From Burkholderia contaminans (GTDB lineage Bacteria; Pseudomonadota; Gammaproteobacteria; Burkholderiales; Burkholderiaceae), in assembly GCF_029633825.1 (NCBI RefSeq), contig NZ_CP090640.1:1364001-1428000 (forward strand): DNA of 64,000 nucleotides. Direction: 5' to 3'. The notes beneath the pieces are model-generated. The model searched no databases, was not told the DNA's origin, and saw only the letters and a program-made list of their open reading frames with translations. This document shows positions 1 to 64,000 of the stretch, piece by piece. The first letter of the stretch is position 1. Each line of letters opens with the position of its first letter. A program made the position numbers and the translations under genes.

Positions 1-1432
1 GGTCACGCCGAAGGGCGAGACCCAGCTGACGCCGGAAGAGAAGCTGCTGCGCGCGATCTTCGGCGAGAAGGCTTCGGACGTGAAGGACACGTCGCTGCGC
101 GTGCCGTCGGGCATGAGCGGCACCGTGATCGACGTCCAGGTATTCACGCGTGAAGGCATCCAGCGCGACAAGCGTGCGCAACAGATCATCGACGATGAAC
201 TGAAGCGTTACCGTCTCGACCTGAACGACCAGCTGCGCATCGTGGAAGGCGACGCGTTCCAGCGTCTCGCACGCATGCTCGTGGGCAAGGTCGCGAACGG
301 CGGTCCGAAGAAGCTCGCGAAGGGTACGAAGATCGACCAGGCTTACCTGGAAGATCTCGACCACTACCACTGGTTCGACATCCGCCTCGCGGACGACGAA
401 GCAGCGGCGCAGCTCGAAGCGATCAAGAACTCGATCGAAGAAAAGCGTCACCAGTTCGACCTCGCGTTCGAAGAGAAGCGCAAGAAGCTCACGCAAGGCG
501 ACGAACTGCCGCCGGGCGTGCTGAAGATGGTCAAGGTGTACCTCGCGGTCAAGCGTCGCCTGCAGCCTGGCGACAAGATGGCAGGCCGTCACGGTAACAA
601 GGGTGTCGTGTCGAAGATCGTTCCGATCGAAGACATGCCGTACATGGCCGATGGCCGTCCGGCAGACGTCGTGCTGAACCCGCTCGGCGTTCCGTCGCGG
701 ATGAACGTGGGTCAGGTTCTGGAAGTGCACCTCGGCTGGGCCGCGAAGGGCCTCGGCTGGCGTATCGGCGAAATGCTGCAGCGTCAGGCGAAGATCGAGG
801 AACTGCGCGTGTTCCTGACGAAGATCTACAACGACTCGGGCCGCCAGGAAGACCTGGAAAGCTTCACCGACGAAGAGATCCTCGAACTCGCGAAGAACCT
901 GCGCGAAGGCGTGCCGTTCGCAACGCCGGTGTTCGATGGTGCGACCGAGGAAGAAATGGGCAAGATGCTCGACCTCGCGTTCCCGGACGACATCGCTGAA
1001 CAGCTCGGCATGAACCCGTCGAAGAACCAGGTCCGTCTGTACGACGGCCGCACGGGTGAAATGTTCGAACGTCGCGTGACGCTCGGCTACATGCACTACC
1101 TGAAGCTGCACCACTTGGTCGACGACAAGATGCACGCGCGTTCGACCGGCCCGTACTCGCTCGTCACGCAGCAGCCGCTGGGTGGTAAGGCGCAGTTCGG
1201 TGGCCAGCGTTTCGGTGAAATGGAAGTGTGGGCACTCGAAGCGTACGGCGCGTCCTACGTGCTGCAGGAAATGCTGACGGTGAAGTCGGACGACGTGACC
1301 GGCCGGACGAAGGTGTACGAAAACCTCGTCAAGGGCGACCACGTGATCGATGCAGGCATGCCGGAATCCTTCAACGTGCTCGTGAAGGAAATCCGCTCGC
1401 TCGGTATCGATATCGATCTCGACCGCAATTAA
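1..1432 (+). CDS. rpoB: RNA polymerase beta subunit, C-terminal part (5' end outside window)
   Basis: This is the last 477 codons of the beta subunit of RNA polymerase. The frame is open from base 2 and the start lies upstream of the window. The invariant [12 protein letters not shown] segment (from about base 569) is present; in the beta family it lies by the catalytic centre. The 3' end encodes the clamp-contacting C-terminus ([12 protein letters not shown]). rpoC follows after 21 bases with its own ribosome binding site (GGAGAG), the usual rpoBC arrangement, so the two are presumably cotranscribed and translated in equimolar amounts. Identification is certain; only the truncation by the window edge limits it. 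Confidence 0.98.
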
Positions 1433-1453
1433 TCGGACTACGGAGAGAAAGCA

Positions 1454-4400
1454 ATGAAAGCTCTGCTCGATCTATTCAAGCAAGTCCAACAGGAAGAAGT
1501 TTTCGACGCGATCAAGATCGGTCTGGCCTCGCCCGACAAGATCCGTTCGTGGTCGTTCGGCGAAGTGAAGAAGCCGGAGACCATCAACTACCGTACGTTC
1601 AAGCCGGAACGCGATGGTCTCTTCTGCGCGAAGATCTTCGGGCCGATCAAGGACTACGAGTGCCTGTGCGGCAAGTACAAGCGTCTGAAGCACCGCGGCG
1701 TGATCTGCGAGAAGTGCGGCGTCGAAGTGACGCTGGCGAAGGTGCGTCGCGAACGGATGGGCCACATCGAGCTGGCCTCGCCGGTCGCTCACATCTGGTT
1801 CCTGAAGTCGCTGCCGTCGCGTCTGGGCATGGTGCTCGACATGACGCTGCGCGACATCGAACGTGTGCTGTACTTCGAAGCATACGTGGTGATCGAACCG
1901 GGTATGACGCCGCTGAAGGCGCGGCAGATCATGACCGAAGAGGATTACTACAACAAGGTCGAGGAATACGGCGACGAATTCCGTGCCGAAATGGGCGCGG
2001 AAGGCGTGCGTGAGCTGCTGCGCGCGATCAACATCGACGAGCAGGTCGAGACGCTGCGCACCGAGCTGAAGAACACCGGCTCGGAAGCGAAGATCAAGAA
2101 GTACGCGAAGCGCCTGAAGGTCCTCGAGGCATTCCAGCGCTCGGGCATCAAGCCCGAGTGGATGATCCTCGAAGTGCTGCCGGTGCTGCCGCCGGAACTG
2201 CGTCCGCTCGTGCCGCTGGACGGCGGCCGTTTCGCGACGTCGGACCTGAACGACCTGTATCGCCGCGTGATCAACCGTAACAACCGGTTGAAGCGTCTGC
2301 TCGAGCTGAAGGCACCTGAAATCATCGTCCGCAACGAAAAGCGGATGCTGCAGGAAGCCGTCGACTCGCTGCTCGACAACGGTCGTCGCGGCAAGGCGAT
2401 GACGGGCGCCAACAAGCGTCCGCTGAAGTCGCTCGCCGACATGATCAAGGGTAAGGGCGGTCGTTTCCGTCAGAACCTGCTGGGCAAGCGCGTCGACTAC
2501 TCGGGCCGTTCGGTCATCGTGGTCGGCCCGACGCTGAAGCTGCACCAGTGCGGTCTGCCGAAGCTGATGGCGCTCGAGCTGTTCAAGCCGTTCATCTTCA
2601 ACAAGCTGGAAGTGATGGGCGTCGCGACGACCATCAAGGCTGCGAAGAAGGAAGTCGAGAACCAGACGCCGGTGGTGTGGGACATCCTCGAAGAGGTGAT
2701 CCGCGAGCACCCGGTGATGCTGAACCGTGCGCCGACGCTGCACCGTCTCGGTATCCAGGCGTTCGAGCCGGTGCTGATCGAAGGCAAGGCAATCCAGCTG
2801 CACCCGCTCGTCTGCGCGGCGTTCAACGCCGACTTCGACGGTGACCAGATGGCCGTTCACGTGCCGCTGTCGCTCGAAGCGCAGATGGAAGCGCGTACGC
2901 TGATGCTGGCGTCGAACAACGTGCTGTTCCCGGCCAACGGCGATCCGTCGATCGTGCCGTCGCAGGATATCGTGCTGGGTCTGTACTACGCGACCCGCGA
3001 AGCGGTTAACGCCAAGGGCGAAGGCCTGTCGTTCACGGGCGTGTCGGAAGTGATCCGCGCGTACGAGAACAAGGAAGTCGAGCTGGCATCGCGCGTCAAC
3101 GTGCGGATCACCGAAATGGTCCACAACGAAGACACGTCGGAAGGCGCACCGCCGTTCGTGCCGAAGATCTCGCTGTACGCGACGACCGTCGGCCGCGCGA
3201 TCCTGTCGGAGATTCTGCCGCACGGCCTGCCGTTCTCGGTGCTGAACAAGCCGCTGAAGAAGAAGGAAATCTCGCGCCTGATCAACACGGCGTTCCGCAA
3301 GTGCGGTCTGCGTGCGACGGTGGTGTTCGCCGACCAGCTGATGCAGTCGGGTTTCCGTCTCGCGACGCGTGCCGGCATCTCGATCTGCGTGGACGACATG
3401 CTCGTGCCGCCGCAGAAGGAAACGATCGTCGGCGACGCCGCGAAGAAGGTGAAGGAGTACGACCGTCAGTACATGTCGGGTCTCGTCACCGCGCAGGAAC
3501 GCTACAACAACGTGGTCGACATCTGGTCGGCAACGTCGGAAGCGGTCGGCAAGGCGATGATGGAGCAGCTGTCGACGGAGCCGGTGACGGACCGCGACGG
3601 CAAGGAAACGCGCCAGGAATCGTTCAACTCGATCTACATGATGGCCGACTCGGGCGCCCGGGGTTCGGCGGTTCAGATTCGTCAGCTGGCCGGTATGCGT
3701 GGCCTGATGGCGAAGCCGGACGGCTCGATTATCGAGACGCCGATTACCGCGAACTTCCGCGAAGGCCTGAACGTGTTGCAGTACTTCATCTCGACCCACG
3801 GTGCACGTAAGGGTCTGGCTGATACGGCACTGAAGACCGCGAACTCGGGTTACCTGACGCGTCGTCTCGTCGACGTCACGCAGGATCTGGTCGTGGTGGA
3901 AGACGATTGCGGCACGTCGAACGGCGTGGCGATGAAGGCACTCGTCGAAGGCGGTGAAGTCGTCGAAGCGCTGCGCGACCGTATCCTCGGCCGCGTTGCG
4001 GTTGCGGACGTCGTGAACCCGGAAACGCAGGAAACGGTGTACGAATCGGGCACGCTGCTCGACGAAACGGCGGTCGAGGAAATCGAACGCCTCGGCATCG
4101 ACGAAGTGCGCGTGCGCACGCCGCTGACCTGCGAAACGCGTTACGGCCTGTGCGCAGCCTGCTACGGCCGTGACCTCGGCCGCGGCTCGCTCGTGAACGT
4201 CGGCGAAGCAGTCGGCGTGATCGCGGCACAGTCGATCGGTGAACCGGGCACGCAGCTGACGATGCGTACGTTCCACATCGGTGGTGCGGCTTCGCGTGCG
4301 GCAGTGGCTTCGTCGGTCGAAGCGAAGAGCAACGGTATCGTGCGCTTCACGGCGACGATGCGCTACGTCACGAACGCGAAGGGCGAGCAGATCGTCATTT

Positions 4401-5698
4401 CCCGCTCGGGCGAAGCGATGATCACCGACGATTTCGGTCGCGAGCGCGAGCGTCACAAAGTGCCGTACGGCGCGACGCTGCTGCAGCTCGACGGCGCGAC
4501 GATCAAGGCAGGCACGCAGCTCGCCACGTGGGATCCGCTGACGCGTCCGATCATCACCGAGTACGGTGGTACGGTGAAGTTCGAGAACGTCGAGGAAGGC
4601 GTGACCGTCGCGAAGCAGATCGACGACGTGACCGGCCTGTCGACGCTGGTCGTGATCGACGTGAAGCGTCGTGGCTCGCAAGCTTCGAAGAGCGTGCGTC
4701 CGCAGGTCAAGCTGCTCGACGCGAACGGCGAAGAAGTGAAGATTCCGGGCACGGAGCACGCGGTGCAGATCGGCTTCCAGGTCGGCGCACTGATCACCGT
4801 GAAGGATGGTCAGCAGGTGCAGGTCGGCGAAGTGCTCGCACGTATCCCGACGGAAGCGCAGAAGACGCGTGACATTACCGGCGGTCTGCCGCGGGTGGCG
4901 GAACTGTTCGAAGCGCGTTCGCCGAAGGATGCCGGCATTCTCGCGGAAGTCACCGGTACGACGTCGTTCGGTAAGGACACGAAGGGCAAGCAGCGTCTCG
5001 TCATCACGGACCTCGAGGGCAATCAGCACGAGTTCCTGATCGCGAAGGAAAAGCAGGTTCTGGTTCACGATGCCCAGGTCGTCAACAAGGGCGAAATGAT
5101 CGTGGACGGTCCGGCCGATCCGCACGACATCCTGCGTCTGCAGGGTATCGAGGCGCTGTCGCGCTACATCGTCGACGAAGTGCAGGACGTGTATCGTCTG
5201 CAGGGCGTGAAGATCAACGACAAGCACATCGAGGTGATCGTTCGCCAGATGCTGCGTCGTGTGCAGATCACCGACAACGGCGATACGCGCTTCATCCCGG
5301 GCGAACAGGTCGAGCGTTCCGACATGCTGGACGAGAACGATCGCATGATCGCCGAGGGCAAGCGTCCGGCTTCGTACGACAACGTGCTGCTCGGTATCAC
5401 GAAGGCATCGCTGTCGACCGACTCGTTCATCTCCGCGGCATCGTTCCAGGAAACGACCCGCGTGCTGACCGAAGCGGCGATCATGGGCAAGCGCGACGAT
5501 CTGCGTGGCCTGAAGGAAAACGTGATCGTCGGCCGTCTGATTCCGGCCGGTACGGGTCTCGCGTTCCACAAGGCACGCAAGGCGAAGGAATCGTCGGATC
5601 GCGAGCGTTTCGACCAGATCGCAGCGGAAGAGGCATTCGACTTCGGCACGCCGAGCGCGCCGGCAGAGGAGCCGCAGCAACACCCGGCAGCCGAGTAA
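1454..5698 (+). CDS. rpoC: RNA polymerase beta' subunit
   Basis: This is the full-length (1414 aa) beta' subunit, the largest part of core RNA polymerase. The N-terminal zinc site is visible as Cys70, Cys72, Cys85 and Cys88. The catalytic magnesium motif NADFDGDQ lies near residue 458, with its three Asp residues intact. The second zinc cluster ([15 protein letters not shown]) lies near residue 890. Length matches beta-proteobacterial homologues. The start ATG at 1454 is preceded by GGAGAG at a good distance. It closes the rpoBC transcription unit and is followed by a strong intrinsic terminator. Very long antisense open frames over this gene are composition artefacts. Confidence 0.99.
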
Positions 5699-5741
5699 GT
5701 GCGGGCGGCGCGAGCCGCCTTGCCTTACCTCGCTGTCACCG

Positions 5742-5773
5742 AAACCGCCCGGTTCTGCCGGGCGGTTTTTTTT
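5742..5773 (+). terminator. Intrinsic terminator after rpoC
   Basis: CCGCCCGG (5745-5752) pairs with CCGGGCGG (5758-5765) around a TTCTG loop and is followed by eight T residues. It ends the rpoBC transcript before recQ. Confidence 0.93.
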
Positions 5774-5896
5774 CGTCCGTCGTTCATGCGAGTGAACGAA
5801 TCCTGGCCAATCGGCCAAATCCGCATGATTCGCCACGCGTCGCGCGAGCGGGTTGTTAAAATTGCGGTCATCGCTTAGCCGTCCCTCTCCTCATTC

Positions 5897-7744
5897 ATGT
5901 CCCGCGCCCTCGAAATCCTCGACGAAGTATTTGGTTATCCCGCATTTCGCGGCCAGCAGGGCGAGATCGTCGAACACGTCGCCGGCGGCGGCGATTGCCT
6001 CGTGCTGATGCCAACCGGCGGCGGCAAGTCGCTGTGCTACCAGATTCCCGCGCTGCTGCGCCGCGAGGCCGGGCAGGGCGCCGGCATCGTCGTGTCGCCG
6101 TTGATCGCGCTGATGCAGGACCAGGTCGCCGCACTGAGCGAAGTGGGTGTGCGCGCCGCGTACCTGAATTCGACGCAGTCGGGCGCCGAGGCTGCGGCGA
6201 CCGAGCGCGCGTTGCGCGAAGGCGAGATCGATCTGCTCTACGTCGCGCCGGAGCGGCTGATGACGGGGCGCTTCCTCGACCTGCTCGAGCGCGCGAAGAT
6301 CGGCCTGTTCGCGATTGACGAAGCGCACTGCGTGTCGCAATGGGGGCACGATTTCCGCCCGGAGTACATTCAGCTGTCGGTGCTGCACGAGCGGTTCCCG
6401 TCGGTGCCGCGCATCGCGCTGACCGCCACGGCCGATGCGATCACGCGCGACGAGATCATCCACCGTCTCGCGCTCGACGATGCACGCGTATTCATATCGA
6501 GCTTCGACCGCCCGAACATCCGCTACCGGATCGTCGAAAAGGACAACGCGCGTTCGCAACTGCTCGATTTCATCCGCGCCGAACACACGAATGCCGACGG
6601 TACGACGGATGCAGGCGTCGTCTATTGCCTGTCACGCCGCAAGGTCGAGGAAACGGCCGAATGGCTGAAGGCGCAGGGCGTGCGTGCGTTGCCGTATCAC
6701 GCGGGGATGGAGTTCGAGGTACGGCAGAAGCACCAGGAAATGTTCCAGCGCGAGGAAGGCATCGTGATGTGCGCGACGATCGCGTTCGGCATGGGCATCG
6801 ACAAGCCGGACGTGCGCTTCGTTGCGCACCTGGATCTGCCGAAAAGCGTCGAAGGCTACTACCAGGAAACCGGCCGCGCCGGCCGCGACGGGATGCCCGC
6901 GAATGCATGGATGGCGTATGGCCTCGGCGACGTCGTCCAGCAGCGCAAGATGATCGACGAATCCGATGCGGACGACGCACACAAGCGCGTCCAGACGTCG
7001 AAGCTCGACGCGCTGCTCGGGCTGTGCGAGACGATCTCGTGCCGCCGCGTGAGGCTGCTGAACTACTTCGGCGAGGAGAGCAAGCCGTGCGGCAACTGCG
7101 ACACGTGCCTCGAGCCGCCCGATTCATGGGACGCGACGCGCGAGGCGCAGATGGCGCTGTCGTGCGTGTTCCGCGCGCAGCGCGCGAGCGGCTTCAATTT
7201 CGGCTCGAGCCACCTGATCGAAATCCTGCGCGGCGGGCGCACCGAGAAGGTATTGCAGCGCGGCCACGACCAGCTCAGCACGTTCGGAATCGGCGCGGCG
7301 CTGTCCGAGCCGGAGTGGCGTGCGATTTTCCGGCAGCTCGTCGCGTACGGCTACCTGGCCGTCGACCATGGCGGCTTCGGCGCACTGATGCTGACCGAGG
7401 CCGCGAAGCCCGTGCTGAAGAACGAGGAGAAGGTCACGCTGCGCCGCTACGTGAAGCCGCAGCGCACGCGCCAGTCGTCGAGCCGCAGCGGTACGCGCGT
7501 CGATCCGACGGCCGGCATGGGCACGCGTGAGCGCGCACGGTGGGATGCGCTGCGCGCGTGGCGTGCGGAAACCGCGAAAACGGACGGCGTGCCCGCCTAC
7601 GTGATCTTCCACGACGCGACGCTTGCCGAGATCGCACGCAACGCGCCGGAGACGATCGACGACCTGCGCCATATCCCCGGCATGGGCGTGCGCAAGCTCG
7701 AGCGCTTCGGCGACGAGATCATCGACGTCGTCGAGTCGGCCTGA
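5897..7744 (+). CDS. recQ: ATP-dependent DNA helicase RecQ
   Basis: This is a 615-residue 3'-5' superfamily 2 DNA helicase used in recombination and stalled-fork repair. The helicase core carries Walker A TGGGKS (residues 40-45) and the DEAH box (about 141) followed by the aromatic-rich loop [13 protein letters not shown]. The RQC zinc-binding region shows its cysteines ([12 protein letters not shown], then CGNCDTC). An HRDC domain occupies the C-terminus, where a helix-hairpin-helix-like stretch [12 protein letters not shown] is visible. The length is normal for proteobacterial RecQ. It stands alone between the rpo and str operons, with terminators or promoters on either side, so it is probably a monocistronic unit. 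Confidence 0.96.
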
Positions 7745-7803
7745 CACAGGTGTTCCGACCCTTCCGGTAAACCACGTGTCCGGCTGGCGAATCACGCAAG
7801 CCG

Positions 7804-7833
7804 TTGACTTAGTTGGCATTTCCGGAATATCAT
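7804..7833 (+). promoter_or_regulatory. Probable sigma-70 promoter of the str operon
   Basis: TTGACT (7804-7809) is separated by 18 bases from TATCAT (7828-7833), each one mismatch from consensus. The transcript would have a leader of roughly 130 bases before rpsL. Confidence 0.65.
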
Positions 7834-7971
7834 GCTGGGTTCCGGTATTCGGTGGGCCGAGTCGCGTTCCAACGTTCGCACCCGTTTCGCCGGTTCGGAA
7901 GTCAACTGTGCGTCGATTCTCGCTTTGCCCGAAATCGATGCGCAGATTTTGTTCAATTTCAGGAATAAACA

Positions 7972-8352
7972 ATGCCAACCATCAACCAACTGGTTCGCAA
8001 AGGCCGTCAGTCGGAAACGACGAAGAGCAAGAGCCCGGCCCTGCAGGACTGCCCCCAGCGTCGCGGCGTGTGCACCCGTGTGTACACGACGACGCCGAAG
8101 AAGCCGAACTCGGCACTCCGTAAGGTCGCCAAGGTTCGTCTGACGAACGGCTTCGAAGTGATTTCGTACATCGGCGGTGAAGGCCACAACCTGCAGGAAC
8201 ACTCGGTTGTGCTGATCCGCGGCGGCCGTGTGAAGGACTTGCCGGGTGTGCGTTACCACATGGTTCGCGGCTCGCTGGATACCCAGGGCGTCAAGGACCG
8301 TAAGCAAGCGCGCTCGAAGTACGGCGCGAAGCGTGCAAAGGCTGCAAAGTAA
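7972..8352 (+). CDS. rpsL: 30S ribosomal protein S12
   Basis: S12 (126 aa) lies at the decoding centre of the small subunit and controls accuracy. The conserved [18 protein letters not shown] and [13 protein letters not shown] segments are present. Lys43 and Lys88, the positions whose change gives streptomycin resistance in many bacteria, are wild type. Asp89 is the residue that is methylthiolated in E. coli. It is the first gene of the str operon, with the promoter about 140 bases upstream. A 172-base spacer to rpsG follows; in E. coli the equivalent spacer is the S7 autoregulation site. Confidence 0.99.
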
Positions 8353-8482
8353 GCAGTTTTTGATCAGGGATCGCCACAGGGCGGTCAAGGCGGGAGTGCC
8401 GGATTGCCGGTGCTGTCGAGTAAGTGGTCACCCGGCCAAGCTGGTTAGTCGTGAAGATGTGATCGGGTTTGTTGGTGGCCGC

Positions 8483-8500
8483 GGAGCTGGAACCAGCTCC
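8483..8500 (+). promoter_or_regulatory. Hairpin in the rpsL-rpsG spacer, possible S7 feedback site
   Basis: GGAGCTGG (8483-8490) and CCAGCTCC (8493-8500) form a perfect 8-bp inverted repeat ending about 25 bases before the rpsG start. In E. coli, S7 represses the str operon by binding the rpsL-rpsG spacer RNA. The position fits, but the structure has not been compared with known S7 targets. Confidence 0.35.
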
Positions 8501-8524
8501 AACTGAACAAGTAAAGGAAGAATC

Positions 8525-8995
8525 ATGCCGCGTCGTCGCGAAGTCCCCAAGCGGGAAGTGTTGCCGGATCCGAAGTTCGGTAACGTTGATGTAGCCAAGT
8601 TCATGAACATGCTGATGCTGTCCGGCAAGAAGTCGGTCGCAGAGCGCATCGTTTATGGCGCATTCGAACAAATCCAGACCAAGGGTGGCAAGGACCCGCT
8701 GGAAGTGTTCACGGTTGCGCTCAACAACGTCAAGCCGGTGGTCGAAGTGAAGAGCCGTCGCGTTGGTGGTGCCAACTATCAAGTTCCGGTCGAAGTGCGC
8801 CCGTCGCGTCGTATGGCATTGGCGATGCGCTGGCTGCGTGAGGCTGCGAAGAAGCGTAGCGAGAAGTCGATGGCCCTGCGCCTGGCAGGTGAACTCTCCG
8901 AAGCGGCCGAAGGCCGTGGCGGCGCGATGAAGAAGCGCGACGAAGTTCACCGCATGGCAGAAGCCAACCGCGCGTTCTCGCATTTCCGTTTCTAA
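8525..8995 (+). CDS. rpsG: 30S ribosomal protein S7
   Basis: S7 (156 aa) is a primary assembly protein that binds the 3' major domain of 16S rRNA and forms part of the E-site/mRNA exit. The start [19 protein letters not shown] and the basic C-terminus ending [12 protein letters not shown] are typical. AAAGGAAG precedes the ATG. It is the second gene of the str operon; fusA follows after 123 bases that hold two possible hairpins. One is CGGGCG/CGCCCG at 9029-9060 with a poor T-run, the other GATGCAG/CTGCATC at 9076-9094. Either could reduce or modulate read-through. Confidence 0.99.
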
Positions 8996-9118
8996 GCGCC
9001 TGGCTGGGCTTTTAGCGGAAATAAATTCCGGGCGGGTGCGCTTTTCAGGCGCCTCGCCCGTTTGTGTTGAAGCATGATGCAGCAGGGCTGCATCGTGTCA
9101 TCCCAGTAGAGGATCAAA

Positions 9119-11221
<2,103 letters not shown>

Positions 11222-11260
11222 ATCGTTATCTCAATCGATAATTTTTGAAAGAAGAGAATC

Positions 11261-12451
11261 ATGGCAAAAGGTAAATTCGAGCGGACCAAGCCGCACGTGA
11301 ACGTTGGTACGATTGGTCACGTTGACCACGGCAAGACGACGCTGACGGCAGCGATCACGACGGTTCTGACGAAGAAGTTCGGCGGCGAAGCGAAGGCATA
11401 CGACCAGATCGACGCGGCACCGGAAGAAAAGGCGCGCGGCATCACGATCAACACGGCACACGTCGAGTACGAAACGGCTAACCGCCACTACGCACACGTC
11501 GACTGCCCGGGCCACGCTGACTATGTGAAGAACATGATCACGGGCGCAGCGCAGATGGACGGCGCGATCCTGGTTTGCTCGGCAGCAGACGGCCCGATGC
11601 CGCAAACGCGCGAGCACATCCTGCTGGCACGTCAGGTTGGCGTTCCGTACATCATCGTGTTCCTGAACAAGTGCGACATGGTGGACGATGCTGAACTGCT
11701 CGAGCTGGTCGAGATGGAAGTTCGCGAACTCCTGTCGAAGTACGACTTCCCGGGCGACGACACGCCGATCGTGAAGGGTTCGGCGAAGCTGGCGCTGGAA
11801 GGCGACACGGGCGAGCTGGGCGAAGTGGCGATCATGAGCCTGGCCGACGCGCTGGACACGTACATCCCGACGCCGGAGCGTGCAGTTGACGGCGCGTTCC
11901 TGATGCCGGTTGAAGACGTGTTCTCGATCTCGGGCCGTGGTACGGTCGTGACGGGTCGCGTTGAGCGCGGCATCGTGAAGGTCGGCGAAGAAATCGAAAT
12001 CGTCGGTATCAAGCCGACGGTGAAGACGACCTGCACGGGCGTTGAAATGTTCCGCAAGCTGCTGGACCAAGGTCAAGCGGGCGACAACGTTGGTATCCTG
12101 CTGCGCGGCACGAAGCGTGAAGACGTGGAGCGTGGCCAGGTTCTGGCGAAGCCGGGTTCGATCACGCCGCACACGCACTTCACGGCTGAAGTGTACGTGC
12201 TGAGCAAGGACGAAGGCGGCCGTCACACGCCGTTCTTCAACAACTACCGTCCGCAGTTCTACTTCCGTACGACGGACGTGACGGGCTCGATCGAGCTGCC
12301 GAAGGACAAGGAAATGGTGATGCCGGGCGACAACGTGTCGATCACGGTGAAGCTGATCGCTCCGATCGCGATGGAAGAAGGTCTGCGCTTCGCAATCCGC
12401 GAAGGCGGCCGTACGGTCGGCGCCGGCGTCGTCGCCAAGATCATCGAGTAA
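11261..12451 (+). CDS. tuf: Elongation factor Tu
   Basis: EF-Tu (396 aa) delivers aminoacyl-tRNA to the ribosome as a ternary complex with [11 protein letters not shown] (19-26), DCPGH (81-85) and NKCD (136-139) are intact. It is the last gene of the str operon, preceded by GAAAGAAGAG and followed by an intrinsic terminator. Its codon choice is very uniform, as expected for one of the most abundant proteins. Beta-proteobacteria usually have a second, nearly identical tuf near secE/nusG, upstream of rpoB and outside this window. Confidence 0.99.
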
Positions 12452-12512
12452 TATCGACGATCCGCGGATCCCACGGGATCCGCGATTCCGCGGTATGCAG
12501 CCAGTACCGCCG

Positions 12513-12554
12513 AAACCGGGTGTCCAGCTTGCGCTGGCACCCGGTTTTGTTTTT
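12513..12554 (+). terminator. Intrinsic terminator after tuf
   Basis: AAACCGGGTGTCCAGC pairs with GCTGGCACCCGGTTTT around a TTGC loop and is followed by GTTTTT. It separates the str and S10 transcripts. A second inverted repeat (GATCCGCGGATCC... around 12460-12490) precedes it. Confidence 0.9.
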
Positions 12555-12737
12555 CCGTCACGCGAAAGCGCGGGGCGAGAAACTCGCACCATCGCTCCAG
12601 AATTTCGTGTAGAATCGCGGGCTTAGCAGTGGAAGTACCGTCCGGAACCTGATGTCTCGCTCCCCGCAGGCGTCATGTTTCACGTTCTTTTAGTGTCCGG
12701 CGATGCAACATCGCCTCGCTCTTTCCAAGGAATCGTC

Positions 12738-13049
12738 ATGCAGCAACAGAAAATCCGCATTCGCCTGAAGGCATTCGACTATCGTCTGATCGATCAATCG
12801 GCTGCCGAGATCGTCGATACCGCGAAGCGGACTGGCGCAATCGTCCGTGGCCCGGTGCCGCTGCCGACGCGCATTCAGCGTTTTGACATCCTGCGTTCGC
12901 CGCACGTCAACAAGACGTCGCGCGATCAGCTCGAAATCCGTACCCACCAGCGCCTGATGGACATCGTCGATCCGACCGACAAGACGGTTGACGCGCTGAT
13001 GAAGCTCGACCTGCCGGCTGGCGTCGACGTGGAAATCAAGCTGCAGTAA
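12738..13049 (+). CDS. rpsJ: 30S ribosomal protein S10
   Basis: S10 (103 aa) is a small-subunit head protein that also acts as NusE in antitermination complexes. The start is set at ATG 12738 ([21 protein letters not shown]), preceded by CCAAGGA; an in-frame upstream ATG at 12675 would add a non-conserved leader. A TAGAAT -10-like hexamer at 12610-12615 (poor -35) may mark the S10 operon promoter. rplC does not follow closely: a 178-base gap contains a better promoter, so rpsJ and the rest of the S10 cluster may be partly uncoupled. Confidence 0.98.
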
Positions 13050-13098
13050 GGCTTCCAGCGCCGGTCGGCTTGCCGGGCGGCGCTAAGTCTTTGATTGC

Positions 13099-13127
13099 TT
13101 GCGGAAAACGCGAGGGCGGGCTATAAT
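13099..13127 (+). promoter_or_regulatory. Candidate promoter between rpsJ and rplC
   Basis: TTGCGG (13099-13104) lies 17 bases from a perfect TATAAT (13122-13127). Just downstream, TTTTCGCG/CGCGCAAAA (about 13135-13158) can fold with one bulge. The region would give rplC and the genes after it their own transcript with a leader near 95 bases. Confidence 0.6.
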
Positions 13128-13227
13128 GCTTGGCTTTTCGCGTATTCGCGCAAAAAAAGTTGGGCCTTGCGTGCCCGGCATTTTGTAAATCAGCCCCGAC
13201 CAATCGCAGTCGGGAATGGAGAAAATG

Positions 13228-13878
13228 ATGAGCCTTGGACTCGTAGGTCGCAAGGTTGGCATGACCCGTATCTTCACGGCGGAAGGGGATTCGATTCCCG
13301 TCACCGTGCTGGACGTGTCGGACAACCGCGTGACGCAGATCAAGACTGTTGAAACCGACGGCTACACGGCCGTGCAGGTTGCATTCGGCTCCCGTCGTGC
13401 CTCGCGCGTGACGAAGCCGCTGGCAGGTCATCTCGCCAAAGCCGGTGTCGAAGCCGGTGAAATCCTCAAGGAATTCCGCATTGACGCGGCCAAGGCAGCC
13501 GAGCTGTCGAATGGCGCCGTGGTCGGTGCAGATCTTTTCGAAGTGGGCCAGAAGGTCGACGTGCAAGGCGTGTCGATCGGTAAGGGCTACGCCGGTACGA
13601 TCAAGCGTTACAACTTCTCCTCCGGCCGTGCTACGCACGGTAACTCGCGCTCGCACAACGTGCCGGGCTCGATCGGTATGGCGCAGGATCCGGGTCGTGT
13701 TTTCCCGGGTAAACGCATGACGGGTCACATGGGTGACGTGACGGTGACGGTGCAGAACCTCGAAATCGCTCGTATCGACGCAGAGCGCAAGCTGCTGCTC
13801 GTGAAGGGTGCGATTCCGGGCGCGAAGGGCGGCAAGGTCTTCGTGACGCCGGCCGTCAAGACCAAGGGGGCGAAATAA
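13228..13878 (+). CDS. rplC: 50S ribosomal protein L3
   Basis: L3 (216 aa) is an early assembly protein that reaches towards the peptidyl transferase centre. The long loop with [20 protein letters not shown] contains the Gln that is methylated by PrmB in E. coli. Start choice: ATG 13228 ([16 protein letters not shown]) has GGAG six bases upstream, while in-frame ATGs at 13216 and 13225 overlap that ribosome binding site. The stop overlaps the rplD start by one base (TAATG), which suggests translational coupling. Confidence 0.98.
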
Positions 13879-14498
13879 TGGAACTCAAGCTCCTGAACGA
13901 AAATGGTCAGGAAGGTGCAGTGGTCAACGCATCGGACGTCGTGTTCGGTCGTGACTACAACGAAGCGCTGATCCACCAGGTCGTCGTCGCTTACCAGGCG
14001 AACGCTCGCCAAGGTAACCGCGCACAGAAGGACCGTGAGCAAGTCAAGCACACGACGAAGAAGCCGTGGCGCCAGAAGGGTACGGGCCGCGCTCGTGCCG
14101 GTATGTCGTCGAGCCCGTTGTGGCGTGGCGGTGGTCGTATCTTCCCGAATTCGCCGGAAGAAAACTTCTCGCACAAGGTCAACAAGAAGATGCATCGCGC
14201 AGGTCTCTGCTCGATCTTCTCGCAGCTGGCCCGTGAAGGCCGTCTGTCGGTCGTTGAGGACATCATCCTCGAAGCGCCGAAGACCAAGCTGCTGGCCGAA
14301 AAATTCAAGACCATGGGTCTCGACTCCGTGCTGATCATCACCGACACGGTCGACGAGAACCTGTACCTGGCATCGCGCAACCTGCCGCACGTGGCAATTG
14401 TCGAGCCGCGCTACGCTGACCCGCTCTCGCTGATCTACTTCAAGAAAGTGCTGGTCACGAAGGCTGCGGTCGCCCAGATCGAGGAGTTGCTGTCATGA
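13878..14498 (+). CDS. rplD: 50S ribosomal protein L4
   Basis: L4 (206 aa) binds 23S rRNA and lines the exit tunnel through its extended loop ([15 protein letters not shown]). In E. coli L4 is also the autogenous repressor of the S10 operon through the leader before rpsJ. Whether that applies here is open, because the strongest promoter-like site is downstream of rpsJ. Its start overlaps the rplC stop by one base and its end overlaps the rplW start by four bases (ATGA), a tightly coupled series. Confidence 0.98.
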
Positions 14499-14809
14499 GC
14501 GAGATTCGCAAGAACGATCATCGTTTGATGCAGGTCCTGCTCGCACCGGTGATCTCGGAAAAGGCGACGCTGGTTGCCGACAAGAACGAGCAAGTCGTGT
14601 TCGAAGTCGCACCGGATGCCACGAAGCAGGAAGTGAAGGCGGCTGTCGAGCTGCTGTTCAAGGTTGAAGTTGATTCGGTCAACGTGCTGGTTCAGAAGGG
14701 CAAGCAAAAGCGCTTCGGCCGTTCGATGGGCCGTCGCAAGGACGTGAAGAAGGCGTACGTTTGCCTGAAGCCCGGCCAGGAAATCAACTTTGAAGCGGAG
14801 GCCAAGTAA
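14495..14809 (+). CDS. rplW: 50S ribosomal protein L23
   Basis: L23 (104 aa) sits at the tunnel exit and is the docking site for trigger factor and signal recognition particle. The typical [21 protein letters not shown]-terminus and the basic loop [20 protein letters not shown] are present. It overlaps rplD by four bases (ATGA), and rplB begins two bases after its stop. Confidence 0.98.
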
Positions 14810-14811
14810 TC

Positions 14812-15639
14812 ATGGCAATCGTTAAAGTTAAGCCGACATCGCCGGGTCGCCGCGCGATGGTCAAGGTGGTCAACAAGAACCTGCACCAGGGCAAGCCGTT
14901 CGCGGCACTGCTCGACTCGCAGAGCTCGACCGCCGGCCGTAACAACAACGGTCGTATCACCACGCGTCACAAGGGTGGTGGTCACAAGCAGCACTACCGT
15001 ATCGTCGATTTCCGTCGCACGAAGGATGGCATCCCGGCAAAGGTCGAGCGTCTCGAGTACGACCCGAACCGTAGCGCGAACATCGCGCTGGTGCTCTACG
15101 CAGACGGCGAACGTCGCTACATCATCGCCCCGAAGGGCCTGACCGTCGGCCAACAGCTGATGTCGGGTTCGGAAGCGCCGATCCGCGCAGGCAACACGCT
15201 GCCGATCCGCAACATTCCGGTCGGTACGACGATCCACTGCATCGAGATGCTGCCGGGCAAGGGCGCGCAAATGGCGCGTTCGGCTGGTACGTCGGCCATG
15301 CTGCTGGCGCGTGAAGGCGTCTACGCGCAGGTTCGTCTGCGTTCGGGCGAAATCCGCCGCGTGCACATCGAGTGCCGTGCAACGATCGGTGAAGTCGGCA
15401 ACGAAGAGCATAGCCTGCGCCAGATCGGCAAGGCTGGCGCGAACCGCTGGCGCGGTATCCGCCCGACGGTGCGTGGCGTTGCGATGAACCCGGTTGATCA
15501 CCCGCACGGTGGTGGTGAGGGCAAGACGGCTGCAGGTCGCGATCCGGTTAGCCCGTGGGGTACGCCGGCTAAGGGTTATCGCACCCGTAGCAACAAGCGC
15601 ACGACGACGATGATCGTCCAGCGCCGTCACAAGCGTTAA
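14812..15639 (+). CDS. rplB: 50S ribosomal protein L2
   Basis: L2 (275 aa) is needed for subunit joining and peptidyl transferase activity. The C-terminal region contains the conserved [14 protein letters not shown] stretch, whose His is functionally important in E. coli L2. It begins two bases after rplW, with AGCGGAGG as ribosome binding site inside the rplW end. rpsS follows after 10 bases (AAGGAG). Confidence 0.99.
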
Positions 15640-15649
15640 GGAGTAGGCA

Positions 15650-15925
15650 ATGGCACGTTCTGTTAAAAAAGGTCCGTTCTGCGACGCCCATTTGCTGAAG
15701 AAAGTTGAGGCGGCTGCAGCTTCGCGCGACAAAAAGCCGATCAAGACCTGGTCGCGTCGCTCGACGATTCTGCCGGATTTCATCGGCCTGACGATCGCTG
15801 TTCACAACGGCCGTCAACACGTTCCGGTGTACATCTCGGAAAACATGGTCGGCCACAAGCTTGGCGAGTTCGCACTGACCCGTACGTTCAAGGGTCACGC
15901 AGCCGACAAGAAGGCCAAGAAATAA
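15650..15925 (+). CDS. rpsS: 30S ribosomal protein S19
   Basis: S19 (91 aa) lies in the head of the small subunit, pairs with S13 and contacts tRNA and 23S rRNA at an intersubunit bridge. The family start [19 protein letters not shown] and the motif [17 protein letters not shown] are present. It is sixth in the S10 cluster, with AAGGAG before its start. Confidence 0.99.
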
Positions 15926-15937
15926 GGGGCAATCAAG

Positions 15938-16267
15938 ATGGAAGTGAAAGCAATTCATCGCGGTGCCCGCATCTCGGCGCAGAAAACGCGCCTTGTGGCT
16001 GACCAGATCCGCGGTTTGCCGGTCGACAAGGCGCTGAACGTTCTGACGTTCTCGCCGAAGAAGGCGGCTGGCATCGTGAAGAAGGTTGTGCTGTCGGCAA
16101 TCGCGAATGCGGAGCACAACGAAGGCGCTGATATCGACGAGCTCAAGATCAAGAGCATCTACGTCGACAAGGCTGCATCGCTCAAGCGTTTCACCGCGCG
16201 CGCCAAGGGCCGCGGTAACCGCATCGAGAAGCAATCCTGTCACATCACTGTGACGGTCGGGAATTAA
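15938..16267 (+). CDS. rplV: 50S ribosomal protein L22
   Basis: L22 (109 aa) contacts all six 23S rRNA domains; its beta-hairpin ([17 protein letters not shown]) lines the exit tunnel near the macrolide site. No deletion of the hairpin of the kind seen in macrolide-resistant mutants is evident. It lies between rpsS and rpsC with 12- and 11-base gaps. Confidence 0.98.
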
Positions 16268-16278
16268 GGAGCCATACG

Positions 16279-17079
16279 ATGGGACAGAAAATTCATCCGA
16301 CTGGCTTCCGCCTGGCTGTCAGCCGCAATTGGGCTTCGCGTTGGTACGCGAACAACAACAATTTCGCGGCGATGCTGCAGGAAGACATCGGTGTTCGTGA
16401 ATACCTGAAGAAGAAGCTGAAGAACGCTTCGGTCGGTCGGGTGGTCATCGAGCGTCCGGCGAAGAACGCGCGCATCACGATTTACAGCTCGCGTCCGGGC
16501 GTGGTCATCGGCAAGAAGGGCGAGGATATCGAACAGCTGAAGACGGAACTGCAACGCCGCATGGGCGTGCCGGTTCACGTCAACATCGAAGAAATCCGCA
16601 AGCCGGAAACCGATGCTCAGCTGATCGCTGACTCGATCACGCAACAGCTCGAGCGCCGGATCATGTTCCGTCGCGCGATGAAGCGTGCGATGCAGAACGC
16701 GATGCGTCTGGGTGCCCAAGGCATCAAGATCATGAGCGCAGGCCGTCTGAACGGTATCGAAATCGCTCGTACGGAATGGTATCGCGAAGGTCGCGTGCCG
16801 CTTCACACGCTGCGTGCTGATATCGACTACGCGACTTCGGAAGCGAAGACGACTTACGGGATCATCGGCGTCAAGGTGTGGGTCTACAAGGGCGATACGC
16901 TCGGCCGCAACGACGCACCGGTGGTGGAAGAAGTAGCCGAAGACAAGCGTCCGCGTCGCAATGCGCGTCCGGGCGACCGTCGTCCGCGCCGTGACGGCGA
17001 AGGCGGCGCTCCGGGTGCTCGTCGTGGCGCACCGCGCCGTGGCGCCGGCAAGCCCGAAGACGGCAAGACTGGAGAATAA
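16279..17079 (+). CDS. rpsC: 30S ribosomal protein S3 with extended basic tail
   Basis: S3 (266 aa) helps form the mRNA entry channel. It has the KH domain ([15 protein letters not shown], around residues 74-88) and the conserved C-terminal domain through VWVYKGD. After about residue 215 it runs on into a low-complexity Arg/Gly/Pro-rich tail ([19 protein letters not shown]...). The E. coli protein is 233 aa, so about 33 residues are extra. The tail is known from other Burkholderia S3 sequences; its role is not known to me. rplP starts two bases after the stop. Confidence 0.98.
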
Positions 17080-17081
17080 CG

Positions 17082-17498
17082 ATGCTGCAACCGAAACGCA
17101 GAAAGTATCGTAAAGAGCAGAAGGGTCGTAACACCGGCAAGGCGACGCGCGGCAACGCAGTGTCGTTCGGTGAATTCGGCCTGAAGGCTATCGGTCGCGG
17201 TCGTTTGACCGCACGCCAGATTGAAGCGGCGCGTCGTGCAATGACGCGTCACATCAAGCGTGGCGGCCGCATCTGGATCCGGATCTTCCCGGACAAGCCG
17301 ATTTCGCAGAAGCCGGCCGAAGTGCGTATGGGTAACGGTAAGGGTAACCCGGAGTACTACGTCGCCGAGATTCAGCCGGGCAAGATGCTCTATGAAATGG
17401 ACGGCGTAACCGAAGAACTGGCACGCGAAGCGTTCCGTCTGGCTGCAGCCAAGCTGCCGCTGAAGACGGCGTTCATCGTGCGCCAGCTCGGCGCCTAA
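17082..17498 (+). CDS. rplP: 50S ribosomal protein L16
   Basis: L16 (138 aa) organises the A-site region of the large subunit. The start [17 protein letters not shown] and the conserved [23 protein letters not shown] are present; the Arg in the latter segment is the one hydroxylated by YcfD in some bacteria. It starts two bases after rpsC and precedes rpmC by nine bases (AAGGAGAA). Confidence 0.99.
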
Positions 17499-17507
17499 GG
17501 AGAAAAT

Positions 17508-17702
17508 ATGAAGGCTTCCGAACTTCTCCAGAAAGACCAGGCCGCGCTCAACAAGGAGCTGGCGGACCTGCTGAAGGCGCAATTCGGCCTGCGCATGCAA
17601 CTCGCGACCCAGCAGCTCACCAACACGAGCCAGCTGAAGAAGGTTCGTCGCGACATCGCACGTGTGCGGACCGTCATGACTCAGAAGGCGAACCAGAAAT
17701 GA
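17508..17702 (+). CDS. rpmC: 50S ribosomal protein L29
   Basis: L29 (64 aa) is a two-helix protein at the tunnel exit, next to L23, where it takes part in chaperone docking. The helix pair and the conserved [13 protein letters not shown] segment are visible. Its stop overlaps the rpsQ start by four bases (ATGA). Confidence 0.98.
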
Positions 17703-17971
17703 ACGATAGCGTGAAAACCTCGCTGAAGCGGACGCTGGTCGGTCGGGTCGTCAGCAACAAGATGGACAAGACCGTCACCGTGCTGATCGAGCACCGCGTC
17801 AAGCACCCGATCTACGGCAAGTATGTCGTGCGTTCGAAGAAGTACCACGCGCACGATGAAGCGAACACCTACAACGAAGGCGATCTCGTCGAAATCCAGG
17901 AAACTCGTCCTGTTTCGAAGACGAAGGCCTGGACGGTGTCGCGCCTCGTCGAAGCAGCTCGCGTCATCTAA
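17699..17971 (+). CDS. rpsQ: 30S ribosomal protein S17
   Basis: S17 (90 aa) is a primary 16S rRNA binding protein with an OB fold. The motifs [18 protein letters not shown] and HPIYGKYV...[10 protein letters not shown] are typical. It closes the S10 group, overlapping rpmC by four bases. The next gene, rplN, is 309 bases away, after a region with its own promoter signals. Confidence 0.98.
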
Positions 17972-18037
17972 GCGGGCAGCGCAGTAGGCAGTAACAGGCA
18001 CTTCTCCGCGAAGTGCTTGAAATTGCAAAGTATTTGC

Positions 18038-18072
18038 TTGCGTGACCAGGATTATTTGTTATAATCCTGGTC
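18038..18072 (+). promoter_or_regulatory. Candidate spc promoter embedded in a perfect inverted repeat
   Basis: TTGCGT (18038-18043), a 16-base spacer and a perfect TATAAT (18060-18065) form a plausible promoter. The spacer and -10 lie within a perfect 12-bp inverted repeat, GACCAGGATTAT (18044-18055) and ATAATCCTGGTC (18061-18072), with a TTGTT loop. No T-run follows, so it is a poor intrinsic terminator. The remaining 18073-18280 would be a leader of about 200 bases; I see no convincing gene in it, although it has no stop in frame with rplN. Confidence 0.55.
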
Positions 18073-18280
18073 TTCCCTCTTTATGGGAGCCCCGTCGCGG
18101 GCGAAGTTGGTGGGGGAAGCGGACTGGCGCCTGCCTGTCCGAAAGATTCACCGAATTGCGATGGCGGGTTTCGTTTGCCGTCGCTGCTGTTCCAACCCAA
18201 GCAGCCGATTGGCTGACGGGACCAAGACTGACCGAATGCATCATGGTGGTGCATCCGGATTAAGTTGGGAAAGACAAACC

Positions 18281-18649
18281 ATGATCCAGACCGAATCTCG
18301 GCTCGAAGTAGCCGACAACACGGGTGCACGTGAAGTCCTGTGCATCAAGGTGCTCGGCGGCTCGAAGCGTCGTTATGCCGGCATTGGCGACATCATCAAG
18401 GTGAGCGTCAAAGAGGCAACGCCGCGCGGGCGCGTGAAGAAAGGCGAAATTTACAACGCCGTGGTGGTCCGCACCGCCAAGGGCGTGCGCCGTCAAGACG
18501 GCTCGCTGATCAAGTTCGACGGCAACGCCGCTGTGCTTTTGAATAACAAGCTCGAGCCGATCGGCACCCGTATCTTCGGGCCGGTCACGCGTGAGCTGCG
18601 TAGCGAACGATTCATGAAGATCGTTTCGCTGGCGCCGGAAGTGCTGTAA
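18281..18649 (+). CDS. rplN: 50S ribosomal protein L14
   Basis: L14 (122 aa) forms intersubunit bridges and is the binding site of the silencing factor RsfS. The family start [20 protein letters not shown] fixes the ATG at 18281. The frame stays open for 66 further codons upstream (to 18083), but that extension is unlike any L14 and is treated as leader RNA. It is the first gene of the spc cluster. Confidence 0.98.
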
Positions 18650-18658
18650 GGAGTCGCG

Positions 18659-18967
18659 ATGAACAAGATTCGCAAAGGTGACGAAGTCATCGTCGTCACT
18701 GGCAAGGACAAGGGCAAGCGCGGCGTCGTGCTGGCAGTCGGTGCAGAGCATGTGACGGTTGAAGGTATCAACCTCGTCAAGAAGCATGTGAAGCCGAACC
18801 CGATGAAGGGTACGACTGGCGGCGTGGAAGCGAAGACGATGCCCCTGCATATTTCGAACGTCGCACTGGTCGACGCGAATGGCAAGGCGTCGCGTGTTGG
18901 CATCAAGGTCGAGGAAGGCAAGAAGGTTCGCTTCCTGAAGACGACCGGTGCTGTACTGAGCGCCTGA
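18659..18967 (+). CDS. rplX: 50S ribosomal protein L24
   Basis: L24 (102 aa) initiates large-subunit assembly by binding the 5' domain of 23S rRNA. The KOW motif ([20 protein letters not shown]) lies at the N-terminus. AAGGAG precedes the ATG by six bases. It is the second spc gene; rplE follows after 16 bases. Confidence 0.98.
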
Positions 18968-18983
18968 CGCAGCGGAGTAAAAA

Positions 18984-19523
18984 ATGGCTCGTTTTCAAGA
19001 GTTTTACAAAGAAAAGGTTGTGCCCGGCCTGATCGAGAAGTTCGGTTACAAGTCGGTCATGGAAGTGCCGCGCATCACCAAGATCACGCTGAACATGGGT
19101 CTTGGCGAAGCGATCGCTGACAAGAAGATCATCGAGAACGCCGTTGGCGACCTCACGAAGATCGCTGGTCAGAAGCCGGTCGTGACGAAGGCACGCAAGG
19201 CAATCGCAGGCTTCAAGATCCGCCAGGGTTACCCGATCGGCGCGATGGTGACGCTGCGTGGCCAGGCAATGTACGAATTCCTCGACCGTTTCGTGACGGT
19301 CGCCCTGCCCCGCGTGCGTGACTTCCGCGGTGTGTCGGGTCGTGCTTTCGATGGCCGTGGCAACTACAACATCGGTGTGAAAGAGCAGATCATTTTCCCC
19401 GAAATCGACTACGACAAGATCGACGCACTGCGTGGGCTGAACATCAGCATCACGACGACTGCGAAGACCGACGACGAAGCAAAGGCTCTGCTCGCCAGCT
19501 TCAAGTTCCCGTTCAGAAACTGA
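18984..19523 (+). CDS. rplE: 50S ribosomal protein L5
   Basis: L5 (179 aa) binds 5S rRNA and forms a bridge to S13 in the small subunit head. The stretches [16 protein letters not shown] and [18 protein letters not shown] are characteristic. It is the third spc gene, with 7 bases to rpsN. Confidence 0.99.
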
Positions 19524-19530
19524 GGTTACC

Positions 19531-19836
19531 GTGGCTAAACTGGCACTGATCGAACGTGAAAAGAAGCGCGCCCGCCTGGTCGCGAAGTTCGCAGCAAAGC
19601 GCGATGCGCTGAAGGCGATCGTCGAAGACCAAAGCAAGTCGGAAGAAGAGCGCTACGAAGCACGCCTTGAGCTGCAGCAACTGCCCCGCAACGCAAACCC
19701 GACCCGCCAGCGTAACCGCTGCGCGATCACGGGCCGTCCGCGTGGCACGTTCCGTAAATTCGGCCTCGCGCGTAACAAGATTCGTGAAATCGCATTCCGT
19801 GGCGAGATTCCTGGCCTGACCAAGGCGAGCTGGTAA
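19531..19836 (+). CDS. rpsN: 30S ribosomal protein S14 (zinc-free type)
   Basis: S14 (101 aa) is a small-subunit head protein. The length and the absence of the CxxC pairs show it is the long, zinc-independent form. The segment [26 protein letters not shown] is typical. Translation begins at GTG 19531, seven bases after the rplE stop, with TGAGGT as weak ribosome binding site, so coupling to rplE is likely. Confidence 0.98.
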
Positions 19837-19850
19837 TAGGAGAAACGTAA

Positions 19851-20246
19851 ATGAGCATGAGTGATCCTATCGCCGATATGCTGACTCGCATCCGCAACGG
19901 GCAGATGGTCGAGAAGGTATCGGTGTCGATGCCCTCGTCGAAAGTCAAGGTTGCAATCGCGCAAGTCCTGAAAGACGAAGGCTATATCGACGATTTCGCC
20001 GTGAAGGCGGAAGGTGCGAAGTCCGAACTGAATATCGCGCTGAAGTACTACGCTGGCCGTCCGGTTATCGAGCGCATCGAACGCGTGTCGAAGCCTGGCC
20101 TGCGCGTGTACCGCGGCCGTAACGACATCCCGCAGGTCATGAATGGCCTCGGTGTGGCCATCGTGTCGACGCCGAAGGGCGTGATGACCGACCGCAAGGC
20201 GCGCGCTACCGGCGTCGGCGGCGAAGTCATCTGCTACGTCGCTTAA
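19851..20246 (+). CDS. rpsH: 30S ribosomal protein S8
   Basis: S8 (131 aa) is a primary binder of the 16S central domain. In E. coli it is the translational repressor of the spc operon, acting on the rplE start region. Conserved stretches [16 protein letters not shown] and [20 protein letters not shown] are present. The start may be ATG 19851 (MSMSDP) or the ATG six bases later; the first is better placed after TAGGAGAA. Confidence 0.98.
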
Positions 20247-20264
20247 AGCCGAGGAGAGAGAAAC

Positions 20265-20795
20265 ATGTCTCGAGTAGGTAAGAGCCCGATCGCGCTGCAA
20301 GGCGCGGAAGTCAAGCTGGCCGACGGTGCGATCACCGTCAAGGGCCCGCTGGGCACCATCACGCAAGCGATCAATCCGCTCGTGAACGTGGCGAACAACG
20401 ACGGCACGCTGAACCTGTCGCCGGTGGACGAAAGCCGCGAAGCAAATGCACTGTCGGGCACGATGCGCGCGATTATCGCGAATGCCGTGCACGGCGTGAC
20501 GAAGGGTTTCGAGCGCAAGCTGACGCTGGTTGGCGTCGGTTATCGTGCGCAAGCGCAAGGCGACAAGCTGAACCTGTCGCTGGGTTTCTCGCACCCGGTG
20601 GTGCACCAGATGCCGGAAGGCGTCAAGGCAGAAACCCCGACGCAAACCGAAATCGTGATCAAGGGGATCAACAAGCAACAAGTCGGTCAAGTGGCTGCGG
20701 AAGTCCGCGGTTACCGTCCGCCGGAGCCCTACAAGGGCAAGGGCGTGCGCTATTCCGACGAGGTTGTGATCCTCAAAGAAACGAAGAAGAAGTAA
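20265..20795 (+). CDS. rplF: 50S ribosomal protein L6
   Basis: L6 (176 aa) lies near the factor-binding site of the large subunit and consists of two similar domains. MSRVGKSPI at the N-terminus and [13 protein letters not shown] near the C-terminus are diagnostic. GAGGAGAG precedes the ATG. It is the sixth spc gene. Confidence 0.99.
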
Positions 20796-20807
20796 GGGTG
20801 CGCAATC

Positions 20808-21173
20808 ATGGATAAGACTCAATCTCGCCTGCGCCGCGCTCGCCAGACGCGTATCAAGATCGCTGAGCTGCAGGTCGCGCGTCTCGCCGTGCATCGCACG
20901 AACACGCACATCTACGCTCAAGTGTTCTCGCCCTGCGGCACCAAGGTGCTCGCTAGCGCGTCGACGCTCGAAGCTGAAGTGCGCGCAGAACTGGCCGACA
21001 AGTCGGGCAAGGGCGGCAACGTCAATGCTGCGACGCTGATCGGCAAGCGTATTGCCGAAAAGGCAAAGGCTGCCGGCATCGAATCCGTCGCCTTCGACCG
21101 CTCGGGCTTCCGCTACCACGGCCGCGTCAAGGCGCTGGCTGAGGCAGCTCGCGAAGCTGGGCTCAAGTTCTAA
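20808..21173 (+). CDS. rplR: 50S ribosomal protein L18
   Basis: L18 (121 aa) binds 5S rRNA with L5. The basic N-terminus ([13 protein letters not shown]) and the C-terminal [22 protein letters not shown] are typical. It lies 12 bases after rplF and 14 bases before rpsE. Confidence 0.98.
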
Positions 21174-21187
21174 GGAAGGAATTCGTC

Positions 21188-21706
21188 ATGGCAAAGATGC
21201 AAGCGAAAGTTCAGGCTGACGAGCGCGACGACGGCCTTCGCGAAAAGATGATTTCGGTCAATCGCGTGACCAAGGTCGTGAAGGGTGGCCGTATTCTCGG
21301 CTTCGCCGCACTGACCGTGGTTGGCGACGGTGATGGCCGCATCGGTATGGGCAAGGGCAAGGCGAAGGAAGTGCCGGTCGCTGTCCAGAAGGCAATGGAA
21401 CAAGCTCGCCGCAACATGTTCAAGGTGCCGCTCAAGAACGGCACGCTGCAACACGAAGTGCACGGCAAGCATGGCGCATCCGCTGTCCTCCTCGCTCCGG
21501 CGAAGGCAGGTACGGGCGTGATCGCCGGCGGCCCGATGCGCGCAGTGTTCGACGTGATGGGCGTTCAGAACGTCGTGGCAAAGAGCCACGGTTCGACGAA
21601 CCCGTACAACCTCGTTCGCGCCACGCTGGACGGTCTGCGCAAGCAGTCCACCCCGGCAGACATCGCGGCGAAGCGCGGCAAGTCCGTCGAAGAAATTTTG
21701 GGCTAA
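21188..21706 (+). CDS. rpsE: 30S ribosomal protein S5
   Basis: S5 (172 aa) shapes the mRNA entry channel and influences decoding accuracy. The S5 domain loop [19 protein letters not shown], where spectinomycin-resistance and ram mutations map in E. coli, looks unaltered, and the [19 protein letters not shown] segment is intact. AAGGAAGGA precedes the start. Confidence 0.99.
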
Positions 21707-21721
21707 GCCCGGGTGGTCACC

Positions 21722-21904
21722 ATGTCTGAAAAAACTGTCAAGGTTCAGCTCGTTAAGAGCCTGATCGGGACCCGCGAATCGCACCGCGCGACCGTGCGTG
21801 GCCTGGGCCTGCGCCGACTCAACTCGGTCAGCGAGCTTCAGGACACGCCGGCGGTCCGCGGCATGATCAACAAGGTCTCGTACCTCGTTAAGGTCATCGC
21901 GTAA
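21722..21904 (+). CDS. rpmD: 50S ribosomal protein L30
   Basis: L30 (60 aa) is a small large-subunit protein found in bacteria but missing in several phyla. The segment [21 protein letters not shown] is typical. Start ATG 21722 gives [12 protein letters not shown]; a GTG nine bases upstream would add three non-conserved residues. It sits between rpsE and rplO in the spc cluster. Confidence 0.97.
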
Positions 21905-21930
21905 GCGGCCCTACGGATCAAGGAGTTGAT

Positions 21931-22365
21931 ATGGAATTGAATAACCTGAAGCCGGCAGCTGGCGCCAAGCACGCCAAGCGTCGCGTCGGCCGTGGCATCG
22001 GTTCGGGCCTCGGCAAGACGGCTGGCCGTGGTCACAAGGGTCAGAAATCGCGTTCGGGCGGCTTCCACAAAGTCGGTTTCGAAGGCGGTCAGATGCCTCT
22101 GCAACGTCGTCTGCCGAAGCGCGGTTTCACGTCGCTGACGAAGGAATTCGTCGGTGAAGTGCGCCTGAGCGACCTCGAGAAGCTGCCGGTCGACGAGATC
22201 GATCTGCTCGCACTGAAGCAAGCCGGCCTGGTCGGTGAGCTGACGAAGAGCGCAAAGATCATCGCGACGGGCGAACTGAAGCGCAAGATCGTCGTGAAGG
22301 GTCTCGGTGCCACCAAGGGTGCGCGCGCTGCGATCGAAGCGGCTGGCGGTTCGTTCGCCGAGTGA
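21931..22365 (+). CDS. rplO: 50S ribosomal protein L15
   Basis: L15 (144 aa) is a late-assembly protein with an extended N-terminal tail rich in Gly, Arg and Lys ([21 protein letters not shown] pattern). It precedes secY, as in most bacteria. AAGGAG lies six bases before the ATG. Confidence 0.98.
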
Positions 22366-22407
22366 CACGCGTAGCGCGTCGTCACTTGCATTCATCGGAG
22401 AAGGTAC

Positions 22408-23757
22408 TTGGCTAACAGCCCGAGTCTTGCAAAACCCGGTCGAAGCACGGCGAAATTCGGCGATCTGCGCCGGCGAGCAATGTTCTTGCTCCTGGCGCTG
22501 ATCGTCTATCGCATCGGCGCGCACATTCCCGTGCCGGGCATCGATCCGGATCAACTGGCTAAGCTGTTCCAGAGCCAGGCGGGCGGCATCCTGGGCATGT
22601 TCAACATGTTCTCGGGTGGCGCGCTTTCCCGCTTCACGATCTTTGCGCTGGGGATCATGCCGTACATTTCGGCGTCGATCATCATGCAGTTGCTGGCGAT
22701 TGTCTCGCCGCAGCTCGAGGCGCTGAAGAAGGAAGGGCAGGCAGGGCAACGGAAGATCACGCAGTACACGCGGTATTTCACCGTGGTGCTCGCGACCTTC
22801 CAGGCGTTCGGTATCGCGGCTGCGCTGGAAAACCAGCCGGGCCTCGTCACCGATCCCGGCATGCTGTTCCGTCTGACGACGGTCGTGACGCTGGTTACGG
22901 GCACGATGTTCCTGATGTGGCTCGGCGAGCAGATTACCGAGCGTGGTCTGGGCAACGGTATCTCGATCATCATCTTCGGCGGGATCGCAGCAGGGTTCCC
23001 GAATGCCGTGGGTGGGTTGTTCGAGCTGGTGCGGACGGGTTCGATGAGCATCATTTCGGCGATCATCATCGTCGTCCTGATCGCCGCGGTGACTTACCTG
23101 GTCGTGTTCATCGAACGCGGTCAGCGCAAGATCCTCGTGAACTACGCGAAACGCCAGGTCGGCAACAAGATCTACGGTGGGCAGTCGTCGCATCTGCCGC
23201 TGAAGCTGAACATGTCGGGTGTGATTCCGCCGATCTTCGCATCGTCGATCATTCTGTTCCCGGCAACGATTCTCGGCTGGTTCAGTACCGGTCAGCCGAC
23301 GGGAAGCTGGATTTCCAATACGTTGCATAACGTTGCGGAAGCGCTGAAGCCGGGCCAGCCGGTCTATGTGCTGCTGTACACGCTGGCGATCGTGTTTTTC
23401 TGCTTCTTCTACACCGCACTGGTGTTCAACAGCAGGGAAACCGCAGACAACCTGAAGAAGAGCGGCGCGTTTGTTCCGGGTATCCGCCCGGGCGACCAGA
23501 CCGCACGATATATCGACCGCATCCTCACGCGTCTGACGCTGGCCGGTGCGATCTACATCGTCTTCGTGTGTCTGCTGCCGGAGTTTCTGGTGCTGCGCTG
23601 GAACGTGCCGTTTTATTTTGGTGGAACGTCGCTGCTGATCATTGTCGTCGTCACGATGGACTTTATGGCGCAGGTGCAGTCGTACGTTATGTCGCAACAG
23701 TATGAGTCACTGCTCAAGAAGGCAAACTTCAAGGGCGGCAACATCCCGATGCGTTGA
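22408..23757 (+). CDS. secY: Protein translocase subunit SecY
   Basis: SecY (449 aa) is the channel of the Sec translocon in the inner membrane. Ten hydrophobic segments can be followed from about residue 27 ([14 protein letters not shown]) to the C-terminus; the plug/TM2 region and the conserved cytoplasmic loop ([17 protein letters not shown]) are present. The start is an unusual TTG at 22408 after CGGAGAAGG, giving [13 protein letters not shown]; the first ATG downstream would remove the conserved N-terminus. It lies in the spc cluster after rplO, so its level is probably set low at the translational step. Confidence 0.97.
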
Positions 23758-23764
23758 AAGGACT

Positions 23765-23983
23765 ATGGCCAAAGACGATGTAATCCAGATGCAGGGTGAG
23801 GTGATTGAAAACCTCCCGAATGCGACCTTCCGCGTGAAGCTGGAAAACGGCCATGTCGTGTTGGGGCATATTTCCGGAAAGATGCGGATGCACTACATCC
23901 GCATCCTGCCGGGCGACAAGGTGACGGTTGAATTGACGCCTTACGATCTGTCTCGTGCGCGGATCGTGTTCCGGGCGAAGTGA
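23765..23983 (+). CDS. infA: Translation initiation factor IF-1
   Basis: IF-1 (72 aa) is an OB-fold factor that blocks the A site during initiation. Start ATG 23765 ([20 protein letters not shown]) comes after GAAAGGA, seven bases after the secY stop. The sequence matches the family across its whole length. Beta-proteobacteria often carry more than one infA; this is the copy inside the ribosomal cluster. Confidence 0.97.
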
Positions 23984-24003
23984 TTTGAAAAAAGGGTATT
24001 ATC

Positions 24004-24120
24004 ATGAAAGTGATGGCATCGGTTAAGCGCATTTGCCGCAATTGCAAGATCATCAAGCGCAAAGGCGTCGTTCGCGTGATCTGCAGCTCGGATCCGCGCC
24101 ACAAGCAGCGCCAAGGCTGA
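24004..24120 (+). CDS. rpmJ: 50S ribosomal protein L36
   Basis: L36 (38 aa) is the smallest ribosomal protein. The zinc-ribbon residues Cys11, Cys14, Cys27 and His33 are all present, so this is the zinc-binding (C+) form. The full sequence [15 protein letters not shown]... ends in KQRQG. It lies 20 bases after infA and 38 bases before rpsM, the order found in most proteobacteria. Confidence 0.97.
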
Positions 24121-24158
24121 CCGCGCGTTTGTTTGCGCTTTTTGTTTGAGGAAAAACA

Positions 24159-24524
24159 ATGGCTCGTATCGCAGGGGTTAACATCCCGAATCACCAGCAC
24201 ACCGAGATCGGCCTGACGGCAATCTTTGGTGTCGGCCGCACCCGTTCGCGCAGCATCTGCGTGGCAGCTGGCGTCGATTTTTCGAAGAAGGTCAAGGACT
24301 TGACCGACGCAGACTTGGAAAAGCTGCGTGAAGAAGTGGGCAAGTTTGTCGTCGAAGGCGATCTGCGCCGTGAAGTGACGATGAACATCAAGCGCCTGAT
24401 GGACCTCGGTTGCTACCGTGGTGTTCGTCATCGCAAGGGCCTGCCGATGCGCGGTCAGCGTACGCGTACGAACGCACGTACTCGCAAGGGTCCGCGTCGT
24501 GCAGCGCAAGCGCTGAAGAAGTAA
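24159..24524 (+). CDS. rpsM: 30S ribosomal protein S13
   Basis: S13 (121 aa) forms head bridges to L5 and contacts the P-site tRNA through its basic C-terminal tail. The start [14 protein letters not shown] and the segment [19 protein letters not shown] are diagnostic. It is the first gene of the alpha group (rpsM, rpsK, rpsD, rpoA, rplQ). Confidence 0.99.
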
Positions 24525-24552
24525 GCGGAACTGACAGTTACAGGAAAACGTA

Positions 24553-24954
24553 ATGGCTAAGGCTTCGAACACCGCGGCGCAACGCGTTCGCAAGAAGGTT
24601 AAGAAGAACGTCGCTGAAGGCGTGGTTCACGTTCACGCGTCGTTCAACAATACGATCATCACGATCACCGATCGCCAAGGCAACGCACTGGCATGGGCGA
24701 CGTCGGGCGGTCAGGGCTTCAAGGGCTCGCGCAAATCGACGCCGTTCGCTGCCCAGGTCGCAGCCGAGTCGGCTGGCCGCGTCGCGATGGAATACGGCGT
24801 GAAGAATCTGGAAGTGCGGATCAAGGGCCCGGGCCCGGGTCGTGAGTCGGCAGTGCGCGCACTGCACGGCCTCGGCATCAAGATCACCGCGATTTCGGAC
24901 GTCACCCCGATTCCGCACAACGGCTGCCGTCCGCCGAAGCGTCGTCGTATCTAA
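24553..24954 (+). CDS. rpsK: 30S ribosomal protein S11
   Basis: S11 (133 aa) lies on the platform of the small subunit near the mRNA exit. The conserved stretches [15 protein letters not shown] and [11 protein letters not shown] are present. It follows rpsM by 28 bases. A 154-base spacer to rpsD contains GTGCTGGCAC/GTGCTAGCAC (24958-24981), a possible regulatory hairpin. Confidence 0.99.
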
Positions 24955-25108
24955 AGGTGTGCTGGCACGTTCGTGCTAGCACATTGCCTGTCGCCGCTCA
25001 GCGTCGACGGGCGTTGCTTTTTTGATTGACTAAGCCCACCGTTCGCCCCAAAGGGCGCGAACTAGCGCGGATTCAGATCTGCGTGACTGATTGATAGAGG
25101 AATGCAAA

Positions 25109-25732
25109 GTGGCACGTTATATCGGCCCGAAGGCCAAGCTGTCCCGCCGTGAAGGCACCGACCTGTTCCTGAAGAGCGCGCGCCGCTCGCTCGCCGACAA
25201 GTGCAAGCTCGACAGCAAGCCGGGTCAGCACGGCCGTACCTCGGGCGCACGTACGTCCGACTACGGTACGCAGCTGCGCGAAAAGCAGAAGGTCAAGCGT
25301 ATCTACGGCGTGCTGGAGCGTCAGTTCCGCCGCTACTTCGCTGAAGCCGACCGCCGCAAGGGCAACACGGGTGAAAACCTGCTGCAACTGCTCGAGTCGC
25401 GTCTCGACAACGTCGTGTATCGCATGGGCTTCGGCTCGACCCGCGCTGAAGCGCGTCAGCTGGTGAGCCACAAGTCGATCACCGTGAACGGCGTCGTCGC
25501 GAACGTCCCGTCGCAGCAAGTGAAGGCAGGTGACATCGTCGCGATCCGCGAAAAGGCGAAGAAGCAGGCACGTATCGTCGAAGCGCTGTCGCTGGCCGAG
25601 CAAGGCGGCATGCCGAGCTGGGTTGCAGTCGATGCGAAGAAGTTCGAAGGCACGTTCAAGCAAATGCCGGAACGCGCTGAAATCGCAGGCGACATCAACG
25701 AAAGCCTGATCGTCGAATTGTATTCGCGTTAA
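25109..25732 (+). CDS. rpsD: 30S ribosomal protein S4
   Basis: S4 (207 aa) starts assembly of the 16S 5' domain and, in E. coli, represses the alpha operon. The N-terminal [19 protein letters not shown] and the S4 RNA-binding domain ([11 protein letters not shown]...[10 protein letters not shown]) are clear. Translation starts at GTG 25109 after AGAGGA; the upstream in-frame TTG would give a non-conserved extension. A GCCGAGG/CCTCGGC hairpin (25744-25785) with a weak T-rich tail follows, before rpoA. Confidence 0.98.
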
Positions 25733-25856
25733 TCCGATTGACGGCCGAGGTACCCCGATTGCGTTGCGCAAGGAGGGGCCTCGGCTGTTTATTTTCTGGT
25801 TGTTACCGGTCAGCCTTATCGGTGTAACGAGCCGAGGGTATTGAAAAGGAAAGCCC

Positions 25857-26834
25857 ATGCAAACCAGTTTGCTGAAACCCAAGATCATCGCCGTGGAATC
25901 GCTGGGCGAGAACCACGCGAGGGTGGTCATGGAACCGTTCGAACGCGGTTACGGCCACACCTTGGGCAATGCGCTTCGCCGCGTGCTGCTGTCGTCGATG
26001 GTTGGCTACGCGCCGACCGAAGTGACGATCGCGGGCGTGGTGCACGAGTACTCGACGCTGGATGGCGTGCAGGAAGACGTCGTCAACCTGCTGCTGAACC
26101 TGAAGGGCGTGGTGTTCAAGCTGCATAACCGTGACGAAGTGACGGTTACGCTGCGCAAGGAAGGTGAAGGCGTTGTCACGGCCGGCGATATCGAGCTGGC
26201 TCACGACTGCGAAGTCATCAACCCGAATCACGTGATTGCGCACCTGTCGAAGGGTGGCAAGCTCGACGTTCAGATCAAGATCGAAAAGGGTCGCGGCTAT
26301 GTGCCCGGCAACGTTCGTCGCTACGGCGAAGACACGGCCAAGATCATCGGCCGCATCGTCCTCGACGCATCGTTCTCGCCGGTTCGCCGTGTGAGCTACG
26401 CTGTCGAAAGCGCACGTGTCGAGCAGCGTACCGACCTCGACAAGCTCGTGATGAACATCGAGACGAGCGGTGTGATCACGCCGGAAGAAGCGATCCGTCA
26501 ATCGGCCCGCATCCTGGTCGACCAGCTGTCCGTGTTCGCGGCGCTGGAAGGCACGGAAACGGCAGCCGAAGCGCCGTCGCGTGCACCGCAGATCGATCCG
26601 ATCCTGCTGCGTCCGGTGGACGATCTCGAGCTGACGGTTCGTTCGGCGAACTGCCTGAAGGCCGAGAACATCTACTACATCGGCGACCTGATCCAGCGCA
26701 CGGAAAACGAGCTGCTGAAGACGCCGAACCTCGGTCGCAAGTCGCTCAACGAGATCAAGGAAGTGCTCGCTTCGCGCGGTCTCACGCTGGGCATGAAGCT
26801 CGAAAACTGGCCGCCGGCTGGTCTCGACAAGTAA
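25857..26834 (+). CDS. rpoA: RNA polymerase alpha subunit
   Basis: Alpha (325 aa) nucleates RNA polymerase assembly (N-terminal domain, residues 1 to about 230) and contacts UP elements and activators (C-terminal domain). The alphaCTD segment around [19 protein letters not shown], with the DNA-contacting Arg and Asn residues, is present. It lies between rpsD and rplQ, as in most bacteria, but is separated from rplQ by a hairpin with a T-run that could partly terminate. Confidence 0.99.
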
Positions 26835-26852
26835 GCCTGGTTGTTACTGTAG

Positions 26853-26900
26853 TTGGCAAAGATGCGGATTTTCCTTTAAAATCCGCATCTTGTTTTTTTT
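26853..26900 (+). promoter_or_regulatory. Inverted repeat with T-run between rpoA and rplQ (attenuator or promoter)
   Basis: GATGCGGATTTT (26861-26872) and AAAATCCGCATC (26878-26889) form a perfect 12-bp repeat with a CCTTT loop, followed by TTG and eight T residues; this looks like an intrinsic terminator. TTGGCA (26853-26858), 18 bases and TAAAAT (26877-26882) also resemble a promoter inside the same repeat. The site sits within the alpha operon, so partial termination or re-initiation is possible. Confidence 0.6.
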
Positions 26901-26971
26901 CGTTACCGGCCCGTGCACCCATGGGGTGCGATAGAAGAGCTGGATCAAAACTTTGAATCAAGGAAACTGAA

Positions 26972-27367
26972 ATGCGCCATCGTCATGGTCTGCGGAAACT
27001 GAACCGCACGAGCAGCCACCGTCTGGCTATGCTCCGTAACATGTCCAACTCGCTGATCGAGCACGAAGTCATCAAGACGACGCTGCCGAAGGCGAAGGAA
27101 CTCCGTAAAGTCGTCGAGCCGCTGATCACGCTCGGCAAGAAGCCGTCGCTGGCAAACCGTCGCCTGGCGTTCAACCGCCTGCGCGATCGTGACTCGGTGG
27201 CGAAGCTGTTCGACGTGCTCGGTCCGCGTTTCGCGAACCGTCCGGGCGGCTACCTGCGCGTGCTGAAGTTCGGCTTCCGCGTGGGCGACAACGCACCGAT
27301 GGCACTGGTCGAGCTGCTCGATCGTCCGGAAGTCGACGAAACGGCAGACGTGCAAGAAGCTGAGTAA
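26972..27367 (+). CDS. rplQ: 50S ribosomal protein L17
   Basis: L17 (131 aa) is a large-subunit protein near the exit tunnel. The start [17 protein letters not shown] and [19 protein letters not shown] are diagnostic. A short acidic C-terminal tail ([10 protein letters not shown]) is present. It is the last gene of the ribosomal superoperon and is followed by an intrinsic terminator. Confidence 0.98.
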
Positions 27368-27391
27368 GCTTCCGGTACGCAGCAGTATCTG

Positions 27392-27428
27392 AAAGGGGCC
27401 GAGCAAATGCTTGGCCCTTTTTGTTTTT
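27392..27428 (+). terminator. Intrinsic terminator after rplQ
   Basis: AAAGGGGCCGAGC pairs, with mismatches, with GCTTGGCCCTTT around AAAT and is followed by TTTTGTTTTT. It closes the ribosomal protein superoperon before cutA. Confidence 0.88.
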
Positions 27429-27569
27429 CGGGCGCCGGCTGCGATCGATTGTCGCAGGGCGGTGCCGGCAGCGTTGCGCGCGCTGCGCTACGATACGGGG
27501 CAGCCGGCGCGCGTTCCAGATGGGCAATCCGCGTCGGCAGGAGCCGATAGACCAGCCAGGAGGGCCCGG

Positions 27570-27896
27570 ATGATAGTGGTGCTGATGTTGACGACGGTGC
27601 CCGATGCCGAGACCGCCAGGACGCTTTCAGACGGTGCGCTCGATGCGCGGCTTGCCGCGTGCGTGTCGGAGCTCGGTGCGATCAAGTCGCGCTACCACTG
27701 GCAGGGCAAGGTCGAAACGGCCGACGAGATCCAGTTGCTGTTCAAGACGAGCCCCGTGCGGGCGCTCGAACTGGAGCGATTTATTCTCGCGCATCATCCT
27801 TACGAGACGCCCGAAATCGTCTCGTGGCAGACGACGGCATCGGCCGCATACGGCCAGTGGGTGACCAGCGAAACTCAACGTCTATTTCATGTTTAA
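27570..27896 (+). CDS. cutA: Divalent-ion tolerance protein CutA
   Basis: CutA (108 aa) forms very stable trimers and was named for copper tolerance in E. coli; its exact function is unsettled. Family features include ARxLSDGALDARLAACV near the N-terminus, the KSRYHWQGKVE strand and the C-terminal HPYETPEIVSW motif. Start ATG 27570 has CCAGGAGG upstream; the frame is open further upstream but without conservation. Its end overlaps the dsbD start by eight bases. cutA next to dsbD is a frequent pairing in proteobacteria and suggests a link to periplasmic metal or thiol status. Confidence 0.95.
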   Translation: MIVVLMLTTVPDAETARTLSDGALDARLAACVSELGAIKSRYHWQGKVETADEIQLLFKTSPVRALELERFILAHHPYETPEIVSWQTTASAAYGQWVTSETQRLFHV

Positions 27897-29751
27897 CGGT
27901 ATGGCGCTTCCCGTGCGCGTGCGCGCGCTGCGATTCCTCGCAGTCCTGTTGTCGTTCATGCTCGTGCTGGGCGGCTTGTCGGTCGCGCGTGCGGCCGACG
28001 ATTTCCTCGATCCGTCGGTGGCGTTCAAGTTCAGCGCGAGCGAATCGCCGGGACAGGTGGAAGTCCGCTTCAAGGTCGCCAATGGCTATTACCTGTACCG
28101 CGAGCGGTTCGCGTTCGCGGTGAAGAGCGGGCAGGCGACGCTGGGCGATCCGCAATTCCCGCCCGGCCACGTGAAGTTCGACCAGACGTTCCAGAAGAAT
28201 GTCGAGACCTACCGTGACGAAGTCGTCGTGCACGTGCCCGTCAAGCAGGCGGCCGGCCCGTTCGAGCTCGCGGTGACGTCGCAGGGGTGCGCGGACGAGG
28301 GCATCTGCTATCCGCCGGCCGAGCACGTCGTGAAGGTCGACGGCGCCGCGCTGGGCGCCGCTTCGTCGTCACCGTCGCCGTCGTCCGGCGATGCGGCGGC
28401 CGCGGGCAGCTGGTTCGACAAGGTCACGAGCGCCGATTTCGCGCAGTCGCTGCTCGAAGGGCATGGCTTCTTCACGATCGTCGCGCTGTATTTCGTCGCG
28501 GGCGTCGTGCTGAGCCTCCTGCCGTGTTCGTATCCGATGATTCCGATCGTGTCGGCGATCATCATCGGCCAGGGCACACGCGCGACGCATGCGCGCGGCT
28601 TCGCGCTGTCGCTGACCTATGTGGTCGGCATGGCGCTCGTGTACACGGTGCTCGGCATCGCCGCGGCGCTGGTCGGCCAGAGCCTCGGCGCGTGGCTGCA
28701 GAACCCGTGGGTGCTCGGTGCATTCGGCGTGCTGCTGACCGCGTTTGCCGTCTCGCTGATCTCGGGCAAGGACATCGCGCTGCCCGCGCGCTGGCAGAAC
28801 GGCGCGGCCGGGGCATCGAGCGCGCGCCAGGGCGGCCATTTCGCCGCGGTCGCGGCGATGGGCGCGCTGTCCGCACTGGTCGTCGGCGCATGCATGACGG
28901 CGCCCCTGTTCGCGGTGCTCGCCTTCATCGCACACACGGGCAATGCGCTGCTCGGCGGTGCCGCGCTGTTCGCGATGGGGCTGGGGTTGGGCGTGCCGCT
29001 GCTGGTCGTCGGCGTCGGTGCCGGGACGGTACTGCCGCGCGCCGGCGCATGGATGGACGGCGTGAAGGTGTTCTTCGGCATCGTGCTGCTCGCAGCCGCG
29101 CTGTGGATCGTGTGGCCGGTGCTTGCCGGTGGCCTGAAGATGATGCTCGCCGCGTTGTGGTTGCTGATCGCGGCCGCGGCGCTCGGGCTGTTCACGCCGA
29201 ACGCCGGCGCCACGTCGATCTGGCGTCGCCTCGGCCGTGGCGTGGGCGCTGCGCTCGCGATCTGGGCGGCCACGCTGCTCGTCGGCCTGGCCGCGGGATC
29301 GACCGATCCGGTCAAGCCGTTGGCGGTGCTGGCGGCACGCACGGTTGCGTCGGGCGGCACGGCGGCGGCAGGCGCCGCCGCCGCGCAGGATGGGCCCGCA
29401 TTCGCATCGGTGCGCTCGAGTGGCGAACTCGACACGCTGCTGAAGACGTCGGGCCAGCCCGTGATGCTCGATTTCTACGCCGACTGGTGCGTGAGCTGCA
29501 AGGAGATGGAGCATCTGACGTTTACCGACGCGCGCGTGCAGGCGCGGCTCGCGCGGCTTCACCTCGTGCGCGCGGATGTCACGGCGAACAACCCGGACGA
29601 CCAGGCGCTGCTGAAACGCTTCAACCTGTTCGGGCCGCCGGGCATCATCTTCTTCGATAGAAGCGGCAACGAGATCGGGCGCGTGGTCGGCTATCAGGCG
29701 GCCGAGACGTTCCTGCGCAGCCTCGACCGGGCTGCGGTCCCGACGGTATGA
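27889..29751 (+). CDS. dsbD: Thiol:disulfide interchange protein DsbD
   Basis: DsbD (620 aa) carries electrons from cytoplasmic thioredoxin to the periplasm, for DsbC and cytochrome c maturation factors. Three modules are visible. After a signal peptide (cleavage near ARA-AD, residue 36) the alpha domain has Cys134 and Cys140. The membrane domain has the redox pair Cys213 (LLPCSYP) and Cys335 (GACMTAP) and about eight membrane segments. The C-terminal thioredoxin-like domain has Cys534-Val-Ser-Cys537. Translation could also begin at the ATG at 27901. It overlaps cutA by eight bases. System II cytochrome c genes lie 3 kb downstream and would be natural clients. Confidence 0.96.
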   Translation: MFNGMALPVRVRALRFLAVLLSFMLVLGGLSVARAADDFLDPSVAFKFSASESPGQVEVRFKVANGYYLYRERFAFAVKSGQATLGDPQFPPGHVKFDQTFQKNVETYRDEVVVHVPVKQAAGPFELAVTSQGCADEGICYPPAEHVVKVDGAALGAASSSPSPSSGDAAAAGSWFDKVTSADFAQSLLEGHGFFTIVALYFVAGVVLSLLPCSYPMIPIVSAIIIGQGTRATHARGFALSLTYVVGMALVYTVLGIAAALVGQSLGAWLQNPWVLGAFGVLLTAFAVSLISGKDIALPARWQNGAAGASSARQGGHFAAVAAMGALSALVVGACMTAPLFAVLAFIAHTGNALLGGAALFAMGLGLGVPLLVVGVGAGTVLPRAGAWMDGVKVFFGIVLLAAALWIVWPVLAGGLKMMLAALWLLIAAAALGLFTPNAGATSIWRRLGRGVGAALAIWAATLLVGLAAGSTDPVKPLAVLAARTVASGGTAAAGAAAAQDGPAFASVRSSGELDTLLKTSGQPVMLDFYADWCVSCKEMEHLTFTDARVQARLARLHLVRADVTANNPDDQALLKRFNLFGPPGIIFFDRSGNEIGRVVGYQAAETFLRSLDRAAVPTV

Positions 29752-29845
29752 CCATGCGGATCGCGTGCGCGCTGGTGGCGAACCGGCACGCTTGCGTGAG
29801 ATGAGCTGACGATCGACAAGGCATGCGGCCGCGATCGACGGCAAA

Positions 29846-29888
29846 CAAAAAACGGCGGGACACCGAAGTGTCCCGCCGTTTGTCTTTT
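29846..29888. terminator. Bidirectional terminator between dsbD and hemB
   Basis: AACGGCGGGACAC (29851-29863) and GTGTCCCGCCGTT (29868-29880) form a perfect 13-bp stem with a CGAA loop. A-rich sequence precedes it and TTTGTCTTTT follows, so it can serve the two convergent genes. Confidence 0.92.
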
Positions 29889-29905
29889 CGCCTGCAGGCA
29901 GGCGC

Positions 29906-30952
<1,047 letters not shown>

Positions 30953-30985
30953 TCATTTTCGGGAGCGTTGGTATATGATAGCGAT

Positions 30986-31091
30986 CGAGCGGCACGCGCT
31001 GCGTGCAACTCCCCGCTTCTCCTCCCTGAGCGGGTGCCTGTCGTTTTTCGATTAGGCTGTTTGACCCGCCGTTCAACGGCGGGTTTTTTTA
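30986..31091 (+). ncRNA. Candidate small RNA with CUCCUCC loop
   Basis: An intrinsic terminator (ACCCGCCG/CGGCGGGT, 31064-31084, then seven T residues) points to plus-strand transcription in a gap where both flanking genes are on the minus strand. TATGAT at 30974-30979 could be the -10, giving a transcript near 105 bases. Two further hairpins are seen: GCACGC/GCGTGC (30992-31006, loop GCT) and CCCGCT/AGCGGG (31012-31034). The second has an 11-base loop containing CTCCTCC, complementary to Shine-Dalgarno sequences. A U-rich single-stranded segment (TCGTTTTTCG) follows, as in Hfq-binding RNAs. No credible reading frame is present. Confidence 0.5.
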
Positions 31092-31156
31092 TGAGCCGGC
31101 CGAAACCGCAGGCGCCGTCAGGTGCGCGCCGCCGATCCCGGCCGCGCGTTGCCCGA

Positions 31157-31816
31157 TCATTGTGCTACAGGCTCGCTTTTTTCGTCGGCGGCGGACGGCC
31201 GCACCCAGCTTTCGATCAGCTCGTGCGCCTCGTCGAGCCCAATGCGCTTCATCGCCGAGAACAGCTGAACCGTCAGCTTGCCCTGAACACCCTGGTCACG
31301 ATACGCATCGAGCCCCTTTTGCGTGGTCCGCAGCGCGTTGATGCTTTCCTGCCGCGTCAATTTGTCGCACTTCGTCAGCAGCGTGTGGATCGGCTTGCCG
31401 GTCGGTACGAACCACTCGATCATGCGCCGGTCGAGATCGGTCAGCGGACGGCGCGAATCCATCATCAGGATCAGGCCGCAGAGCTGCGAGCGGGTCGCGA
31501 GGTAGGACGACAGCAGCATTTCCCAATGGGCCTTGGCGGCGCCGGGCACTTCCGCGTAGCCGTAGCCGGGCAGGTCGACGAGATTCGCGACGGGCTCGGC
31601 GGCCGGGCCGACGGAGAAGTAGTTGATGTGCTGCGTGCGGCCGGGCGTCTTCGACGCGAAGGCGAGCCGCTTCTGGTTGCACAGCACGTTGATCGCCGTC
31701 GACTTGCCGGCATTCGAGCGGCCCGCGAACGCGATTTCCGGCTGGACCGTCGGCGGCAGGTCGCGCAGATGGTTGACGGTCGTGTAGAAGCGGGCTTGAT
31801 GGAGCAGAAAGGCCAT
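31157..31816 (-). CDS. engB: Ribosome biogenesis GTP-binding protein EngB (YsxC/YihA)
   Basis: This small GTPase (219 aa) is needed for large-subunit assembly. The P-loop is GRSNAGKST (about residues 32-40); DLPGYGYA is the G3 motif and TKCDK the G4 motif. A C-terminal tail rich in charged residues follows. The gene is divergent from the cytochrome c4 gene. The pairing of engB and cytochrome c4 occurs in many proteobacteria. The perfect palindrome TATTGTACAATA (31896-31907) lies in the shared upstream region. Confidence 0.96.
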
Positions 31817-32030
31817 GGGAACCGGAAGGACGGGCGGCGCGAGCCGCTTGGTGGAGGCGGGGTAGCCCCGATAGGCGCCGGAGCTTTCAACACGATATTG
31901 TACAATACGGCGGTTTTACCGAAGGCTACCGGGCGCCTGCCTCGCGCTTTTATGTAGCTTCTGCGGTAGACTGAACGCCGTCGTTTTTTGCAGAACCTCA
32001 AATTCCCACAAGACGAAACAGGGTGTGCGA

Positions 32031-32684
32031 ATGAATCGACTGTGCAAGTCTCTGATGGTGCTTCAGGTTGCAGCAGGGTTCGTAGGTTTCGTAGCGGAGG
32101 CAAACGCGGCGGATGCGGCAAAGCCGGATCTCGACCGTGGCAAGGCGATTGCCGGGCAGGTCTGCGCGTCGTGTCACGGCGCCGACGGCAATAGCGCGTC
32201 GGGCAGTTTCCCGAAGCTTGCCGGCCAGCATCCCGAATATCTGGTCAAGCAGTTGAACGACTTCAAGACGCAACCGGGCGCGAAGGGGCCGGTGCGTACC
32301 AACGCGGTGATGGTCGGATTCGCGAGCGCGCTGAGCGCGGACGACATGCGCAACGTCGCCGCGTACTACGGGTCGCAGACGACGAAGCTCGGCACCGCAC
32401 GCGATGCGGCAACCGTGCCGATCGGCCAGAAGATCTATCGCGGCGGCATCGCGGAGAAGGGCGTACCCGCCTGCGCGAGCTGCCACGGGCCGACAGGGCA
32501 AGGGATCCCGGTCCAGTACCCGCGTCTGTCGGGGCAGTGGGCCGATTACACGGTCGCGCAGTTGACCGCGTTCCAGCAGGGTGCCGGCGCGCGCAACAAC
32601 AACGAGGCGATGCATCAGATCGCAACGCGGCTGTCGGACAACGAGATCAAGGCCGTCGCGGATTACATCGCGGGCCTGCGTTGA
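32031..32684 (+). CDS. Dihaem cytochrome c4
   Basis: This 217-residue periplasmic protein has a signal peptide (cleavage near ANA-AD) and two CxxCH haem-binding sites, both CASCH, one in each half, which is the cytochrome c4 layout. It passes electrons between the bc1 complex and terminal oxidases such as cbb3. ATG 32031 is preferred over the in-frame GTG six bases upstream; an AGGG stands seven bases ahead. The next genes, resB and ccsB, attach haem to proteins of this kind. Confidence 0.93.
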   Translation: MNRLCKSLMVLQVAAGFVGFVAEANAADAAKPDLDRGKAIAGQVCASCHGADGNSASGSFPKLAGQHPEYLVKQLNDFKTQPGAKGPVRTNAVMVGFASALSADDMRNVAAYYGSQTTKLGTARDAATVPIGQKIYRGGIAEKGVPACASCHGPTGQGIPVQYPRLSGQWADYTVAQLTAFQQGAGARNNNEAMHQIATRLSDNEIKAVADYIAGLR

Positions 32685-32740
32685 GCGGTCAGCCGCGAAT
32701 GGAATGACCGGGCGCCCGAAGGGCGGCCGGAGTCAGAACA

Positions 32741-32790
32741 AGAAAAGGGTGGGGCGCCGCATCGTTGCGGTTGCCTCGCCCTTCTTTTTT
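32741..32790 (+). terminator. Intrinsic terminator after cytochrome c4
   Basis: AAGGGTGGGGC pairs with GCCTCGCCCTT, enclosing a smaller CCGCA/TGCGG stem, and is followed by CTTTTTT. Two more G/C hairpins (32825-32838 and 32859-32875) lie between it and resB. Confidence 0.8.
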
Positions 32791-32888
32791 GTCAGCGCGC
32801 GCCGGCTGTCACGAGCGTGCTGGCCGCCCCTTCGGGGGCAATAATCAAAGTGAGCGTTGGGGGCTGTTTCCCCCGAGTCGGAGTTTGA

Positions 32889-35105
32889 ATGAGCGTTACC
32901 ACGTCGGGGTTGCAGTCGAAGTCGGGTCAGGGTGCGTCCAAGCGCGCGGTCGAGTTGCTGAGCTCGATGCGCTTCGCGATTGCGCTGCTGGTGGTGCTGT
33001 CGATTGCCAGCATCATCGGCACGGTCCTGACCCAGGACGATCCGTATCCGAACTATGTGAACCAGTTCGGGCCGTTCTGGGCGGACATCTTCCGCTCGCT
33101 CGGCCTGTACAGCGTGTACAGCGCGTGGTGGTTCATGCTGATCCTGATCTTCCTCGTCGTGTCGATCTCGCTGTGCGTGATCCGCAATGCGCCGAAGATG
33201 CTCGCCGATGCGAAGAGCTGGAAGGACAAGGTTCGCGAAGGCAGCCTGCGGGCGTTCCACCACAAGGCCGAATACACGACGTCCGGCACGCGCGCGACCG
33301 TCACGGCGACGCTCGCCGCGTTCGTCACCAAGGCCGGCTACAAGCACATCGTGCGTGAGAACGAAGGCGCGACGCTGATCTCCGCGAAACGTGGTGCCAT
33401 GACCAAGTGGGGCTACATCTCCGCGCATCTCGCGATCGTCGTGATCTGTATCGGCGGCCTGCTCGACAGCAACCTGCCGATCAAATTCCAGATGTGGATG
33501 TTCGGCAAGAGCCCGGTCAACACGAGCGCGACCATCAGCGAGATCTCGCCCGACCATCGCCTGTCCGCGTCGAACCCGACGTTCCGCGGCTACGCGTGGG
33601 TGCCCGAGGGGCAGTTCGTGTCGACCGCGATCCTGAACCAGCCGAGCGGCTCGCTGATCCAGGACCTGCCGTTCTCGATCCAGCTCAACAAGTTCATCGT
33701 CGACTACTACACGACGGGCATGCCGAAGCTGTTCGCGAGCGACATCGTCGTGATCGATCGCGAGACCGGCCAGAAGATCCCGGCGCGCGTCGAGGTCAAC
33801 AAGCCGTTCACGTACAAGGGCGTGTCGATCTACCAGTCGAGCTTCCAGGACGGCGGCTCGCAGATGCAGATGACGGCCTACCCGATGACGGGCGGCAACG
33901 CGAAGACCTTCCCCGTGAAGGGGACGATCGGCAGTTCGGCGCCGCTGCAGATGCCGGGCAACGACGGCGACACGATCGAGTTCTCCGATTTCCGTGCGAT
34001 CAACGTCGAGAACATGGCCGACGCGAACGGCAAGCCGGACGTGCGCGGGGTCGCGACGACGAGCTCGCTGAAGGAAGCGTTCGACGAACGCCTCGGCTCC
34101 GGCGCGAAGACGTCGAAGCCGACGCAGCTCCACAACATCGGCCCGTCCGTGCAGTACAAGATCCGCGGCAAGGACGGCCAGGCGCGCGAATTCAACAACT
34201 ACATGCTGCCCGTCGACATGAACGGCGAGCGCGTGTTCCTCGCCGGCGTGCGTGCGAGCCCGAACGACCCGTTCCGCTACATGCGGATTCCGGCCGACAG
34301 CCAGGATTCGATCGGCGAATGGATGCACCTGCGTGCCGCGCTCGAGGATCCGTCCGCGCGCGCCGAGGCTGCTACGCGCTTCGCGCAGCGTTCGCTGCCG
34401 GGCATGGACGCATCGTTGCGCAGCCGCCTGCAGGACAGCGCGCTGAAGGTGCTGACCCTTTTTGCGGCGGGCGACGACAGCGTCGGCCGTGGCGCCGACG
34501 GCCAGCCGATCGGCGGCTTCCAGGCCGTGGCGACGTTCATCGACCGCTCGGTGCCGAAGGCCGAGCAGGAGAAGGCCGCGAGCCTGCTGCTGCGGATGCT
34601 CGAGGGCTCGATGTGGGAGGTCTGGCAGATCGCGCGCGAGCGCGCGGGCGAGCCGGCGGCGCAGCAGGGCACCGACACGATCCGCTTCGTGCAGAACGCG
34701 ATCAATGCGCTATCCGACAGCTTTCTGTATGGATCGCCGGTCTATTTGCAGCTTGACTCATTCAAGCAGGTGCAAGCTTCGGTATTTCAGTTGACGCGCG
34801 CACCCGGCAAGAATCTGGTGTATCTTGGCAGCCTGCTGCTGGTCGCCGGCATCTTCTCGATGTTCTACGTGCGCGAGCGGCGCCTCTGGTTCTGGTTGAA
34901 GGACGCCGGTTCGGGCGTCGATGTGGTGATGGCAATGTCCACGGCCCGCAAGACCTTCGATTTCGAGAAAGAGTTCGTGCAGACGCGCGACGCGGCCGGT
35001 GCCGCCTTGCACGCCGCACCTCGCGACGCCGCGCCGGCCGGTGCGGCATCGACGGCCCGTCCGCCTGCCGGCGCCGGTTCCGATTCCGAGAATTCCACCC
35101 GGTAA
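32889..35105 (+). CDS. resB: Cytochrome c biogenesis protein ResB (Ccs1)
   Basis: ResB (738 aa) works with CcsA as the System II cytochrome c synthetase: it keeps the apocytochrome reduced and helps deliver haem. Membrane segments are visible near residues 29-48, 78-98 and 175-195, with a long periplasmic domain and a last segment near 640-660. This matches the ResB family, which is long in beta-proteobacteria. The C-terminal tail after about 700 is Ala/Pro-rich. It ends four bases before ccsB. The presence of System II rather than the Ccm system is usual for Burkholderia. Confidence 0.95.
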   Translation: MSVTTSGLQSKSGQGASKRAVELLSSMRFAIALLVVLSIASIIGTVLTQDDPYPNYVNQFGPFWADIFRSLGLYSVYSAWWFMLILIFLVVSISLCVIRNAPKMLADAKSWKDKVREGSLRAFHHKAEYTTSGTRATVTATLAAFVTKAGYKHIVRENEGATLISAKRGAMTKWGYISAHLAIVVICIGGLLDSNLPIKFQMWMFGKSPVNTSATISEISPDHRLSASNPTFRGYAWVPEGQFVSTAILNQPSGSLIQDLPFSIQLNKFIVDYYTTGMPKLFASDIVVIDRETGQKIPARVEVNKPFTYKGVSIYQSSFQDGGSQMQMTAYPMTGGNAKTFPVKGTIGSSAPLQMPGNDGDTIEFSDFRAINVENMADANGKPDVRGVATTSSLKEAFDERLGSGAKTSKPTQLHNIGPSVQYKIRGKDGQAREFNNYMLPVDMNGERVFLAGVRASPNDPFRYMRIPADSQDSIGEWMHLRAALEDPSARAEAATRFAQRSLPGMDASLRSRLQDSALKVLTLFAAGDDSVGRGADGQPIGGFQAVATFIDRSVPKAEQEKAASLLLRMLEGSMWEVWQIARERAGEPAAQQGTDTIRFVQNAINALSDSFLYGSPVYLQLDSFKQVQASVFQLTRAPGKNLVYLGSLLLVAGIFSMFYVRERRLWFWLKDAGSGVDVVMAMSTARKTFDFEKEFVQTRDAAGAALHAAPRDAAPAGAASTARPPAGAGSDSENSTR

Positions 35106-35109
35106 CATC

Positions 35110-36300
35110 ATGGATCTCACGCAAGTTTCCTCTTCCCATCGGGCGTCGGCCCAGGCTCCGGTTACGGGGCCGCTGTTCGACGACCGTCCGTTCCTCGCGC
35201 GCCTGTCGCTGCTCGACTGGCTGTTCGCACTGGCGCTCGTGGTGGGCGCGGGCTATGCGCTCGTGCACTACAACGCGCACATGGATTACTACGACAAGGC
35301 GGTGATGATCGGCACCGTGCCGGCGCTCATCGCGCTCGGCTGGCGCTGGAAGCCCGCGCGGCTGATGATGGCATCGATCGCCGTGCTGGCGCTGTTGTCG
35401 ATCCAGATCTACCAGGGCGATCTCGCGCGCGCCGATTCTGCGTTCTTCCTCAAGTACTTCCTGTCGAGCCAGTCCGCGATCCTGTGGATGAGCGCGCTGT
35501 TCGTGCTCGCGACGATCTTCTACTGGATCGGCTTGCTCGCGCGCTCGGCGTCGGGTTCCGCGATCGGACAGAAGCTCACGTGGGTCGCCGTGCTGATGGG
35601 CTTCACCGGCTTGATGGTGCGCTGGTACGAGTCCTACCTGATCGGGGCGGACGTCGGGCACATTCCGGTGTCGAACCTGTATGAGGTGTTCGTCCTGTTC
35701 AGCCTGATCACCGCGCTGCTGTATCTGTATTACGAAGGCCACTACGGCACGCGCGCGCTCGGCGCGTTCGTGCTGCTGGTGATCAGCGCGGCCGTCGGCT
35801 TCCTGATGTGGTACTCGGTCGCGCGCGACGCGCAGCAGATCCAGCCGCTCGTACCGGCGCTGCAAAGCTGGTGGATGAAGATCCACGTGCCGGCGAACTT
35901 CATCGGCTACGGCAGCTTCGCGCTGTCGGCGATGGTGTCGGTTGCGTACCTGATGAAGGAGCGCGGCGTGCTCGCGGATCGCCTGCCGACGCTCGACGTG
36001 CTCGACGACGTGATGTACAAGTCGATCGCGGTCGGTTTCGCGTTCTTCACGATCGCGACGATCCTCGGCGCGCTGTGGGCCGCCGAAGCATGGGGCGGCT
36101 ACTGGAGCTGGGACCCGAAGGAAACCTGGGCGCTGATCGTGTGGTTGAACTACGCGGCGTGGCTGCACATGCGCCTGATGAAGGGCCTGCGCGGCACGGT
36201 GGCTGCATGGTGGGCGCTCACGGGCCTGCTCGTGACGACCTTCGCGTTCCTCGGCGTCAACATGTTCCTGTCCGGGCTGCACAGCTACGGCAAGCTGTAA
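35110..36300 (+). CDS. ccsB: Cytochrome c biogenesis protein CcsB/CcsA (haem handling subunit)
   Basis: This 396-residue polytopic membrane protein is the haem-handling partner of ResB. The tryptophan-rich WWD motif, WGGYWSWDPKETWALIVW, lies near residues 328-345, and conserved histidines flank it in membrane segments. Start ATG 35110 (MDLTQVSSS) follows the resB stop by four bases; upstream in-frame codons belong to resB in another frame. Naming varies in the literature (CcsA, CcsB, ResC). Confidence 0.95.
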   Translation: MDLTQVSSSHRASAQAPVTGPLFDDRPFLARLSLLDWLFALALVVGAGYALVHYNAHMDYYDKAVMIGTVPALIALGWRWKPARLMMASIAVLALLSIQIYQGDLARADSAFFLKYFLSSQSAILWMSALFVLATIFYWIGLLARSASGSAIGQKLTWVAVLMGFTGLMVRWYESYLIGADVGHIPVSNLYEVFVLFSLITALLYLYYEGHYGTRALGAFVLLVISAAVGFLMWYSVARDAQQIQPLVPALQSWWMKIHVPANFIGYGSFALSAMVSVAYLMKERGVLADRLPTLDVLDDVMYKSIAVGFAFFTIATILGALWAAEAWGGYWSWDPKETWALIVWLNYAAWLHMRLMKGLRGTVAAWWALTGLLVTTFAFLGVNMFLSGLHSYGKL

Positions 36301-36325
36301 GATTTCCGCTGTTCGTCCGACTATG

Positions 36326-36363
36326 AAACCGCCGGTGCATTGCGTGCCCGGCGGTTTTCTTTT
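36326..36363 (+). terminator. Intrinsic terminator after ccsB
   Basis: AAACCGCCGG (36326-36335) and CCGGCGGTTT (36348-36357) form a perfect 10-bp stem with a 12-base loop, followed by TCTTTT. Confidence 0.9.
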
Positions 36364-36458
36364 GTAACGGGCGGGCGGCCCGGGCGTCGAACGGCGCGGG
36401 ACGGGTCGGGTCGAACGCTCATGAAACTGCGCGCGGCGCAGGCAGGAGGAGCAGCACG

Positions 36459-37454
36459 ATGTGGATCAAACGCCCTTTGCGGAACGTACTGACCGGCGGC
36501 GATATTGCACCCGGCGAAATCACGCCGCGTGCGGTGTTCGAGAACCGGCGGCGCGTATTGCAGGCGGCCGGCCTCGCGGCGGCGGGCGGGCTGCTCGGTG
36601 GCAGCGGCGCAGCATGGGCCGCCTATGCGTCGCCCGATGCGCGGGCCGCGAAGCTTGCGGCGAAGACGAATCCGAAGTTCGTCGCAGCCGACAAGGTGAC
36701 GCCGTTCAAGGACATCACCACCTACAACAACTTCTACGAATTCGGCACCGACAAGAGCGACCCCGCGCAGAACGCCGGCACGCTGCGGCCGCGCCCGTGG
36801 CGTGTGAGCGTCGAGGGCGAGGTGCTGCATCCGAAGGTGTTCGATCTCGACGAGCTGCTGAAGCTCGCGCCGCTCGAGGAGCGCGTGTACCGGCTGCGCT
36901 GCGTCGAGGGATGGTCGATGGTGATCCCTTGGATCGGCGTGCCGCTGTCCGAGCTGATCAAGCGCGTGCAGCCGACCGGCAACGCGAAATACGTGCAGTT
37001 CGTCACGCTGGCCGATCCGTCGCAGATGCCCGGCCTCTCGACGCCCGTGCTCGACTGGCCGTACTCGGAAGGGCTGCGGATGGACGAGGCGATGAATCCG
37101 CTGACGCTGCTGACGATGGGCGTCTACGGGCAGGTGCTGCCGAACCAGAACGGCGCGCCGGTGCGGATCGTCGTGCCGTGGAAGTACGGTTTCAAGAGCG
37201 CGAAGTCGCTCGTGAAGATCCGCTTCGTCGACAAGCAGCCGAAGACGAGCTGGAACACGTACGCCGCGAACGAGTACGGCTTCTATTCGAACGTGAACCC
37301 GAACGTCGATCATCCGCGCTGGAGCCAGGCGACCGAGCGGCGCATCGGCGAGGACGGCTTTTTCACGCCGAAGCGCAAGACGCTGATGTTCAACGGCTAC
37401 GGCGACCTGGTCGCGTCGATGTACCAGGGCATGGACCTGAAGAAGAATTTCTGA
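36459..37454 (+). CDS. msrP: Periplasmic methionine sulfoxide reductase, molybdopterin subunit MsrP
   Basis: MsrP (YedY, 331 aa) reduces methionine sulfoxide in periplasmic proteins. The twin-arginine signal (Arg30-Arg32 followed by a hydrophobic stretch) shows export as a folded molybdenum protein. Cys148 ([10 protein letters not shown]) is the expected molybdenum ligand. The length fits the family. AGGAGGAG lies before the ATG. msrQ follows within nine to twenty bases, depending on its start, so the two form the usual pair. Confidence 0.96.
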
Positions 37455-37462
37455 GGGCGACG

Positions 37463-38161
37463 GTGAGAAACGACATGCCCCCTTCGACGTTGACGGCCGC
37501 GCCTACAGCCCGCGCTGGCCAGGCTGCCGGTGCCGCACGGAGCGGCGCGATCCGTCCCGCCGCGCCGCGCTGGCTCGCGCCGGCCAAGGTGCTGGTTTTC
37601 GCGGCCGGCCTTTATCCGCTCGCGCGTCTCGTGCTGTTCGGGCTGACCGACCGGCTCGGCGCGAATCCGATCGAGTTCATCACGCGCTCGACGGGTCTCT
37701 GGACGCTCGTGATCCTGTGCATCACGCTCGCCGTCACGCCGCTTCGGCGCATGACGGGGTTCGCCACGCTGCTGCGCTTTCGCCGGATGATCGGGCTGTT
37801 CGCGTTCTTCTACGCGACGCTGCACTTCACGACCTACCTGTGGTTCGACAAGTGGTTCGACGTCGGCGAGATCCTGAAGGACGTCGGCAAGCGCCCGTTC
37901 ATCACGGTCGGTTTTGCCGCGTTCGTGCTGCTGATTCCGCTCGCGGCAACGTCGCCGCGCGCGATGGTGCGCCGCCTGGGCCGCCACTGGGCGACCCTGC
38001 ATAGCGCGATCTACGCGATCGCGCTATTCGGTGTGCTGCACTTCTGGTGGATGAGGGCCGGCAAGCACAATCTCGCGCAGCCGAAGCTTTATGCGGCAGT
38101 CGTGGCCGCGTTGCTCGGCTGGCGGCTCATCGCATGGGGATGGCGGCGCGTGCGCGCGTGA
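37463..38161 (+). CDS. msrQ: Haem-binding membrane subunit MsrQ
   Basis: MsrQ (YedZ) carries electrons from the quinone pool or a flavin reductase to MsrP. Five or six membrane helices are visible, with haem-ligand histidines in FATLHFTTYLWF, HWATLHSAIYA and GVLHFWW. Start: GTG 37463 has GAGGG five bases upstream and gives 232 aa. ATG 37475 (MPPSTLTAAP) would give 228 aa with little ribosome binding site. The N-terminal 35 residues are Ala/Pro-rich and poorly conserved. Confidence 0.93.
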   Translation: MRNDMPPSTLTAAPTARAGQAAGAARSGAIRPAAPRWLAPAKVLVFAAGLYPLARLVLFGLTDRLGANPIEFITRSTGLWTLVILCITLAVTPLRRMTGFATLLRFRRMIGLFAFFYATLHFTTYLWFDKWFDVGEILKDVGKRPFITVGFAAFVLLIPLAATSPRAMVRRLGRHWATLHSAIYAIALFGVLHFWWMRAGKHNLAQPKLYAAVVAALLGWRLIAWGWRRVRA

Positions 38162-38179
38162 CGGCGCAGCCTGAAAAAA

Positions 38180-38215
38180 CAAAAGGCGATGACCGGGAAG
38201 TCATCGCCTTGTTTC
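38180..38215. terminator. Bidirectional terminator between msrQ and the lptM-like gene
   Basis: AAGGCGATGAC (38183-38193) and GTCATCGCCTT (38200-38210) form a perfect 11-bp stem with a CGGGAA loop. AAAAAACAAAA precedes it and GTTTC follows; the minus-strand T-run is the stronger one. Confidence 0.85.
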
Positions 38216-38239
38216 GTGAGCCGTGCAGGCGGCGCGCCG

Positions 38240-38518
38240 TTACTTTGCGACGGCCGGGCTCGACGCCGATGCAGGCATGGACGATGCGCTGCTCGACAAT
38301 TCGGGTGACAGCGTGAGCGGCGTGCCGGACGAATCGGGCACACTGTCGGACGACGCGTTTTCATCGGTCGGCTTCACATCCGACGGCGGTGTGTCCTGCT
38401 GCTGGAGTGGCTTGGGCATCGGAGGCACGGTGGGCAGATAGAGCGCGCCGCTTTGACCGCAGCCGGCAAGAATCGCCAAAGCCGCTACAATCGCGCTCAT
38501 CCGGAAAACGACTCGCAT
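38240..38518 (-). CDS. lptM: LptM-like (YifL family) small lipoprotein
   Basis: This is a 92-residue lipoprotein with lipobox LAGC (Cys20). The sequence after it, GQSGALYLP, matches the LptM/YifL pattern (CGxxGxLyLP). LptM assists oxidative maturation of the LptD lipopolysaccharide translocon in E. coli. The rest is Pro/Ser-rich and disordered. The start is ATG at 38518; the frame is open upstream but would run through cyaY. It diverges from cyaY with only 36 bases between. In Pseudomonas the homologue precedes lysA; here no lysA follows. Confidence 0.85.
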   Translation of the reverse strand: MRVVFRMSAIVAALAILAGCGQSGALYLPTVPPMPKPLQQQDTPPSDVKPTDENASSDSVPDSSGTPLTLSPELSSSASSMPASASSPAVAK

Positions 38519-38530
38519 GATCGTCCCTGA

Positions 38531-38884
<354 letters not shown>

Positions 38885-38928
38885 CCGCTCCGGCCGAAGC
38901 CGGGGCTGCGCGTCGACGCGCAGCCAAA

Positions 38929-38957
38929 GAAAAAGCGCCCCGCGGGGGCGCTTTTTT
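38929..38957. terminator. Bidirectional terminator between cyaY and mrcA
   Basis: AAAAGCGCCCC and GGGGGCGCTTTTTT form a strong stem with a two- to three-base loop. A-rich sequence on one side and T-rich on the other serve the convergent genes. Confidence 0.9.
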
Positions 38958-38974
38958 CATGTCCGGGCCGGTGG

Positions 38975-41365
38975 TCAGTGCGCGAACAGGTTCATGATGT
39001 CCTGCTTTTCCTGCTCGTCGACGTGCGGCACGGTGGCGTCGACGTTCTGCGCGGCCGGCGCCTGCGGTACGCCGACCGTCGACACGAAGCCGTGGCCTGG
39101 CGCGAACTCGGTGAAGTACAGCTCGCCGCCGAGCGACTCGACGCCGTCCGGCACCGTCGGCTTGAACTCGGGCACGCCCTTCAGCGCGGCGCCCATGTAG
39201 TCGATCCAGACCGGCAGCGACAGGCCGCCCCCCGTTTCGCGATCGCCGAGGCTGCGCGGATTGTCGTAGCCGATCCACGCAATCGCGGCGAGCGTGTGCT
39301 GGTAGCCGGCGAACCACGCGTCGTGCGAGTCGTTCGTCGTGCCGGTCTTGCCCGCGAGGTCGGTGCGTTTCAGCACGTTGGTCCGTGCGCCCGTGCCGCG
39401 CTGCGCGACGCTCTGCAGCAGGCTGTTCATCACGTACGCGTTGCGCGGGTCGATCGCGCGCGGCGCATTCTGCTCGGCGACGAGCGGCTGCGCGCGCACG
39501 ACGATCGCGCCGTTCGGATCGGTGACTTCGGCGATCAGGTACGGATTGACGCGATAGCCGCCGTTCGCGAAGACCGAGTACGCGCCCGCCATCTGCAGCG
39601 GCGTGACCTGGCCCGCGCCGAGTGCCATCGGCAGGTAGGCCGGATGGCGTTCGGCGTCGAAGCCGAAGCGGGTGATGTACTGCTGCGCGTACTTCGTGCC
39701 GATGTGGTTCAGGATCCGGATCGACACGAGGTTGCGCGAGCGCTGCAGCGCGGTGCGCATCGACATCGGGCCTTCGAAGCCGCCGCCGTAGTTCTTCGGC
39801 TCCCACGGCTGGCCGCCCGTTTCGGCGGCGCTGAAATACAGCGGGCCGTCGTTGATCACGGTTGCCGGCCCGAGGCCCTTGTCGAGCGACGCCGAATAGA
39901 TGAACGGCTTGAACGACGAACCCGGCTGCCGCCACGCCTGCGTGACGTGGTTGAACTTGTTCTTGTTGTAGTCGAAGCCGCCGACGAGCGAGCGGATCGC
40001 GCCGTCCTGCGGGACGATCGACAGGAATGCCCCCTCGACCTGCGGCAACTGCGTGATCGACCACTTGCCGGTGTCGTTCTTCACGACGCGGACGATCGCG
40101 CCCGGGCGGATGTGGCGATTCGGCTGCGCATTGGCCGACAGCGCGCCCGACGCGAAGCGCAGGTTGTCGCCCTCGATCGTCGCATTGCTGCCGTCGATGA
40201 ACGCGACCGTGATCTGGCGCGGGCTGGCGGCCGTGACGACCGCGGCGATCAGTTCGCCGTTGTCGGGGTGTTCGAGCAGCGCATCGTCGATCGCCTGTTC
40301 GCGGTCGTCGGCGCCGGCCGGCAGCTCGATGAAGCCTTCCGGCCCCCGGTAGCCGTGCCGGCGTTCGTAATCCATGATGCCTTTGCGCAGTGCGGTGTAC
40401 GCGACCTGCTGGTCCGCGGAGTCGATCGTCGTGACGACGTTGAAGCCGCGCGTGTAGGTTTCCTCACGGTACTGCGCGTACATCATTTGTCGGACCATTT
40501 CCGCGACGTACTCGGCGTGCACGCTGAAATCGCGGCCGGGCCCCTTGACGACGAGCGGCTGTGCGACGGCCTCGTCGTACTGTTCGCGCGAGATGAAGTT
40601 CAGTTCGAGCATCCGCTGCAGGATGTATTCCTGGCGCACCTTCGCGCGCTTCGGGTTCACGACCGGGTTGTACGCGGACGGCGCCTTCGGCAGCCCCGCG
40701 AGCATCGCGGCTTCGGCCAGCGTGATGTCCTTCAGGTCCTTGCCGAAGTAGACCCGCGCGGCGCTCGCGAAGCCGTACGCGCGCTGGCCGAGATAGATCT
40801 GATTCATGTAGACCTCGAGAATCTGATCCTTCGTCAGCGCACGCTCGATCCGGTACGCGAGCAGCATCTCGTAGATCTTGCGCGTGTAGGTCTTCTCGCT
40901 CGACAGGAAGAAGTTGCGCGCGACCTGCATCGTGATCGTGCTCGCACCCTGCGACGCATGGCCGTTCGTCAGCGCGACGAAGCCGGCGCGGACGATGCCG
41001 GTGAGGTCGACGCCGCCGTGATCGTAGAAGCGCGCGTCCTCGATTGCGAGGATCGCTTTCTTCAGCGAGTCGGGCACGTCCTTGAAATGGACGACGTCGC
41101 GGCGCTCTTCGCCGAATTCGCCGATCAGCACGTGATCGGACGTATAGATGCGCAGCGGCACCTTCGGCCGATAGTCGGTCAGCGCGTCGAGCGACGGCAT
41201 GTTCGGCCACGCAACGACGAGCGCGTAGCCGAGCACGAGCCCGCCGGCCACGACGAGCGCTATGCACATCGTGGCGAATCCGAGCAGGACTTTTTGCCAC
41301 CAGGGCCGCTTCTTCGGCTCCGGGGCGGGAGGCGGGGACGTAGGAGTCGTGGATTGCATAGGCAT
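38975..41365 (-). CDS. mrcA: Penicillin-binding protein 1A (class A)
   Basis: PBP1A (796 aa from ATG 41365) polymerises and cross-links peptidoglycan. After one membrane segment (about residues 25-50), the glycosyltransferase domain has the catalytic Glu in ILAIEDARFYDHGG (about residue 109). The transpeptidase domain shows the SxxK motif in GSSFKPF (about 480), SRN in QRSRNLVSI and KTGTTNDS (about 675). An ATG six bases later is an equally possible start. A perfect TATAAT on the minus strand (41390-41385) lies 20 bases upstream. It diverges from pilM, as ponA does in Pseudomonas. Confidence 0.96.
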   Translation of the reverse strand: MPMQSTTPTSPPPAPEPKKRPWWQKVLLGFATMCIALVVAGGLVLGYALVVAWPNMPSLDALTDYRPKVPLRIYTSDHVLIGEFGEERRDVVHFKDVPDSLKKAILAIEDARFYDHGGVDLTGIVRAGFVALTNGHASQGASTITMQVARNFFLSSEKTYTRKIYEMLLAYRIERALTKDQILEVYMNQIYLGQRAYGFASAARVYFGKDLKDITLAEAAMLAGLPKAPSAYNPVVNPKRAKVRQEYILQRMLELNFISREQYDEAVAQPLVVKGPGRDFSVHAEYVAEMVRQMMYAQYREETYTRGFNVVTTIDSADQQVAYTALRKGIMDYERRHGYRGPEGFIELPAGADDREQAIDDALLEHPDNGELIAAVVTAASPRQITVAFIDGSNATIEGDNLRFASGALSANAQPNRHIRPGAIVRVVKNDTGKWSITQLPQVEGAFLSIVPQDGAIRSLVGGFDYNKNKFNHVTQAWRQPGSSFKPFIYSASLDKGLGPATVINDGPLYFSAAETGGQPWEPKNYGGGFEGPMSMRTALQRSRNLVSIRILNHIGTKYAQQYITRFGFDAERHPAYLPMALGAGQVTPLQMAGAYSVFANGGYRVNPYLIAEVTDPNGAIVVRAQPLVAEQNAPRAIDPRNAYVMNSLLQSVAQRGTGARTNVLKRTDLAGKTGTTNDSHDAWFAGYQHTLAAIAWIGYDNPRSLGDRETGGGLSLPVWIDYMGAALKGVPEFKPTVPDGVESLGGELYFTEFAPGHGFVSTVGVPQAPAAQNVDATVPHVDEQEKQDIMNLFAH

Positions 41366-41384
41366 ACCGGAAAACAGTCCCGCG

Positions 41385-41390
41385 ATTATA
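41385..41390 (-). promoter_or_regulatory. Candidate -10 element of mrcA
   Basis: The minus strand reads TATAAT here. The -35 match is poor (CAGGAC at 17 bases). The transcript would have a leader of only about 13 bases before the mrcA start. Confidence 0.4.
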
Positions 41391-41585
41391 GCTGCCCGGT
41401 AAGACCGGTCCTGACGCGGGGGGCGGCCGCCGCGAAGACGCGGCCTGGCGTGCTTCCAGCATAGCCCGCGCATGCCCGTCGCGAGCGGATGCTGGCCGTT
41501 AGGCCGACTGTCGGCCGCACGCGCCGATTTGCAGAATCAAGTCTCGGAAACGCGGCACGGGCCGCGACGATTTCAGGAGACTGGG

Positions 41586-42512
41586 ATGGCGGGACGATGG
41601 CGAGCACGGTTTGGGCAGGGTGGGCACCGGTCGACGGGAATCGACGTCGGTGCGGATGAGGTGAGGGTGGTCGTGCTGAGCCGGCGCGGCCGGGGCGCGG
41701 ACGTGTGCGTCGAGGGGCTCGAGCGGGAGCCGGTCGGGTTGGCGGGCGGCCCGGAGGATGCGCGCTGGGCGGCGGTCGCGCGTGCGCTGGCCGCCGCCGT
41801 GTCGAGGCTGTCGGCGGCCGGCGTGCGGTGCGACGCGCGTGGCGTGATGGCGTTGCACGATGACGAGATGCGGACCGCGACGCTCGATCTGGCCGGGCGC
41901 GGCGACATCGAGGATGCCGCGCGGCAGGCGGCCGAACGCATCTCGGGGCTGGCGCCGGACAGTCTCGCGTTCGACTGGCGGCAGGAGGGCGGCGCGGGAG
42001 CAGGCGAGATCGAGGTTGCCGTGGCCCCGCTGGCGCTGCTCGAACGGCGGATCGACGTGGCCGCCCAGGCCGGTGTCGACCTGACGGTGGTCGACGGCGA
42101 GTCGGCCGCGGCGCTGCGTGCGTTGCGCTATGCCGCGCAATTCGAACCCGACGCGCAGGCGGGCCCCTACGCGGCGCTCTGGTTCCATGACTCGGGCGTG
42201 CACGGCTGGCGAATCGACGGCCCGTTGGCCGTACCGGTGCTGACGCTGTCCGGCGCCGTGCCGGGGGCATTTTCCGATGCATTGCGCCAGCGCGCGCTCG
42301 GGGCGGTGTGCTGCGTACTCGTGTCCGGGGACGAACGGTGTATCGCCCGCTTCGATACGTCTGTCGCCGAGATTGGCGACGTGCTCGGCGCGGTTGCGGT
42401 GTCGTTCGACTGCACGGGCTGGAGCGGGCAACCGTGCCCGCCCGCCGGCATGCCGGGCGGCACGGCATGGGCCGTCGCGTTCGGGCTGGCATTGCGCGGG
42501 GTATGGGAATGA
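41586..42512 (+). CDS. pilM: Type IV pilus assembly protein PilM
   Basis: PilM (308 aa) is the actin-like cytoplasmic protein that links the pilus inner-membrane platform to PilN. The nucleotide-binding start GIDVGADEVRVVVLSR lies near residues 16-31. The sequence is divergent from Pseudomonas PilM, so the call rests also on synteny: divergent from mrcA and first in a pilMNOPQ-aroK chain. Start ATG 41586 has CAGGAGA upstream. Its stop overlaps the pilN start by four bases. Confidence 0.88.
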   Translation: MAGRWRARFGQGGHRSTGIDVGADEVRVVVLSRRGRGADVCVEGLEREPVGLAGGPEDARWAAVARALAAAVSRLSAAGVRCDARGVMALHDDEMRTATLDLAGRGDIEDAARQAAERISGLAPDSLAFDWRQEGGAGAGEIEVAVAPLALLERRIDVAAQAGVDLTVVDGESAAALRALRYAAQFEPDAQAGPYAALWFHDSGVHGWRIDGPLAVPVLTLSGAVPGAFSDALRQRALGAVCCVLVSGDERCIARFDTSVAEIGDVLGAVAVSFDCTGWSGQPCPPAGMPGGTAWAVAFGLALRGVWE

Positions 42513-43117
42513 CGGCCTGTCGTGCGGAGCCGGGCGGTTTCAACCTGCTGCCATACCGTGAACGGCTGGCGCAGGCGTTGCGACGTCGCCGGGCCGCGCA
42601 GTGCGGTGCGGCGATTCTGTTCGGTGCGCTCGGCGTCGGCCTGTGGGCGGGCGTTGTCACCGGGGCGCGGTGGCGCGTGGATGCCGAGCGCGAGAGTGTG
42701 GAGGCGCGGCTGCGGCAGTTGCAGCCGCAGGTGGGGGCCGCGACGCGCGCTGCCAAGGCCGCGGCCGTTGCCGCGCAACGCGACGCGCAGGCGGCCGCGC
42801 TTGCCGCGCCTTATCGGCACGTCGCAGGGCTGCTGGCCGCACTGGCGCAGGTGCGCGACGGCACCGTCCGGCTCGACGCGCTGCGCACGACGTCCGCCGG
42901 CGCCGTGATCGATGCACGCGCCGCGAGCTACCGGGCGGCCGCGCGATGGCTCGCGGGGATGGCACGCGAGCAACGTGGCTGGCGGATCGACATCGATGTG
43001 TTGAAGCCTGCTTCCGATGTTCCGGTCGTTACGGGCGGGATGCCGTTCCGGTTCTCGGTCCGGCTGCGCTGGCACGACGCGGTGGCGTCCCGGGAAGCGC
43101 CGGGAGGTGGCGCATGA
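42509..43117 (+). CDS. pilN: Type IV pilus assembly protein PilN
   Basis: PilN (202 aa) is a bitopic inner-membrane protein of the alignment complex. The N-terminal motif FNLLPYRERL binds PilM in homologues. One membrane segment (AILFGALGVGLWAGVVTG) is followed by an Ala-rich coiled-coil stretch and a ferredoxin-like periplasmic domain. The start is the ATG of the ATGA overlap with pilM; another in-frame ATG lies six bases upstream. It overlaps the next gene by four bases. Confidence 0.87.
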   Translation: MTACRAEPGGFNLLPYRERLAQALRRRRAAQCGAAILFGALGVGLWAGVVTGARWRVDAERESVEARLRQLQPQVGAATRAAKAAAVAAQRDAQAAALAAPYRHVAGLLAALAQVRDGTVRLDALRTTSAGAVIDARAASYRAAARWLAGMAREQRGWRIDIDVLKPASDVPVVTGGMPFRFSVRLRWHDAVASREAPGGGA

Positions 43118-43980
43118 CCGCGCTCGCGCATCGGTCCGCACTGCGCGGTGACGGATGGCGGGGCGGCATGCGGCGCGTGTCGCCGGCGGCTGCGCACGTC
43201 GCGGGCTGCGGCCTCGCATTCGCGGCCGTGCTGGTGGGCGGCATTCATCTGGTGAATGCCGCCGACTGGAGCGGGCTCGCGCATAGCCGCGCGTTGCTCG
43301 CAGCGGCGCAGATGCGGGAGGCCGACGCGCGGCGTGTCCTGGCAGCCGCTGCACGGCAACGCGGCGTGCAGCCGGCGGCGGCACACGGCGATCGCGTGCC
43401 GCGTACGCCGGAATGGGCTGCGTTGATGCTGGAACTGGTGGATCGCGCCGCGTCGAGCGGGCTGCGCGACGTATCGATCGAACCGCTGCGCGCCGATGGC
43501 GCGGTGCCGGACGGCAGGCGCACGGTGCGTATCGTCGCGGACGGCGGTTTTCACGCGTTGCTGCAGACGGTCGGCGGGCTGGCCCGCTTCCCGGTGCTGG
43601 TAGTGCCGTCCGCGCTGCGTGTCGAACGGGGAAAGGAGGCCGCGCGCGTGGAAATGTCCGTCGACGTGTTTCCGGAGTTGCCGGCGCCAGCGTCCAAGGG
43701 CGGGGAGGCGCCGGTTCTGGCCGACGTGCCCGGCGCCGATCCGTTCGGCGAGGCCGGTGCGTCCGAAGCGGAGGGGGCGGCTGCCCACCTGGCCGGCACG
43801 ATTCGCGACGGGCGTACCGGTCTTGCGCTGTTCGACGACGGTAACGGTGCGTTCACGGCCGTGGTCCCCGGCGACACCCTCGGGGCCGCGCGGGTGGTGC
43901 GAGTCGATCCCGTCGCCGTGACGCTCGCGACCGCGGACGGTGCGTACCGGGTCATGCTGGACGACGGGAGGCGGCCATGA
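43114..43980 (+). CDS. Fused PilO-PilP type IV pilus alignment protein
   Basis: This 288-residue protein occupies the position of both pilO and pilP. The N-terminal part has a membrane segment (VAGCGLAFAAVLVGGIHLV, about residues 29-47), a helical stretch and a PilO-like domain (FHALLQTVGGLARFPVLVV). The C-terminal part from about residue 225 resembles the PilP HQ domain, which contacts the secretin: GTIRDGRTGLALFDDG, then VVPGDTLGAARVVRVDP. No separate pilP and no stop or frameshift is seen between the parts. It overlaps pilN and pilQ by four bases each. Confidence 0.78.
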   Translation: MTALAHRSALRGDGWRGGMRRVSPAAAHVAGCGLAFAAVLVGGIHLVNAADWSGLAHSRALLAAAQMREADARRVLAAAARQRGVQPAAAHGDRVPRTPEWAALMLELVDRAASSGLRDVSIEPLRADGAVPDGRRTVRIVADGGFHALLQTVGGLARFPVLVVPSALRVERGKEAARVEMSVDVFPELPAPASKGGEAPVLADVPGADPFGEAGASEAEGAAAHLAGTIRDGRTGLALFDDGNGAFTAVVPGDTLGAARVVRVDPVAVTLATADGAYRVMLDDGRRP

Positions 43981-45608
43981 TCAAGCACGGAAGCCGGGTG
44001 CTCGCCGTCTGGGCCGGATTGACCGCGGCCAGTGCAAGCGCGTCATTGCCGCCGCTGCCGGCCGTCTGGCCTGCCGCGTCGTTCGATATGCAGGTGCCGG
44101 GCCTACCGTTGCCACAAGGCGCGGTGGGCGGTGCGGATCACACCGTAGCGACGGAGGCCGGCCCACCGCCGTTCGACCAGGCGGCTCGCGCGGCGCTTCA
44201 GACCGAGGCCGCCACCCCGGCACCCGGGCTGGAGGGGCCGCCGATCCCGTTGGCGCCGCCGGCCCGGATGGGGGGCGCTACGGCCCGGCAACCTGGCGAT
44301 GCGGACGACAAGCGGCGGATCTCGCTGAATCTGCAGGGAGCAGGGCTCACGGCCGCGTTCGACGCACTCGCGCGGTTCACCGGACTCAATATCGTCGTCG
44401 GCGAGCAGGTGCGCGGCACCGTCACGTTACGTCTGAACAACGTGCGTTGGCGCGATGCCTTCGACACGCTGCTCGATACGCACGGGCTCGCGATGTCCCG
44501 GCGGGGCGACGTGATATGGGTCACGCCGGCGGCCGAGCTGGCCGCGCGCGAACGCGAGCGTTTCGAAATGCACGCGCGGGCCGCCGATCTGGAGCCGCTG
44601 GCGAGCCGGACGTTCGCGCTGCACTACCCGCGTGCGCAGGACGTGCAACGATTGCTGGCCGGCGCGACCGGCCAGCGCCTGCTGTCGAAGCGTGGCGCCG
44701 CGGCGGCCGATCCGCGCACGAACCTGTTGTTCGTCACCGATCTCGCGCCGCGTCTCGACCAGATCGCGAGCCTGATCGAGGCGATCGACCGGCCGTCGCG
44801 GCAGGTCCGGATCGAAGCCCGCATCGTCGAGGGCGAGCAGGGTTTTTCGCGCAACCTCGGCGCGCGCGTCGCGCTGAGGGCGCAGGGGCGGCCGCCGTCG
44901 GGCGAGAGCGCGACGTTTGCGACCGGTGCCCGCAACGCGCTCGACCTGGCTGCGCGGCCGCTCGGCGGCTTCGAAGCGGCAACCGCCGGCTTCACGCTGT
45001 TCGCCGCGCCGCTCAGCCGTGTGCTCGACGTCGAACTGAGCGCGCTCGAGGCGCAAGGTCGGGGCCAGATCGTTTCGAGTCCGCGCGTGGTGACCGCCGA
45101 TCGCGTCAAGGCCATCGTCGAACAGGGCTCGGAGCTGCCGTACCAGGCGAAGGTCGGCAACGGCGTGAGCGGCGTGCAGTTCCGCCGGGCGACGCTCAAG
45201 CTCGAGGTCGAGCCGCAGATCACGCCTGACGGGCGCGTGGTGCTCGACCTGGACGTGACGAAGGACAGCATCGGCGAGCCGACGGCAGCCGGTCCGGCGA
45301 TCCATACGAAACACGTCCAGACGCGCGTCGAGGTCGAGAACGGCGGGACGGTCGCGATCGGCGGGATCTATGAACAACTGAACCGGAACGATGTGACGCG
45401 CGTGCCGCTCTTGGGCAAAATACCGTTTCTGGGCGCGCTTTTCCGGCACCGCGCGCAACGCGATCAGCGTAACGAACTGGTCGTCTTCATCACGCCGACC
45501 GTCGTCGATGCGCGCTGCAATGCGCGCGGCGCGGGCGGCGCGGATGCCGAGAAAACGGGGCCGGAAGCCGCCGGCGCAGGCTCGACAAGGCAGCCGCTTT
45601 GCCAGTAA
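43977..45608 (+). CDS. pilQ: Type IV pilus secretin PilQ
   Basis: PilQ (543 aa) forms the outer-membrane pore for the pilus and for DNA uptake. After a signal peptide and a Pro/Ala-rich linker comes the STN/secretin N0 domain ([27 protein letters not shown]), then an N1-type domain. The secretin core has [35 protein letters not shown] and [15 protein letters not shown]. It is shorter than Pseudomonas PilQ (about 700 aa) because the AMIN domains are missing, similar to HofQ. It overlaps the pilO-pilP gene by four bases and precedes aroK by 40 bases. Confidence 0.92.
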
Positions 45609-45648
45609 GCTGCGCCACACACCAGCAAGATTGAAGCAGAGGAAGCCG

Positions 45649-46203
45649 TTGCAAGCGCGGGACCCACATGCAAACGTATTTTTCGTCGGCCTTATGGGAG
45701 CGGGTAAGACCACCGTGGGCCGTGCGGTCGCGCGTCGTCTCGACAGGACGTTCTTCGACTCCGACCACGAAATCGAGGCCCGCACGGGCGCGCGCATTCC
45801 GGTGATCTTCGAGATGGAGGGCGAGGCCGGGTTTCGCGATCGCGAAACGCAGGTGATCGCCGATCTCACGCAGCGCGAGAACATCGTGCTCGCGACGGGC
45901 GGCGGTGCGGTGCTGCGCCCGGAAAACCGCGACTGCCTGAAAAGCCATGGCATCGTCGTCTACCTGCGCGCCAATCCGCACGATCTGTGGCTGCGCACGC
46001 GCAAGGACAAGAACCGCCCGCTGCTGCAGACCGAAGATCCGAAGGGGCGCCTCGAAGCGCTGTACGAGGTACGCGACCCGCTGTACCGCGAATGCGCGGA
46101 TTTCGTCATCGAGACCGGCCGTCCGTCGGTCAACGGTCTCGTCAACATGGTGCTGATGCAACTCGAACTGGCCGGCGTCATCGCCAAACCGCTACAAGCA
46201 TGA
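45649..46203 (+). CDS. aroK: Shikimate kinase
   Basis: Shikimate kinase (184 aa) phosphorylates shikimate in aromatic amino acid synthesis. The P-loop GLMGAGKT lies at residues 14-21, DSDHEIE follows, and GFRDRE and [13 protein letters not shown] are the shikimate and nucleotide sites. The start is judged to be TTG 45649 (GAGGA five bases upstream), giving [14 protein letters not shown]. Upstream in-frame codons overlap pilQ and are not conserved. The stop overlaps the aroB start by four bases. Confidence 0.94.
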
Positions 46204-47279
46204 TTACTGTCAACGTCGACCTGGGCGACCGCGCCTACCCGATTCACATTGGCGCCGGCCTGATCGGCCGCGCCGAGCTGTTCGCCCCGCATATCAAGGG
46301 TTCGTCCGTCACGATCGTCACGAACACGACGGTCGATCCGCTTTACGGCGATGCCCTGCGCGCGGCGCTTGCGCCGCTCGGCAAGCGCGTGTCGACGGTC
46401 GTGCTGCCGGACGGCGAGGCGTACAAGAACTGGGAAACGCTGAACCTGATCTTCGACGGCCTGCTGACCGACCGCGCGGACCGCAAGACGACGCTCGTCG
46501 CGCTCGGCGGCGGCGTGATCGGCGACATGACGGGCTTTGCGGCCGCGTGCTACATGCGCGGTGTGCCGTTCATCCAGGTGCCGACGACGCTGCTGTCGCA
46601 GGTCGACTCGTCGGTCGGCGGCAAGACGGGCATCAACCACCCGCTCGGCAAGAACATGATCGGCGCGTTCTACCAGCCGCAGGCCGTGATCGCGGACATC
46701 GGCGCGCTGACGACACTGCCCGACCGTGAACTGGCGGCCGGCGTCGCCGAAGTCATCAAGACCGGCGCGATCGCCGATGCCGAGTTCTTCGACTGGATCG
46801 AGGCGAACGTCGACGCGCTGAACCGTCGCGATCCGGCTGCGCTCGCGCATGCGGTGAAGCGCTCGTGCGAGATCAAGGCGAGCGTGGTGGCAGCCGACGA
46901 ACGCGAAGGCGGCCTGCGCGCGATCCTGAACTTCGGCCATACGTTCGGTCATGCGATCGAGGCCGGGCTCGGCTACGGCGAGTGGCTGCACGGCGAGGCG
47001 GTCGGCTGCGGGATGGTGATGGCGGGCGACCTGTCGGTGCGGCTCGGCCTGCTCGACGAAGCTTCGCGGCAGCGCCTCGATGCGGTGATCGCGGCCGCGC
47101 ATCTGCCGACCCGCGGGCCCGCGCTCGGCGACGCGCGCTACATGGACCTGATGCGCGTCGACAAGAAGGCCGAGGCCGGTGCGATCAAGTTCATCCTGCT
47201 GAAGCGATTCGGCGATACGCTGATCACTCAGGCGCCGGACGAAGCCGTGTCCGCTACACTGGCGCAGACCACCCGCTAA
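46200..47279 (+). CDS. aroB: 3-dehydroquinate synthase
   Basis: AroB (359 aa) makes 3-dehydroquinate from DAHP, using NAD and zinc. The glycine-rich segment [15 protein letters not shown], the lysine-rich [21 protein letters not shown] and the metal-binding His residues in [11 protein letters not shown] and WLHGEAV are present. It overlaps aroK by four bases and precedes the dGTPase-like gene by 41 bases. Confidence 0.97.
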
Positions 47280-47320
47280 CGGCGGCCCGGATGCCCCGGC
47301 GCCCCTGACATGGAGGAGAC

Positions 47321-48529
47321 GTGAGCGAGACATCCAGCAGCATACTGCCCGAAGCCGGTCGCGCATCCGTTGCGCCGGTGGCCGAGCCGCCGACGCTGGC
47401 GGCGCTGGAAGCCCATCTCGCTCCGTATGCCGCGCACGCGTCGCAGTCGCGCGGCCGCCGCCATCCGGAGACACCGCCGGCGGCGCGCACCGAATTCCAG
47501 CGCGACCGCGACCGCATCGTCCACTCGACCGCATTTCGCCGGCTCGAATACAAGACGCAGGTCTTCGTCAATCACGAAGGCGACCTGTTCCGCACACGCC
47601 TCACGCACAGCCTCGAAGTCGCGCAGATCGCGCGCTCGGTCGCGCGCAACCTGCGCCTGAACGAGGATCTCGTCGAGGCGATTTCGCTCGCCCACGATCT
47701 CGGCCATACGCCGTTCGGCCATGCCGGGCAGGACGCACTGAATGCCTGCATGCGCGACCACGGCGGCTTCGAGCACAACCTGCAGAGCCTGGCGGTCGTC
47801 GACGAGCTCGAGGAGCACTACGGCGCGTTCAACGGACTGAACCTGTGCTTCGAGACGCGCGAAGGCATTCTGAAGCACTGCTCGCGCGAGAATGCGCGCA
47901 AGCTCGGCGCACTCGGCGAGCGCTTCCTGCAGGGCCGCCAGCCGTCGCTCGAAGCGCAGCTCGCCAACATCGCGGACGAGATCGCGTACAACAACCACGA
48001 CGTCGACGACGGCCTGCGTTCCGGCCTGATCACGATCGGGCAACTCGCGGAAGTCGAGCTGTGGCAGCGCCACTACGAGGCGGCGCTCGCCGAATTCCCG
48101 AATCTCGAAGGCCGCCGCCTCGTGCATGAGACGGTGCGCCGCATCATCAACACGCTGATCGTCGACCTGATCGACGAAACCACGCGCAATCTCGCGCGCG
48201 TCGCGCCCGCGTCGCTCGACGACGTGCGCGCCGCGCCGCCGCTCGTGTCGCACAGCGAATCTGTCGCCGCACAGGCGGCCGCCCTCAAGCGTTTCCTCTT
48301 CAAGAACCTCTATCGCCACTACAAGGTGATGCGCATGGCGAGCAAGGCGCAGCGCGTCGTCACCGGTCTGTTCGATGCGTTCATCGACGATCCGCGCCTG
48401 CTGCCGCCGCCTTACCAGTCCGACGACGCCGCGCAGCAGCCGCGCCTCGTTGCGCACTACATCGCCGGCATGACCGACCGCTTCGCGCTGAAGGAATATC
48501 AGCGCCTGTTCGTCATCAGCGACAACTGA
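47321..48529 (+). CDS. dgt: Deoxyguanosinetriphosphate triphosphohydrolase-like protein (HD domain)
   Basis: This 402-residue HD-superfamily protein belongs to the dGTPase-like family that removes triphosphate from dNTPs. The metal ligands are visible in [14 protein letters not shown] and [13 protein letters not shown], and a later [12 protein letters not shown] segment completes the site. It starts at GTG 47321, five bases after GGAGGAGA. It is the last gene of the pil-aro chain. Its true nucleotide preference cannot be read from sequence, and the symbol is by family only. Confidence 0.9.
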
Positions 48530-48546
48530 CTGTCACAAACGATCAC
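48530..48546 (+). promoter_or_regulatory. Possible PhoB box upstream of ugpB
   Basis: CTGTCACAAACGATCAC resembles a Pho box (CTGTCA repeats spaced by an A/T-rich linker). The first half is near-perfect and the second is weak, with one base less spacing. It begins directly after the dgt stop and 74 bases before ugpB, in the place expected for PhoB control. Confidence 0.4.
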
Positions 48547-48619
48547 TAGACTTCGCCGGTTCAATGGCGACGGAAATGTTGCACACGCTGTTGGTAACGT
48601 TTTCATAGGAGAGAGGTCG

Positions 48620-49954
48620 ATGAAGAAGAAGCCTGCGGGGACACTGGTTCGTTCGATCGCGCTCGGCGGCGCGCTGATGTTCGGGGCACAGCACGTGGCG
48701 CTCGCCGCGACGGAAATCCAGTTCTGGCATGCGATGGAAGCCGCGCTCGGCGAGCGGGTCAATGCGATCGCCGACCAGTTCAACGCGTCGCAGAGCGACT
48801 ACAAGATCGTGCCGGTATTCAAGGGCACCTACGACCAGGCGCTCGCGGCCGGTATCGCCGCCTATCGCAGCGGCAACGCGCCGGCGATCCTCCAGGTCTA
48901 TGAAGTCGGCACGGCCACGATGATGCAGGCGAAGAAGGCCGTCGTGCCGGTCTACGACGTGTTCAAGCAGGCCGGCGTGCCGCTCGACGAGAAAGGGTTC
49001 GTGCCGACCATCGCGAGCTACTACAGCGACGCGAAGACGGGCCATCTCGTCTCGATGCCGTTCAACAGCTCGACGCCGGTGCTGTACTACAACAAGGACG
49101 CGTTCAAGAAGGCCGGCCTCGACCCGAACCAGCCGCCGAAGACGTGGGCCGACGTGCAGGCCGATGCCGAGAAGCTGCGCAAGTCGGGGATGGCATGCGG
49201 GTTCACGACCGGCTGGCAGGGCTGGATCCAGCTCGAGAACTACAGCGCGTGGCACGGGCTGCCGTTCGCGAGCCGCAACAACGGCTTCGACGGCGCCGAC
49301 GCCGTTCTGGAGTTCAACAAGCCGCAGCAGATCGCACACGTCTCGTTCCTGCAGCAGATGGCGAAGGACGGCACGTTCACGTACGCGGGCCGCAAGGATG
49401 AAGCGTCGGCGAAGTTCTACAGCGGCGACTGCGGGATCCTGACGACGTCGTCGGGCGCGCTCGCGAACGTGCAGAAGTTCGCGAAGTTCAGCTACGGCAC
49501 GGGCATGATGCCGTACGACGCGAACGTGAAGGGTGCGCCGCAGAACGCGATCATCGGCGGCGCGAGCCTGTGGGTGCTGGCGGGCAAGGATCCGGCGACC
49601 TACAAGGGCGTCGCGAAATTCCTCGCGTTCCTGGCCTCGCCGGCGGTCGCCGCGAAATGGCATCAGGACACGGGCTACCTCCCCGTGACGACCGCCGCGT
49701 ACGACCTCACGCGCCAGCAGGGCTTCTACGCGAAGAACCCGAGCGCCGAAACCGCGATCAAGCAGATGCTGAACAAGCCGCCGCTGCCGTACACGAAGGG
49801 GCTGCGTCTCGGCAACATGCCGCAGATCCGCACGGTGGTCGACGAGGAGTTCGAACAGGTCTGGGCGCAGAAGAAGTCGCCGAAGGACGCGCTCGATTCG
49901 GCCGCGTCGCGCGGCGACGAACTGCTGCGCCGCTTCGAGAAGTCGGGCGGCTGA
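48620..49954 (+). CDS. ugpB: sn-glycerol-3-phosphate ABC transporter, periplasmic binding protein UgpB
   Basis: UgpB (444 aa) captures glycerol-3-phosphate and glycerophosphodiesters in the periplasm. A Sec signal peptide ends near ALA-AT (residue 30). The mature protein begins [24 protein letters not shown], typical of the family. AGGAGAGAGG precedes the ATG. It heads the ugpBAEC-ugpQ operon and is followed by an exceptionally strong stem-loop that may protect its mRNA and lower expression of the membrane genes. Confidence 0.96.
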
Positions 49955-49966
49955 GCCCGCATCGCA

Positions 49967-50023
49967 CCGTGCCGCCGGCCGCGTCGCATCCTGCCCGGAT
50001 GCACGCGCCGGCCGGCGGCACGG
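49967..50023 (+). repeat. Long stem-loop between ugpB and ugpA
   Basis: CCGTGCCGCCGGCC (49967-49980) and GGCCGGCGGCACGG (50010-50023) are perfect inverted repeats of 14 bp. Inside, GCGT/ACGC and GCATCC/GGATGC extend the stem around a TGCCC loop, with small bulges. No T-run follows, so it is more like an mRNA-stabilising or processing element than a terminator. Confidence 0.75.
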
Positions 50024-50057
50024 CCACCTTTCCGTTGCGCCTGACCGGATATCCGCG

Positions 50058-50942
50058 ATGCAATCCCGTTCCCGTTTCGGTACGAGCCTGTTGCCGTACC
50101 TGCTGATCGCGCCGCAGCTCGCGATCACCGCCGTGTTCTTCCTGTGGCCGGCCGGCGTCGCGCTGTGGCAGTCGACGCAGATGCAGGACGCGTTCGGCAC
50201 GTCGAGCGAATTCGTCGGCCTCGCGAACTTCACGCACCTGTTCGCCGATCCGCTGTATCTCGATTCGTTCCGCACGACGCTGGTGTTCAGTTCACTCGTT
50301 ACGGTGAGCGGACTGGTCGTGTCGCTGATTCTCGCCGCGTGCGCCGATCGCGTGATCCGCGGCGCGCGCGTGTACCGCACGCTGCTGATCTGGCCGTATG
50401 CGGTCGCGCCGACGATCGCTGCCGTGTTGTGGGCATTCCTGTTCAACCCGAGCATCGGCTTGATCACCTATGCGCTCGCGAAGAGCGGCATCGTGTGGAA
50501 CCACGCGCTGAACGGCGGCCAGGCGATGTTCCTGGTCGTGCTCGCGTCGGTGTGGAAACAGGTGAGCTACAACTTCCTGTTCTTCTACGCGGGCCTGCAG
50601 GCGATCCCGCGCTCGCTGATCGAGGCGGCCGCGATCGACGGCGCCGGGCCGGTGCGGCGCTTCTTCAACATCGTGCTGCCGCTGCTGTCGCCCACCAGCT
50701 TCTTCCTGCTGGTCGTGAACCTCGTCTACGCATTCTTCGACACGTTCCCGGTGATCGACGCAGCCACCGGCGGCGGCCCGGCGCAGAGCACGAAGACGCT
50801 GATCTACAAGATCTTCGCGGAGGGCTTCCAGGGGCTCGACATCGGCAGCTCGGGTGCGCAGTCGGTCGTGCTGATGATCATCGTCGTCGGACTCACGGTG
50901 ATCCAGTTCCGCTTCGTCGAACGCAGGGTGCAATACGCATGA
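50058..50942 (+). CDS. ugpA: sn-glycerol-3-phosphate ABC transporter permease UgpA
   Basis: UgpA (294 aa) is one of the two permease subunits. Six membrane segments and the EAA loop for contact with UgpC ([21 protein letters not shown] pattern) are visible. The stop overlaps the ugpE start by four bases (ATGA), so synthesis of the two permeases is likely coupled. Its own ribosome binding site is weak. Confidence 0.95.
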
Positions 50943-51784
50943 TCGAAAATCGCAAGGGCTTCGACCTGTTCTGCCACGCGGTGCTGATCGCGGGTGTGGT
51001 GCTGATCGTGTTTCCCGTCTACGTCGCGTTCTGCGCGGCGACGATGAATGCGCAGGAAGTGTTCACGGTGCCGCTGTCGCTCGTGCCGAGCACGCACCTG
51101 TTCGAGAACGTCGCGTACATCTGGGGGCACGGCAGCGGCGGCACGACGGCGCCGTTCGGCCGCCTGCTGGTGAACAGCTTCGCGATGGCGCTCGGCATCG
51201 CGGTGGGCAAGATCGCGGTGTCGATCCTGTCCGCGTACGCGATCGTCTATTTCCGCTTCCCGTTCCGCAACACGGCGTTCTGGCTGATCTTCGTCACGCT
51301 GATGTTGCCGGTGGAAGTGCGGATCTTCCCGACCGTGCAGGTCGTGTCGACGCTGCATCTGACGAATACCTACGCGGGGCTCACGCTGCCGCTGATCGCA
51401 TCGGCGACCGCGACGTTCCTGTTCCGCCAGTTCTTCATGACGCTGCCCGACGAGCTGATGGATGCCGCGCGCATCGACGGCGCGGGGCCGCTGCGGTTCT
51501 TCTGGGACGTCGTGCTGCCGCTGTCGAAGACGAGCATCGCGGCGCTGTTCGTGATCACGTTCATTTACGGCTGGAACCAGTATCTGTGGCCGATCCTGAT
51601 CACGACCGAGGCTTCGCTGTCGACGGCGGTGGTGGGCATCAAGACGATGATCGCGAGCGGCGATGCCGCGACCGAATGGCAATACGTGATGGCGGCGACG
51701 CTGCTGGGAATGATCCCGCCGCTCGTCGTCGTGCTGGCGATGCAGCGCTGGTTCGTGCGCGGCCTCGTCGATTCCGAGAAATGA
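50939..51784 (+). CDS. ugpE: sn-glycerol-3-phosphate ABC transporter permease UgpE
   Basis: UgpE (281 aa) is the second permease. Six membrane segments are visible, with the EAA loop [21 protein letters not shown] pattern near residue 175. Start ATG 50939 overlaps ugpA by four bases; longer upstream frames lie over ugpA and are not conserved. A possible ugpC start overlaps its stop. Confidence 0.95.
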
Positions 51785-51816
51785 ATGACGGACGGCAACC
51801 GGGAGAAAGACCAAGA

Positions 51817-52902
51817 ATGGCTGCGCTGAGCTTGAAGGGCGTCAGGAAATCCTACGACGGCAAGCAGCACGTGCTGCATGGCATCGACGTGGAGATCGCC
51901 GACGGCGAATTCATCGTGCTGGTCGGCCCGTCGGGCTGCGGCAAGTCGACGTTGCTGCGGATGATCGCGGGGCTCGAGACGGTGACGGACGGCGAGATCG
52001 CGATCGGCGAGCGCGTCGTCAACGCGCTGGAGCCGAAGGATCGCGACATCGCGATGGTGTTCCAGAACTATGCGCTGTACCCGCACATGACGGTCGCGCA
52101 GAACATGGGCTACGGGTTGAAGATCCGCGGGATCGAGCGCGCGACGATCGACTCGCGGGTGGCGGCGGCCGCGAAGATCCTCGAACTCGAGCCGCTGCTC
52201 GCGCGGCGGCCGCGCGAGCTGTCGGGCGGCCAGCGGCAGCGCGTCGCGATGGGGCGTGCGATCGTGCGCGAGCCGTCGGTGTTCCTGTTCGACGAGCCGT
52301 TGTCGAACCTCGATGCGAAGCTGCGCGTGCAGATGCGGCTCGAGATCCAGCGGCTGCATGCGCGGCTCGCGACGACGAGCGTGTACGTGACGCACGACCA
52401 GATCGAGGCGATGACGCTCGCGCAGCGCGTGATCGTGATGAACCGCGGCTACGCGGAACAGATCGGTGCGCCGGTCGACGTGTACGAGAAACCGGCGACG
52501 GTGTTCGTCGCGGGCTTCATCGGCTCTCCTGCGATGAACCTGATGCACGGCCGGCTGTCGGAAGACGGCGCGACTTTCACTGTCGCGGGCGGCGGCCCCG
52601 CGCTGCCGGTCTCCGGCGCGCCCGGCATCGGCCGCGAGATCGCCGTCGGGCGCGACTGGGTGCTCGGCGTGCGGCCGGAACACATGACGCCGCAGCCGGG
52701 CGTCGCGCAGGCGACGCTGCCGGTCGATTCGTGCGAGCTGCTCGGCGCGGACAATCTCGCGCACGGCCGCTGGGGCAATCACGACGTCGCGGTGCGCCTG
52801 CCGCACGCGGATCGCCCCGCGCGCGGCACGGCGCTGGCGGCCGCGCTGCCTGCGCACCGGCTGCATTTCTTCGATCCCGAGACCGGCAAGCGTGCCGGCT
52901 GA
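51817..52902 (+). CDS. ugpC: sn-glycerol-3-phosphate ABC transporter ATP-binding protein UgpC
   Basis: UgpC (361 aa) is the ATPase of the importer. Walker [10 protein letters not shown] (about residues 36-44), signature [14 protein letters not shown] and Walker [13 protein letters not shown] are intact, followed by the MalK-like regulatory domain. Start ATG 51817 ([16 protein letters not shown]) fits the family. An in-frame ATG at 51781, in an ATGA overlap with ugpE, would add 12 residues. GGGAG lies 11 bases upstream, somewhat far. Confidence 0.95.
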
Positions 52903-52930
52903 AACCGCTGCATCCGCGGAGAGACCGACG

Positions 52931-53701
52931 ATGATCACCCGTACCGACTGGCCCTATCCGCGCGTCGTCGCTCATCGCGGCGGCGGCACGCTCGCGCCGG
53001 AGAACACGCTTGCCGCGCTCGACGAGGGCGCGCGGCGCGGTCACCGGATGGTCGAGTTCGACGCGAAGCTGTCGGCCGACGACGTGACGTTCCTGCTGCA
53101 CGACGACACGGTCGACCGGACCTCGAACGGCCACGGAGCGGCGGCGGGCATGCGTTATGCGGCGCTGGCCGCGCTCGACGCGGGCGCGTGGCGCGATGCG
53201 CGCTTCGCGGGCGAACGGATGCCGACGCTCGCGGCGGCCGCGGCGCGCTGCATCGCGCACGGGCTGGCCGCGAACGTCGAGATCAAGCCGTGCCCGGGGC
53301 GCGAGCGCGAAACGGGGCGGCGCGTGGCCGCCGACGCGGCCGCGTACTGGCACGATGCCGCTGTGGCGCCGCTGCTGTCGTCATTCTCGTTCGACGCATT
53401 GCAGCAGGCGCGCGCGACCGTGCCGGGCCTGCCGCGCGGGATGCTCTACGAAGTCGTGCCGGACGACTGGCATGCGCAGGTGATCGATGCGCTGGACTGC
53501 GTATCGTTGCATGCAGACCACATCCGGCTCGACGAATCGCTCGTGCGCGCGATCAAGGCTGCCGGGCTGCGCATCCTGGTTTACACGGTGAACGACCTCG
53601 AACGGGCACGCGAACTCGCGCGCTGGGGCGTCGATGCCGTCTGCACGGACCGCATCGACCTGATCGCACCCGATGCGCTGGACGACATCGAGGTCGTCTG
53701 A
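52931..53701 (+). CDS. ugpQ: Glycerophosphodiester phosphodiesterase (UgpQ type)
   Basis: UgpQ (256 aa) cleaves glycerophosphodiesters that enter through the Ugp transporter to glycerol-3-phosphate and an alcohol. The GDPD motif is present: AHRGGGTLAPENTLAA (His and Glu), EFDAKLSADD and LLHDDTVDRTSNG. There is no signal peptide, so it is cytoplasmic. Start ATG 52931 follows GGAGAG; it lies 28 bases after ugpC and closes the operon. Confidence 0.95.
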   Translation: MITRTDWPYPRVVAHRGGGTLAPENTLAALDEGARRGHRMVEFDAKLSADDVTFLLHDDTVDRTSNGHGAAAGMRYAALAALDAGAWRDARFAGERMPTLAAAAARCIAHGLAANVEIKPCPGRERETGRRVAADAAAYWHDAAVAPLLSSFSFDALQQARATVPGLPRGMLYEVVPDDWHAQVIDALDCVSLHADHIRLDESLVRAIKAAGLRILVYTVNDLERARELARWGVDAVCTDRIDLIAPDALDDIEVV

Positions 53702-53770
53702 TGGCCCGGGCCACGGCGTGAGCCGCGCCAGGGCCCGGCGAAACCCTTGCGCGGAACGTGCCTGACGCGA

Positions 53771-53812
53771 AAAAACGACGCCCCGACGGGATTTCCGCCG
53801 GGGCGTTTTGCA
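53771..53812. terminator. Bidirectional terminator between ugpQ and ompW
   Basis: ACGCCCCG (53778-53785) and CGGGGCGT (53799-53806) form an 8-bp stem. A-rich sequence lies before it and TTTT after it, so it works in both directions between convergent genes. Confidence 0.82.
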
Positions 53813-53889
53813 TCGTGGAGACGTTACGCCAGGAAAAATCCGCTACAAATTGCAGCAGGATTAACCATTCCCCAAATATTCGACTACGC

Positions 53890-54621
53890 TTAGAAGCGGT
53901 AGCCGACGTTCAGGTACGTGACGATCGGGTTCAGCGAGATGTGGGCCTTCGACGTTTCCGTCAGTGTGCCGACCGGCGTTCGGCGGGCCGTCGTAAAGGT
54001 CGCCGTCACGCTGACCGGGATGTACGAGAGCGACAGGCCTGCGAACCAGTGCTTCGTGAAGTTGTACGTGAAGCCGGCGTTGAAGACAGGCGCCCACTGG
54101 TTGCTGGTCGTAGCGCTGGTCGGGCCGCCGAGCACGCCGTTCTCGAAGCTGCTGTTCGTGATCTTTGCACCGGTGAACCAGACGTACGTCGCGCCGATGC
54201 CGACATACGGACGGAACTTCGCGTTGGCGTCGTTGAAGTGGTAGCGCAGCAGTACGGCGGGGCTCCACTGGTACGCACGGCCGAGTACGCCGAATCTTTC
54301 GAACTGACCCTTGCCGGTAATGTCGAACTTCGGCGGTATCCCCATAACGAGCTCGGTGGAGATATGGTCGGTGATGAAGTAGCCCGTTGCGAGCCCAAGC
54401 GTATCAGCGTCGTTGATGCCGGCACCGGTGTTGGGAATCGATTGGTTGATGGGCGTGCCGCCTACGCCGTAGACGAACAGCGGGTCGCTGCTGTCCTGCG
54501 GCGCGAGGTGGAACCAGCCGGTGCTGACGTAGAAATCACCTGCGGATTGTGCATGTGCCGTACCGCCCGCAAACGTGAATGCGAGCGCTGCGGCCCCCGT
54601 AATGGCCAGTTTTCGTTTCAT
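53890..54621 (-). CDS. ompW: Outer membrane protein OmpW family
   Basis: This is a 243-residue eight-stranded beta-barrel protein. The signal peptide ends at THA-QS (residue 24). The mature sequence has family features: DFYVSTGWFHLAPQDSSD, an ATGYFITDHISTELVMG strand pair, YHFNDANAKFRPYVGIGATYVWF and a C-terminal NVGYRF ending in Phe for barrel assembly. Start ATG 54621 has GGAGGAG upstream; an earlier in-frame start is not supported. OmpW proteins form narrow hydrophobic channels and respond to stress; the specific ligand is unknown. Confidence 0.93.
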   Translation of the reverse strand: MKRKLAITGAAALAFTFAGGTAHAQSAGDFYVSTGWFHLAPQDSSDPLFVYGVGGTPINQSIPNTGAGINDADTLGLATGYFITDHISTELVMGIPPKFDITGKGQFERFGVLGRAYQWSPAVLLRYHFNDANAKFRPYVGIGATYVWFTGAKITNSSFENGVLGGPTSATTSNQWAPVFNAGFTYNFTKHWFAGLSLSYIPVSVTATFTTARRTPVGTLTETSKAHISLNPIVTYLNVGYRF

Positions 54622-54813
54622 TGTGTCTCCTCCGATCAAAGGCGTGCTCATTATGACGACTGCGTTTAAAACCAAACAAGCTCGTAAGTTAGAGTTTTCT
54701 CCCTAGGTTTCGTACGACCGTACGCTTTCGCGCCCAGCGGGGACAGGGATTCAACGCAGGTGCGCATTTCGGACCCCCGGGTATTTCCTAACGCGTTCAA
54801 ACGGACATTCAGC

Positions 54814-55527
54814 ATGGCACGGTTAGCACGACTCTACGTTCCCGACCAGCCGCAGCACGTGATACTGCGCGGCCTGGATCAGCAACCCGCGTTCGTCGAC
54901 GACCAGGACTACGAACTCTTCATCGATTGCCTGAAGGCCGCCGCACGCGATCATCACCTGTCGGTGCATGCCTACGTGCTGCTGCCGCGCCAGGTGCAAC
55001 TGCTCGTGACGCCGAGCGACGAAGCGAGCCTGCCGAAAGCGATGCAGGCCGTCGGCCGTCGCTACGTCGCGCATTTCAACCGGCGCTACTCGCGGCGCGG
55101 CACCCTGTGGGAAGGCCGCTATCGCGCGACCGTGATCGAAGGCGAGCGCTATTTCCTGCTCGCGAGCCGCGTGGTCGAGATGAGCCCGGTGCGCGCGCAG
55201 CTCGTCGCGACGCCCGAGGCCTATCGCTGGTCGAGCTACCGGCACCACGTCGGGCTCACCGTCGACAGCCTGATCACCGACCATCCGCTCTACTGGGCGC
55301 TCGGCAATACGCCGTTCGACCGCCAGCGCGCGTACAAGGAGCTGTGCGAACAGCCGCTCGACGAGCGGCAGGCCGACCAGCTGCAGCAGGCGACGTTGAA
55401 GGGCTGGGTGCTCGGCGGCGAGAATTACCGCGAGTGGGCGGCGCGTACCGCGAACCGGCGCGTGTCGCCGCTGCCGCGCGGACGCCCCAGAAAGGTGCGT
55501 GAAAACACGCCGCCGATCCAGCAGTAA
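54814..55527 (+). CDS. Degenerate REP-associated (Y1) transposase-like protein
   Basis: This 237-residue protein resembles the IS200-like/REP-associated tyrosine transposase family: [21 protein letters not shown] at the start, [21 protein letters not shown] and [19 protein letters not shown] in the middle. The nucleophile region GRRYVAHFN keeps Tyr84. The metal-binding HUH motif, normally PNHVH, reads PRQVQ (residues 58-62), so both histidines are lost. No terminal repeats or target duplication were found. The frame is intact, so it may be a domesticated DNA-binding protein. Start ATG 54814 ([16 protein letters not shown]). Confidence 0.82.
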
Positions 55528-55549
55528 CGCAGGAACGGCGGTTCAGGAG

Positions 55550-55576
55550 GCGGCGCTGCGGGCGCCGCTTCTTTTT
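55550..55576 (+). terminator. Intrinsic terminator after the transposase-like gene
   Basis: GCGGCGC (55550-55556) and GCGCCGC (55562-55568) pair around TGCGG and are followed by TTCTTTTT. Confidence 0.82.
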
Positions 55577-55656
55577 GCACCAAAACGATACGACCCCAAT
55601 AAAACAGCACCAGATCGATGCGTTCGTTTAATTGGGGTTCGATCAAGCGGTTTTTG

Positions 55657-55686
55657 TTGCTATTCCTTTGATTCGTCGCGTATATT
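55657..55686 (+). promoter_or_regulatory. Candidate gltB promoter
   Basis: TTGCTA (55657-55662), an 18-base spacer and TATATT (55681-55686) form a plausible sigma-70 promoter, 130 bases before gltB. Upstream, CCCCAAT (55594-55600) and ATTGGGG (55631-55637) are inverted repeats 30 bases apart that could be a regulator site. Confidence 0.45.
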
Positions 55687-55816
55687 CCGAATTCCGGTGG
55701 CCCGGGCGAAGCATGCCCATCCACTGTCGGCCGTGCCGTCTCCCGTCGGGAGCGGGATCGACGGCAACAAGAAAATGGTTCAACGGCCTCCAGGCCCCCT
55801 TTACGACGGTGTCCCC

Positions 55817-60520
<4,704 letters not shown>

Positions 60521-60541
60521 GCGACGAACGACTTAGCGAAT

Positions 60542-60570
60542 GCCGCGCGCGCATGACTGCCGCGCGCGGC
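60542..60570 (+). repeat. Stem-loop between gltB and gltD
   Basis: GCCGCGCGCG (60542-60551) and CGCGCGCGGC (60561-60570) are perfect 10-bp inverted repeats with a nine-base loop in the 85-base spacer. No T-run follows; it may tune the relative gltB/gltD expression. Confidence 0.6.
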
Positions 60571-60605
60571 TCCCCCACCCGATACACCGAACAGAAGAGC
60601 ACCTT

Positions 60606-62072
60606 ATGGGCAAGGCAACCGGTTTTCTGGAGTTCGAACGCCGCCACGAGGCGTACGAAGCACCGCTCACGCGCGTGAAGCACTACAAGGAATTCGTCGC
60701 GGCACTGACCGACGCGGACGCGAAGGTCCAGGGCGCGCGCTGCATGGATTGCGGCATCCCGTTCTGCAACAACGGCTGCCCGGTCAACAACATCATTCCG
60801 GACTTCAACGATCTCGTTTACCGCCAGGACTGGCAGCAGGCGATCGAAGTCCTGCATTCGACCAACAACTTCCCGGAATTCACGGGCCGCATCTGCCCGG
60901 CGCCGTGCGAGGCAGCGTGCACGCTCGGGATCAACAACGACCCGGTCGGCATCAAGTCGATCGAGCACGCGATCATCGACAAGGCCTGGGCGGAAGGCTG
61001 GGTGAAGCCGCTGCCGGCCGAGCACAAGACGGGCAAGAAGGTCGCGGTCGTCGGCTCGGGACCCGCGGGCCTCGCCGCCGCGCAGCAGCTCGCGCGTGCC
61101 GGCCACGACGTGACGGTGTTCGAGAAGAACGATCGTGTCGGCGGCCTGCTGCGTTACGGGATCCCCGACTTCAAGCTCGAGAAGTGGCTGATCGACCGCC
61201 GCATGCGCCAGATGGAAGCGGAAGGCGTGACGTTCCGCACCAGCGTGTTCATCGGCAAGGATCCGCTGCCCGAGTCGATCGGCAGTCTCGCGAAGGAAAC
61301 CATCTCGCCGGACACGCTGAAGGAAGAATTCGACGCGGTCGTGATCGCCGGCGGTTCGGAAACGCCGCGCGATTTGCCGGTGCCGGGCCGCGAGCTCGCG
61401 GGCGTGCATTTCGCGATGGACTTCCTGCCGCAGCAGAACCGCGTGAACGCGGGCGACAAGCTCGTCGACCAGCTGCTCGCGAAGGGCAAGCACGTGATCG
61501 TGATCGGTGGTGGCGACACGGGTTCGGACTGCGTCGGCACGTCGAACCGTCATGGCGCGAAGCAGGTCACGCAGTTCGAGCTGCTGCCGCAGCCGCCGGA
61601 AGAGGAAAACAAGCCGCTCGTGTGGCCGTACTGGCCGATCAAGCTGCGCACGTCGTCGTCGCATGAAGAAGGTTGCGAGCGCGACTGGGCGGTCGCGACG
61701 AAGCGTCTCGAAGGCAAGAACGGCAAGGTCGAGAAGCTGATCGCGGTGCGCGTCGAGTGGAAGGACGGCAAGATGCAGGAAGTGCCGGGCTCCGAGTTCG
61801 AAATGAAGGCCGACCTCGTGCTGCTCGCGATGGGCTTCACGCAGCCGGCGGCACCGGTGCTCGAGGCATTCGGCGTCGCGAAGGATGCGCGCGGCAATGC
61901 GCGTGCGGCGACCGAAGGCGATCGTTCGTACTACACGTCGGTCGACAAGGTGTTCGCGGCGGGCGACATGCGCCGCGGCCAGTCGCTCGTGGTGTGGGCG
62001 ATCCGCGAAGGCCGTCAGTGCGCGCGCTCGGTCGATGCGTACCTGATGGGGCATTCGAACCTGCCGCGTTAA
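60606..62072 (+). CDS. gltD: Glutamate synthase (NADPH) small subunit
   Basis: GltD (488 aa) takes electrons from NADPH to the large subunit through FAD and iron-sulfur clusters. N-terminal cysteines are in [19 protein letters not shown] and [15 protein letters not shown]. The FAD site [21 protein letters not shown] and the NADPH site [17 protein letters not shown] are clear. Start ATG 60606 ([10 protein letters not shown]) lies 85 bases after gltB. It is the last core gene before the accessory segment. Confidence 0.97.
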
Positions 62073-62094
62073 GCGCGGGTCGGTAGCCGTCGTA

Positions 62095-62129
62095 GAAACC
62101 GGGCGTCCGAAAGGGCGCCCGGTTTTTTT
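62095..62129 (+). terminator. Intrinsic terminator after gltD
   Basis: AAACCGGGCG and CGCCCGGTTT pair around TCCGAAAGGG and are followed by a run of seven T residues. The minus-strand gene at 62129-62512 ends exactly at its distal edge, which marks a junction between core and accessory DNA. Confidence 0.9.
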
Positions 62130-62512
62130 CATTTCTGAAGCAGCGGGGGCTTGCGAGCTTGTCCGGCTGGGGCAACCGTCTGCCCGTAGCTCGCAAGTTG
62201 CTCGTTGCAATCGATCATCGCGGTGTATCGGGTTTCGGCGACGCGCAGTGGGAATTCCCATACGCCCAGCTTCCACGCGTGATACTGCGGCGCACCGTCG
62301 AACCGGATGCTGCCCGGTGGTACTCCATGTTCCCCAAGACGCAGCAGGACCTTTTCTCGCAGCTTATCGAGAGACATGTCGGGACAACTGCCTTCCGTTC
62401 TTTCATACCGGGAAGTTGCGACGATGCCGAACAGCAGCGTGTAGGCGCAGATCACTGCGACAACTAGCCCAAGAACTAGTTTGAGAACGCCGCGCACGAC
62501 TTTGGAAATCAT
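62129..62512 (-). CDS. Putative colicin M-type immunity protein (Cmi-like)
   Basis: This is a 127-residue protein with an N-terminal membrane anchor (about residues 8-33) and an extracytoplasmic domain. Besides Cys22 inside the anchor, Cys43 and Cys102 lie in the soluble part. E. coli Cmi has the same plan: a short anchor and a periplasmic domain closed by a disulfide between two cysteines about 75 residues apart. The end also resembles Cmi in form (TRYTAMIDCNEQ). It lies 75 bases after the colicin M-like gene on the same strand, the expected place for an immunity gene. Similarity is in architecture and a few residues only; a general unknown membrane protein is the alternative. Confidence 0.6.
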   Translation of the reverse strand: MISKVVRGVLKLVLGLVVAVICAYTLLFGIVATSRYERTEGSCPDMSLDKLREKVLLRLGEHGVPPGSIRFDGAPQYHAWKLGVWEFPLRVAETRYTAMIDCNEQLASYGQTVAPAGQARKPPLLQK

Positions 62513-62587
62513 GAATTGCTCGATATAGGCGCAAACAACTTGCGAGGTGCCCGGGCAGCCAAGTGGCTGGAACTGCCCGGGAGCATG

Positions 62588-63721
62588 TTAGCGGGGTGGC
62601 CGCATCAATCCACCGAGCGATGGCCTGTGGACTGCCTGCGGGGGATGTACGCCTGCATTCTTGACAGGTCGTTGGCCTGAGAACGAGAGCTTTTTTTCAC
62701 CGAAAAAATTAATTTGATAGTCCTTGTGTCCCAAGATGGAACCGAGTTTGGCCAGAAATGTTGTCGCAGCCTCCTGCAAGAACGGTCGGTTGGAAGGATC
62801 TGCATCGAACTTGTCGGGATTGAGTGAGTAGTAGCCGTCAAACCGATATGTATCGTCTTCAAGCATCACAAGCGTGCCACGTATCCTGCCGGATACTCGC
62901 CCAAAGACTGAGGCGCTCCAGAGATCTTGTGTCCCGTGACTGAAAATGTTGGTGCTGAAAGCAGTGTCGAACGAATAGACACCAGGGCCATATCCTGGAT
63001 TTTCAATGGCCTTCGTTATTTCTCTGAAATCGGCGACGCCCATTTTTAAATTTAGTGATTCAATGTTAACGGTTCGTTGGGTTCCGTCTCCGTGTATCCA
63101 ATGATTTATTGCTTCGACGAACATCAGTGGATTGCCATACGATTCGAATGTGCTCGTTGGAGGGATGCCGTGTGACTGACCAACATATATGCCAAATAGA
63201 GCGGTGATGTTGGCATATTGTCCGGGTTCGAAGTTGAACCCGTATTGGTTGGCGCCGGGTAGATGTTTGTAGCCGCCGATGGCCAGCCACGGAGTGAAGC
63301 CGCCAACCAGTGTTAGCTGATTGCGCCAGAATTTTGTGTCGTTGCTGCCGAAGATCTGGAGATGCTTGAGAAACATCTCGGTAGTGCGGACCATGTTTCC
63401 CGTGTTTGCAAAATGCAGCATGAAATTCGATGTGCAATATTCATTGAAGCAAACGGTAGGCGCTGGAATCCCGGCGCCAGGGTTAGCGCCGGGAATCTCA
63501 TTTACCTTGATGCCGAAGTCACCAAAATTGAAGTCTGGGGGCCTGGATGTTGTGATCGTGATCGGGGGGAGAACATTACTTTGACCCATGGCGGCTGTGT
63601 GTTTGAGTAGCGCGCCAAATGGAAGTGCGGTTGACGCAAACAGAAGGCGCCGCCGCATCAAAGACTGTTGGTTTTCTTCCGATGGCCGAGTTACATGTTT
63701 CAGAGGATTGCGCTGCGTCAT
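62588..63721 (-). CDS. Colicin M-like (lipid II-degrading) bacteriocin domain protein with export signal
   Basis: The protein has 377 aa. Residues about 200-345 line up by eye with the colicin M catalytic domain: HWIHGDGTQRTVNIESLNLK against HYLWGNGAERSVNIANIGLK, then GTLVMLEDDTYRFDGYYSL, and LGHKDYQI against SGKEYQI. The active-site motif DKYDFNASTHR of colicin M is DKFDADPSNR here (303-312): both Asp and the Arg remain, Tyr is Phe, and the His is lost. Residues 22-46 look like a twin-arginine signal (MRRRLLF, hydrophobic core), followed by PPITITTSRPP (52-62), similar to a TonB box. Start ATG 63721 has GGGA upstream. The gene is A+T-richer than its surroundings. Confidence 0.75.
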   Translation of the reverse strand: MTQRNPLKHVTRPSEENQQSLMRRRLLFASTALPFGALLKHTAAMGQSNVLPPITITTSRPPDFNFGDFGIKVNEIPGANPGAGIPAPTVCFNEYCTSNFMLHFANTGNMVRTTEMFLKHLQIFGSNDTKFWRNQLTLVGGFTPWLAIGGYKHLPGANQYGFNFEPGQYANITALFGIYVGQSHGIPPTSTFESYGNPLMFVEAINHWIHGDGTQRTVNIESLNLKMGVADFREITKAIENPGYGPGVYSFDTAFSTNIFSHGTQDLWSASVFGRVSGRIRGTLVMLEDDTYRFDGYYSLNPDKFDADPSNRPFLQEAATTFLAKLGSILGHKDYQINFFGEKKLSFSGQRPVKNAGVHPPQAVHRPSLGGLMRPPR

Positions 63722-64000
63722 TTCATATCCCGTGCAGTGGTTAAATTGAACTGTCGATTCGCATGCCTTAAGACTGCGACAGTCATTTTTTTCTGAGCGA
63801 TCTGCAAGAAATTTGTACACCACCGTTCGCGACGGAGTCGTCCGAAATGCTTTTGCAAAGCGATATCAAGAAAGGACCCGTGAGGAGGCGCGACGGCTTT
63901 CCTTATCCCGGAATTGACCCGAAACCCGCGCCGGCAGAGGAGATTCCGACGAAGTGCGGTCGATAGGCCTATCAGCTACCGCCGCATATCCTCCCGGTAC

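Follow-up and report, generated by a model that had tools for sequence, protein, structure and literature searches.

Introduction

Burkhocins M1 and M2, described by Ghequire and De Mot (PMC4661593), are the closest characterized relatives of the gene pair discussed here, and both kill Burkholderia strains, with an adjacent gene neutralizing the toxin. According to that description, the recombinant mature proteins kill when spotted on lawns, purified BurM2 is active on about 7% of 44 strains, the bmiB gene confers immunity to BurM2 but not to BurM1, and the D297A substitution abolishes the activity of BurM2; killing of Burkholderia strains has been shown for BurM1 and BurM2 alone (PMC4661593). 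According to a 2018 review, no burkhocin had been assayed for lipid II cleavage up to that date.

Here, we analyze a related pair on the minus strand of a 64,000-nucleotide stretch of Burkholderia contaminans DNA (the window). A preliminary description of this DNA had placed a colicin M-type toxin and its immunity gene beside gltD, and had pointed to published Burkholderia ColM bacteriocins for comparison; that comparison leads to BurM2/BmiB, found at the same site, as the counterpart (PMC4661593). The system, the site, and the family are already published, and the window pair is a new allele rather than a new system.

Comparison with Described Toxin/Immunity Pairs

As in the published description of BurM2/BmiB from B. 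ambifaria AMMD, the window pair lies between glutamate synthase and amino acid symporter genes, with the immunity gene downstream of the toxin gene on the same strand, and combines a toxin carrying an export signal, a DKFDADxSNR motif, and a conserved C-terminal extension with a single-anchor immunity protein carrying two cysteines. In one genome of our Burkholderia sample (G002), the gltD site carries a pair whose toxin is 372 aa long, with the motif DKFDADSSNR positioned at D297, and whose immunity protein measures 124 aa. This fits the sizes and position published for BurM2 of strain AMMD, and we infer that G002 is AMMD or a close relative. The window toxin is 54% identical to the G002 toxin (46% in the N-terminal part and 63% in the ColM part), and between the window immunity protein and its BmiB-like counterpart in G002 the identity is 36%.

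The other described systems are less similar. Burkhocin M1 of B. ambifaria MEX-5 is, by its published description, likewise an exported burkhocin of the ColM-beta type and, at 379 aa, close in size to the window toxin, but its partner BmiA has three membrane helices and is encoded upstream on the other strand (PMC4661593). Colicin M and Cmi of E. coli share with the window pair the ColM domain and, on the immunity side, a protein with a single anchor and a pair of periplasmic cysteines; colicin M, however, is described as having neither an export signal nor a C-terminal tail (PMC4661593), its signature histidine is absent from the window toxin, and cmi lies on the strand opposite to the colicin M gene. 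PmiB of Pseudomonas, compared here by its published description, is linked to ColM-beta toxins and has two conserved cysteines, but carries a lipoprotein signal in place of the anchor; it is called homologous to BmiB, at 12–24% identity (PMC5277000).

The Toxin Gene and Its Catalytic Domain

The burM-type toxin gene occupies 62588..63721 on the minus strand (ATG start, 377 aa, stop codon counted in). Starting from a GTG further upstream, at 63823, the protein would be 411 aa long, and we prefer the ATG because four 377-aa relatives (P0035–P0038) share this start. Residues 196–351 (62669..63136, minus strand) form the ColM catalytic domain, matching the Pfam family PF14859 (Colicin_M) with an E-value of 3e-16 and a score of 59.8 bits against a cutoff of 27, which places the protein among the ColM-type bacteriocins and bears out the colicin M-like C-terminus of the preliminary description. 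The toxin also matches colicin M in the PDB (E 2e-10), and both matches are far beyond chance. The wording that this region follows colicin M "position by position" was nevertheless too loose, as over residues 196–357 the toxin and E. coli colicin M share 27% identity.

The catalytic signature D303-KFDADPSN-R312 (62786..62815, minus strand) is the equivalent of the region around D297 in BurM2. Compared to a DXYDX5HR-type signature, both aspartates and the arginine are kept, the tyrosine is replaced by phenylalanine, and the histidine is missing, which is the degenerate form of the signature found in burkhocins.

The toxin has a single match within its source genome, and relatives at 82–84% identity occur in named Burkholderia records, by which the source genome probably belongs to the cepacia group. 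Across the phylum, PF14859 was found in one of 398 genomes, the source genome itself, in a draw that is too thin for Pseudomonas; the phage records gave one ColM match, and the plasmid records 429, none of which covers 80% of the query. Neither the toxin nor the immunity protein matches any NCBIfam family. The predicted structure of the toxin is poor (mean pLDDT 43.5), with an N-terminal half too poor to use.

Probable Export Signal, Mature Start, and C-Terminal Tail

Residues 1 to about 46, including MRRRLL, read as an export signal (63584..63721, minus strand; cleavage point placed by eye). A twin arginine is present in 17 of 18 burM frames, the 18th being a piece that lacks the N-terminus, and the signal is probably of the twin-arginine type, judging from the sequences. 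In the published work, Tat signals are predicted in 12 of 16 strains, and a Sec rather than a Tat signal is predicted for BurM2 itself (PMC4661593). The signal is followed by a TonB-box-like start of the putative mature protein at residues 50–60 (63542..63574, minus strand), a pattern recognized by eye across burM proteins; the mature N-terminus is described as conserved among burkhocins (PMC4661593), and the window toxin agrees with this, both by eye and by alignment, in having an export signal followed by the conserved start.

At the other end of the protein, residues 352–377 (62591..62668, minus strand) form a conserved tail outside the ColM domain, the length of which (26 aa) falls within the 26–36 aa expected of the BurM extension. 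When conservation is taken over consecutive 15-residue blocks, block 361–375 (PQAVHRPSLGGLMRP) ranks first with 0.97; the catalytic block reaches 0.93, and the ColM domain as a whole 0.80. We note that conservation of the tail core, PPQAVHRPSLGGLMRP, exceeds that of the block containing the catalytic motif, although the tail lies outside the ColM domain. More distant burM proteins carry a reduced form of the tail with GG. As to the role of this tail, outer-membrane release and receptor binding are both guesses. We also considered the tail as a sorting tag common to other proteins, and rejected this, having found none with the tail among the places read. A search with a 27-aa query against 65 Burkholderia genomes gave ten places at E<0.01, namely nine known burM loci and one in G050 (E 0.009). 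Seventeen weaker places, picked by eye from a long list, were read: one proved to be a diverged burM in G018, and the other 16 (including that in G050) lie inside longer frames that continue for 8 to 559 residues past the match. A comparison of the tail with the PDB returned no match.

The Immunity Protein

The bmiB-type immunity gene (62129..62512, minus strand, stop counted in the coordinates) encodes 127 aa and is separated from the toxin stop by a spacer of 75 bp (62513..62587, minus strand), exactly as had been described; the corresponding spacers measure 51–77 nt in seven intact pairs. Kyte–Doolittle analysis places a hydrophobic anchor at about residues 8–35 (62408..62491, minus strand), with all 19-residue windows from 1–19 to 17–35 above 1.6 and the best (2.7) starting at residue 13, and the structural model has a helix at residues 2–37. 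The claim of a single anchor with two extracytoplasmic cysteines stands for C43 (62384..62386, minus strand), kept in all 46 rows of the BmiB-family alignment, and C102 (62207..62209, minus strand), kept in 45 of 46, but had missed a third cysteine, C22, which lies inside the anchor and is kept in 18 of the 46 rows. The protein thus has the features of BmiB, that is, about 126 aa, one N-terminal hydrophobic helix, two conserved cysteines, and linkage of its gene to burM within a low-GC stretch. It also finds the bmiB gene of G002 with an E-value of 2e-18, making the two homologous.

The likeness to Cmi noted in the preliminary description has better support than the literature would lead one to expect, even if it falls short of a family assignment. 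We compared profiles of the BmiB family and of a Cmi/YebF alignment of eight rows (the colicin M immunity protein, a Klebsiella YebF-family protein encoded beside a ColM gene, and six YebF-family proteins). At full length, with the anchors included, the probability is 95% and the one-to-one E-value 3e-8; the periplasmic parts alone give 87% and 4e-6, aligning C43 with C31 of Cmi and C102 with C107. The disulfide between C31 and C107 is described as essential for Cmi activity (PMC8469651). The periplasmic profile score of 35.2 compares with at most 19.9 in 200 column shuffles, at most 22.9 in 200 further shuffles with both cysteine columns fixed, 11.2 for the reversed profile, and a maximum of 12.8 over 30 windows taken from the unrelated toxin alignment, with the proviso that column shuffles are a mild null because shuffling breaks the secondary structure.

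Against this link, when four BmiB subgroups are compared individually the probabilities are 66%, 80% (over only 29 columns), 5%, and 18%, and none of the 46 BmiB-family members matches the Pfam YebF model (PF13995) at E-values up to 10, such that we do not file BmiB as a member of that family. A Foldseek search with the BmiB model returned no Cmi entry among the best 50 of 314 matches (E≤10), and in a second-look list Cmi stands at rank 26 of the 50 matches listed. Separately, a Pantoea-type immunity protein gives 62% at full length and 21% for its periplasmic part against Cmi/YebF, and nothing against BmiB directly; on these profile scores it may also belong to the same superfamily.

Taking these observations together, we regard kinship of BmiB with Cmi/YebF as moderately supported and as the part of this analysis worth following. 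On balance we favor a single superfamily comprising BmiB, Cmi, and YebF, which would have arisen from a YebF-like periplasmic protein with cysteines at its ends, been enlisted for defense against ColM toxins, and changed too far for ordinary sequence comparison to recognize the relationship. The alternative suggested in print, in which BmiB is a separate periplasmic immunity domain unrelated to Cmi, with convergent cysteines and a convergent small alpha+beta fold, is a credible minority view to which the subgroup results and the missing Pfam match lend weight, but it has to contend with a profile score that none of the 400 shuffles reached, and with the alignment of both cysteines and a closing tyrosine with Cmi/YebF. 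This alternative concerns the origin of the immunity protein and is compatible with the reading of the locus as a whole given below. Among the open-access papers listed by our literature searches we saw no report of such kinship, and an earlier one elsewhere is possible.

Variation at the gltD–Symporter Site

The convergent left neighbor of the pair (60603..62072, plus strand; Fer4_20 and Pyr_redox_2 domains) is presumably gltD, the small subunit of glutamate synthase, named after its family, and its adjacency is as originally described. A terminator-like stem of 15 pairs (62094..62127, plus strand) separates gltD from bmiB, and is also present in a genome with a short spacer (G017). The next gene past the window encodes a sodium:alanine symporter (PF01235, E 2e-155). 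GC content is 47–54% in windows from 62400 on, against 62–71% within 58000–61999. The inverted repeat GACTGTCGCAGTC at 63772–63784 was considered as a LexA-like site and dropped, since the upstream regions of the six other burM genes compared do not conserve it; a promoter scan gave one site against 1.2 expected.

Relatives of gltD were found in all 65 Burkholderia genomes, and the site was surveyed over at most 6.3 kb from the gltD end in each, or less where contigs end. Eleven genomes in which the symporter could not be placed were left out (eight with no match and three with a partial match in the wrong place). Among the remaining 54, the site holds a short spacer of 213–376 bp (median 308.5) in 28, the symporter of G019 being a partial match; burM together with bmiB in nine, with the toxin in one frame in seven and split over two in G048 and G059; bmiB without burM in 12, with two copies in G010, G021, and G047 and a partial copy in G041; and other inserts in five. 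Over the whole sample, burM is matched in 17 and bmiB in 26 of the 65 genomes. The pair is inserted at a variable site between gltBD and the sodium:alanine symporter gene. It also holds strongly diverged alleles within a near-identical neighborhood: the gltD proteins of genomes with intact pairs are 98–100% identical to that of the window, and in all 21 comparisons among seven intact pairs conservation is lower in the immunity protein than in the ColM part of the toxin.

The occurrence of orphan bmiB genes, both at comparable positions and elsewhere, has already been mentioned (PMC4661593); the word "tandem" is absent from the main text of that paper. In the three genomes with two copies (G010, L097; G021, L108; G047, L134), paired bmiB-like genes follow gltD with no toxin gene, a possible case of stacked immunity. 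Split burM genes occur in G048 (L010, L024), G059 (L013, L023), and G044 (L021, L025), the last on a different contig from gltD. G022 (C12 and C2) carries a further burM at another location, which is diverged (42% identical), and in G053 (C27 and C19) bmiB stands without burM at gltD, with a diverged burM on a different contig. Among the other inserts, a plus-strand frame of about 320–360 aa occurs in G018 (L105), G043 (L130), G049 (L136), and G061 (L148), and part of the same type in G005 (L092); the G018 protein matches the phytanoyl-CoA dioxygenase family PhyH (E 3.5e-8), and the other copies look alike by eye. G044 (L131) and G045 (L132) carry a frame of about 170 aa, the product of which in G044 resembles a ricin-type lectin domain (E 5.6e-5, below the Pfam cutoff). 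In G008 (L095), two plus-strand frames of 131 and 295 aa, about 2050–3290 bases past gltD and beside burM–bmiB, look by eye like an IS3-type transposase pair.

The 12 genomes with bmiB and no toxin, and the two with split toxin genes, speak for the possibility that the window toxin is itself decayed or inactive and the immunity gene is the part that is kept. We nevertheless consider this unlikely for the window, where the frame is open, the signal, motif, and tail are intact, and the toxin shares 82–87% identity with four intact toxins from this site.

Proposed Mechanism

On the gene structure, domains, motif, site, conservation, and fold and profile resemblances obtained here, we consider it highly probable that the locus encodes a ColM-beta bacteriocin of the burkhocin M type together with its immunity protein BmiB, working as follows. 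The toxin would be made with an export signal and pass into the periplasm of the producer. Its TonB-box-like start and N-terminal part would then engage an outer-membrane receptor on a related bacterium and pass through it. Within the periplasm of that bacterium, the C-terminal domain, in which D303 is a key residue, would cleave lipid II and bring wall synthesis to a halt. Since the route of the toxin leads through the periplasm of the producer, the producer needs protection there, which BmiB, anchored in the inner membrane, would provide through its periplasmic domain, possibly by binding the toxin directly. This domain is probably a diverged Cmi/YebF-like domain, presumably closed by a C43–C102 disulfide. 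Counted against this reading are the missing ColM catalytic histidine, which is also absent from other burkhocins, the poor structural model of the toxin, the Sec rather than Tat signal predicted for BurM2, and the low identity of the immunity protein to its G002 counterpart.

Delivery by contact, for example as a type VI effector, in place of release as a free bacteriocin, was left open in the preliminary description and would suit the 2018 review's account of ColM domains as modules of polymorphic toxins, but is very improbable given the export-signal-like start and TonB-box-like mature end, the killing of lawns by recombinant mature burkhocins (PMC4661593), and neighbors that, as far as read, are metabolic and transport genes (gltBD and the symporter), such that bacteriocin remains the best reading of the original "bacteriocin or effector", in line with its published relatives.

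Conclusions

By analogy with its characterized relatives, the burkhocin-type pair of the window would be a further narrow-spectrum protein antibiotic. Its immunity protein is sufficiently far from the presumed BurM2 immunity protein, at 36% identity, that this allele could be used to test the specificity of burkhocin immunity. If BmiB does share the architecture and disulfide of Cmi, mutational knowledge of Cmi would become transferable to Burkholderia, and the view that unrelated single-anchor proteins were recruited against ColM toxins would need revision. Finally, immunity genes that are kept, or doubled, without a toxin are what one would expect to see if burkhocins exert real selection on these bacteria.
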